The position numbers and the translations under genes are program-made. A DNA stretch of 39,809 bases, from the NCBI GenBank assembly GCA_018812525.1, contig JAHJDE010000019.1:1-39809 (forward strand), written 5' to 3'. How positions within the stretch are numbered: the first letter of the stretch is position 1; each line of letters begins with the position of its first letter. Of the stretch, positions 1 through 39,809 are shown piece by piece. Source of the stretch: Gammaproteobacteria bacterium (GTDB lineage Bacteria > Pseudomonadota > Gammaproteobacteria > Chromatiales > Chromatiaceae). Below the pieces are notes generated by a model that worked only from the letters and a program-made list of their open reading frames with translations, had not been told where the DNA came from and searched no databases.

Positions 1-157
1 AAAATGGCCTTCCTGGCCATTTTGCAAGACGAAAACGAAAAATGCGATTTTTCGTTTTCTTCATTTTCAATGGCTTAGGCCATTGAAAATGGCGGTTCAT
101 CCCTGAACCGCAAGAGGTTCTTGCAGTTTTGCAAGAACCTCCGAATTCAAAGAATTC
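1..157. repeat. Multi-hairpin repeat cassette, copy 1 (modules E-D-C-B-A plus a sixth hairpin)
   Basis: Five perfect hairpins stand side by side: E (1-23, arms AAAATGGCC/GGCCATTTT, cut by the window edge), D (31-59, GAAAACGAAAAA arms, loop TGCGA), C (62-91, CATTTTCAATGGC arms), B (92-111, GCGGTTCA arms) and A (114-141, GAGGTTCTTGCA arms). A sixth, GAATTC-AAA-GAATTC (143-157), touches the stop codon of the next gene. The same modules in inverted order recur at 39447-39592, and three of them at 4355-4437. The block holds no gene. It may act as a terminator or 3' stabiliser for the GGDEF-EAL gene, but its repetition argues for a mobile repeat. Confidence 0.85.
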
Positions 158-3100
158 ATGCGCTCAGGGGACGCTGACCTGCTCGCAACAATGCCTCCAG
201 TTCGGTCGCCGGTAACGGTCGGCTCAGGTAATAGCCCTGTATCTGGTTACAGCCGTGCTCGGTCAGCCAATGCAGCTGGGCGAGGGTCTCTACCCCCTCT
301 GCGATGACTTCGAGCCCCAGGGAGTTGGCCATGGCGATGATGGTTTGGGCGATAACGGCGTTACCGGGGTCCTCGGGGATGTCGGTGATAAAGCCCCGGT
401 CGATCTTGAGTTTGTCGAAGGCGAGGCGCTTGAGGGCACTGAGACTGGAATAACCGGTGCCGAAATCGTCCAGGGAGAGGCGGCAGCCGAGGGCCTTCAG
501 TCCGCCGATTTTGGCCTCCATCACCTCCAGCCGTTCCATGAACAGGCTCTCGGTAATCTCCAGTTCCAGCCGTCCGGGCTCCAGCCCGGTCTCTGCCAGG
601 ACGGCGCGGATTGTCGTTGCCAGATCGGAGTGTTCGATCTGATGGACGGAGAGGTTGACGGAGAGGGTGAGCGGCGGCAGGCCGGCTTCCCGCCAGGCCA
701 CTGCCTGACGGCAGGCCTCGCGCAGGACCCACTCGCCCAGGGGCAGGATCAGCCCGGTCTCTTCCGCCAGGGGGATGAAGCGGTCGGGCGGAACCAGCCC
801 ATTCTGGGGATGACGCCAGCGCACCAGGGCCTCGACACCGAAAATCTGTCCGCCGGGTGTTGTGGCCTGGGGCTGGTAGTGCAGCAACAGCTCGCCGGCC
901 TTCAGCCCCCGGCGCAGATCCAGTTCCAGCTGCAGGCGCTCACGGGCGTCGGCACCGAGGTCGTCGGTGAAGAAGCGGTAGCCGCTGCCCTCCTTGCGGG
1001 CCTTGGACATGGCTGCGCCGGCGTTTCGGATCAGGGTATCGGCGTCCCGGCCGTCGCGGGGATAGATCGCGGCGCCCAGGCTGAGGCTGAGGGGCGCCTC
1101 CTCGCCGGCGATCTCCAGAATCTCGCTGGAGGACGCCAGGATGCGCTCCGCGAAGATGGCGGCCATCCTGGGGGAGTCAATCTGGGGCAGGATGATGACG
1201 AATTCGTCACCGCCGTAGCGGGCCAGGGTGTCGCCTTCGCGGATGCCCTCTTGCAGGCGCCGCGCCACGACCCTGAGCAGTTCGTCGCCCGCCGCATGGC
1301 CAAGGCTGTCGTTGATCAGTTTGAAGCGGTCCAGGTCCAGGTAGAGCACGCCGACATAGTGGCCGCCCCGCTCGGCCATGGCGATGGCCTGTGTCAGGCG
1401 GTCATGCAGCAGGTTGCGGTTGTAGAGGCCGGTGAGCCGATCATGGGTGACTTGGTGTTCCAGCTCCTCAAGGTAGCGATGCTCATTGCTGACATCATTG
1501 AGGATGCCGACGAAGTGGCTGACCTCGCCGTCCTTGTCCACGACGGGCGCCACGCGCAGGTCATTCCAGAACAGGGTGCGGTCCTTGCGGTAGTTGCGCA
1601 GCAGGGCGTTGCCCTCGCGGCGGTCGCGTACCGCGTCCCGGATGGCTTGCAGGCCGGGCTGCTCCCTGTCGTCCCCGAACAGAAAGTCCGGGGTACGCCC
1701 CACCGCTTCGGCCAGGCTGTAGCCGGTGATGCGCTCGAAGGCCGGGTTGACGTAGGTGATGGTCTGCCCATCGCCTGCCTCGGTCAGGATAATGCCATTG
1801 TATGCCGCCTCCATCGCCCGGCTGGAGAGGCGCAACCCCTCCTCGGCCTGTGCGCGCAACTGTTCACCACGGAGGTGGGCGATACCGAAGGCCAGATCCT
1901 CGGTCATTTCCCCCAGCAATTTCAGCTCATCATCGGTAAAGGCGTCGGACTCGGCGGCGTAGAAATGGAGGGCGCCGAAGGTTTGCCCCCCGATCTGCAG
2001 CGGCATCGCCGCGCTGGAGCGGTAGCCGCGCCCGAGGGCCTGTTCGCGCCAGGGGGCAAAGGTCGAATCGCTGTCGATATGGCGCATGATTTGAGGCTGA
2101 CCGGAGCGGATGGCACGGCCGGTGGGTCCCTGTCCAAATTCGTCATCCCCCCAGTGGATGCTGACCTCATCCAGATAGTCGCTCCGCTCGCCGGCACGGG
2201 CGACTGGAAGCACTCTGCGTGGCTCGCCGTCCTCCTTGACGCCCACCCAGGCGAGTTTGTAACCATCGGGACCGGTCAGGATGTCGCAGATCCGTTGCAG
2301 CAGGCCCGCTTCGCTCTCGGCGCGGATCAGCGCCATGTTGCAGTCGCTGAGCAGCCGCAAGGCCCGGTTGGTGTGGCGCAGGCGATCCTCCAGCCCCTTG
2401 CGCCCGGTAACGTCCTGGACCGTGCCGATCATGCGCAGCGGCTCTCCCCCCTCGCCGAAATGGACCTCCGCCTGCTCATGGACGACCCTGATCCCGCCGT
2501 CCGGGAGCACAATGCGGTGGTCGATGCTATAGGGCAACCGCTGCTCCAGTGCCTGGCGCACGCCCCTTTCCACGAACTCCCGGTCCTCCGGGTGGACAGT
2601 ATCCAGAAAGGCCTCGTAGGTGGCGCCGAAGCCCTGGGGTTCGAGGCCGAAGATGCGATAGATCTCGTCCGACCAGGCAAGGGTATTGGCAGCGATATCC
2701 CAGTCCCAGTTGCCGAGCTGGGCCACTCGCTGGGCTTCGGCAAGGCTGTCACGGCTCTGGCGTAATTGTTCCTCGGCATGGCCCCGTTCGATGAGCGTGG
2801 CCAGGGCATGGGCCACCGAATCCAGGAAGGCCTCTTCCGGCCCTTCGCGCCGATGGCCGGCCTCGACATAGAGGTTCAGCACCCCGAGCAGTTGCTCGCC
2901 GGCGACCAGAGGCAGGCAGTAATGGCCGTGATCCAGGATGCCTGGGTAGTCGACATCGTGCTGTGCATCCAGATGGCTGGAAAAAAGGGTGCTGCGTTCC
3001 GCCGCGGCACGGCCACACAGGCAATGACCGAAGGGCACCTGGCGGCACAGGCTTTGCAACTCCAGCGGCAATCCCTGATGCGCGGCCAGATGCAGCCTGT

Positions 3101-4295
3101 CCTTGCCATCGGTGAGGAAGATGGCCCCCTTGGCCTCGATCGCCAGCCAGTGGATATCGACCAGCAACTCGATGGCGGATTGCAGTTTCTGCGTCAGTTC
3201 GTTGTCCCGCAGGCCGATGCGCTGCAGTTCGGCAATAACGGATTGTTCCTTGTGGGCGCGGTCCAGGCGGGCATAACTCGCGTCCAGCTCCTGTTCACGC
3301 CGCCGCAACAGCCAGTGGAAGGCGAGGATGGCGCCGATGGTGATGACCAGCAGCAGCCCCCCCTCCCGAAGCAGAAGGGCGCGCACGCGGGCGTACTGAG
3401 AGGTCAGATCCATGAGCATGAGGTGGCGGCCGACGGTGCGGCCGCCGGCGTCGGTCAGTGCCTTGATGTGGAGGCCGAGGAAGCGCTTTCCCCGTTGCAC
3501 GACCCGGTGCGCTGCCGTTTCCTCTCGCGGCAGCTGGCTCAGCAACCCAGCCGCATCCCCGCTGATCCCGGCATCGGAGCGGCTCGCCACCACGAAATCG
3601 GCAAAGCGCCCCCAGACGCCTTTTCGCCCCAGCATCTTCATGCCGGCGGCAAATCCATCCGGTTGCAAGTGGCGTTTGTCGAGCAGCAGGTAGCCCTCGC
3701 CGCCGAAGGCCCTGTCGGTGCGCGCGGCCAGGTCCTCGATCTCCTCGCCCAGCTCCACATACCCGAGCAGTGTCCCGCCGTCATGGAACGGGGCCACTAT
3801 CCGCAGGGTCAGGGTTCCCAGCGGACCCAGCTCGACGCCGCTGGAGGGGCGGCCAGTCGATTGGGCCGCCAGGGCCGTGAACCGGTCGATGCGGTCACCG
3901 AAGCGGTCAGGCTGGTGCGCCCTTAGCAGGTTGACGCGGCCCGGGTCGTGGAAATAGAGGTGGGTCACGCGGTAGCGGTCGCGCAGTCGTTTGAACAGGG
4001 GGCTGGACAGCTTGAGCAGGGTGGCGCGGTCTCTGTTGCGTAGCGGCTCGGCGAAGCGGGAATCGAGCAGGATGGCGTCCAGGACTGCACCCAGTTTGTC
4101 GGTCCGATCCTGCAGGGCGCTTTGGTAAAAGTCCTCGATCTCCCCGTGCTGTTCGTCAAACTTCCGGCTGAATTGGTTCTCTTCCTCCCGCACGAGCTGG
4201 TATGCGAAGCCGATGGCGGCGGCAACCACGACCAGGCTGAGCAGGGTGAGGAGGTGGCGCGTCGAGCGGCCCATGGACAGGCTTTTCCATTTCAT
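156..4295 (-). CDS. Membrane-bound GGDEF-EAL cyclic-di-GMP signalling protein with sensor, GAF and PAS domains
   Basis: 1379-residue hybrid cyclic-di-GMP protein. Order: membrane segment at about 13-35, a long extracytoplasmic Cache-like sensor, second membrane segment at about 310-330 ending in LLRRR, GAF (about 355-510), PAS (about 525-645), GAF (about 655-815), PAS (about 825-950), GGDEF (about 950-1110) and EAL (about 1125-1370). The cyclase motif GGDEF is intact, and REGD five residues before it is an inhibitory I-site (RxxD). The phosphodiesterase half keeps EALVRW, NLS, ITES, LDDFGTG, KIDRGF, AEGVET and QIQGYY, so both activities look possible. Ligands cannot be read. Met1 has no clear ribosome site, whereas Met8 (4274) has GGAAAAG seven bases upstream and may be the real start. 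Inverted copies of one hairpin cassette lie at both ends of the gene. Confidence 0.95.
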   Translation of the reverse strand: MKWKSLSMGRSTRHLLTLLSLVVVAAAIGFAYQLVREEENQFSRKFDEQHGEIEDFYQSALQDRTDKLGAVLDAILLDSRFAEPLRNRDRATLLKLSSPLFKRLRDRYRVTHLYFHDPGRVNLLRAHQPDRFGDRIDRFTALAAQSTGRPSSGVELGPLGTLTLRIVAPFHDGGTLLGYVELGEEIEDLAARTDRAFGGEGYLLLDKRHLQPDGFAAGMKMLGRKGVWGRFADFVVASRSDAGISGDAAGLLSQLPREETAAHRVVQRGKRFLGLHIKALTDAGGRTVGRHLMLMDLTSQYARVRALLLREGGLLLVITIGAILAFHWLLRRREQELDASYARLDRAHKEQSVIAELQRIGLRDNELTQKLQSAIELLVDIHWLAIEAKGAIFLTDGKDRLHLAAHQGLPLELQSLCRQVPFGHCLCGRAAAERSTLFSSHLDAQHDVDYPGILDHGHYCLPLVAGEQLLGVLNLYVEAGHRREGPEEAFLDSVAHALATLIERGHAEEQLRQSRDSLAEAQRVAQLGNWDWDIAANTLAWSDEIYRIFGLEPQGFGATYEAFLDTVHPEDREFVERGVRQALEQRLPYSIDHRIVLPDGGIRVVHEQAEVHFGEGGEPLRMIGTVQDVTGRKGLEDRLRHTNRALRLLSDCNMALIRAESEAGLLQRICDILTGPDGYKLAWVGVKEDGEPRRVLPVARAGERSDYLDEVSIHWGDDEFGQGPTGRAIRSGQPQIMRHIDSDSTFAPWREQALGRGYRSSAAMPLQIGGQTFGALHFYAAESDAFTDDELKLLGEMTEDLAFGIAHLRGEQLRAQAEEGLRLSSRAMEAAYNGIILTEAGDGQTITYVNPAFERITGYSLAEAVGRTPDFLFGDDREQPGLQAIRDAVRDRREGNALLRNYRKDRTLFWNDLRVAPVVDKDGEVSHFVGILNDVSNEHRYLEELEHQVTHDRLTGLYNRNLLHDRLTQAIAMAERGGHYVGVLYLDLDRFKLINDSLGHAAGDELLRVVARRLQEGIREGDTLARYGGDEFVIILPQIDSPRMAAIFAERILASSSEILEIAGEEAPLSLSLGAAIYPRDGRDADTLIRNAGAAMSKARKEGSGYRFFTDDLGADARERLQLELDLRRGLKAGELLLHYQPQATTPGGQIFGVEALVRWRHPQNGLVPPDRFIPLAEETGLILPLGEWVLREACRQAVAWREAGLPPLTLSVNLSVHQIEHSDLATTIRAVLAETGLEPGRLELEITESLFMERLEVMEAKIGGLKALGCRLSLDDFGTGYSSLSALKRLAFDKLKIDRGFITDIPEDPGNAVIAQTIIAMANSLGLEVIAEGVETLAQLHWLTEHGCNQIQGYYLSRPLPATELEALLRAGQRPLSA

Positions 4296-4354
4296 GACGG
4301 TTTTCAGTATAGATGCCCACTGGATTTGGGGAAGGCTGTTTCGCCATCCTTATA

Positions 4355-4437
4355 GAGGTTCTTGCAATACTGCAAGAACCTCTTGCGGTTCAGGGATGAA
4401 CCGCCTTGCAAAATGGCCAGGATGGCCATTTTGCAAG
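4355..4437. repeat. Multi-hairpin repeat cassette, copy 2 (modules A-B-E only)
   Basis: Three hairpins in the order A (4355-4382), B (4385-4404), E (4405-4437). A and B match the other copies except for the A loop (ATAC instead of AAAC). Modules C and D are cleanly absent, so the cassette is modular. It lies 60 bases upstream of the GGDEF-EAL start, in a 302-base gene-free gap (4296-4597) that also holds a REP-like pair. Otherwise I see nothing in the gap. Confidence 0.85.
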
Positions 4438-4480
4438 TTCCTCTTATAGACCCTGAAAAGAGTGCGGAGTACGGAATTGC

Positions 4481-4560
4481 GTAGCCCGGATGAACCGCAG
4501 TGAAATCCGGGGAGATCGGGGCCTCGCGCTTGCCGGATTACGCTACGCTTCATCCGGCTA
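4481..4560. repeat. REP-like inverted repeat pair of the GTAGCCCGGATGA type
   Basis: Two facing units: GTAGCCCGGATGAACCGCAG followed by AATCCGGGG (4481-4513), and TGCCGGATTACGCTACGCTTC followed by ATCCGGCTAC running the other way to 4560. From general knowledge, this GTAGCCCGGAT...AATCCGGG form is common between genes of gammaproteobacteria. It lies downstream of the DUF2130 gene and could form a large stem-loop there. Confidence 0.6.
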
Positions 4561-4597
4561 CTCGCTATTCTCGGACAGCTTCCCAGGATCTTGCACC

Positions 4598-5746
4598 TCA
4601 TCCCCCGCCCTCCTCCACCAAACCCGCCATCCCCTCCAGGCTGAGGGCGGGGATCTCGGGCAGGGAGCCGCCCAGGATGCCGCTCATCTCGCCGTACATG
4701 CCGACGGTGTTGATGATGACACGCTCGATCTGTTTCTCGCGCTCCTTCCATTGCTTCTCCATGGCGCGGCGCTCGCGCTGGAGCTGGTCTTGCAGGGCGG
4801 TGAAGGCCTCGACGATGCCGGAGACTTTCTGGCGAAAGGGGTCCCCGGCCAGGTAGCGGTAGATAGCCTCCATCTTTTCGTGCTTACCCTCGGTGGCCGC
4901 GTGGGCGAAGGCGACCTGCAGAAGCTGTTCGCGCAGGGCGACGGCCAGGGCCGGCCAGGCGCGGCGGCTGGCGATCCAGACCCCTTCCACGAGACCGAAT
5001 TCATGCATCCCCTCGGGCAGGGTGGTGGTGACCAACAGGGCCAGATTGCCGCCCACGGCCCGGGTATCGTCCTTGAGCTTGGCCAGCCAGGCGGCCGACC
5101 AGTGCTTGGTGTTCTTGGTCTCCCAGACGATGCGTCCGCAGCATTGGCCCAGCCCGTTCCTCACCTCCTGGATGAGATCGGCGCCCGATACCCCCTTGGG
5201 AACGGGTGCGATCCCGTCGTGGGGAAACTGGCGTTCCAGGGCGGCCTGGATGTCCAGCTCCAGCACCTCCCCTTGCAGCTCCTGGGAACCTTGCTGGCTC
5301 TTGCGCTGGAGATCGTCAATGACCCGTTTCATGTCATCGATCTGCTTGTCCCGCTCAGCGAGCTTGAGGGATTGCTCCTGGCCGATGAGATCACGCAGCC
5401 GCTTTTCATCCTCGGCACGGGCCTTGGCCAGGCGCCGTTCCAGCTCCAGATCCAGTTCCTGCTGCCTTTGCTGGAGCTGGCGCGCCTGGTGGGCCAGTTC
5501 CAATTCCCTTCGCTGGGCCTCTTGCGTCTTGGCCTCTTGCTCGGCCAGTTGGCGCCGGAGCAAGTCCAGGGACAGGGCATCCCGCCGATGGGCCTGATCT
5601 GCCGCCTCTTCGGCGGCCAGCTTGATGCGTGCCTCATACTCCCCTTGCAGGCGGGCCTCCAGTTGGCTGGAGAGCTGGGCGGTCAGTGCCTCGGAAAGGG
5701 CGATGGCGTGGCCGCAATGGGGACAGCTGAGGCTGGTGTCGGACAT
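4598..5746 (-). CDS. DUF2130 family coiled-coil protein
   Basis: 382 residues, function unknown. It opens with a short CPHCGHAI zinc-ribbon-like motif (residues 8-11), followed by a long charged coiled coil rich in Glu, Gln, Arg and Ala (about 20-190). A conserved C-terminal domain carries GADLIQEVRNGLGQ...IVWETKNTKHWS...WLAKLKDD. This arrangement is typical of DUF2130 (Pfam), loosely like RmuC. The ETK stretch resembles a PD-(D/E)xK nuclease core, but that is my inference and the acidic partner residue is not assigned. Start: ATG preceded by GAGGAGTTTCC, a good ribosome site. It stands alone on the minus strand, and the cellular role cannot be read from its neighbours. Confidence 0.85.
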   Translation of the reverse strand: MSDTSLSCPHCGHAIALSEALTAQLSSQLEARLQGEYEARIKLAAEEAADQAHRRDALSLDLLRRQLAEQEAKTQEAQRRELELAHQARQLQQRQQELDLELERRLAKARAEDEKRLRDLIGQEQSLKLAERDKQIDDMKRVIDDLQRKSQQGSQELQGEVLELDIQAALERQFPHDGIAPVPKGVSGADLIQEVRNGLGQCCGRIVWETKNTKHWSAAWLAKLKDDTRAVGGNLALLVTTTLPEGMHEFGLVEGVWIASRRAWPALAVALREQLLQVAFAHAATEGKHEKMEAIYRYLAGDPFRQKVSGIVEAFTALQDQLQRERRAMEKQWKEREKQIERVIINTVGMYGEMSGILGGSLPEIPALSLEGMAGLVEEGGG

Positions 5747-5856
5747 GGAAACTCCTCGAAGGGATGGGATCTGGCGGGGAGACAGGGAGTACTAGCGGGA
5801 GCTTAAGGCAAACGGCAATGAAATAGCATTCATAAACTAGCAAAAGCAGGGCAGGA

Positions 5857-5885
5857 GTAGGGGCGGGTTTAAAACCCGCCCCTAC
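5857..5885. repeat. 29-bp palindromic repeat of the GTAGGGGCGGGTTT type, copy 1
   Basis: Perfect 14-bp arms (GTAGGGGCGGGTTT and its complement) around one base. The same unit occurs at 15135-15163 and, rearranged, at 25653-25701. It lies between the divergent DUF2130 and galT-like genes. The rest of this 267-base gap (5747-6013) shows nothing clear. Confidence 0.85.
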
Positions 5886-6013
5886 GATTTCGACGCCTAA
5901 CCGGATTTCACTGCCGCCAATGGGCTTGATGGGTCCATCAAGACTCCTGAATTGTCCGGCGGCTGTTTTTCCTCTACACAGTGGATCGAATCCACCAACC
6001 TTGGGACAGGGCC

Positions 6014-7096
6014 ATGAGCGAGAGCAATACGAAGATCGTCCGCGAGATCCGCATCAATCCCATCGTACCGACCGAGTCGGTGCTGGTGGCCACGGCGCGG
6101 GGCATGCGCCCGCGCAAGGCGGAGGAACGCGTCGCCCGCGACGACCGTCTGCATGTGGAGACCTGCCCCTTCTGCCGGGGCAACGAGGACAAGACCCCGC
6201 CGGTGATCGCCCATTGGCCCGCCGAGGGCGACTGGGAGATCCGCATGGTGGAGAACCTCTATCCAGTCCTGGGCAGCAACCCCGGCGACGGCAACGTCAA
6301 CTTCGGCCTGCAACAGGCCATCGAGGGCTACGGCCGCCACGAGGTCATTATCGACCACCACCACCACAGCGTGCGCCTGCACGAGATGTCGGAACAGCAC
6401 ATCGCCATGCTGTTCGGCGCCTACCGGGAACGCATGGAGCAGCTCTACGCCTCGGACAACCGCCTGAAATACGTCCTGGTGTTCAAAAACTACGGCCCCG
6501 CCGCCGGCGGCAGCATCCCCCACACCCACAGCCAGATCATCGCCACCCCGGTGGTGCCGCAGAATGTCCATGACGAGGTGGAGAACAGCCGCCGCCACCA
6601 CCAGAAGTACGGCCAGTGCATCTTCTGCGCCCTCATCGACGAGGCGCTCAGCTACGAGGCGACCATCTACGACCGCAAGTCGGGCGAGATCAAGCGCAAG
6701 ATCGACGTGGGCCAGTACGTGATCGAACGGAGCGAACACTTCGTCGCCATCAAGCCATTCGCCAGCCGCTACGAGTGGGAGGTCCACATCCTGCCCCTGG
6801 AGCACGCGCCCGACTACCTCCAGGCCGCGCCCGAATTGCTGACCGATTTCGCCGGCGTCCTCAAGCGCACCATGGCGCGGTTGGACGCGGTGCTGGAGGG
6901 CGCCCAGTACAACTACTTCATCCACTCCCAGCCCCACGGCGAGGCCTTCGCCGATTGCGGCAAGAGCTACCACTGGCACCTGGAGATCTGCCCCCGCACC
7001 ACCATCCCCACCGGCTTCGAGCTGGGCTCCGGCCTCTTCGTCAGCACCATCAGCCCGGAGGATGCGGCCGCCAAGCTGCGTGAGGTGGTGTTGTAA
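6014..7096 (+). CDS. galT: Galactose-1-phosphate uridylyltransferase family protein (HIT superfamily)
   Basis: 360 residues, close to the usual GalT length. It carries a CPFC zinc-type pair (51-54), a later CIFC pair, and the nucleotidyl-transferase signature SIPHTHSQI (His170-Thr-His172-Ser-Gln174), in which His172 would be the residue that takes up UMP. The family swaps UMP between UDP-glucose and galactose-1-phosphate in the cytosol. HTH replaces the HPH of classical GalT, so the sugar substrate may differ. The frame opens at a GTG at 5981, but I prefer ATG 6014 (MSESNTK), which has GGGACAGG just upstream. No other Leloir-pathway gene is nearby, so nucleotide-sugar supply is inferred from the family alone. 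Confidence 0.85.
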   Translation: MSESNTKIVREIRINPIVPTESVLVATARGMRPRKAEERVARDDRLHVETCPFCRGNEDKTPPVIAHWPAEGDWEIRMVENLYPVLGSNPGDGNVNFGLQQAIEGYGRHEVIIDHHHHSVRLHEMSEQHIAMLFGAYRERMEQLYASDNRLKYVLVFKNYGPAAGGSIPHTHSQIIATPVVPQNVHDEVENSRRHHQKYGQCIFCALIDEALSYEATIYDRKSGEIKRKIDVGQYVIERSEHFVAIKPFASRYEWEVHILPLEHAPDYLQAAPELLTDFAGVLKRTMARLDAVLEGAQYNYFIHSQPHGEAFADCGKSYHWHLEICPRTTIPTGFELGSGLFVSTISPEDAAAKLREVVL

Positions 7097-7187
7097 CCGC
7101 TGGACTGGAAGGCCGTGAAACCGGGCTCACATTCTCCTCGAATTTGCGCTATCTTTCCCCTGTACGGAACTGAAAGGGAGAGGAATC

Positions 7188-8195
7188 ATGCAGAGCAACA
7201 ATAGCAGCCTGGCGCAGAACGAACGCAAGAAGGGGGGCGGTCTCCGTGCCTGGCTCATCCTCGTGCCTTTCGCCCTGGCCGGCTGCGTCCCCTTCGCCAA
7301 CTTCGCGAGCAAGCCCCCGCCCCGGACGGAACCAGGCCCAATCCAGGGAACCCTGCCCGCAGAGCCCACGCCAGCCACCACTGCCACGCGGGAGAGCGCC
7401 CTGCTCCCGCCGGTGGAGGTGAAGCTGGACCGCGACCCGATCACCGGAATGGAATTTGTCCAGATCAAGGGGGGCTGTTTCGACATGGGCGGACCGGCGC
7501 GCGAGGTAGGGCATCAGTCATACGAGAAGCAGCATAGGGTCTGCGTCGGGGACTTCTCCCTGGGCAAGACCGAGGTCACCAACGCCCAGTTCCGGCGCTT
7601 CAATCCGAAGCACAGCAGCAGTCAATACAAGGGCGTCAGCTTCGATGGCGACAACCAGCCGGTGGTCAACATCGATTGGAACGAGGCCACAGCTTACGCC
7701 CAGTGGCTGAGCAAAGAGAGTGGCAAGAAGTACCGCCTGCCGACCGAGGCCGAATGGGAATTTGCGGCGCGGGCGGGGACGCAAACGGCGCGTTTCTGGG
7801 GTGAGACCAGCGACCGGGCCTGCCACTATGCCAACGTCCATGACCGGACCTCCAGACGTGTCAACACGGACGTTACCTGGAAGAACCATAATTGCGACGA
7901 CGGTCGTGTCATGACGGCCCCGGTAGGGAGTTACCAGGTCAACCCCTGGGGCCTGCATGACATGCTAGGCAACGTCTGGGAGTGGAGCTGCTCGACCTAC
8001 GACCCGCGCTACGGCGGCGCCGAGAAGCAATGCTCCGGCAAGGATGAAACCTCCCGCAACCGCTCTCTGCGGGGCGGCTCCTGGCTCAACGAACCAAACA
8101 GCGTCCGGTCTGCGCACCGCATTAACCTGTCACCCGGCTACCGCTACAGCAACATCGGTTTCCGCCTGCTTTTGGAGGGGGCTGAGCAATTGTAA
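7188..8195 (+). CDS. Lipoprotein with a formylglycine-generating-enzyme (SUMF1) fold, catalytic cysteines absent
   Basis: 335 residues. The N-terminus has a basic stretch, a hydrophobic helix (LRAWLILVPFALAGC) and a lipobox LAGC, so it is probably a lipid-anchored envelope protein. From about residue 85 the FGE-sulfatase/SUMF1 domain is clear: FVQIKGGCFDMGG, KTEVTNAQFRRF, RLPTEAEWEFAARAG, NPWGLHDMLGNVWEW and a C-terminal GFRLL. True formylglycine synthases carry two cysteines after RGGS; here the stretch reads RGGSWLNEPNSVRSAHR, with Asn and Ser instead. It is therefore unlikely to activate sulfatases and may be a binding or structural member of the fold. The start has AGGGAGAGG upstream. It has no visible operon partner. 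Confidence 0.85.
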   Translation: MQSNNSSLAQNERKKGGGLRAWLILVPFALAGCVPFANFASKPPPRTEPGPIQGTLPAEPTPATTATRESALLPPVEVKLDRDPITGMEFVQIKGGCFDMGGPAREVGHQSYEKQHRVCVGDFSLGKTEVTNAQFRRFNPKHSSSQYKGVSFDGDNQPVVNIDWNEATAYAQWLSKESGKKYRLPTEAEWEFAARAGTQTARFWGETSDRACHYANVHDRTSRRVNTDVTWKNHNCDDGRVMTAPVGSYQVNPWGLHDMLGNVWEWSCSTYDPRYGGAEKQCSGKDETSRNRSLRGGSWLNEPNSVRSAHRINLSPGYRYSNIGFRLLLEGAEQL

Positions 8196-8266
8196 TTTGC
8201 TACCCAAAGCGGGGCACGGCGGATAAACTGACATCCACTCAGATCTGAATCACAGGGTCCAAACAG

Positions 8267-8806
8267 ATGCCTCCAAAAAACAACCTGCTCGTGCTGTCCG
8301 CCCTTGGCGATGACCGGCCGGGTATCGTCGATAGACTGACCAAGGTCATCCTCGACTACGACTGCAACATCATTGACAGCCGCATGACCGTCCTGGGTGG
8401 TGAGTTCGCCATCCTCATGCTGGTGGAAGGGAACTGGAACACCCTGGCGAAGCTGGAAAAAAGCCTGCCCGAGCTGCAAGTCTCACTGGGGCTGACCATC
8501 ATCTCCCGCCGCACCGAGGAGCGTCACACGGAAACCCCGGTGATGCCCTATCTGGTGGAGGTGGTCGCCCTGGACCACCCCGGCATCGTCCACAGCCTGG
8601 CCAGCTTCTTCTCCCAGCGCAACATCAATATCGAAGACCTGATGACCAGCGGCTATCCCGCTGCCCACACCGGCTCACAGATGTTTTCCGTGCACATGAG
8701 CATCGGCGTGCCCGGCGACATCCATATCGCCAGCCTGCGGGACGAGTTCATGGATTTCTGCGACTCCCTGAACCTGGACGGCGTTTTGGAACCCATCAAG
8801 CGCTGA
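8267..8806 (+). CDS. gcvR: GcvR-type double ACT-domain regulator
   Basis: 179 residues with two ACT domains (about 8-80 and 93-170). The first begins LLVLSALGDDRPGIVDRLT and the second YLVEVVALDHPGIVHSLAS. The DRPGIV and DHPGIV turns are the usual ligand-binding loops of the fold. In E. coli GcvR binds glycine and blocks the activator GcvA of the glycine-cleavage operon. No gcvA is visible here, so the target is inferred from the family. It lies 25 bases upstream of bcp, an arrangement also found in enterobacteria, and probably shares its transcript. Confidence 0.8.
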   Translation: MPPKNNLLVLSALGDDRPGIVDRLTKVILDYDCNIIDSRMTVLGGEFAILMLVEGNWNTLAKLEKSLPELQVSLGLTIISRRTEERHTETPVMPYLVEVVALDHPGIVHSLASFFSQRNINIEDLMTSGYPAAHTGSQMFSVHMSIGVPGDIHIASLRDEFMDFCDSLNLDGVLEPIKR

Positions 8807-8831
8807 CCTGAAGGGAGGCACCGATATCGCC

Positions 8832-9302
8832 ATGACCAAGGCCGAACTCGGGCAGATGGTACCCGACATCAAACTTCTGATCACCGGCGGCCGAGAGGCC
8901 AGGTTGAGCGACTATCGCGGCCACCACCTGGTGCTCTATTTCTACCCCAAGGCCAGTACGCCCGGCTGCACCAGGGAGGGGCTGGATTTCAGCGCAGCCC
9001 GGGACGACTTCACCGCCGCCGGTGCCCTTATCCTCGGCGCCTCGCGCGACGGGCTCAAGGCCCAGGAAAATTTCAAGGCCAGGCAGGGATTCCCCTTCGA
9101 CCTGGTCTCAGATTCGGACGAAACCCTCTGCCATCTCTTCGGTGTCATCAAGCTGAAGAAAATGTATGGCAAAGAATCCCTTGGCATCGAACGCAGCACC
9201 TTCCTCATCGACCGGGAGGGCATCTTGCGCCGGGAGTGGCGCAAGCTGAGGGTCGCCGGCCATGTGGCGGCGGCCCTGGCAGCCGTCCGCGCCCTCGGTT
9301 AA
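8832..9302 (+). CDS. bcp: Thioredoxin-dependent peroxiredoxin of the Bcp/PrxQ family
   Basis: 156 residues, usual for the family, which reduces hydrogen peroxide and organic hydroperoxides in the cytosol. The peroxidatic cysteine is Cys46 in YPKASTPGCT. The E. coli-type resolving cysteine five residues on is missing (TPGCTREGL). Cys100 in SDETLCHLFGV sits where alpha3-type PrxQ proteins carry their resolving cysteine, so a 2-Cys cycle through Cys46 and Cys100 is likely. The segment GIERSTFLID...REWRKLRV...GH is characteristic. It sits between gcvR and phoH, probably in one operon; its stop is 26 bases before the preferred start of the next gene. Confidence 0.92.
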   Translation: MTKAELGQMVPDIKLLITGGREARLSDYRGHHLVLYFYPKASTPGCTREGLDFSAARDDFTAAGALILGASRDGLKAQENFKARQGFPFDLVSDSDETLCHLFGVIKLKKMYGKESLGIERSTFLIDREGILRREWRKLRVAGHVAAALAAVRALG

Positions 9303-9327
9303 CCAGGCAACCCGCCCCGGAATCCCC

Positions 9328-10725
9328 ATGACCAAAAAACTTTTCATCCTCGACACCAATGTCCTGATGCACGACCCCACCTGCCTGTTCCGCTTCCAGG
9401 AACACGACATCTTCCTGCCCATGGTGGTGCTGGAGGAACTGGATCGGGGCAAAAAGGGGTTGTCGGAGACCGCCCGCAACGTTCGGCAGGTCAACCGCTT
9501 CCTGGATGAGTTGATGTCCGGCGCCGGCAAGGAGCAGATCGATCAGGGACTGCCGTTGCCCATGCCCACCAACGGTATCCGCGAGAACGACAAGCGCGAG
9601 CGTGGCTGCATCTTCTTCCAGACCCGCAACCTGCCCCACGTCCTGCCCGACTCCCTGCCCGGCAACACCCCGGACAACAACATACTGGGCACTGCCTTGG
9701 CGTTGCGGCAGGAGTACAGGGATCGCACAGTGATTCTGGTGTCGAAGGACATCAACATGCGCATCAAGGCCGCCGTGCTCGGCCTGCGGGTAGAGGACTA
9801 CCACACGGACCAGGTCCTGGACGATGTCAATCTGCTCTACCAGGGCAAGGATCAGTTGCCGGACGACTTCTGGCAGCGCCACAGTAAAAACATCGAATCC
9901 TGGAAGGAGTCGGGCCACACCTACTATCGGGTCTCCGGCCCCGATGTCGAGACCTGGTACCCCAACCAGTGCGTCTACATGGATGACGGCAGCGGCTTCG
10001 AGGCCATCGTCCGCGACAATGACGACAAGGGCGCCCTGATCGAGCTGCTGGATGACTACCGCAACCCCAAGCACGCCATCTGGGGCATCACCGCCCGCAA
10101 CCGCGAGCAGAACATCGCCCTCAACATGCTCATGGACCCGGAACTCGACTTCGTCACCCTGCTAGGCACGGCGGGCACCGGCAAGACCCTGCTCACCCTG
10201 GCGGCGGGCCTGGCCCAGGTCCTGGAAAAAAACCTCTACCGCGAGGTCATCATGACCCGCGTCACCATCCCTGTGGGCGAGGACATCGGCTTCCTTCCCG
10301 GCACCGAGGAAGAGAAGATGACCCCCTGGATGGGGGCGCTGATGGACAACCTGGAGGTACTGACCCAGCCGGAGGGCGGCGCCTGGGGCCGCGCCGCCAC
10401 CGACGACCTGCTGAAGAGCCGCATCCGCATCCACTCCCTCAACTTCATGCGCGGGCGCACCTTCCTCAACAAATACATCATCCTGGACGAGGCGCAGAAT
10501 CTCACCCCCAAACAGATGAAGACCCTCATCACCCGCGCCGGTCCAGGCACCAAGATCGTCTGCCTCGGCAACATCGGCCAGATCGACACGCCCTATCTGA
10601 CCGAGACCACCTCCGGTCTCACCTACGTGGTTGACCGCTTCAAGAACTGGTCCCACGGCGGCCACATCACCCTGCTGCGCGGCGAGCGCTCCAGGCTGGC
10701 CGATTTTGCCAGCGAGGCCTTGTGA
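9328..10725 (+). CDS. PIN domain-PhoH family ATPase
   Basis: 465 residues from ATG 9328 (MTKKLFILDTNVLMHD). The frame is open from 9262, but that start lies inside bcp. The N-terminal PIN domain has LDTNVLM with the first metal-binding Asp, VLEELDRGKKG and VSKDINMRIKA. The C-terminal PhoH domain has a Walker A GTAGTGKT (about 280) and a Walker B IILDEAQN (about 384). PIN-PhoH (PhoH2-type) proteins are RNA-acting ATPases with ribonuclease potential; their physiological role in gammaproteobacteria is unclear. A 71-bp perfect palindrome begins five bases after the stop and may form the 3' end of the mRNA. Confidence 0.92.
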   Translation: MTKKLFILDTNVLMHDPTCLFRFQEHDIFLPMVVLEELDRGKKGLSETARNVRQVNRFLDELMSGAGKEQIDQGLPLPMPTNGIRENDKRERGCIFFQTRNLPHVLPDSLPGNTPDNNILGTALALRQEYRDRTVILVSKDINMRIKAAVLGLRVEDYHTDQVLDDVNLLYQGKDQLPDDFWQRHSKNIESWKESGHTYYRVSGPDVETWYPNQCVYMDDGSGFEAIVRDNDDKGALIELLDDYRNPKHAIWGITARNREQNIALNMLMDPELDFVTLLGTAGTGKTLLTLAAGLAQVLEKNLYREVIMTRVTIPVGEDIGFLPGTEEEKMTPWMGALMDNLEVLTQPEGGAWGRAATDDLLKSRIRIHSLNFMRGRTFLNKYIILDEAQNLTPKQMKTLITRAGPGTKIVCLGNIGQIDTPYLTETTSGLTYVVDRFKNWSHGGHITLLRGERSRLADFASEAL

Positions 10726-10729
10726 TCTG

Positions 10730-10800
10730 AATTACGGTGACACTTTACTAAATACACTTAATTACTAATTAAGTGTATTTAGTAAAGTGTCACCGTAATT
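10730..10800. repeat. 71-bp perfect palindrome (GGTGACACTTTACTAAAT family)
   Basis: Two exactly complementary 35-base arms face each other across a single central C (10765). The unit begins AATTACGGTGACACTTTACT and ends in CACTTAATTA. Three copies of the unit occur at 15174-15277. Similar GGTGACACTTTACT units are, as I recall, often found with Y1 (REP-associated) transposases, but none is in this window. It follows the PIN-PhoH gene directly. As RNA it would form a very stable hairpin, yet it lacks the GC-stem and U-run of a classical terminator. Confidence 0.9.
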
Positions 10801-10896
10801 ACGTAATTATTACCCTTTATTTTCATCTTGATAAGCGCTAAAGTTAAGGCCGTATCTAGAATACATGCGGTAGAACCCAGCGAGAGGTAACAGGCC

Positions 10897-11094
10897 ATGA
10901 ACAAGATGCTGACCGTACAGACTTTTGGCGCCCTGGTTGAAGATGCTTGCCGGGCGGATGTCGATCTGCGGCACGAAATCGAGCGCTCCAAGACCTTCGA
11001 CGCCTATCCCTTTGCCTTCGAGGTCGCCTATGACCTCTTTTCCCGCCACTTCCTGTCACTGCGGGAGTCCTTCGGACTGACCGAGCGGGGCTGA
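10897..11094 (+). CDS. Small hypothetical protein (65 aa)
   Basis: 65 residues, MNKMLTVQTFGALVEDACRA to LRESFGLTERG, not recognised. It looks like a soluble, mostly helical, acidic-basic mix with no cysteine-pair motif or membrane segment. The start is supported by GAGAGG ten bases before the ATG. It is flanked by repeat elements (71-bp palindrome upstream, 40-bp hairpin downstream). The A/T-rich stretch before it (10801-10860) could hold a promoter, for example TTGATA at about 10829, but no good -10 is at the right distance. It could be a genuine small gene; homologues would decide. Confidence 0.5.
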   Translation: MNKMLTVQTFGALVEDACRADVDLRHEIERSKTFDAYPFAFEVAYDLFSRHFLSLRESFGLTERG

Positions 11095-11109
11095 TTCAGT
11101 GGCGCCGTA

Positions 11110-11149
11110 GGAGCGCTTTTCAAGCGCGATCGCGCCAGCATGGCGCTCC
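11110..11149. repeat. REP-like hairpin of the GTAGGAGCG type
   Basis: GGAGCGC (11110-11116) pairs with GCGCTCC (11143-11149). Inside, GCGCTT-TTC-AAGCGC (11113-11127) forms a competing hairpin. The GTAGGAGCG opening is the common REP form of gammaproteobacteria. It lies just before the TudS-like gene. Confidence 0.55.
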
Positions 11150-11171
11150 GCGGTTGCGGCAGGAAATAGAT

Positions 11172-11750
11172 TTGAACAGCCCCCGGCCGATCATCGCAGT
11201 CAGCAGTTGCCTCCTGGGCCAGCGCGTCCGCTATGACGGCACGGACAAATACGACCCCTGGATCGTCGAGCTGTTGGGGCGAGAGGCCGATTTCCTCCCC
11301 ATCTGCCCGGAGGTGGGCATTGGGCTGGGCATTCCAAGAGCCCCCATCCGGCTGATGCGGGTTGCGGGCCGGGTCCGCGCCCTCGGCATCGAGGACCCCA
11401 GCCTGGATGTCACCGCCCGGCTGTCGTCCTTCGCCCTGGAGACGCTGAATAAACTGCGGGGAGTAAGCGGTTACATACTGAAGGATCGGTCGCCGAGCTG
11501 CGGCCTCGGGCATGTCAAACTCTTTTCCGACGACCGGCGATTCGAGCGCAACGGGGTCGGCATCCATGCCGCCATCGTCCGGGCCGCCCTACCCGACCTG
11601 CCGATGGCGGATGAGGGCAGGGTGCAAGACCCCCGCGTTCGCGAGGCGTTCGTGCAGCAGGTCTTCGCCCGTCACCGCAGGTTGGCAAGGAATCAAGAGA
11701 ACGTGCCGCGCAGTTCCCGGACCAAGGCCAGTCCCTCTTCCTCGGCATAG
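11172..11750 (+). CDS. tudS: TudS-type (DUF523) iron-sulfur desulfidase
   Basis: About 192 residues. The DUF523 hallmarks are present: SSCLLGQRVRYDG (Cys13), ICPEVGIGLGIPR (Cys45) and GYILKDRSPSCGLG (Cys110). In the characterised member TudS, three cysteines hold a [4Fe-4S] cluster that removes sulfur from 2-thiouracil; the three visible cysteines here fit. The exact substrate is inferred. The frame opens at 11154, but TTG 11172 has AGGA seven bases upstream and starts at the family's usual N-terminus. The last 58 bases overlap the convergent HIT gene, and the tail after about residue 170 looks non-conserved, so the family domain ends before it. Confidence 0.8.
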   Translation: MNSPRPIIAVSSCLLGQRVRYDGTDKYDPWIVELLGREADFLPICPEVGIGLGIPRAPIRLMRVAGRVRALGIEDPSLDVTARLSSFALETLNKLRGVSGYILKDRSPSCGLGHVKLFSDDRRFERNGVGIHAAIVRAALPDLPMADEGRVQDPRVREAFVQQVFARHRRLARNQENVPRSSRTKASPSSSA

Positions 11751-12103
11751 GGGACGAACGGGGAGTGGCCCCAGACCGGCCCAGGCCAAGCGGGGTCATC
11801 CTGGAAGCGGGCGATATGGTGCAGGTGGAGTTGGGGGACCAGGTTGCCGAGGGCGGCGACGTTGAGCTTGTCGGGCTGGAATCGTCTTTCCATGAATTCG
11901 GCCACCCGGCAGGACTCATCCCATAACAACAGGCGATCCGCCCCATCGAGGTGATGGATCTCACGCAGTCCCTGCCGGCGCGGGACCAGGATGAGCCAGG
12001 GGTAACGGCTGTCGTTCATGAGCAGGAGCCGACAGAGGGCCAGATCACCGACCGGGAAGCCGTCGGCGGCAAGGCGGGGATGGAGCAGGAAGCCCTCGCT
12101 CAC
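11693..12103 (-). CDS. HIT family (histidine triad) protein
   Basis: 136 residues. The core reads SRYPWLILVPRRQGLREIHHL near the N-terminus and LGNLVPQLHLHHIARF at the HIT motif, so the nucleotide-binding, phosphoramidase-like histidines are present (HLHHIAR). HIT proteins of this compact type hydrolyse or transfer nucleotides in the cytosol; the substrate is unknown. The ATG overlaps the pepN stop by four bases, so the two are probably translationally coupled. It converges on and slightly overlaps the TudS-like gene. Confidence 0.85.
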   Translation of the reverse strand: MSEGFLLHPRLAADGFPVGDLALCRLLLMNDSRYPWLILVPRRQGLREIHHLDGADRLLLWDESCRVAEFMERRFQPDKLNVAALGNLVPQLHLHHIARFQDDPAWPGPVWGHSPFVPYAEEEGLALVRELRGTFS

Positions 12104-14721
12104 GCCCCCTCCAGACTCTTGGAGGCAATCTCGAAGACATCGCGGGAGAGCCCTTCCACACGAACCACCCGCTCCAACTGGCCCTGCATCAGGGCGCGCC
12201 GGCCCGGGTCATAGCGCCGCCAACGGGACATAAGCCGCAACAGGCGCGCGGCGACCTGGGGATTGAGGCGATCCAGTTCCAGCACCCGATCGGCCAGGAA
12301 CCGGTAGCCGGAGCCGTCCGCCGCATGGAAGCGCACGGGGTTGCCGGAGCAGAAGGTGCCGATGAGGGCGCGCACCTTGTTGGGATTGCGGATGCTGAAG
12401 GCGGGGTGGCCCAGCAGCCCCTTGACCTGTTGCAGGGTATCGTCGCGGCGTGAGAGAGCCTGAACGGAGAACCACTTGTCCAGGACCAGGGGATCGTCGC
12501 GCCACCAGTCGTAAAAATCGTCCAGGGCCTCCTCCCGCTCCGGGACATCGCTGTCGGCCAGCAGGACAAGGGCGGCCATCACGTCGGTCATGTTACCGCG
12601 GAAGCCGTATTGATCCAGGCAGAAATCGAGCGCCAGGCTGCTCCCGCCCGCCATGAGATAGCCCAGGGCCAGGTTCCTGAGGCGACGGCGGCCGATACCC
12701 TCGGGCGTGACCGCATAGCGCTCCTCCTCCAGGTTGGCGTCGTAGACCATCAGCAGGTCCTCCCGCAGACGCTTGCCTATGGCCTCCCGTAGCGCCTCCC
12801 GCGCCAGGAAGAGACCGTCCACGTCCACCACGGCCATCTGATCCCCCAAATAGGACTCCGAGGGCAGGGTCAGGACCTCGGCCAGCAGCGAACGATCCTC
12901 CGTCCCGCTGACCAGGGCCGCGCGGAAGGCCGCCAGAAACCCCTCGTCCAGGGCCATTCCCCTGCCCTCCCGCCGCTCGGCGACCATGCGAAGCAATACA
13001 CGCTGGGCCAGGGTCTGGGCAGCATCCCAGCGATTGAAGCCGTCGCTGTCATTGGCCATGAGAAACATCAGCTCCGCGTCGCTATAGTCGTAGCGGACCC
13101 TCACCGGGGCCGAGAAGCCGCGCAACAGGGAGGGGATGGGGCGCTGGCCGATACCCTCGAAGACGAAGGACTGCTCCCGCCCGGTCAGCTCCAGCATACG
13201 GGTGGTCTCCGGCAGCAGGTCGGCCCCGTCCGGTCCCAGCAGGCCGACCGCGACGGGGATATGGAAGGGGGGCTTGCCGCTCTGGCCGGGGGTGTCCGGC
13301 GTCTGCTGCCGGAAGTGGAGCAGGTAACGGCCGGCGGCTGCGTCATGCTCAGCTGTCACATCCAGTTCGGGGGTGCCCGCATAGTCGTACCAGTGCTTGA
13401 ACTGAGTCAGATCGCGGCCCGAAACATCGGCCATGCACTGGACGAAGTCATCTGTGGTCACCGCTTGGCCATCGTGGCGTTCGAAGTAGAGATCGGTGGC
13501 CTTGCGGAACAGCTCAGGCCCCAGCAGGTTGGCCTGCATGCGCACCACTTCGGCCCCCTTCTCATAGACGGTGACGGTGTAGAAGTTGTTGATCTCCATG
13601 TAGGCATCTGGACGCACCGGGTGGGCCATGGGACCGGCGTCCTCGGCAAACTGGTGCGAGCGCAGCAGGCGCACGTCCCCGATCCTTTTGACCCCGCGGG
13701 TACCCTGATCGGCAGAGAACTCCTGATCACGATAGACGGTGAGGCCCTCCTTCAGGGACAACTGGAACCAGTCCCGGCAGGTGATGCGATTGCCGGTCCA
13801 GTTGTGGAAATATTCGTGGGCGATGACTGCCTCGATCCCGAGATAATCGGCATCGGTGGCGCTATCGGGCCGGGCCAGGACGAACTTGGCGTTGAAGATA
13901 TTGAGCCCCTTGTTCTCCATGGCCCCCATGTTGAAGTCGTTGACGGCGACGATGTTATAAACGTCCAGGTCACACTCGCGGCCATACCGTTCCTCGTCCC
14001 AAGTCATGGCCTTCTGTAGCGAGAAGAGTGCGTATTCGCACCTGTCGATGTTCTCCGCCTCGGTGTAGATGCGCAGGCGGACGCTACGCCCGGTCGAGGT
14101 GGTATGGTAGCGCTCCACATGGTCCAGATCACCCGCCACCAGGGCAAAGAGGTAGCAGGGCTTGGGGAAGGGATCGTCCCAGACGGCGAAGTGGCGGCCC
14201 CCTGGCAGGTCACCCGCATCCATGGGATTACCGTTGGAAAGGAGCACCGGATATTGGGCCCTGTCCGCCTCGATGCGCACGGTGAAGGCCGCCATCACAT
14301 CAGGCCGGTCCAGATACCAGGTGATCTTGCGAAAGCCCTCAGCCTCGCACTGGGTGCAGAACATGCCGCCCGAACGGTACAGCCCCTCCAGGGCCGTATT
14401 GGCCTCGGGGGCCAGCTCCACCTCGGTCTCCAGGATGAAGCGGTTGCCCGGCTCCAGGAGCATCAGGTAATCAGCGCCCTCCTGATAGGCGCCGTCCGCC
14501 AGCAAGCTGCCGTCCACCCAGACCCCAAGTGTCTTCAGTCCCTCCCCGTCCAGCACCAGGGGACCGCCCTCCCCCGCCGGATTGCGCCGAACCCGGAAGC
14601 GCGAATGGACCCGAGTCCCCTGCTCGCGCAGATCGAACAGCAGATCGACCTGATCGATCAGGTAGGGGGGCAGGCTGTAATCCTGGAGGCGAACGATTGT
14701 TGGTGCTGAATCTTGACTCAT
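12100..14721 (-). CDS. pepN: Aminopeptidase N
   Basis: 873 residues from ATG 14721 (MSQDSAPTIV), close to E. coli PepN (870). The frame also opens at 14757, but that ATG has no ribosome site, whereas 14721 has GAGAGAGG nine bases before it. M1 zinc aminopeptidase motifs are intact: GAMENKGLN (about 267), the zinc-binding VIAHEYFHNW (about 302, HExxH) and the third ligand Glu in LKEGLTVYRDQEF. It removes N-terminal residues from peptides in the cytosol during peptide turnover. It diverges from grxC across a short spacer and overlaps the HIT gene by four bases. Confidence 0.97.
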   Translation of the reverse strand: MSQDSAPTIVRLQDYSLPPYLIDQVDLLFDLREQGTRVHSRFRVRRNPAGEGGPLVLDGEGLKTLGVWVDGSLLADGAYQEGADYLMLLEPGNRFILETEVELAPEANTALEGLYRSGGMFCTQCEAEGFRKITWYLDRPDVMAAFTVRIEADRAQYPVLLSNGNPMDAGDLPGGRHFAVWDDPFPKPCYLFALVAGDLDHVERYHTTSTGRSVRLRIYTEAENIDRCEYALFSLQKAMTWDEERYGRECDLDVYNIVAVNDFNMGAMENKGLNIFNAKFVLARPDSATDADYLGIEAVIAHEYFHNWTGNRITCRDWFQLSLKEGLTVYRDQEFSADQGTRGVKRIGDVRLLRSHQFAEDAGPMAHPVRPDAYMEINNFYTVTVYEKGAEVVRMQANLLGPELFRKATDLYFERHDGQAVTTDDFVQCMADVSGRDLTQFKHWYDYAGTPELDVTAEHDAAAGRYLLHFRQQTPDTPGQSGKPPFHIPVAVGLLGPDGADLLPETTRMLELTGREQSFVFEGIGQRPIPSLLRGFSAPVRVRYDYSDAELMFLMANDSDGFNRWDAAQTLAQRVLLRMVAERREGRGMALDEGFLAAFRAALVSGTEDRSLLAEVLTLPSESYLGDQMAVVDVDGLFLAREALREAIGKRLREDLLMVYDANLEEERYAVTPEGIGRRRLRNLALGYLMAGGSSLALDFCLDQYGFRGNMTDVMAALVLLADSDVPEREEALDDFYDWWRDDPLVLDKWFSVQALSRRDDTLQQVKGLLGHPAFSIRNPNKVRALIGTFCSGNPVRFHAADGSGYRFLADRVLELDRLNPQVAARLLRLMSRWRRYDPGRRALMQGQLERVVRVEGLSRDVFEIASKSLEGA

Positions 14722-14756
14722 GGCGCTTTGCCTCTCTCTCAAACCCTTGCCGATCA

Positions 14757-14785
14757 TTGAATAGTTTCTAGTCTAGTCCTAGGAT
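14757..14785 (+). promoter_or_regulatory. Candidate sigma-70 promoter of grxC
   Basis: TTGAAT (14757-14762), a 17-base spacer and TAGGAT (14780-14785) give four of six consensus bases in each box at ideal spacing. Transcription would start near 14792, about 23 bases before the grxC ATG. The site lies in the divergent pepN-grxC spacer. Confidence 0.4.
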
Positions 14786-14814
14786 GAGAGGCTTGAAACT
14801 TTGGAGTCAAAAAA

Positions 14815-15096
14815 ATGCCGAACGTCGTTGTCTACAGTACCGCTATCTGCCCCTACTGCGTCCGCGCCAAGGCCCTGCTCAAGCGCAAGGGGGTGGATTT
14901 CGAGGAGCGGATGATCGACAACGACCGCACCCTGATGCGCGAAATGCTGGAGCGCAGCCAGCGCCGGACCGTCCCCCAGATCTTTGTCGGCGACCACCAT
15001 GTGGGCGGCTATGACGACATGGCGGAACTGGATTCCCTGGGCGAACTGGACAAGCTCCTGGGGCTCGACGGCGACGGCGAGGAAGAACCGACCTGA
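14815..15096 (+). CDS. grxC: Glutaredoxin 3 (GrxC)
   Basis: 93 residues. The CPYC redox centre is at 12-15, followed by the cis-proline loop RTVPQIFVGDHHVGGYDD that binds glutathione. Monomeric dithiol glutaredoxins use glutathione to reduce disulfides and glutathionylated proteins in the cytosol. The tail is acidic (DGDGEEEPT). TGGAG lies before the ATG and a candidate promoter sits in the spacer. It is followed by two kinds of palindromic repeat before hslR, so co-transcription with hslR is uncertain. Confidence 0.95.
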   Translation: MPNVVVYSTAICPYCVRAKALLKRKGVDFEERMIDNDRTLMREMLERSQRRTVPQIFVGDHHVGGYDDMAELDSLGELDKLLGLDGDGEEEPT

Positions 15097-15134
15097 CGAT
15101 CATGGCGCGAGTCGAGCTACCCCGGAAGATGAAA

Positions 15135-15163
15135 GTAGGGGCGGGTTTCAAACCCGCCCCTAC
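15135..15163. repeat. 29-bp palindromic repeat of the GTAGGGGCGGGTTT type, copy 2
   Basis: The 14-bp arms are identical to those at 5857-5885, with a central C instead of A. It lies 38 bases after the grxC stop. Confidence 0.85.
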
Positions 15164-15173
15164 GATATTCCTG

Positions 15174-15277
15174 TAATTACGGTGACACTTTACTAAATGC
15201 ACTTAATTAAAGTGTATTTAGTAAAGTGTCACCGTAACCCCTAATTAAGTGCATTTAGTAAAGTGTCACCGTAATTA
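15174..15277. repeat. Three copies of the GGTGACACTTTACTAAAT unit, one forward and two reverse
   Basis: Unit 1 runs forward (15174-15210), unit 2 in reverse (about 15205-15237, with a GTATTT variant) and unit 3 in reverse (15242-15277). Units 1 and 3 share the GCACTTAATTA end and are complementary to each other; unit 2 resembles the 10730 palindrome. The array ends 15 bases before the hslR start, so it would form the 5' leader of that mRNA or flank its promoter. Confidence 0.85.
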
Positions 15278-15292
15278 AAAGAGGAATTTAGG

Positions 15293-15697
15293 ATGTCCGC
15301 CGCCGAACAGGACAAGCAGGGCATGCGCCTGGACAAATGGCTCTGGGCGGCCCGTTTCTTCAAGACCCGCAAGCTGGCGGTGGAGGCGGTCAACGGCGGC
15401 AAGGTCCAGGTCAACGGCCAAAGGGCCAAGCCGGGCAGGGAGATCCACAGCGGCACAGCCCTCCAGATCAGCATCGGCGCCCTGGCGTGGGACATCCGGG
15501 TTGCGCAGCTCCCGGCCCAGCGCCGCCCAGCCGCTGAGGCCATCCACTTCTACGAGGAGGGCGAGGAGAGCCGGGACCGGCGCCAGGCCCTCATCGCCGA
15601 ACAGCGCCTCCTGCGGGGGGCGCAACCCCTGCATACCGAGGGCCGCCCCAACAAGAGGGACCGCCGCCTGATCCACCGCTTCAAGCAAGGGGCCTGA
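15293..15697 (+). CDS. hslR: Heat-shock protein 15 (HslR), S4-domain RNA-binding protein
   Basis: 134 residues. The S4 RNA-binding domain occupies about 10-58: MRLDKWLWAARFFKTRKLAV, then NGGKVQVNGQRAKPGREI. The basic tail RPNKRDRRLIHRFKQ is typical. In E. coli Hsp15 binds free 50S subunits still carrying nascent chains and helps recycle them. GAGGAATTTAGG lies before the ATG. The next gene follows after five bases, so they are probably one transcript. The triple repeat immediately upstream may have brought in or replaced the native promoter. Confidence 0.93.
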   Translation: MSAAEQDKQGMRLDKWLWAARFFKTRKLAVEAVNGGKVQVNGQRAKPGREIHSGTALQISIGALAWDIRVAQLPAQRRPAAEAIHFYEEGEESRDRRQALIAEQRLLRGAQPLHTEGRPNKRDRRLIHRFKQGA

Positions 15698-15702
15698 TTG
15701 CC

Positions 15703-16179
15703 ATGGATCAGGACGCCTTCCGCAAGACCTATCGCGACAGCAGCGAATGCTTCTGCATCTTCGAGACCAGCATCCTCAGCCACCGCTGCGGTTGCAGCCT
15801 GGCCGACCGCTTCTGCATCGCCGAACGCGAGGGGATTGAATGCCGCTCGGATGCGGCCCAGGCGCTCTGCTCGGATTTTCTGGAGACCCTGCGGGAGAAG
15901 GCCCGCTTTGTGCTGAAGATACACCATGGGACAGGTCCCCTGGCCCACAGCAAGGCCCTGCGCCTGCAAGTGGGCGGGCTGCGCGGCCTCCATGCCCTGC
16001 TTCACCCCGGCGACCCCCTCCCCCTCCTGATCCGGGATATCCACAAAACTGTTACAGCCTGCCGCGACCGATTCGGCGATCTGGAAGAGATCCCCTACCA
16101 GGAAGTCATCAAACAGATCGCCGCCTTCCAGGACAGAAAAAGGACCCACCCGAGGCGGGGGCCATCCAACGACGATTGA
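15703..16179 (+). CDS. Hypothetical protein with a cysteine-rich N-terminus
   Basis: 158 residues, family not recognised. The first 56 residues hold seven cysteines, including ECFCIF, HRCGCSL, RFCIA and IECRS, which suggests a metal or iron-sulfur site. The middle reads HHGTGPLAHSKALRLQVGGL, and the rest is helical with a basic tail. No signal peptide or membrane helix is visible. It starts five bases after hslR, so it is probably co-expressed. The cysteine spacing fits neither a classical ferredoxin nor a rubredoxin. Confidence 0.7.
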   Translation: MDQDAFRKTYRDSSECFCIFETSILSHRCGCSLADRFCIAEREGIECRSDAAQALCSDFLETLREKARFVLKIHHGTGPLAHSKALRLQVGGLRGLHALLHPGDPLPLLIRDIHKTVTACRDRFGDLEEIPYQEVIKQIAAFQDRKRTHPRRGPSNDD

Positions 16180-16194
16180 GAGGGACCCTGACGA

Positions 16195-16575
16195 TCAGGC
16201 CGCCTGGACGGGGATCTGGTCACCGGTGCGGATGACGCGATTGTGCTCGTTGGTGTAAACGAGAGTGGGCTTGAAGTTGGCCAGTTCGGCCTCGTCCAGC
16301 ACGGCGTAGGCGCAGATGATGATGCGGTCGCCGGGGGATGCCTTATGGGCAGCGGCGCCGTTGACGGAGATGACGCGCGAGCCCGGCTCCGCCTCGATGG
16401 CGTAGGTGGTGAAACGCTCGCCGTTGGCGACATTGTAGATCTGGATCTGCTCATAGGGCAGGATACCGGCCAACCGCAGCAGATTGCGGTCGATGGCACA
16501 GGAACCCTCGTACTCCAACTCAGAGTGGGTTACACAGGCACGGTGAATCTTGCATTTGAGGAGGGTGAGCTGCAT
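16195..16575 (-). CDS. panD: Aspartate 1-decarboxylase, pyruvoyl-dependent
   Basis: 126 residues from ATG 16575 ([13 protein letters not shown]), exactly the E. coli length. A TTG four codons earlier is in frame but unlikely. The self-cleavage site YEGSCAID is intact: the chain is cut between Gly24 and Ser25 and Ser25 becomes the pyruvoyl cofactor. The enzyme makes beta-alanine from aspartate for pantothenate. GGAAAG lies close upstream. It follows the Sel1/SPOR gene, with panC and panB further upstream on the same strand. Confidence 0.96.
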
Positions 16576-16692
16576 CCGTCTTTCCAACTTGCTTACAACA
16601 GAATCCGCAATTATGACTGGAACAATATCGAATTCAACCCCAAAGTCTCACGCACTTCGTCCTGAACCCCGTTCGCAGGGTTCTGCTGCAGC

Positions 16693-17679
16693 TCACTCCA
16701 CCATGATCTTGCGGACGCTGCCGAAACTTCTCAGCCAGGAGGAGGCGCCGGTCAGCTTCGCTGTCCCGGCATCTGCCTCCGCCTTGGTGGGGTAGCTCCC
16801 CTGGATCACGGCGTACATGGGCTTGTTGTCGCGCACGAAGCCGAACACGGCGATCCGGTCGGATGCGTTGAAATTCTTGATGAAGCGTTCCACTGCACCA
16901 AGCTGATTGGCGGCATAGACCTGAATGGTGAGATTCTTCTCCGGCTGGGACTTGATCCACTCGACGCTCTCGGCGGGTGTTGAAACCTTCACGACAGACG
17001 ACGCGGGCGGGGTTTCGCTGGGGGTGGGGACCTCCACCGGCGCGGCCTTGGCGCTACTGGTACTGGACTCGGCCCTTGCCTTTACCTTGCCTTTGGCGGC
17101 TGGCGCCACCGGTGCGGGCTTCGCCTCCTCCAGCTTGGCCAGGACCTTGGTCGCCTCTTCGGAACCGGCCTCGGCCGCCTTGCGGTACCAGCGCGTGGCC
17201 TCGTCCCTGTTCTGCTTGAGGCCCTGGCCGTGGTAGTAGAGGCTGCCGAGGTTGTAGGCGGCCTGGGGCACGCCCTGCTCAGCGGCCTTGCGCCACCACT
17301 GGGCGGCACGGAGGCGATCCTGTTCCACCCAGCGGCCGTGGTAATAGCGGTTACCCAGGTTGAACTGGGCCGGGGCATAACCGGCCTGGGCCGAACTGGT
17401 CAGCCAGGAGAGGGCGGAGAAGATGTCCTGCTCCACGCCTTCCCCGTTGGAATAGAGGGTGCTCAGATAGAACTGGGCCTGGACATTGCCCTTCTCGGCC
17501 AGGGGCTTCCAGAGTTCCAGGGATTTCTTGAAGTCGCCGGAGGCATAGGCCTGATGACCTTCCTGCATGGTGCCGGCGTCCGGGTCCACCGCCGCGCCCT
17601 CCGCATGGACCGGGGACCAGAGACAGAGGCTCAACGCAATTAACGACAGGATATAGCGAAACGGTTGGCTTCTCTGCAT
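16693..17679 (-). CDS. Exported Sel1-repeat protein with C-terminal SPOR domain
   Basis: 328 residues from ATG 17679 (MQRSQPFRYILSL), preceded by AGGA at eight bases; the ATG five codons earlier (17694) has its ribosome site too close. A Sec signal peptide ends near SPVHA. Three or four Sel1-type repeats follow (AQFYLSTLYSNGEGV, AQFNLGNRYYHGRWV, AAYNLGSLYYHGQGL), then an Ala/Pro/Lys linker and a SPOR domain of about 75 residues (LTIQVYAANQL...YAVIQGSYPTKAEADA). SPOR domains bind denuded peptidoglycan, so an envelope or septal role is likely. It interrupts the pantothenate genes and has no evident link with that pathway. Confidence 0.88.
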   Translation of the reverse strand: MQRSQPFRYILSLIALSLCLWSPVHAEGAAVDPDAGTMQEGHQAYASGDFKKSLELWKPLAEKGNVQAQFYLSTLYSNGEGVEQDIFSALSWLTSSAQAGYAPAQFNLGNRYYHGRWVEQDRLRAAQWWRKAAEQGVPQAAYNLGSLYYHGQGLKQNRDEATRWYRKAAEAGSEEATKVLAKLEEAKPAPVAPAAKGKVKARAESSTSSAKAAPVEVPTPSETPPASSVVKVSTPAESVEWIKSQPEKNLTIQVYAANQLGAVERFIKNFNASDRIAVFGFVRDNKPMYAVIQGSYPTKAEADAGTAKLTGASSWLRSFGSVRKIMVE

Positions 17680-17724
17680 ATTCAAAATCCTCATACTCCC
17701 GACTTCATGGATGGGGCAATGCTA

Positions 17725-18609
17725 TCAGAAAGTTGCCGCCGGCGTTGCTATCCCTGGCCCGCCCCGCTCCACCCGCAGATTATCGATCAGACGGGTCTTG
17801 CCCAGGCGGGCCGCCGCCAGCACGACCAGATGGGGCTCCCCCCGCACGGGAAGACAGAGGTCCTCGGCGCGGCGGATACTGACATAGTCCGGTCTGAACC
17901 CCGCCTCGTCCAGACGCAGCTTTGCCATCAGTTCCAGGGCGGGATAGTCATCGTCCCCTCGCCCCAGCGCCTCGGCCAGGGCCTGCAACTCCTGGTACAA
18001 GCGGGGGGCAAGCCGGCGCTCCGCTTCATTCATATACTGGTTGCGCGAACTCATCGCCAGGCCGGACGGTTCTCGCTCGGTCGCAACGCCGATGATCTCC
18101 ACCGGCATCGCCAGGTCGGCCACCATGCGCCGGATCACCATCAACTGCTGGAAATCCTTCTCGCCGAAGAAGGCCACATCGGGCCGGACCATATTGAAGA
18201 GCTTGCAGACCACCGTTGCGACGCCGGTAAAGTGGCCGGGGCGATAGGTCCCGCACAGGTCCTCGGAGAGATCGGGCACCCGGACCTCGGTATGCCCCGC
18301 CTGCCCTCCTGGATAGATGGTCTCCTCAGCGGGGATGAAGAGCAGGTCGTTTCCGAGCCCTTCCAGTAACGCCCTGTCCGCCGTCAGGGTACGGGGGTAG
18401 CTGGCCAGGTCCTCGCCCGCGCCGAACTGCATGGGGTTGACGAAGATACTGACCACCCGTCGGCCCCTGTACCCCTTGGCCTCGCGCACCAGCTTGAGAT
18501 GGCCCTCGTGGAGATTGCCCATGGTGGGAACGAAGAGGATGCGCTCCCCCGTCCGGCGCCAGTCCGCGACCTGCCGACGCAGGTCCTCCAGCCTTTCGAT
18601 ACAGATCAT
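17725..18609 (-). CDS. panC: Pantothenate synthetase
   Basis: 294 residues, slightly longer than E. coli PanC (283). It joins pantoate and beta-alanine with ATP. Visible motifs are PTMGNLHEGHLKLV, IFVNPMQFGAGEDL, GHFTGVATVVCKLFN, FFGEKDFQQL and the KMSKS-like loop GLAMSSRNQY. The ATG overlaps the panB stop by four bases, so the two are coupled. The downstream Sel1/SPOR gene is 45 bases away. Confidence 0.97.
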   Translation of the reverse strand: MICIERLEDLRRQVADWRRTGERILFVPTMGNLHEGHLKLVREAKGYRGRRVVSIFVNPMQFGAGEDLASYPRTLTADRALLEGLGNDLLFIPAEETIYPGGQAGHTEVRVPDLSEDLCGTYRPGHFTGVATVVCKLFNMVRPDVAFFGEKDFQQLMVIRRMVADLAMPVEIIGVATEREPSGLAMSSRNQYMNEAERRLAPRLYQELQALAEALGRGDDDYPALELMAKLRLDEAGFRPDYVSIRRAEDLCLPVRGEPHLVVLAAARLGKTRLIDNLRVERGGPGIATPAATF

Positions 18610-19400
18610 CGCAGCACCTGCTCCGCCTCGGGGAACGCCCCTCGGCGCACGTCATTGACATAGGCGGCCGCCGCCTCGGCGATGGAGCCCCGACCCTTGA
18701 GAAAATCCTTGGCAAAACGCGGCATCCGTGGCGTCAGGCCGAGCACGTCATAGAGTACCAGCACCTGGCCGTCGCAATCCCGCCCGGCGCCGATGCCGAT
18801 CACCGGGATACAGAGCCGACCGCTGATCTCCCGCGCCAGCTCCGCCGGCACGCACTCCAGGACCAGCATCTGGGCACCGGCCGCCTGCAGGGCCAGGGCA
18901 TCCTTGCGCATGGCCTCGGCGGAATCCCCGTCGGCGCCCTGCACCCGATAGCCACCCAGCCGATGCACCGACTGGGGCTGTAAGCCCAGGTGGGCACAGA
19001 CCGGCACACCCTGGCCGGAGAGGGACTTCACGGTATGGAGCTGGCTTTCGCCCCCCTCCAGCTTGACCATGTGGGCACCACCCTCCTTCATCAGCCGCGC
19101 GGCGGTAGCCAAGGCCTGGCCCGGTTCGGCATAGCTCATGAAAGGCATGTCGGCGATGAGGAAGGCACGGCCACGGGCGCGGGCCACGCAGGCAGTGTGA
19201 TAGACCATATGGTCGAGGGTGACCGGCAGTGTGCTGGAATGCCCCTGCACCACCATCCCCAGGGAATCCCCCACCAGCAGCACGTCCACCCCCGCCTGTT
19301 CCAGGGCGGGGACGAAACCGGCGTCGTAGCAGGTCAGCATGGCGATCTTCTCGCCATCCCGTTTCATGCGGGCCAGGGTTGATATGGTGACGTTTTTCAT
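18606..19400 (-). CDS. panB: 3-methyl-2-oxobutanoate hydroxymethyltransferase
   Basis: 264 residues, the E. coli length. It adds a hydroxymethyl group from methylene-tetrahydrofolate to ketoisovalerate, the first pantothenate step. The metal-binding DSLGMVVQGHSSTLPVTL, VKLEGG and GIGAGRDCDGQVLV segments are clear. It is first in the panB-panC pair. The 283-base region upstream contains an inverted-repeat element (19462-19642), leaving about 60 bases for its promoter, in which I see no convincing boxes. Confidence 0.97.
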   Translation of the reverse strand: MKNVTISTLARMKRDGEKIAMLTCYDAGFVPALEQAGVDVLLVGDSLGMVVQGHSSTLPVTLDHMVYHTACVARARGRAFLIADMPFMSYAEPGQALATAARLMKEGGAHMVKLEGGESQLHTVKSLSGQGVPVCAHLGLQPQSVHRLGGYRVQGADGDSAEAMRKDALALQAAGAQMLVLECVPAELAREISGRLCIPVIGIGAGRDCDGQVLVLYDVLGLTPRMPRFAKDFLKGRGSIAEAAAAYVNDVRRGAFPEAEQVLR

Positions 19401-19461
19401 CAGCCGATTGTTTCAGACCCAGGGGCTGGATTCAATGGAGCTATCAGGGCCACTTCATCTA

Positions 19462-19642
19462 AGGCGTCGAGCAAGAATAACTTGAACATCTTGCATCTCG
19501 TCTTCAGGCCATATTCGGCCGGATCTCAATCGCAAAATCCTCGACGTAGCGCTGCTACGCCTGCGGTTTTGCTCAATCGATTCGACCAAATCTGACCTAA
19601 ATCCGAGCGCAATAGTGTCCAATTTATTCTTGCTCGACGCCT
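19462..19642. mobile_element. 181-bp non-coding inverted-repeat element (MITE-like)
   Basis: The ends are a perfect 19-bp inverted repeat: AGGCGTCGAGCAAGAATAA at 19462-19480 and its complement at 19624-19642. The interior has a short CGTAGC-AGC-type central hairpin and no ORF. A diverged copy in the opposite orientation, with a different central hairpin, starts near 39634 and runs off the window. I find no convincing target-site duplication. Size, non-coding content and repetition suggest a miniature transposable element; the mobilising transposase is not here. Confidence 0.75.
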
Positions 19643-19683
19643 AACAGTCATCTGGGAAGAAAGATGAGGTTGCCCTGAGTCCT

Positions 19684-20157
19684 TCAGCCGATCCGCAGCC
19701 GATCCAGGGAGGCCAGGGCCTCGCCGCCGCTGATGTCAGGGGTGATCCGCAGCTCGATGGCATTGACGCCGGGGAGATCGACCCTGTAATCCTCGACCTC
19801 CCGGCTGGTCTCCGGCGGGCTGAAATGGAACTGCTGCCGCAGGATATCCCGGTAACTCAGGCCACCGTCGGTGGACCCTTTCAGGACGAATTCCTGGGTT
19901 CGCTGACGGGCCTGCTCGGTGAAGACCAGATGAATCCAGTGGACCGCCCGGGGCTGGTCGAACAGGAGGCGAAGGCACTGCTCCCCCGGACCGGCCGCCC
20001 GCCAGCCGCCCTCGGCGTCGAAGACCAGGGCGTTCTCGATGGGGTGTTCCGCCTGTTCGGAGGTCAGCTCCACCCGGGCCAGATGCTCCAGGTCCAGCCA
20101 CTCCCGTTGGGGAATGGTGGCACTGGGCGGGTTCGGGTCTATGATTGTCTTGCGCAT
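19684..20157 (-). CDS. Hypothetical protein, possible discoidin-like beta-sandwich
   Basis: 157 residues with no signal peptide. The pattern LRLLFDQPRAVHWIHLVFTE ... RTQEFVLKGSTDGGLSYR ... NAIELRITPDISGGEALASL resembles F5/8 type C (galactose-binding-like) beta-sandwich domains, where strands of this kind surround a ligand loop. I am unsure of the family. It stands alone on the minus strand between two repeat elements. Its function, partner and location cannot be read from the sequence. Confidence 0.65.
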   Translation of the reverse strand: MRKTIIDPNPPSATIPQREWLDLEHLARVELTSEQAEHPIENALVFDAEGGWRAAGPGEQCLRLLFDQPRAVHWIHLVFTEQARQRTQEFVLKGSTDGGLSYRDILRQQFHFSPPETSREVEDYRVDLPGVNAIELRITPDISGGEALASLDRLRIG

Positions 20158-20286
20158 GGATAGGGAGTCTCTTGCTTGTGAATAGATTCGACCACCCTAC
20201 CCGTTCCCAGGTTCCGGGGCCGCCACTACTGCCCTGCGATACCATCCATTTGACTCCGGACCCGATGCTTCGTAGTTTGTCGCCTT

Positions 20287-20427
20287 GTAACTATTCAGAT
20301 CGCCCCAAAAAATGCGATTTTTTGGGGCGACCAAAGGGGAGAGTAAGACTTCTCCCCTTTGGAAACCCCAAAAGCTGTGGAGTAACCATTCAGATCGCCC
20401 AAAAAGCCGGGCGACCTGAATAGTTAC
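20287..20427. repeat. Nested-hairpin repeat element upstream of dgt
   Basis: Outer inverted repeats GTAACTATTCAG (20287-20298) and CTGAATAGTTAC (20416-20427) extend inwards to 19 bp with one mismatch. Inside are two perfect 12-bp-stem hairpins: CGCCCCAAAAAA-TGCGA-TTTTTTGGGGCG (20301-20329) and CCAAAGGGGAGA with its complement (20331-20362). A direct, slightly changed copy of the end (GTAACCATTCAGATCGCCC) lies at about 20382-20400. The rest of the 298-base gap (20158-20455) shows nothing clear. The element ends 28 bases before dgt. Confidence 0.8.
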
Positions 20428-20455
20428 GTCGCCTTTAGAATCCGGGATAAGCCGA

Positions 20456-21817
20456 ATGTCCATGCAATGGCCGCGATTGTTGACGCGCAAGCGTCTGGGG
20501 TCCGATCAGGCGCCGAGCGAGAGCACGGCGCGGACCGACTTCCAGCGCGACTTCGACCGCATCGTCTTTTCCTCCGCCTTCCGCCGCATGCAGGACAAGA
20601 CCCAGATATTCCCCCTCTCCAAGATCGACTATGTGCGCACCCGCCTGACCCACAGCCTGGAGGCATCCAGCGTCGGCCGCTCCCTGGGCACCTTAGTGGG
20701 CGAGCAGATCATCGCCCGCCACGGACTGAAGGGTTACGAGGCCGCCGACATCGGCGCCATCTGCGCGGCGGCCTGCCTGGGGCACGACATCGGCAATCCG
20801 CCCTTCGGCCATTCGGGCGAGGACGCCATCCGCCACTGGGCGGTCTACGGCTCGGGGAAGGCGCGGGTGGCGGCGATACCGGGCCAGGGCCAGCGGGAGG
20901 ACTTCGTCAACTTCGAGGGCAACGCCCAGGGCTTCCGGGTCCTGACCCGGCTCCAGAACCGCGACAACCCCGGCGGCCTGCAACTGACCTGCGCCACCCT
21001 GGCGGCCTTTACCAAGTATCCCCGCGAATCCTATATCGGCGGCCATCTCGCCGGCGTCAGCGCCAGGAAGCAGGGCTTCGCCAGCGAGGATCGGGCGCTG
21101 TTCGAGTCAGTGGCCGAGGCGACCGGCCTGATCCGCCGCGACGAGCGCCATGCGGTCTGGCGCCGCCACCCACTGGCCTTTCTGGTGGAGGCGGCGGACG
21201 ACATCTGCTACCGGGTGATCGACATCGAGGACGGCTTCCGCCTGGGGCATGTGGGTTTCCATGAGGCCATCGCGTTGTTCCTGGCCATCCTGCCCGAGCC
21301 CGGCCAGCAACAGGCCCGGCTCAACCACATCGGCGGCGAGAAGGAGAAGATCGAATTCCTGCGCGCCAAGGTGATCAACCAGGCGGTCAGCGAGGCCATG
21401 TCCTGTTTCCTCGACGCCGAACAGGCGATCCTGGACGGCCGTTTCGACGAGCCGCTGCTGGACCAGATCCCCCACCGCGCCGAGATGGACGAGCTGATCC
21501 GAGTAGGCGCCAAAAGGCTTTATTGCGCCCCCGAGGTGGTAGAGATCGAGGCCGCCGGCTTCCAGGTCATGAGCGAGCTGCTGGAGCGCTTTATCCAGGT
21601 CCTCGACGACATCGCCATCCATGGCGACAAGGCCAAGCCCAAGAGCAAGATGACCGTGCGCCTGATACCGGAGCAGTTCATCGGCCCCGACCGCGCCCCT
21701 TCGAAGGATCTCTATACCCGGCTCCTGCGCCTGACCGACTTTGTCTCCGGCATGACCGACTCCTATGCCGTTTCCACCTACAAAAAACTGACGGGTATCT
21801 CCTTGCCCGTGGGATAA
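20456..21817 (+). CDS. dgt: dGTP triphosphohydrolase
   Basis: 453 residues. The HD-domain metal ligands are visible: His66 in RTRLTHSLE, His110-Asp111 in CLGHDIGNPPFGHSGE, and the late Asp in EAADDICYRVIDIEDG. The enzyme splits dGTP, and in related forms other dNTPs, into nucleoside and triphosphate, and so controls dNTP pools. The N-terminal start is uncertain: ATG 20456 and ATG 20462 are both possible and neither has a strong ribosome site. A nested-hairpin element lies directly upstream and an intrinsic terminator downstream. Confidence 0.95.
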   Translation: MSMQWPRLLTRKRLGSDQAPSESTARTDFQRDFDRIVFSSAFRRMQDKTQIFPLSKIDYVRTRLTHSLEASSVGRSLGTLVGEQIIARHGLKGYEAADIGAICAAACLGHDIGNPPFGHSGEDAIRHWAVYGSGKARVAAIPGQGQREDFVNFEGNAQGFRVLTRLQNRDNPGGLQLTCATLAAFTKYPRESYIGGHLAGVSARKQGFASEDRALFESVAEATGLIRRDERHAVWRRHPLAFLVEAADDICYRVIDIEDGFRLGHVGFHEAIALFLAILPEPGQQQARLNHIGGEKEKIEFLRAKVINQAVSEAMSCFLDAEQAILDGRFDEPLLDQIPHRAEMDELIRVGAKRLYCAPEVVEIEAAGFQVMSELLERFIQVLDDIAIHGDKAKPKSKMTVRLIPEQFIGPDRAPSKDLYTRLLRLTDFVSGMTDSYAVSTYKKLTGISLPVG

Positions 21818-21876
21818 GCGCCCACTGTTGGGTTTGTTCGGTGCTTCCTGCACCTCACCCCTCCGGGGCTTGCGCG

Positions 21877-21900
21877 AAAAACCGCTCCCGGCGGTTTTTT
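21877..21900 (+). terminator. Intrinsic terminator downstream of dgt
   Basis: AAAAACCGC, loop TCCCG, then GCGGTTTTTT form a compact GC stem with a T-run, 60 bases after the dgt stop. A second small hairpin GGCGG-AAATA-CCGCC follows, then CTAACCCAACCTACA, part of a common GTTGGGTT repeat. Confidence 0.75.
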
Positions 21901-21966
21901 CGGCGGAAATACCGCCTAACCCAACCTACAAGGCTGGGTTAATCCTGTCTCCAATGGTATTGAAGA

Positions 21967-22737
21967 ATGACCGAACCCTCTGAAGGCTATCAGCGCCGCT
22001 TTGGCGGCATTGCGCGAGTCTACGGCCCGGAGGCCCTGACCCGCTTCTCGGCCGCCCATGTGCTGGTGATCGGCATCGGGGGGGTGGGTTCCTGGGCGGT
22101 GGAGGCCCTGGCGCGGAGCGGTATAGGCGCCCTGACCCTGATCGATCTGGACCAGATTGCCGAGTCCAATATCAACCGCCAGCTCCACGCCATCGAGCCC
22201 GATCTGGGCAAGGCCAAGGTGGTCGCCATGGCGGAGCGGATCGCGCTGATCAACCCGGCCTGCCGGGTCGAGGCGCTGGAGACCTTTCTCGAACAGGACA
22301 ACATCGAACGCCTGGTTCATGAGGGCCATGACTTCGTGCTCGACTGCATCGACAACTTCCGCGTCAAGGCGGCCCTGATCGCCCACTGCCGCCGCCGGAA
22401 GATCCGGATCATCACAATCGGCGGGGCCGGCGGACGGGTCGATCCAAGCCAGATCCGGCAGGGCGATCTGAGCCGCACCGAACATGACCCCCTCCTGTCG
22501 CGCACCCGGAAACTCCTGCGCCAGGACTACGGATTCCCCCGCAATCCCAAGCGGCGCTTTCTCGTCCCCTGTGTCTATTCGGTGGAGCAGCCTCGCCCGC
22601 CCCTCTCAGCCGAAAGTTGCGAACGGCACGAAGGGGGCCTCAACTGCGCCGGCTTCGGCTCAGTCATGACCCTGACGGCGGCCATGGGGCTCTTTGCCGT
22701 CGCCCAGGTCTTGAACAGGCTGAATGAAGCGAAATAG
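21967..22737 (+). CDS. tcdA: tRNA threonylcarbamoyladenosine dehydratase
   Basis: 256 residues of the ThiF/E1-like family. The ATP-binding loop GIGGVGSWAVEAL (36-48) and IDLDQIAESNINRQL are intact. YQRRFGGIARVYG at the start and VYSVEQPRPP are typical of TcdA (CsdL). It dehydrates t6A37 of tRNA to the cyclic form, which aids decoding of ANN codons. In E. coli it works with the CsdA-CsdE sulfur relay; neither is in the window. It follows dgt after a terminator and so should have its own promoter, which I cannot place. Confidence 0.93.
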   Translation: MTEPSEGYQRRFGGIARVYGPEALTRFSAAHVLVIGIGGVGSWAVEALARSGIGALTLIDLDQIAESNINRQLHAIEPDLGKAKVVAMAERIALINPACRVEALETFLEQDNIERLVHEGHDFVLDCIDNFRVKAALIAHCRRRKIRIITIGGAGGRVDPSQIRQGDLSRTEHDPLLSRTRKLLRQDYGFPRNPKRRFLVPCVYSVEQPRPPLSAESCERHEGGLNCAGFGSVMTLTAAMGLFAVAQVLNRLNEAK

Positions 22738-22747
22738 GGGTCTAAGA

Positions 22748-22782
22748 GATGTAGGATGTGGTGAGCGATAGCGAACCGCATC
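22748..22782. repeat. Short interspersed repeat of the GTAGGATG...GAACCGCATC type
   Basis: GATGTGGTGAGCGATAGCGA followed by ACCGCATC forms an imperfect hairpin with arms GATGTGGT and ACCGCATC. It matches a repeat type common between genes in gammaproteobacteria. It lies between the convergent tcdA and GH17-GT2 genes. Confidence 0.5.
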
Positions 22783-22834
22783 ATAAAGGCACGTATGTAG
22801 TGGGTAGGCGCGACGGGGGGATTGTCGCCGTTTG

Positions 22835-25462
22835 TCAGCCCTCCGCCGCCTCCGGGGTTCTATTTTGAAAGCCCGGCCCGATCAGCCGGGCCGGCAGGCG
22901 GGGCATGCCGCTGACCAGGGAGACCAGGAGGGCTGCGCCGTAGGGGATGGCCTGAATGCCGAGCATCCAGATCCAGGCGAGGCGCTCCCGTTCCTGCTCC
23001 TCCGTCATCCAATGGACGCCGCTTGCGGCAAGCAGGAGGGCGATGAGGAGGAGGGTTTCCTCCCGCGCGGCCATGATGGCCTTCCAGATGGCTGCGGTGT
23101 CGGCCTGCTTCGGGGTGCGGAAGAAGGGGATACTGCGGGTGACCAGGCCGGCCAGCACAGCGCGGGCAATGGTATGGGAGAGGGCAAGCCCTGCCACCGC
23201 TGCTGCCAGGGTCTGGCGTAGGCTGGCCTCGACATTGGTCCGGTAGAGGAAGAAGAGCTTGCTCAGCTTGAACACGAACAGGGAGAGGGGCAAGGCAGAG
23301 TAGATGAGCTGCGGCGCATTGAAATACTGGGGCAGGGCGATGATGGCCAGGGACCAGTAGAGTGCCGCCAGATTGAAGATCAGGTTGATGCCATCGGCAA
23401 TCCAGGGCAGCCAGCCGGCTATGAAGTGGTAGCGCTGGCCGGCGCGCAGTTTGCAGTGGTTGCCGCCGAAGAGCTGGCTGGCGTGGTGCTTGAGGATCTG
23501 GATGGCGCCGTATGCCCAGCGGTAGCGCTGTTTCTTGAAGTCGGTGAAGGTATCGGGCATCAGACCCTGGCCATAGCTGTTGGCGATGTAGGTGGCCTCG
23601 TAGCCCTCCTCGAACACCCGCAGCCCCAGCTCGGCATCTTCCGTGATGGTCCACTCGCCCCACTTGCCCACGTCTTCCAGGACCTTGCGCCGCACCATGG
23701 TCATGGTGCCGTGCTGGATGATGGCGTTGCGCTCGTTGCGTGTGACCATGCCGATGTGGAAGAAGCCCCGGTATTCCGCGTAGCACATGGCCTTGAAGGC
23801 GTTCTCCTTGCTGTCCCGATAGTCCTGGGGGGCCTGGACCACGGCGATCTTCTCGCTGTTGAACTGGGGCACCAGGTCGCGCAGCCAATTGGCTGTGACC
23901 TGATAATCGCTGTCGATGACCGCGATGATCTCTGCCTCGGGGTGGGTTTCGGTCAAAGCGAAGTTGAGGGCACCCGCCTTGTAGCCCGCCAGTGGGGCCT
24001 TGTGGAAGAAGCGGAAGCGTTCACCGAGCTGGGTGCAATGGGCCTCCACCGGCTGCCATACCGCCGGGTCCTTGGTGTTGTTGTCGATGACAATGACTTC
24101 GAAATTGGGGTAGTCCAGCCGCGACAGGGCATCCAGGGTCTCCTTCATCATATCCGGCGGCTCGTTGTAGGCCGGGACGTGGACGGAGACCATCGGCAGG
24201 AGCCTGTCGTCGACCCGCATCAGCTTCAGGGACCGGCGGCGGCTGTGGACCCAGATCGCCTCGGCCCATTCGTGGGCCTCCGCCAGCAGCACCAGGATGA
24301 CCCCGATCATGCCGATCATGAGCAATATGCCCACCACGGCGGTGTCGATGGTCTGGTATTGAATGAGGAAGTCATAGGCCACCCAAACCGCCAGGGTCGA
24401 TGCGGCAAAGGAGATGATGGCGAGGAAGCTGCGGCCGCGCACGTTGAGGGTGCCGCTGTCGATGAAGAGGAAGCCCAGGGTGATGGCGGCAATCAGCACC
24501 GAAATGGCAGCCAGGGCCTTCCATTGGGGCGTCTGGACGATGGGGGCCTGGAGCTCGAACTTGGGCTGGCGCTGCACATCCCAGACCCCCCAGTAGGCGC
24601 CGACGGCCCCCTCCAGCTTGCGTTTCCAGGGTTGGTCGAAGGCCTCCATGATATAGAAGGTGAAGTTTTCCTGAATGGCCCGATCGATGAAACGGCGCAG
24701 GAAGATGGCCTGGTTGGCCAGGGAGGCCTCGGCCTGCTTGCGGCTGCGGCCATAGCTGGGCCAGCCGACTTCGCTGATGACGATGGACTTGCCGGGGAAG
24801 GCCTTTTTCAGTTCATCCATCCTCATCAGGATGTAGTCGATGGAGCGGCCCAGAGAGATCCCTTCCCAGAAGGGCAGCATGTGTACCGCAATGAAGTCCA
24901 CATGCTCGACCAGCTTCGGGTTTTTGAGCCAGACGTGCCAGGGCTCGGCCGTGCTGATGGGGATCTGGAGTTCCTGGCGCGCCCGGTCCAGGTAGGGGAT
25001 CATCTGATCCGCGGTCAGATCTGCCCGCAGGATAGCCTCGTTGCCGACGATGCCGCGCACCACGTTACTGCGGTTGGCCTTGGCCACCTCGATGAAGCGC
25101 TCCAGCTCGATCTTGTTCTTGGCCTCGTTCTTTTCCAGCCAGGCGCCCAGGGTCACGTTGATGTCATGGGCGAGGGCGAGTCTCGGCACCTCGGCAAAGA
25201 CCCCCTCGACCGTATAGGTGCGGATGGCGTGGCTACGACCGGCGAGCAGGGCGAGATCCTGGTCGATCTCTTGCGCCGAGGGATACTTCTTGTACATGGG
25301 ATCGTGCTGCATCCGCATGGGCGAGAAGGAGAAACCCGGAATGATCGTGGGCCAGGCGGGTTCCTGGTCGGGGCGGTTGATGTAGGCCCAGATGCCGACG
25401 GTGACGAGGGCGATGAGGGTGGTGATGAGGGTGGCGACGAAGTGGTGGTGGCCTTTGCTCAT
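22835..25462 (-). CDS. GH17-GT2 fusion, beta-1,3-glucan synthase-like (NdvB type)
   Basis: 875 residues. Membrane segment 8-27, then an extracytoplasmic GH17 domain with the usual two glutamates: Glu142 in GIVGNEAI (acid/base) and Glu231 in VISEVGWPSYG (nucleophile). Membrane segments lie at about 314-335, 345-363 and 373-394, followed by a cytoplasmic family 2 glycosyltransferase: VHVPAYNEPP (429-437), DSD (517-519), TED (607-609), QRYRW (645-649). Several C-terminal membrane helices follow. The architecture matches Pseudomonas NdvB, which makes periplasmic beta-1,3-linked cyclic glucans; all catalytic residues appear present. The product here could be osmoregulatory periplasmic or exported glucan. 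The gene is single, with no OpgGH-like partner visible. Confidence 0.88.
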   Translation of the reverse strand: MSKGHHHFVATLITTLIALVTVGIWAYINRPDQEPAWPTIIPGFSFSPMRMQHDPMYKKYPSAQEIDQDLALLAGRSHAIRTYTVEGVFAEVPRLALAHDINVTLGAWLEKNEAKNKIELERFIEVAKANRSNVVRGIVGNEAILRADLTADQMIPYLDRARQELQIPISTAEPWHVWLKNPKLVEHVDFIAVHMLPFWEGISLGRSIDYILMRMDELKKAFPGKSIVISEVGWPSYGRSRKQAEASLANQAIFLRRFIDRAIQENFTFYIMEAFDQPWKRKLEGAVGAYWGVWDVQRQPKFELQAPIVQTPQWKALAAISVLIAAITLGFLFIDSGTLNVRGRSFLAIISFAASTLAVWVAYDFLIQYQTIDTAVVGILLMIGMIGVILVLLAEAHEWAEAIWVHSRRRSLKLMRVDDRLLPMVSVHVPAYNEPPDMMKETLDALSRLDYPNFEVIVIDNNTKDPAVWQPVEAHCTQLGERFRFFHKAPLAGYKAGALNFALTETHPEAEIIAVIDSDYQVTANWLRDLVPQFNSEKIAVVQAPQDYRDSKENAFKAMCYAEYRGFFHIGMVTRNERNAIIQHGTMTMVRRKVLEDVGKWGEWTITEDAELGLRVFEEGYEATYIANSYGQGLMPDTFTDFKKQRYRWAYGAIQILKHHASQLFGGNHCKLRAGQRYHFIAGWLPWIADGINLIFNLAALYWSLAIIALPQYFNAPQLIYSALPLSLFVFKLSKLFFLYRTNVEASLRQTLAAAVAGLALSHTIARAVLAGLVTRSIPFFRTPKQADTAAIWKAIMAAREETLLLIALLLAASGVHWMTEEQERERLAWIWMLGIQAIPYGAALLVSLVSGMPRLPARLIGPGFQNRTPEAAEG

Positions 25463-25769
25463 GGAAGGGGATACAGCCTCAGCGGGAATCCGGAAAACAT
25501 CAGACCTGGGGGGCGGGTCTCTTCGTCGGCTGGCGGCAGCGCCCTGTTCCGACCTGGAGTCGTTGAGTGCAAACTCTATCCGAGACGGGTTTATTTTTCC
25601 ATTAGGTCAGGCGACAACGGCTTGACGCGGGCTGGCGTTGCGGCTCTCAGGTCGCGTAGGGGCGGGTTTAAAACCCGCCCGTACAAACCCGCCCCTACGC
25701 GATTGAGGAGTGGTGCAAGGATGCACCGGTTACGGACCAAAGGATGGAAAGGAGGTTTTAGGATTGAAA
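25463..25769. other. Gene-free 307-base region with a rearranged GTAGGGGCGGG hairpin
   Basis: It lies between the GH17-GT2 gene (5' side) and the 3' end of the DsrC-like gene. A third version of the 29-bp palindrome is at 25653-25701. The left arm CGCGTAGGGGCGGGTTT (25653-25669) can pair with either of two right arms, AAACCCGCCCGTAC (25671-25684) or AAACCCGCCCCTACGCG (25685-25701), which gives two mutually exclusive stems. The GH17-GT2 promoter should lie here on the minus strand, but I cannot place it. Confidence 0.7.
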
Positions 25770-26108
25770 TCAATAACCGCCCTTGCGATTGACGTAGGGC
25801 AGGCCGGCGATGCGGTTGCCCTGCTTGCTGGGGGCGAGGGGGAAGAGCTTGTAGAGGTCCTTGCTGGCGATCTTCTTGCCCCAGCGGTCGCCCATGGCCT
25901 TGTTGATGGCGCGCTCCATGGGCTGGCTGCCGTTGTTGTCGAAGAACTCCTCGCGCAGGTACTTGATGACATCCCAGTGTTCCTGGGTGAGTTCGATGCT
26001 GTCACTGGCGGCCAGGACCTTGGCGACATCCTCGTTCCAGTCGGCGGTGTTGACCAGATTGTCGTGGCTGTCGGTTTCGATGGTCGTGCCATTCACTTCA
26101 ATGGACAT
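25770..26108 (-). CDS. Cysteine-free DsrC paralogue (RspA-type, DsrC/TusE fold)
   Basis: 112 residues, clearly homologous to the DsrC encoded 6 kb away: MSIEVNGTTIETD, ELTQEHWDVIKYLREEF, and KLFP...SKQGNRIAGLP. DsrC ends in CRYAGLPKPTGCV with two redox cysteines; here the first is Asn98, the tail reads YVNRKGGY, and the whole protein has no cysteine. It therefore cannot carry persulfide or trisulfide. DsrC-fold proteins without these cysteines have been grouped as RspA and suggested to be regulators; DsrC also has a helix-turn-helix-like core. The start has AAGGAGCTAAACA before the ATG. It is last in a group diverging from dsrA, after a 232-base gap that may hold its own promoter. Confidence 0.9.
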   Translation of the reverse strand: MSIEVNGTTIETDSHDNLVNTADWNEDVAKVLAASDSIELTQEHWDVIKYLREEFFDNNGSQPMERAINKAMGDRWGKKIASKDLYKLFPLAPSKQGNRIAGLPYVNRKGGY

Positions 26109-26340
26109 TGTTTAGCTCCTTCGAATGATTGGGGTTGATAAAAGTTTGGAATTCTAACGGGGAGATTCCTCGACGTCATCCACTCCCTTCCTCGCAATGA
26201 AAGCCGCGAAGCGTTCGTTTGCTCCCTCTCCCCCTGGGAGACGACTACAGGAAGATCGTCGGTTGGCAACGCCGGGAGCATATTGCCCAGGGGTGGGGGG
26301 TGGGGCGAGGGGACGATCAGGGACGAGACGATCTTGATTT

Positions 26341-27042
26341 TCATTGGAGCGGTTCGGGTCGTTCCTTGATCATTACCGGGTCTATGTCCTTGTGGGGGAT
26401 AAAGATCCCGCAGCCCATCAGCCGGTGCCGGCCGACGCCCTGCTGTTGCAGCCGGATCGACTCCGCGAAGGGGAGATCAGCCAGCATGAGGGAGCGGGTG
26501 AAGAGGGGGCCCTCCGGGGTGTGGAACTCCATGCCCAGGCCGCAGAGGGCCTTGCGGACATGCACACCCAAGACGGCCAGTTCACGCGCCATGTCCTGGA
26601 GAAAGGCCCCCTCGCCCTGCTCGGGTTCGCAGTGGATATGGCGGGCGAAGAGGGTTCCGAGTTTGCTCAAGGATCGGGGTAGCGCCCTGCCCAGGGTCAG
26701 GGGATGGCCGGCGATGTTCAGGGTGGTGCCGGTCAGCCGTTGCGCGTCGGTGATGCGCGTCCGGGGGAGGCGCAGGCACAGCCTGGCCCGGCGCGAGAGG
26801 TGCAGCAGTTCATCGGGGCTGTGCCGGGGCCGCATCCAGCCGTTCTGGGAACCGGCCGCGTAGACGAGGTGGATCGCCGCCAGGGGTTCCTCGTCCAGCC
26901 AGGGCAATGCCTGCCGCAACGCCGTGGATAGGGCATAGGCGTGGTCCACGGGGAGGTGGCGGCAGTTCATCTGGAAGCTCAGGTCCATGACCGCATCGGG
27001 GATGATGCAGCGCTCGTTACGGCCGTCTTCTTGCCAGAACAT
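26341..27042 (-). CDS. Cas6/Cmx6-like protein without a CRISPR array
   Basis: 233 residues from ATG 27042 (MFWQEDGRNE). The frame extends to 27114, but that stretch is translated repeat DNA. The opening DLSFQMNCRHLPVDHAYALS, the middle HPLTLGRALPRSL, LFARHIHC, and above all the glycine-rich end QQQGVGRHRLMGCGIFIP (about 199-216) match the Cas6/Cmx6 (I-MYXAN) family of repeat-RNA endonucleases. His34 is a candidate catalytic residue by analogy. No CRISPR repeats and no other cas genes occur in the window. Its neighbours are a DsrC-like protein and the dsr operon, so a role in RNA processing linked to sulfur oxidation is possible but unproven. Family call fairly confident, function open. Confidence 0.7.
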   Translation of the reverse strand: MFWQEDGRNERCIIPDAVMDLSFQMNCRHLPVDHAYALSTALRQALPWLDEEPLAAIHLVYAAGSQNGWMRPRHSPDELLHLSRRARLCLRLPRTRITDAQRLTGTTLNIAGHPLTLGRALPRSLSKLGTLFARHIHCEPEQGEGAFLQDMARELAVLGVHVRKALCGLGMEFHTPEGPLFTRSLMLADLPFAESIRLQQQGVGRHRLMGCGIFIPHKDIDPVMIKERPEPLQ

Positions 27043-27062
27043 CTCAGGAAATTTCCAGAATA

Positions 27063-27165
27063 AAAAATACCGTTCGGGCTGAGCCTGTCGAAGCCTGTAA
27101 GAACCCTTCGACAAGGCTCTCCTGAGCGAAGCCGAAGGGCTCAGGGCGAACGGCGATGGTATTTT
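27063..27165. repeat. Imperfect inverted repeat of the CGTTCGGGCTGAGCCTGTCG type
   Basis: CCGTTCGGGCTGAGCCTGTCG at 27070 faces GGCTCAGGGCGAACGG ending at 27153. Inside, CTGTCGAAG faces CTTCGACAAGG, and outside AAAATACC faces GGTATTTT. It is a widely seen proteobacterial repeat. It sits inside the minus-strand group, between the 239-aa ORF and the Cas6-like gene, and fills nearly all of their 140-base gap. Confidence 0.75.
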
Positions 27166-27182
27166 GTTTTGCGGAATTCACC

Positions 27183-27902
27183 TCACTCCTCCGGTAATCG
27201 CGATTGAATGAGTGCCCGGTCGAACCACCAGTCGTCCTGAACCAGTACATCGATCACATTGCGCAGGCGGGGCAGGAACCTGTCCGGTTCGTTCAGCTCC
27301 AGGCGTTCCATCCAGAGATCGAACTGCTGCTGATTCTCGACGCCGCTGTGACGGCGGGCTACCTGGCCCAGGATCTGGCTGGTGAAGAAATGGAGCTTCT
27401 CGTGGAGCCCCGGATCGCTCACCCGGTGATCCACCAGGAAGAGGGCTGTGACGGCGGCCACGGCGGCGCCGTCGGCCTTGTCGGGGGTCTCGTCCACCAA
27501 ATGGGTCAGCAGGTGGACGCCCAGCTCGGGGTCCATGGGGAAGGTGACTGCCAGCCAGATCCCCTGGCCCAGGGCGGCAAGGGAGGCCGGCTGATTGCAG
27601 CGGAACAGGACATCGCAGCAGTCGGCGGCCTCTTCCCAGACCTCGCGGTCGAGGAAGGTATCGAGGGCTGCGCGGCCTAGGGGCCAGGCCTCATCGCCGC
27701 GCTCCAGGCCCATCAGAGTCCGCGCCTTCTCCAGCCGGTGGTTGGCGACTTGCGCGGGATCTGTCCTGTCGAGCAGGGCTTCCCCTGCCTTCAACTCGGC
27801 CAGGCGGCCCGCCAGCTCGGCCTGTTCCCGGGCCTTGAGGGCGGCGACGGAACCGGCGGCACTGTCCGGGAGGGGACGAGCGGGATCAAAGATTTCTGTC
27901 AT
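27183..27902 (-). CDS. Hypothetical helical protein (239 aa) in the DsrC-like/Cas6-like group
   Basis: 239 residues, MTEIFDPARPLPDSAAG to ALIQSRLPEE, family not recognised. Helix-forming segments with repeat-like spacing (ARTLMGLERGDEAWPLGRAA, VWEEAADCCDVLFRCNQPAS, ALGQGIWLAVTFPMDPELGV) suggest a TPR-like alpha-solenoid. The N-terminal part is charged and coiled, and a conserved-looking tail follows (DRFLPRLRNVIDVLVQDDWW). No signal peptide or membrane segment. The 62-aa ORF is six bases upstream, so they are probably coupled; the Cas6-like gene lies 140 bases downstream across a repeat. It may be a scaffold for partners encoded nearby (inference). Confidence 0.75.
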   Translation of the reverse strand: MTEIFDPARPLPDSAAGSVAALKAREQAELAGRLAELKAGEALLDRTDPAQVANHRLEKARTLMGLERGDEAWPLGRAALDTFLDREVWEEAADCCDVLFRCNQPASLAALGQGIWLAVTFPMDPELGVHLLTHLVDETPDKADGAAVAAVTALFLVDHRVSDPGLHEKLHFFTSQILGQVARRHSGVENQQQFDLWMERLELNEPDRFLPRLRNVIDVLVQDDWWFDRALIQSRLPEE

Positions 27903-27908
27903 GGCCTG

Positions 27909-28097
27909 CTAGACCCGGCCGCTGAAGGCGGCCTCGACCCGGTCCTCCCAGTCGTTGGGCGTGTCGGGGTACTGCGGTTTCACGTCGATCTGGAAGAATC
28001 GCTCCCCCCGGCGGGCGTGCTCCTGGATGAGCGGCAGCAGCTCCTCGAAGGACTGGATCTCTTGGTGGGCGATCAGTATGTGGCTCAGATAAAGCAT
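27909..28097 (-). CDS. Small hypothetical protein (62 aa) heading the group divergent from dsrA
   Basis: 62 residues, MLYLSHILIAHQEIQSFEEL to EDRVEAAFSGRV. It is soluble, and the pattern of the first half (SHILIAHQE...FEELLPLI) faintly recalls a parvulin start, though the rest does not fit and it is too short for that enzyme. It ends six bases before the 239-aa ORF. No ribosome site precedes the ATG; instead a TTTAGG/GGGTTTAG repeat comes to within about ten bases, so the original leader may have been displaced or the start may be wrong. Confidence 0.6.
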   Translation of the reverse strand: MLYLSHILIAHQEIQSFEELLPLIQEHARRGERFFQIDVKPQYPDTPNDWEDRVEAAFSGRV

Positions 28098-28514
28098 GTC
28101 TTGATTTAGGCTTGAGGGTTTAGGGTTTAGGCTTGAGGTATTGTGGGAGGTAAGGGCGTTGGCCTACATATTCAAACACGTAGCAGGCCGGGGTTTAGGC
28201 CGACCTACAACCCTTGTGATTTTTCGTGTGCGAAGACCCAACGGACAATTCGGGTTAACAGCCTAAACTCTCAAGCCTAAACCCTCAAGCCTCCACCATC
28301 CGGATCTATCCCGAATGGGATAGGCGTAGCGGGGGCTATCCCCCTTTGGTGGAATAGGATGCGGCTGGTTCCTTGACTATATTTCCGCCCCTACGGAGGA
28401 GGCGTTCTTGGCTAGCGAACGCAACACGCGATGGTGATCCTCCGATCAGTTATGTGAGGCAGGCCGGCCAAGCCGGCAATCACGGCAGTCAATTTAAGTC
28501 AGGAGAAAAGCGAG
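28098..28514. promoter_or_regulatory. 417-base divergent control region between the minus-strand group and dsrA, with repeats
   Basis: The left part holds an imperfect inverted repeat: TTAGGCTTGAGGGTTTAGGG (from 28106, with a 7-base GGGTTTA duplication) against GCCTAAACTC...CCTCAAGCCT (28261-28292). Between them is GTAGGTCGGCC-type repeat DNA. The right part (28300-28514) should hold the dsr promoter. TATATT at 28378-28383 is a fair -10, but no -35 is at the right distance, which would fit an activator-dependent promoter. GCCGG-CCAAG-CCGGC near 28459 is a small hairpin. AGGAGA at 28501 is the dsrA ribosome site. Confidence 0.45.
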
Positions 28515-29762
28515 ATGGCTTTTGAGAAGCACAATACTCCGATGCTTGATCAGCTCGAAACCGGCCCCTGGCCGAGTTTCATCAGCGGCATCAAGCGCAT
28601 GCGTGACGAGCACCCCAGCGAAACCATCAACAAAACAATCAACGACCTGCTGGGCCAGCTCGAACACTCCTACGAAACCCGCAAGGGCTACTGGAAGGGC
28701 GGCACCGTATCCGTCTACGGTTACGGCGGCGGCATCATTCCCCGCTTCTCCGAGGTGGGCAAGGCCTTTCCTGAATCCAAGGAATTCCATACCGTCCGTG
28801 TTCAGCCGCCGGCGGGCAACCACTACACCACCGCCATGTTGCGCCAGTTGGGTGATAGCTGGGAAAAGTTCGGCTCAGGCCTGGTGACCTTCCACGGTCA
28901 GACCGGCAACATCATGTTCATCGGTACCGACACCGTTCGTACCCAGGACTTCTTCGACGAAATCAACGATTACGGCTGGGACCTCGGCGGCGCCGGCCCC
29001 TGTGTGCGTACCGCCATGTCCTGCATCGGCGCCGCCCGTTGCGAGATGTCCTGCTTCAACGAGCAGAAGGCGCATCGCCTGCTGGTGAACAACTTCACCG
29101 ACGACGTGCATCGCCCGGCCCTGCCCTACAAGTTCAAGTTCAAGGTCTCCGGCTGCGGCAATGACTGTCAGAACGCCATCGAGCGCGCCGACTTCGCCAT
29201 GCTCGGCACCTGGCGCGACGACATGAAGGTCGATCAGGCAGAGGTCAAGGCCTATGTCGCCAAGAAGGGCCGCCAGCACGTCATCGACAACATCATCAGC
29301 CGCTGCCCAACCCAGGCACTGTCGCTGAACGACGACGATAGCCTGAAGGTCAACAACCGCGATTGCGTCCGCTGCATGCACTGCCTGAACGTCATGCCCA
29401 AGGCACTGCACCCCGGCGACGACAAGGGCGTCACCATCTGCATCGGCGGCAAGCGCACCCTCAAGATCGGCGATCTGATGGGCACCGTGCTCATCCCCTT
29501 CAAGAAGCTGGATACGGACGAGGATTGGGAATCCCTGGTCGAGCTGGCCGAAACCATCATCGACTTCTGGGCCGAAAACGCCCTGGAGCACGAGCGTTGC
29601 GGCGAGATGATCGAGCGCATCGGCCTGGTCAACTTCCTGGAAGGCATCGACATCGACCCCGATCCGAACATGATCAGCGAGCCGCGCCAAAGCTCCTACG
29701 TCCGCATGGACGAATGGGACGAGGCGGCAGAGGCCTACTTCGCCCGCAAGGCCGAGGCCTGA
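28515..29762 (+). CDS. dsrA: Reverse dissimilatory sulfite reductase, alpha subunit
   Basis: 415 residues. With DsrB it forms the cytoplasmic siroheme enzyme that oxidises DsrC-bound persulfide sulfur to sulfite. Siroheme-[4Fe-4S] ligands are intact: Cys170-x5-Cys176 in MSCIGAARCEMSC and Cys214-x3-Cys218 in VSGCGNDCQNA. The ferredoxin insertion lies later (CPTQALSL, then DCVRCMHCLNVMPKAL). AGGAGA lies eight bases before the ATG. First gene of the operon. The oxidative type is inferred from the linked dsrEFH and dsrL. Confidence 0.98.
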   Translation: MAFEKHNTPMLDQLETGPWPSFISGIKRMRDEHPSETINKTINDLLGQLEHSYETRKGYWKGGTVSVYGYGGGIIPRFSEVGKAFPESKEFHTVRVQPPAGNHYTTAMLRQLGDSWEKFGSGLVTFHGQTGNIMFIGTDTVRTQDFFDEINDYGWDLGGAGPCVRTAMSCIGAARCEMSCFNEQKAHRLLVNNFTDDVHRPALPYKFKFKVSGCGNDCQNAIERADFAMLGTWRDDMKVDQAEVKAYVAKKGRQHVIDNIISRCPTQALSLNDDDSLKVNNRDCVRCMHCLNVMPKALHPGDDKGVTICIGGKRTLKIGDLMGTVLIPFKKLDTDEDWESLVELAETIIDFWAENALEHERCGEMIERIGLVNFLEGIDIDPDPNMISEPRQSSYVRMDEWDEAAEAYFARKAEA

Positions 29763-29783
29763 TTCCGGCGCTAAACGAACAGA

Positions 29784-29807
29784 CGGCCGGGGTATATATC
29801 CCGGCCG
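29784..29807. other. Hairpin in the dsrA-dsrB spacer
   Basis: CGGCCGGG (29784-29791) pairs with CCCGGCCG (29800-29807) around an A/T-rich loop, in the 104-base spacer. There is no long T-run, so it is more likely an mRNA-stability element than a full terminator, since dsrB must be read through. Confidence 0.6.
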
Positions 29808-29866
29808 GGGGTCTTGCAATTCAATGACCCTTGTGGAATTAATGTTTTCTCTCTTCGGAGGACAAG

Positions 29867-30940
29867 ATGGCCAAAGAAATGCGTGAGCCGATTGAAACCG
29901 GATGCCCGGACGGCTTCCAGTACATGCACCCCGTCATGCGCCGGAACTATGGCTTGTGGAAGTTCCACGAGCATCCCCGTCCCGGCGTCCTGAGACACGT
30001 CGCCTATAGCGGTGACGAGTGCTGGACCGTGCGTGCCGGCACCCAGCGTATCCTCGACCTCTTCACCCTGCGCAAGCTGTGCGATATCGGTGATCAGCAT
30101 GGCGACGGTTACGTCCATTTCACCATTCGCTCCAACATCGAATTCATGGTCGATGACGGCGCCAAGGTCGATGGCCTGATCAAGGCACTGGAAGACGCCG
30201 GCTTCATCGTTGGCGGCACCCAGAACTCTGTAACCATGATCGCCCACACCCAGGGCTGGCTGCACTGCGATATCCCCGGCACCGACGCCTCCGGCGTGGT
30301 GAAGTCCATGATGGACGAGCTGATCGGCGAGTTTAAGCAGACCAACATGCCGAACCGCGTCCACATCACCACCTCCTGCTGCCAGATCAACTGCGGCGGC
30401 CAGGGTGATATCGCCATCAATGTGCAGCACACCAAGCCGCCCCGCATCAACCATGACCTGGTGGCCGGTGTCTGCGAACGCCCCACCGTTGTGGCCCGCT
30501 GCCCGGTAGCGGCCATCCGGCCCGCCATAGTCAACGGCAAGCCCTCACTGGAAGTGGACGAGAAGAAGTGCATCTGCTGCGGCGCCTGCTTCCCGCCCTG
30601 CCCGCCCATGCAGATCAACGACCCGATCCACACCAAGCTCTCCATCTGGGTCGGCGGCAACCACTCCAATGCCCGCAGCAAACCCAGCTTCCAGAAGCTG
30701 GTCGCCTCCGGCATTCCCAACAACCCGCCGCGCTGGCCCGAGGCAACCGCCATCGTCAAGCGCATCCTCAAGGCTTACAAGGAAGGCGCGCGCGATTGGG
30801 AACGTGTCGGCGAGTGGGTGGAGCGCATCGGCTGGGCCCGCTTCTTCGAGGAAGTGGAACTGCCGTTCACCAAGTACCACATCGATAACTGGCGCGGCGC
30901 TCGCAAGAGCCTCAACGCCTCCGGCCATATCCGCTTCTAA
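29867..30940 (+). CDS. dsrB: Reverse dissimilatory sulfite reductase, beta subunit
   Basis: 357 residues. It shares the fold of DsrA and forms the alpha2-beta2 enzyme; the catalytic siroheme sits at this subunit's cluster. Visible are HITTSCCQINCGGQGDI (Cys171-Cys176 region), VCERPTVVARCPVAAI and the ferredoxin insertion KKCICCGACFPPCPPM (about 234-246). CGGAGGACAAG lies before the ATG. dsrE starts 15 bases after the stop. Confidence 0.98.
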   Translation: MAKEMREPIETGCPDGFQYMHPVMRRNYGLWKFHEHPRPGVLRHVAYSGDECWTVRAGTQRILDLFTLRKLCDIGDQHGDGYVHFTIRSNIEFMVDDGAKVDGLIKALEDAGFIVGGTQNSVTMIAHTQGWLHCDIPGTDASGVVKSMMDELIGEFKQTNMPNRVHITTSCCQINCGGQGDIAINVQHTKPPRINHDLVAGVCERPTVVARCPVAAIRPAIVNGKPSLEVDEKKCICCGACFPPCPPMQINDPIHTKLSIWVGGNHSNARSKPSFQKLVASGIPNNPPRWPEATAIVKRILKAYKEGARDWERVGEWVERIGWARFFEEVELPFTKYHIDNWRGARKSLNASGHIRF

Positions 30941-30955
30941 GTACGAGGGGAAGGT

Positions 30956-31348
30956 ATGAAGTTCACGATCCAGGTAAACGAAGGTCCGTATCAGCATCAG
31001 GCGTCGGACTCCGCCTATCAGTTCACCAAGTCGGCCTTGGAGAAGGGACACGAGATATTTCGTGTCTTCTTCTACCATGACGGTGTCAACAACGGCACCC
31101 GCCTGACCACGCCGCCCCAGGACGACCGCAACGTCGTCCGCCGCTGGAGCGAACTGGGCGAGCAGTACAAGCTCGATCTGGTGATCTGCGTCGCGGCCGC
31201 CCAGCGCCGTGGCATCGTCGATGACGGCGAGGCCAAGCGCAACGGCAAGGATGCGACCAATATTGCTCCCGGCTTCCGCATCTCCGGCCTCGGCCAGCTG
31301 GTGGAAGGCGCGATACAGGCCGAGCGCCTGGTTGTCTTTGGTGACTGA
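30956..31348 (+). CDS. dsrE: Sulfurtransferase subunit DsrE
   Basis: 130 residues, DsrE/TusD family. The active cysteine is Cys78 in LDLVICVAAAQRRG, the same position as in Allochromatium DsrE. With DsrF and DsrH it forms a cytoplasmic hexamer that hands persulfide sulfur to DsrC. It is followed 13 bases later by dsrF, and GGGGAAGGT precedes the start. Confidence 0.97.
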   Translation: MKFTIQVNEGPYQHQASDSAYQFTKSALEKGHEIFRVFFYHDGVNNGTRLTTPPQDDRNVVRRWSELGEQYKLDLVICVAAAQRRGIVDDGEAKRNGKDATNIAPGFRISGLGQLVEGAIQAERLVVFGD

Positions 31349-31361
31349 GGGGGAATGAAGC

Positions 31362-31769
31362 ATGTCAACGACTAAAAAGTTCATGTATGTGAACCGCAAG
31401 GCCCCCTACGGCACTATCTATGCCTGGGAGGCCCTGGAAGTGGTGCTGATCGGCGCCGCCTTTGAGCAGGATGTCACCCTGGCCTTCGTGGATGACGGCA
31501 TTTACCAGTTGATCGGGGGGCAGGACACCAGCGGCCTGGAGATGAAGAACTTCTCGCCGACCTACTCCGCCCTGGGCGACTACGACGTGAAAAAGATCTA
31601 CGTGGAAAAGGAGTCCCTGGAAGAACGCGGCCTGAGCATCGACGATCTTCAGCACCTCACCTGGGAAGACGAGGACGAGGACTACGCCGAAAAGGACTCC
31701 ATCCAGGTCGTGACGCGCGCCGAGATGGCCGACCTCTTCGCCGACAGCGATGTCATGTTTAACTTCTAA
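31362..31769 (+). CDS. dsrF: DsrF subunit of the DsrEFH complex
   Basis: 135 residues, DsrF/TusC family. It has no cysteine, as expected for the structural partner in DsrEFH. The N-terminus KKFMYVNRKAPYGTIYAWEA is characteristic; the C-terminus is very acidic (WEDEDEDYAEKDS). It lies between dsrE and dsrH with short spacers. Confidence 0.95.
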   Translation: MSTTKKFMYVNRKAPYGTIYAWEALEVVLIGAAFEQDVTLAFVDDGIYQLIGGQDTSGLEMKNFSPTYSALGDYDVKKIYVEKESLEERGLSIDDLQHLTWEDEDEDYAEKDSIQVVTRAEMADLFADSDVMFNF

Positions 31770-31783
31770 GGGGGGATCTGATC

Positions 31784-32080
31784 ATGTCCATGTTGCATCT
31801 GGTAAACAAGTCTCCCTATGAGCGGAATAGCCTGGACACCTGTGTGGGCTATGTGAAGGCGGGCGATACCCTGCTGCTGATCGAGGACGGCGTCTATGCC
31901 GCCATGAGCGGCAGCAAGGCAGCCGCCAAACTTTCCGGTCTGGACGTTGCCGTTCTGGGTCCGGATCTCGCCGCACGCGGCATCGGCGAGGACAGGCTGA
32001 TCGACGGCGTCACCGTTGTGGATTACGCCGGCTTTGTGGACCTGGCCACCGATAAGGATAAGGTCCAGTCCTGGTTGTAG
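31784..32080 (+). CDS. dsrH: DsrH subunit of the DsrEFH complex
   Basis: 98 residues, DsrH/TusB family. The single cysteine Cys20 in SLDTCVGYVKAGD matches the conserved one of the family, and LLLIEDGVYAAMSG follows. GGGGGATC lies before the ATG. It completes the sulfur relay complex; dsrC follows after 48 bases. Confidence 0.96.
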   Translation: MSMLHLVNKSPYERNSLDTCVGYVKAGDTLLLIEDGVYAAMSGSKAAAKLSGLDVAVLGPDLAARGIGEDRLIDGVTVVDYAGFVDLATDKDKVQSWL

Positions 32081-32128
32081 TGCTGGTTTAGCAGCATCGC
32101 TTTTTTGATTATTGCAGGAGAAAACTAA

Positions 32129-32461
32129 ATGGCTATCGAAGTGAATGGTAAGGTCTTCGAGACCGACGAAGAAGGCTATCTGGCCGACATCACGCAGTGG
32201 GAGCCCGGCGTCGCCGATATCATGTCCAAGGAAGACGACCTGACTCTGACCGACGAGCATTGGGAAATCATCAACTTCCTGCGCGAGTACTACGAAGAGT
32301 ACCAGATTGCCCCCGCGGTCCGCGTCCTTACCAAGGCCGTCGGCAAGAAGATGGGCAAGGACAAGGGCACCAGCAAGTACCTCTATGCCCTGTTCCCCTA
32401 CGGCCCCGGCAAGCAGGCATGCCGCTACGCCGGTCTGCCGAAGCCGACCGGTTGCGTCTAA
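32129..32461 (+). CDS. dsrC: DsrC sulfur-carrier protein
   Basis: 110 residues. Both redox cysteines are present in the C-terminal arm: Cys98 in KQACRYAGLP and the penultimate Cys109 in PTGCV. DsrC takes sulfur from DsrEFH, presents it to DsrAB, and is thought to be reoxidised through DsrMKJOP. A strong ribosome site (GCAGGAGAAAACTAA) fits high expression. Three hairpins follow before dsrM. A cysteine-free paralogue lies at 25770-26108. Confidence 0.98.
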   Translation: MAIEVNGKVFETDEEGYLADITQWEPGVADIMSKEDDLTLTDEHWEIINFLREYYEEYQIAPAVRVLTKAVGKKMGKDKGTSKYLYALFPYGPGKQACRYAGLPKPTGCV

Positions 32462-32485
32462 ATCCAAAGGCGCTGTGTTCGGACT

Positions 32486-32580
32486 TCTGATAATTCCTTC
32501 CCTGGAATTATCAGAGGCGGAAATCAAAAAGAGTGTTTTTTGATTTCCTTCTACAGGTCCGGGGCGTTTGCGCGCCCCGG
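32486..32580. promoter_or_regulatory. Three tandem hairpins between dsrC and dsrM
   Basis: Hairpin 1: TCTGATAATTCC with a perfect complement (32486-32497/32504-32515). Hairpin 2: GGAAATCAAAAA with a perfect complement (32519-32530/32536-32547), loop GAGTG. Hairpin 3: CCGGGGCG with CGCCCCGG (32559-32566/32573-32580). They fill most of the 150-base spacer, the longest inside the operon. They could stabilise the abundant dsrC message, attenuate transcription into dsrM, or be inserted repeats like those elsewhere in the window. The dsrM ribosome site is weak. Confidence 0.7.
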
Positions 32581-32611
32581 GCATGTCACAAGAGACTGAG
32601 GGTACGGAAAC

Positions 32612-33343
32612 ATGTCGTTTCTGACGGTTGTTTACGCAGTATTGTTCTATCTCGCCACGGCGGTGCTGGTGGTTGGCGTCGGTCGCAAGATCTATGTGTT
32701 CGCCAAGGCCCCCGCTCCCCTCAAGATTCCTACCACGCCGGCCCCGACGACGCAGACCGGCGTGATCATGCGCATGTTCCGTGAAGTGGTCTTTTTCGAA
32801 AGCCTCTTCAAGGGCGCCAAGTGGACCTGGCTCTTCGGCTGGGTGTTCCACATGGGCCTGTTCCTGGTCCTGCTGCGCCATGCGCGCTATTTTCAGGACC
32901 CGGTGTTCTTCCCCATCGAGCTGATCCAGCCCTTCGGCATCTATGCCGGCTTCGCCATGGTGGCGGGTCTGGCCGGTCTGTTCGGCCGCCGGCTGCTGGT
33001 CGACCGGGTCCGCTACATCTCGGCCCCCTCCGACTATCTGATGCTGGTCCTGCTGGGTTTGATCGGATTGAGCGGCTTGATGATGACCTTCGTGGTCCAT
33101 ACCGACATCATCGCGGTGAAGCAGTTCTTCCGCGGCCTGATGACCCTGAGCCTCAGTGAACTGCCCGCCGATCCGATCCTGCTGGTGCATCTGATGTTGG
33201 TGGCACTACTCATGATCATCTTCCCGATCAGCAAGCTGCTGCATGCGCCAGGCATCTTCTTCAGCCCGACCCGCAATCAGGTGGACAACCCACGCGAACA
33301 GCGTCACCTGGCCGAGTGGGCCAAGCGTTTTGAGCAGCAATGA
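32612..33343 (+). CDS. dsrM: DsrM, membrane cytochrome b subunit of DsrMKJOP
   Basis: 243 residues, NarI-like. About five hydrophobic helices are visible, starting TVVYAVLFYLATAVLVVGVG. Conserved histidines in VFHMGLFLVLLRHARY, VVHTDIIA and LVHLMLVALL fit heme b ligands. It should exchange electrons between quinones and DsrK on the cytoplasmic side. dsrK begins 60 bases later. Confidence 0.95.
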   Translation: MSFLTVVYAVLFYLATAVLVVGVGRKIYVFAKAPAPLKIPTTPAPTTQTGVIMRMFREVVFFESLFKGAKWTWLFGWVFHMGLFLVLLRHARYFQDPVFFPIELIQPFGIYAGFAMVAGLAGLFGRRLLVDRVRYISAPSDYLMLVLLGLIGLSGLMMTFVVHTDIIAVKQFFRGLMTLSLSELPADPILLVHLMLVALLMIIFPISKLLHAPGIFFSPTRNQVDNPREQRHLAEWAKRFEQQ

Positions 33344-33403
33344 GCTGTCATGACGTTGATTTAGGCGTGAATCTTTTTAATACGCGGATTTTGAGGATTA
33401 TTC

Positions 33404-34933
33404 ATGGCAAAGGCTGACTTCGAAGTCCCTGAGCTTCAGGAATACACCGAGGTGCCCAAGTACGTCGAAGGCACCATGGCGCACAGTTCCCCCTACGTGG
33501 CCAAACCGGACCACAATACCCCGCTCGGCTTCCCCGGCGAGCTGGTCCCGGATTGGCACGAGAAGACCCTGGAGGCGATGGGCGATCTGCTCGGCAAGTA
33601 CCGCTCCTTCCAGGTCTATCTGGACTCCTGCGTGAAGTGCGGCGCCTGTACCGACAAGTGCCATTACTATCTGGGCACCTCCGATCCGAAGAACATGCCG
33701 GTGGCGCGCCAGGACCTGCTACGCAAGGTCTACCGCCGCTACTTCACCTTCGCCGGCAAGTACTTCCCCAAGCTGGTGGGCGCGGCCGACCTGACCCGGG
33801 AGGTACTGGACGAGTGGTACAGCTACTTCCATCAGTGTTCCCAGTGCCGCCGCTGCTCGGTCTTCTGCCCTTACGGCATCGACACCGCCGAGATCTCCAT
33901 GGCGGCCCGCGAGATCCTGGACCGTATCGGTTACGGTCAGAAGTATTGCAACGAGATCATCGCCAAGGTCCACAAGGTCGGCAACAACCTGGGCATGCCC
34001 GGTCCCGCCATCCGCGACACCCTGGACGGGCTGGAAGAGGACGTGCTGGAAGAGACCGGCGTCGCAGTAAAGTACCCCCTCGACGTGAAGGGGGCAGATA
34101 TCCTGTTTGTTACGCCATCCGCCGACTTCTTTGCCGAGCCTCACATCGACGGCCTGATTGGCTATGGCAAGGTCCTTCACGAGTGCGGCGTGAGCTGGAC
34201 CTTCAGCACTAAGGCATCCGAGGCCGGCAACTTCGGCATGTTCATCGGCTCCTACGAGAACATGCGCCGTGTCTCCATGCGCATCCGCGAGGCGGCCATC
34301 GATCTGGGCGTCAAGCGCATCGTCTTCGGCGAGTGCGGTCATGCCTGGCGCGTTGCCTATGCCTTCCTGAACACCCTGGCCGGTCCCTGGGACTTCCTGG
34401 ACCCCAACTACCCGGTGCCGCAGCACATCTGCGAATTCACCTGGGATGCGATCCAGCAGGGCAAGCTCAAATTCGACAAGTCCGCTAACGACGACAAGGT
34501 CCTGACCTTTCACGACTCCTGCAACGTGGCCCGCGCCACCCGCATGGGTGACAAGCCCGGCGGGCAGTTCGAGATCCCTCGCAATGTCATCAAGGCGGTC
34601 TGCAACAATTATGTGGACATGGAAGCCGATACCATCAAGGAACGCACCTTCTGTTGCGGCGGTGGTGGCGGTCTTCTGACCGACGACCTGATGGAGCTGC
34701 GCGTCAAGGGTATAGTCCCGCGCATGAACGCCCTGAACAATGTCGTCCAGGAGCATGGCGTGACCCACATGGCCGCCATCTGCGCCATCTGCAAAAGCCA
34801 ATTCACCAAAGTGATCCCCTACTATGGCTTCGAGATGGACCAGATCGTGAGCGTCCATCAACTGGTCAGCAACGCGATTCTGTTGACGGGTCAGGGTGAA
34901 TCGGACGACGACAGCGACGAAGACGACGAATAA
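33404..34933 (+). CDS. dsrK: DsrK, heterodisulfide reductase-like iron-sulfur subunit
   Basis: 509 residues, cytoplasmic, HdrD-like. Two [4Fe-4S] motifs lie near the start: CVKCGACTDKC (about 73-83) and CSQCRRCSVFC (about 145-156). The catalytic-cluster CCG-type motifs come later: FTWD...HDSCNVARATRMG, TFCCGGGGGLLTDDL and AAICAICKSQF. It is proposed to act on the DsrC disulfide or trisulfide. GAGGATT lies seven bases before the ATG. The C-terminus is an acidic tail (ESDDDSDEDDE). Confidence 0.96.
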   Translation: MAKADFEVPELQEYTEVPKYVEGTMAHSSPYVAKPDHNTPLGFPGELVPDWHEKTLEAMGDLLGKYRSFQVYLDSCVKCGACTDKCHYYLGTSDPKNMPVARQDLLRKVYRRYFTFAGKYFPKLVGAADLTREVLDEWYSYFHQCSQCRRCSVFCPYGIDTAEISMAAREILDRIGYGQKYCNEIIAKVHKVGNNLGMPGPAIRDTLDGLEEDVLEETGVAVKYPLDVKGADILFVTPSADFFAEPHIDGLIGYGKVLHECGVSWTFSTKASEAGNFGMFIGSYENMRRVSMRIREAAIDLGVKRIVFGECGHAWRVAYAFLNTLAGPWDFLDPNYPVPQHICEFTWDAIQQGKLKFDKSANDDKVLTFHDSCNVARATRMGDKPGGQFEIPRNVIKAVCNNYVDMEADTIKERTFCCGGGGGLLTDDLMELRVKGIVPRMNALNNVVQEHGVTHMAAICAICKSQFTKVIPYYGFEMDQIVSVHQLVSNAILLTGQGESDDDSDEDDE

Positions 34934-34999
34934 CAGCGGCCTTCGACCCGTTTCGATTGCGGCGACAAATACTTAAGCATTACTGGAAAGGAGATTATC

Positions 35000-36949
35000 T
35001 TGGCTACTCCTACGCAAGAGATAAACACCAAGCTGACTTGGCGCAGGTACAAGAACGGCGAGCATGAATGGGGCAGTTGGACCGATCAGATCTTTGTCCA
35101 GGACAGCTCGCACAAGTGCCCGACCTATGTCCACAAGACACCGCCCTGCCAGGGTAGCTGCCCCTCCGGCCATGATGTCCGTGGCTGGCTGGCCATCGTG
35201 CGTCAGGAGGAGAAACCCGTTGCCGGCATGGATTGGAAAGAGTACGCCTTCCGACGCGCGGCCGACGCCAATCCCTTCCCCTCGATGATGGGCCGCGTCT
35301 GCCCTGCCCCCTGCCAGACCGGCTGCAACCGCAACGAGGTCGATGACTACGTCGGCATCAACGCCGTCGAGCAGTTCATCGGCGACACCGCCCTGGCGCA
35401 GGGTTACAGGTTCACTGCCGGCCCTGATACGGGCAAGAAAGTAGCCATCATCGGCGGCGGTCCTGCTGGTTTGGCTGCGGCCTATCAGCTCCGTCGCATG
35501 GGTCATGGCGTCACCCTCTTCGAGAAGGATGCCGAACTGGGTGGCATGATGCGCTACGGCATCCCCAACTACCGCATTCCCCGTGACAAGCTGGCCGCCG
35601 AGATCCAGCGCATCCTGGATATGGGCGTCGAGGTCCGGACCGGCGTGCGCGTCGGCAAGGATGTCTCCGTTGCCGGCCTTGAAAGGGAATACGGCGCCAT
35701 CCTCTGGGCACTGGGCTGTCAAACGGGTCGTGGCTTACCGATCCCCGGCTGGGAAGGAACGCCCAATTGCGTCTCCGGCGTCGCCTTCCTCAAGGCATTC
35801 AACGAAGGCCGCATGAAGGTCACCGCCAAGCGCGTGGTCTGCATCGGCGGCGGCGACACCTCCATCGACGTGATCTCCGTCTCCCGCCGCATCGGCCACA
35901 ATGCCGCCGCCGGCAATCCGGAGGATGTGGTGCGTGACAGCAGCATCCAGCAGGCCCAGTCTCTTGCTGAAACCGCCGACCCGGCCGAGGCGACCCTGAC
36001 CTCCCTGTTCACCAAGGACAAGATGTTCGCCGCCGAGCACGAGATCCACGACGCCCTGCACGAAGGCTGCGCCATCCTGGACGGCGTCATGCCGCTGGAG
36101 GTAATCATCGGCGCCGATGGCCGCGCCACCGGCCTCAGGGTCTGTGACTGCACCATGAATGGCATGACCCCGATCCCCACCGAAGGGACCGAGCGCATCC
36201 TCCCCGCCGATCTGATCGTCTCGGCCATCGGCCAGGGCGGCGATATGGAGGGACTGGAGGAGATGGCCAACGATCGCAAGCTGATCGACGCCAACGGTTT
36301 CCATCAGGTCCCCGGCAAGCCCGGTCATTTCGCCGCCGGCGACATCATCCGTCCGCACCTGCTGACCACGGCCATTGGCCAGGCATCCACTGCCGCCGAC
36401 TCCATCAATGAGTACCTGAATCAGGTCGAGCACAAGCGCCGCCCCAAGATCGATGTGCACCACTTCGATCTGGAAGAGAAGCTGGGAGAGACCGGGCTCT
36501 CACCGGACAGCTTTATTCATCGCGAGCGCGGTGACCTGCGCGGTACCGCCGATGGCAGCTGGGCCATCCATAACTATGAGAATCGCGCCTTCGCCGAGGT
36601 CATCTCCCACGAGGAGCTGTTCCTGGGTCACTTCAAGTACGAGGCGCGCAATCTGCGTTCCGAGGACGTGCCCTCTTCCGATCAGGTCCTGGGCCATTTC
36701 CATGAGCGCATGATCGCCCTGGAGGAGGAGAAGGTGATCAACGAGGCCAAGCGCTGCATGAGCTGCGGTCTCTGCTTCGAATGTGACAACTGCGTGATCT
36801 TCTGCCCCCAGGACGCCGTCTTCCGCGTCGAAAAGGGCAGGTACACGACCGGCCGATATGTCGCCACCGACTACTCGCGCTGCATCGGTTGCCATATCTG
36901 TGCCGATGTCTGCCCGACCGGCTACATCAAGATGGGTCTGGGTGAGTAA
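35000..36949 (+). CDS. dsrL: DsrL, iron-sulfur flavoprotein NAD(P)H oxidoreductase
   Basis: 649 residues with a TTG start (35000), supported by GGAAAGGAGA a few bases upstream. Related to the GltD subunit of glutamate synthase. N-terminal cluster cysteines (CPTYVHKTPPCQGSCPSGHD), FAD loop VAIIGGGPAGLAAAYQL (about 148), pyridine-nucleotide loop VVCIGGGDTSIDV (about 278), and a C-terminal two-cluster ferredoxin domain (CMSCGLCFECDNC, CIGCHICADVCPTGYI). In sulfur oxidisers it links DsrAB to NAD(P)+. Its presence marks the oxidative pathway. Confidence 0.97.
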   Translation: MATPTQEINTKLTWRRYKNGEHEWGSWTDQIFVQDSSHKCPTYVHKTPPCQGSCPSGHDVRGWLAIVRQEEKPVAGMDWKEYAFRRAADANPFPSMMGRVCPAPCQTGCNRNEVDDYVGINAVEQFIGDTALAQGYRFTAGPDTGKKVAIIGGGPAGLAAAYQLRRMGHGVTLFEKDAELGGMMRYGIPNYRIPRDKLAAEIQRILDMGVEVRTGVRVGKDVSVAGLEREYGAILWALGCQTGRGLPIPGWEGTPNCVSGVAFLKAFNEGRMKVTAKRVVCIGGGDTSIDVISVSRRIGHNAAAGNPEDVVRDSSIQQAQSLAETADPAEATLTSLFTKDKMFAAEHEIHDALHEGCAILDGVMPLEVIIGADGRATGLRVCDCTMNGMTPIPTEGTERILPADLIVSAIGQGGDMEGLEEMANDRKLIDANGFHQVPGKPGHFAAGDIIRPHLLTTAIGQASTAADSINEYLNQVEHKRRPKIDVHHFDLEEKLGETGLSPDSFIHRERGDLRGTADGSWAIHNYENRAFAEVISHEELFLGHFKYEARNLRSEDVPSSDQVLGHFHERMIALEEEKVINEAKRCMSCGLCFECDNCVIFCPQDAVFRVEKGRYTTGRYVATDYSRCIGCHICADVCPTGYIKMGLGE

Positions 36950-36964
36950 ACCGAGGGTTCCACG

Positions 36965-37375
36965 ATGACTTCAATTCTCTATCGGATCATGGCCCTGGTC
37001 CTCGTAGCGGGGCTATCTGCCATCGCCTACGGCCATGATCACGCCGATGCGGTGAAGGGTATGGGCCTGGAGGGGACGGCCAAGGCCGATGCCCTCAAGG
37101 CCTGTGTCCGGCCGACCGACTGGATGCGCCGCAACCACATGGAGCTGATCGAACACCAGCGTGATTTGACCGTGCGTCAGGGCATCCGTGTCCAGAAGGA
37201 CAGCCTGGCCAACTGCGTGGACTGTCATGCGCGCCAGGATGATAAGGGCCAGCCGGTGCCGGTCACCGCTGCGGGCGAGTTTTGCCAGCACTGCCATGGC
37301 TACGCCGCTGTGAAGCCCAGTTGCTTCCAGTGCCACTCGACTGTCCCCTCCCCCGCTGCAACAGCGCAAAGGTAA
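36965..37375 (+). CDS. dsrJ: DsrJ, periplasmic triheme cytochrome c
   Basis: 136 residues. A signal or anchor segment of about 22 residues (SILYRIMALVLVAGLSAIAY) is followed by three heme sites: CVDCH (84-88), CQHCH (107-111) and CFQCH (120-124). Cys47 in KACVRPTDWM fits the unusual His/Cys heme ligand known from Allochromatium DsrJ. It belongs to the periplasmic side of DsrMKJOP. dsrO starts seven bases after the stop. Confidence 0.96.
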   Translation: MTSILYRIMALVLVAGLSAIAYGHDHADAVKGMGLEGTAKADALKACVRPTDWMRRNHMELIEHQRDLTVRQGIRVQKDSLANCVDCHARQDDKGQPVPVTAAGEFCQHCHGYAAVKPSCFQCHSTVPSPAATAQR

Positions 37376-37382
37376 GAGACTC

Positions 37383-38129
37383 ATGAGCAACAGCAAGGGT
37401 CAAACCGATATGGACCGCAGGGCCTTCATAGCCAAAACAGCCGGTGCCGCGGCCGCCACCCTGGTGGCGCCGGGTGTCTTTCTGCACGCCGTCGCTGCGG
37501 ACCAGGAACAGGCAGTAACCGACAGGGTCCGCTGGGGCATGCTGGTGGATACCGGCAAATGCGCCGACGGCTGCACCGCCTGCGTCGATGCCTGCACCAC
37601 TGAAAACGGCCTGCCGAACCACGGACGCCCTGCCACCGATCCCACCTGGATTCGCAAGGTCAGGGTACGTGACAACTTCACCGGCAAGGAGACCAACCTG
37701 CCGCTGATGTGTCAGCACTGCGAACATCCGCCCTGCGTGGATGTCTGCCCGACCGGCGCCTCCTTCAAACGCGCCGACGGTATCGTCATGGTGGACCGCC
37801 ATATCTGTATCGGCTGCCGTTACTGCATGATGGCCTGCCCCTACAAGGCGCGCTCCTTTATCCATGAGGATATCGAGATCAAGCCAACCAATGCCCCGCG
37901 CGGCAAGGGTTGCGTCGAGTCCTGCAACCTCTGCGTACATCGGCTGGATAACGGCCAGGCCATGACGGCCTGCGCCGAGGCCTGTGCCAATGCAGGGCAC
38001 AACGCCATCGTCTTCGGTGATCTGAAGGACCCCGGCAGTCCGGTGTCACAGGCCTTGCAACAGTTGCCCAGTCGCCAGATCCGCGCCGATCTGCAACTGA
38101 ACACCGGCGTGCGTTATTCGGGCGTTTAA
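37383..38129 (+). CDS. dsrO: DsrO, Tat-exported periplasmic iron-sulfur subunit
   Basis: 248 residues. The twin-arginine signal MDRRAFIAKTAGAAAATLVA is followed by a cleavage-like AVAA. Four [4Fe-4S] cysteine groups are visible: CADGCTACVDAC, CEHPPCVDVCPTGA, CIGCRYCMMACPYKA, and CVESCNLC with a later CAEAC. Domain order matches the DsrO/HybA/NrfC group. It relays electrons between DsrJ and DsrP. dsrP follows after 13 bases. Confidence 0.96.
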   Translation: MSNSKGQTDMDRRAFIAKTAGAAAATLVAPGVFLHAVAADQEQAVTDRVRWGMLVDTGKCADGCTACVDACTTENGLPNHGRPATDPTWIRKVRVRDNFTGKETNLPLMCQHCEHPPCVDVCPTGASFKRADGIVMVDRHICIGCRYCMMACPYKARSFIHEDIEIKPTNAPRGKGCVESCNLCVHRLDNGQAMTACAEACANAGHNAIVFGDLKDPGSPVSQALQQLPSRQIRADLQLNTGVRYSGV

Positions 38130-38142
38130 GGGGAGAGACAGC

Positions 38143-39369
38143 ATGAGCAAGATTTATTACCGTGAATGGGGCGTCACCAGCCCCACCTACTGGGGCGTCC
38201 TGATCTTCCTGGGTCTGTTTATTGCGGCAGGCGGGATTTCGGTGCTCTACATGGAACACATGGGCCACTGGGTCACCGGCATGACCAACCAGATTGTCTG
38301 GGGTACCCCGCACGTCTTTGCCGTCTTCCTGATCGTCGCCGCCTCCGGGGCGCTGAACGTGGCCTCCATTGGCTCGGTCTTTAACAAGAAGGTCTATAAG
38401 CCCTTGGCGCCGCTGTCCGGTCTGCTGGCGATCACCCTTTTGGTCGGCGGTCTGCTTGTGCTGGTCCTCGACCTGGGGCGTCCCGATCGCTTGATCGTGG
38501 CAATGACCACCTACAACTTCAAGTCGATCTTCGCCTGGAACATCTATCTCTACACCGGCTTCATGGCCATCGTCGCCGCCTATCTCTTCACCATGATGGA
38601 GCGCAAGGCGAATGCCTACACCAAGCCCATGGGCTTCCTGGCCTTCGTCTGGCGCCTTGCACTGACCACGGGTACCGGCTCCATCTTCGGCTTCCTGGTG
38701 GCCCGTCAGGCCTATGACGCCGCCATCATGGCGCCCATGTTCATCGTCATGTCCTTCAGCTTCGGGTTGGCCTTCTACATCCTGATGATGATGTTCATGT
38801 ACGACATGGATGGCCGCCCTGTCGGCGACGGGCTGGTGAACCGGCTGAAGAACCTGCTGGGCATCTTCGTGGCTGGCGTGCTCTATTTCACGGTGGCTTA
38901 CCACCTGACCAACCTCTATGTGACCGAGAACCACGGCGTCGAGGCCTTCATCCTGCTGAACGGCGGGGTCTATACGACGGTCTTCTGGGTGGGCGAGGTG
39001 ATCCTTGGCGGGCTGCTGCCCCTGGCGATCCTCTTTCATCCCGGCCTGAGCCAGAGCCGGGGCTGGATCGCCGCTGCCTGCCTGCTGGTGCTGCTGGGAG
39101 GACTGTCCAAGGTCTTCGTCATCATCATCGGGGGCCAGGCCTTCCCCATGGCCATCTTCCCCGGCATGACCATTGTGGGGGGCGGGGTATTCGACACCGT
39201 CAACAACCAGCCCTTCAGCTATGTCCCCAGCCTCCCCGAAGTGCTGCTGGGCCTGGGCGGCATTGCCATGGCCATCGCCGCCACTCTGGTTGGCGTCAGG
39301 ATGCTGAAGTTCCTGCCCACCTCCCTGGCGGACGAGGTGATCGATCCCCACCATTCGGCCAAGTCCTGA
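38143..39369 (+). CDS. dsrP: DsrP, NrfD-like integral membrane subunit
   Basis: 408 residues, about ten hydrophobic helices (from YWGVLIFLGLFIAAGGISVL to LGLGGIAMAIAATLVGVRML). NrfD/PsrC family, the probable quinone-reacting membrane partner of DsrO. GGGGAGAGACAGC lies before the ATG. It ends the operon visible here: the stop codon lies inside a hairpin and a strong terminator follows. dsrN, next in Allochromatium, is absent from the remaining 440 bases. Confidence 0.96.
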   Translation: MSKIYYREWGVTSPTYWGVLIFLGLFIAAGGISVLYMEHMGHWVTGMTNQIVWGTPHVFAVFLIVAASGALNVASIGSVFNKKVYKPLAPLSGLLAITLLVGGLLVLVLDLGRPDRLIVAMTTYNFKSIFAWNIYLYTGFMAIVAAYLFTMMERKANAYTKPMGFLAFVWRLALTTGTGSIFGFLVARQAYDAAIMAPMFIVMSFSFGLAFYILMMMFMYDMDGRPVGDGLVNRLKNLLGIFVAGVLYFTVAYHLTNLYVTENHGVEAFILLNGGVYTTVFWVGEVILGGLLPLAILFHPGLSQSRGWIAAACLLVLLGGLSKVFVIIIGGQAFPMAIFPGMTIVGGGVFDTVNNQPFSYVPSLPEVLLGLGGIAMAIAATLVGVRMLKFLPTSLADEVIDPHHSAKS

Positions 39370-39434
39370 CAGCTTCCGGAAAGCTGTCAGTGAAAACGGA
39401 GCAAGGCCAAGCGCCTTCGCTCCGTTTTCTCTTT
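39367..39434 (+). terminator. Hairpin on the dsrP stop, then intrinsic terminator
   Basis: TGACAGCTT (starting with the dsrP stop) pairs with AAGCTGTCA (39381-39389). Next, AAAACGGAGC (39393-39402) pairs with GCTCCGTTTT (39419-39428), with an inner AAGG/CCTT pairing, and runs into TTTTCTCTTT. Because the stem has A-run and T-run ends, it could also work in reverse. Confidence 0.8.
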
Positions 39435-39446
39435 AGTCACTCAGGA

Positions 39447-39592
39447 GAGGTTCTTGCAAAACTGCAAGAACCTCTTGCGGTTCAGGGATGAACCGCCATT
39501 TTCAATGGCCTAAGCCATTGAAAATGAAGAAAACGAAAAATCGCATTTTTCGTTTTCGTCTTGCAAAATGGTCAGGAAGACCATTTTGCAAG
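39447..39592. repeat. Multi-hairpin repeat cassette, copy 3 (modules A-B-C-D-E)
   Basis: A (39447-39474), B (39477-39496), C (39497-39526), D (39529-39557), E (39560-39592), in the inverse order to copy 1. A to D are identical to copy 1 after reversal. E differs by a matched pair of changes: ATGGTC...GACCAT instead of ATGGCC...GGCCAT, so the stem is kept. It follows the dsr terminator by about 13 bases. Confidence 0.9.
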
Positions 39593-39633
39593 TTCATCTC
39601 AATAATCTCAGTTTTAACCGCCAAGGAGCTGTC

Positions 39634-39809
39634 CGGAAATAAGTTGGACAATATCGCGCTCAGATTTCGGTCAGATTTGGTCGATCTGATTGAGCAAAAC
39701 CGCCTATTTTCGCGGCAGAGCCGCTCCCACCGCCGTGGGAGCGGCTCTGCCGCGAAAAGAGATCGATTGAGGATCGGCCAAAGAGGGCCTGAAGATGAGA
39801 TGCGAGATG
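39634..39809. mobile_element. Diverged second copy of the 19462-19642 element, cut by the window end
   Basis: From about 39636 the sequence follows the reverse complement of the 19462-19642 element with scattered mismatches: GTTGGACAATATCGCGCTCA, GGTCAGATTTGGTCGAT, GATTGAGCAAAACCGC, and later GGCCTGAAGATGAGATGCGA. The central hairpin is replaced by an unrelated palindrome with 24-base perfect arms (39707-39730 and 39735-39758, loop CGCC). The outer end is cut off. No gene is visible in 39435-39809. Confidence 0.75.

Follow-up and report, generated by a model that had tools for sequence, protein, structure and literature searches.

A Cas6-family protein outside CRISPR loci, encoded in a gene module that accompanies the dsr operon of gammaproteobacterial sulfur oxidizers

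The window, i.e., the whole stretch of 39,809 nucleotides that was analysed (contig JAHJDE010000019.1, a gammaproteobacterium of the Chromatiaceae), carries a gene for a Cas6-like protein beside the dsr operon. This raises the question whether a member of a CRISPR RNA endonuclease family is here a displaced CRISPR gene, or whether it belongs to the sulfur oxidation locus and, if so, what it might do there.

Family, fold and conserved residues

The initial annotation had assigned the product of 26341-27042 to Cas6/Cmx6, proposed a profile search and a structure prediction as checks, and named the lack of a significant Cas6 profile match as an outcome that would speak against the assignment. Both the coordinates and the family turned out to be right. 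The open reading frame at 26341-27114 (minus strand) includes the start methionine of MFWQEDG at 27042, and homologues have a similar N-terminus. All profiles match: the scores for PF09559 (E 1.6e-59, 201.6 bits, cut-off 26.7) and TIGR02807 (cas6_cmx6, 121.1 bits, cut-off 98.85) exceed the curated thresholds, and the Cas6 profile of PADLOC agrees with them (E 4.1e-58). The sole match in the PDB is 8fcj_B, a type I-B Cas6 (E 3.6e-6). A structure model built on 35 aligned sequences (pLDDT 89.5) has the predicted fold of Cas6 and superimposes on 8fcj_B with Z 24.1 and rmsd 2.2 over 198 residues; in Foldseek it gave 42 matches with E ≤ 0.001, the titles of which are all Cas6, Cse3 or Cascade. The C-terminal glycine-rich loop of the family is present as GVGRHRLMGCGIF. 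Between the window and a congener dN/dS is 0.27 for cas6 and 0.08 for dsrA, i.e., cas6 is under purifying selection in this comparison. The source genome, a draft of 215 contigs, contains a single match to PF09559.

In the homologues linked to dsr (the dsr group), His34 of a DH motif is conserved in 35/35 rows that reach the position, and also in all six relatives encoded on plasmids. The predicted structure places it where helix 1 begins, following the first strands; 8fcj_B has an asparagine at this position. A second histidine at the end of helix 1 (hydrophobic-H-[D/E/N]) is found in five of the six plasmid relatives, in 8fcj_B and in one dsr-group row; as it is missing in the other 35 of 36 rows, RNA cutting may be lost in this group. 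His58, in turn, is present in 36/36 dsr-group rows reaching the position and in 8fcj_B, and is found neither in the six plasmid relatives nor in the remote members G142 and G511. This pattern makes it possible that the active site has moved in the dsr group. For several Cas6 proteins the catalytic histidine is described as lying either behind the first strand or within helix 1 (PMC3150331, PMC3652601), and its position is reported to vary among Cas6 proteins, with an active Sulfolobus Cas6 missing it altogether (PMC3652601). Invariant in the 35 rows are H34, R85, R91, R134, K164 and, in the glycine-rich loop, G204, G210 and G212, and several of these residues have invariant counterparts in the plasmid relatives.

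The gene module and its neighbours

The features to which the following sections refer are, in window coordinates:

25770-26108, minus strand: cysteine-free DsrC paralogue ending in KGGY (PF04358, E 4.6e-32; TIGR03342, 97.5 bits)
26341-27042, minus strand: Cas6-family protein of 233 aa (PF09559, TIGR02807, PADLOC; predicted fold)
27183-27902, minus strand: u239, all-helical protein of 239 aa (structure model; no Pfam match)
27909-28097, minus strand: conserved small ORF of about 61 aa (found at 73 of the best 80 named loci)
28306-28323, no strand assigned: 18-bp palindrome CTATCCC-N4-GGGATAG, candidate operator (conserved between dsrA and the small ORF)
28515-29762, plus strand: dsrA, first gene of the dsr operon (TIGR02064, 637.9 bits)
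32462-32611, plus strand: three hairpin-like palindromes in the gap between dsrC and dsrM, probably without a tie to Cas6 (by eye, shuffles, comparison of loci)

As the initial annotation had noted, cas6 shares its strand with a DsrC paralogue that contains no cysteine, and the group on the minus strand diverges from dsrA, which starts on the plus strand at 28515. The module is composed of the 61-aa ORF, an optional u239, Cas6 and the KGGY-tailed DsrC paralogue. Of at least 571 named loci the best 80 were compared; among these the small ORF occurs at 73, at each of them on the cas6 strand, a DsrC-like ORF at 64 and u239 at 42; dsrA is present at 60 of these 80. These loci include Allochromatium (A. 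palmeri and A. humboldtianum), Thiocapsa, Chromatium, Lamprocystis, Sedimenticola, Thiogranum, Thioploca, Marithrix and Thiomargarita. The proposed check, whether cas6 stays next to dsrC-like genes in other sulfur oxidizers, hence came out positive, and homologues are not confined to ordinary CRISPR loci, a result which had been named as contrary evidence.

The genes of the module are closely spaced. The median gap is 45 nt between the small ORF and u239 (71 loci), 20 nt between u239 and cas6 (75 loci) and 15.5 nt between the small ORF and cas6 (34 loci with both close together). In the window the gap between u239 and cas6 measures 140 bp and that between cas6 and the DsrC paralogue about 230 bp; co-transcription of the latter two is plausible, as predicted from their common strand. 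By eye, a REP-like inverted repeat is seen at 27070-27165, between u239 and cas6. On the far side of the module, 22835-25462 encodes a fusion of a GH17-like domain with a GT2 cellulose-synthase-like domain.

Neither of the two additional proteins has a Pfam match, u239 at E values up to 1. The model of u239 (pLDDT 93.3) consists of 11 helices, for which Foldseek found weak TPR-like matches to the predicted structure, the best with E 0.044. A relationship to Cse2/Cas11 was considered and rejected, as a single homologue matched PF09485 with E 0.034, below the cut-off, which was judged to be chance.

The DsrC paralogue is set apart by its C-terminus. KGGY ends 95/95 complete DsrC-like copies downstream of cas6, counts of loci being non-independent here as for the hairpins and the palindrome below, since L036/L132 and L043/L113 share DNA and many species are related. 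The penultimate cysteine is found in 0/95 of these copies, and 87/95 have no cysteine at all; the DsrC encoded before dsrM has it in 76/76. By this test of the penultimate cysteine the product of 25770-26108 is not a sulfur-carrying DsrC.

At 44 of the best 80 named loci a TauD-family dioxygenase gene lies between dsrA and the module (e.g., L133:8849-9784), the label (PF02668) coming from the scan of a single cluster member; none was seen in the window. The same genome contains a further dsrA/dsrB pair (49-53% identity) together with a DsrC-like gene at L183 (G000, contig C201), where no Cas6 was seen.

Co-occurrence with dsrA and CRISPR context

Among 55 relatives of the source genome, 37 have a PF09559 match, and the identical 37 have dsrA, either as a full gene or as a fragment at a contig edge; weaker dsrA matches in five further relatives were read as ordinary sulfite reductases. 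The same was seen in a sample of 274 gammaproteobacterial genomes spread over many family codes. With dsrA counted at E < 1e-30, Cas6 was present in 91 genomes and dsrA in 94, both together in 87, Cas6 only in 4, dsrA only in 7 and neither in 176 (Fisher p 2e-57, a statistic that ignores ancestry and is inflated by kinship). Cas1 was detected in 44/91 genomes with Cas6 and in 64/183 without it, a weak association (p 0.036), and it went undetected in 47/91 of the Cas6-positive genomes of the class and in 9 of the 37 Cas6-positive relatives. Cas6 tracks dsrA, and Cas1 only weakly. In all but one of the 91 genomes Cas6 is single-copy (90/91), the exception being G296 with two adjacent pieces. The gene is kept in three genomes of 1.0-1.1 Mb (G072, G174 and G287), which we presume to be symbionts and none of which is among the Cas1-positive genomes. 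A further draw of 299 genomes, in effect of single-class scope as the 24 listed genomes are all gammaproteobacterial, yielded Cas6 in four, each time adjoining dsrA and a DsrC-like gene.

Gene order is also retained. In 65/87 genomes no more than 6 kb separate Cas6 from dsrA (median gap 1.7 kb), and all 65 of these pairs are divergent. In G142 they are 40.8 kb apart, and in 21/87 genomes they are on different contigs. Some of the latter are truly apart, as in L046 (genome G042), where about 10 kb around cas6 contain no dsr genes. Likewise, in L078, L081, L084, L112 and L122 (Marithrix, Parabeggiatoa, Thiomargarita and one Thiotrichaceae record) the small ORF and cas6 are kept while dsr is absent within about 10 kb on each side. 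Because small ORF and cas6 stay together away from dsr in Marithrix, Parabeggiatoa, Thioploca and Thiomargarita, they may be the tightest pair of the module.

Most genomes with only one of the two genes coincide with assembly breaks. In the four Cas6-only genomes the side facing dsrA is cut short by a contig end about 1.5 kb or less from cas6 or from the small ORF, and in 6/7 dsrA-only genomes a contig end cuts the upstream side of dsrA within 1.9 kb. In the dsrA-only genome G243, one of two dsrA pieces has a complete upstream flank, yet Cas6 is absent; in its sister G120, cas6 stands at the edge of one contig and dsrA on another. The many family codes together with the constant gene order make the tie to dsr unlike chance, despite the relatedness of the genomes.

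The neighbourhood of the window gene is not that of a CRISPR system. A repeat scan found no CRISPR array in the window, as had been claimed from the letters, and no Rfam family reached its gathering score there. Type I-MYXAN neighbours (cas3, cas8/cmx8, cas7, cas5) are lacking beside cas6, which is instead surrounded by dsr genes, the small ORF, u239, the DsrC paralogue and the GH17/GT2 gene. Likewise, the repeat scan gave no array at the fetched cas6 loci L031-L201, the non-array signals being simple repeats in L082 and L085 and masked N in L176. Arrays in the scan of L031-L204 were confined to the genome's own CRISPR loci L202-L204, with 17, 27 and 17 repeat copies. One of these three loci looks like type III-B with its own, different Cas6, the second has I-C-type Cas1 and Cas4, and the third resembles type III with an RT-Cas1; this typing comes from 10 ORFs scanned across the loci of a draft assembly. 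Two reverse-transcriptase-Cas1 fusions were seen, in the type III loci L202 and L204. A complete I-MYXAN system elsewhere in the genome, which the gene might have served and which would have spoken against an orphan, was not seen in the searched part of the draft (three CRISPR loci, 10 ORFs). Cas6 genes are reported to be sometimes detached from other cas genes (PMC3575380). On viral contigs, 42 pattern matches included no Cas6 relative.

Judged by this comparison, the window protein is a Cas6-family member outside any CRISPR locus, in a dsr-accompanying module that is usually divergent from dsrA, and the sequences argue that the dsr-linked Cas6 proteins are a genuine, conserved subfamily outside CRISPR with a tie to sulfur oxidation. 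In a quick tree, 47 dsr-group Cas6 and six plasmid Cas6 proteins are split by one branch (SH-aLRT 99), the root not being fixed and the CRISPR side being a small sample (n = 6); the split is consistent with one exaptation.

In the open-access literature no description of an association of cas6 with dsr, or of its function, was found. A map of dissimilatory sulfur gene clusters in MAGs from mangrove names cas6 in the legend of Figure 3 (mLife 2023, PMC10989796); in the accessible main text of that paper this is the single occurrence of cas6, CRISPR does not occur and the gene is not discussed. In the accessible text of other open-access papers that name both, cas6 appears only as an ordinary CRISPR gene or in a gene list.

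Possible functions and comparison with known systems

From the comparisons above, the Cas6 fold has very probably been exapted from CRISPR. That the dsr-group protein acts on RNA is favoured by us with some reserve, and that this RNA derives from dsr is a tentative and rather doubtful further step. Taken as a whole, the reading we prefer is that Cas6 was exapted for the dsr pathway and would serve it as an RNA-binding or RNA-cutting regulator alongside the KGGY-DsrC, which we consider somewhat better than an even guess. A fuller version falls a little short of even odds: Cas6 would have left CRISPR once, been passed on mainly vertically in gammaproteobacterial sulfur oxidation, and now form an RNA-level regulator or processing complex with the KGGY-DsrC. 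The two proteins would act jointly on a dsr-linked transcript, for which the dsrA leader, the operon mRNA of the module itself and an as yet undescribed small RNA encoded in the divergent region are candidates. Without the sulfur-carrying cysteine, the KGGY-DsrC may be a sensor or a DNA-binding partner at the palindrome; according to one report, DsrC of A. vinosum binds DNA upstream of dsr (PMC5944118).

The main rival dispenses with RNA. The Cas6 fold could be a protein scaffold or assembly factor for the Dsr machinery (DsrAB, DsrC, DsrEFH), and the loss of the second histidine from 35/36 dsr-group rows fits this, as do the partners, since u239 with its weak TPR-like matches and the DsrC with its invariant KGGY end resemble parts for protein-protein contacts. 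However, H34, the arginines, the lysine and the loop glycines listed above are invariant and several of them are matched in the plasmid relatives, and we regard the scaffold as unlikely, although it is the best of the alternatives.

A second rival concerns the hairpins of the dsr operon: Cas6 might cut those at the dsrC-dsrM (or dsrA-dsrB) junction, for example to leave the dsrC mRNA with a protective 3' hairpin. The initial annotation had pointed to three hairpins between dsrC and dsrM, and by eye three hairpin-like palindromes are indeed there. A hairpin of at least -12 kcal/mol stability was found at the dsrC-dsrM junction in 74/74 loci and at the dsrA-dsrB junction in 63/83. Both junctions stand out against shuffled sequences (12 shuffles each), with z below -2 in 53% of the 74 and 60% of the 83 loci, as against 0-22% for the other ten junctions; hairpins of this energy between cas6 and the DsrC paralogue gene (50/88) or dsrK and dsrL (35/66) are not above shuffles. 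By eye, the hairpin after dsrC is often without a T run, and a similar hairpin lies between dsrA and dsrB. The dsrC-dsrM hairpin nevertheless does not follow Cas6: it is missing from L193 and L194, whose genomes measure about 1.1 Mb and encode Cas6, and is present in 6/6 operons without detected Cas6, the latter being a weak control because a contig end cuts off the expected cas6 site and may hide the gene. In addition, the stem sequences vary freely between species. Cutting of the dsr hairpins by Cas6 is thus unsupported and seems to us quite improbable. The earlier proposal of a host-adapted Cas6 that processes sulfur-pathway mRNA holds in its first part, a non-CRISPR Cas6 tied to dsr, and not in the processing of the dsr hairpins.

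The region between dsrA and the module contains the 18-bp palindrome, which is unique in the source genome (at most one mismatch). At least 11 of its 14 half-site bases are matched in 76/89 intergenic regions between dsrA and the small ORF, against a mean of 2.8 for mononucleotide-shuffled regions, the best site per region being scored with a consensus derived from those same regions (L031-L146). In 72 of these 76 regions it lies 119-314 bp before the dsrA start. In the window alone the palindrome is not significant (15/100 shuffles matched at up to two mismatches). The match is poor in the remote loci L196-L198 and in L194 (9-10/14), and 13 other regions upstream of dsrA have best scores of 8-12/14. 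An RNA hairpin recognized by Cas6 was considered and rejected for this site: of 532 pairs between the arms 454 are Watson-Crick, 16 G-U and 62 mismatched, with five compensatory changes, which fits DNA better. As the changes are mostly not compensatory, we read the palindrome as a DNA site, and it is a candidate dsr operator.

The DsrEFH-DsrC proteins are related to TusBCD-TusE, which relays sulfur for tRNA thiolation. The module might therefore act on tRNA, with the Cas6 fold as RNA binder and the TusE/DsrC-like protein coupling tRNA thiolation to sulfur oxidation. TIGR03342 does cover both TusE and DsrC and scores 97.5 bits with the KGGY paralogue, but the complete lack of the penultimate cysteine (0/95) speaks against such a role, as does the lack of a tRNA gene in the window, and we give it very little credence.

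Least probable of all, close to negligible, is crRNA processing in trans for arrays elsewhere in the genome: although the protein is a true Cas6, the genome has arrays, one with genes of the I-C type, which is without Cas6, and Cas1 is weakly associated (p 0.036), the association proper is with dsrA, Cas1 is undetected in 47/91 genomes of the class and 9/37 relatives, including those of 1.0-1.1 Mb, the III-B locus has its own Cas6, and in type I-C it is Cas5d that is reported to cut (PMC3652601).

If the preferred reading as a regulator of the dsr pathway is true, Cas6 would have been recruited into core energy metabolism, with a fixed metabolic and not an immune role, and RNA-level control by Cas6 would, to our knowledge, add a new layer to the regulation of the dsr operon. 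Since TIGR02807 labels the protein as CRISPR, a part of the sulfur oxidation locus that is widespread may be hidden under a CRISPR name, pass as an orphan CRISPR gene and mislead CRISPR surveys. The KGGY-DsrC offers a second clean entry point to the module.

Three known systems come closest to the module. Cys-free DsrC-like proteins are called RspA and have been proposed as regulators. The window paralogue likewise belongs to the DsrC family without the active cysteine; in difference to RspA-type proteins, it adjoins a Cas6 gene and ends invariantly in KGGY (95/95). With type I-MYXAN Cas6/Cmx6 the dsr group has in common the family by curated cut-offs, the predicted fold, the DH motif and the glycine-rich loop. 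Its identity to the six plasmid Cas6/Cmx6 proteins is 24-27%, and whereas five of these six are encoded beside cas3 and cas8/cmx8 and five keep the second histidine, the dsr group lacks both the CRISPR neighbours and this histidine. Many dsr-group proteins carry an NGW insert, which is absent from the plasmid and remote members. The sixth plasmid member, from Gloeobacter morelensis (L207), has no cas gene annotated nearby; its neighbours are a cupin gene, a gene of the PAPS-reductase family and hypothetical genes, and it may represent another unusual setting for Cas6. Finally, the closest solved structure is 8fcj_B, the Cas6 of a type I-B CRISPR-associated transposon, which shares with the dsr group the histidine at the position of H58; unlike the dsr group, it is a Cascade subunit, has an asparagine at the position of H34 and retains the second histidine.
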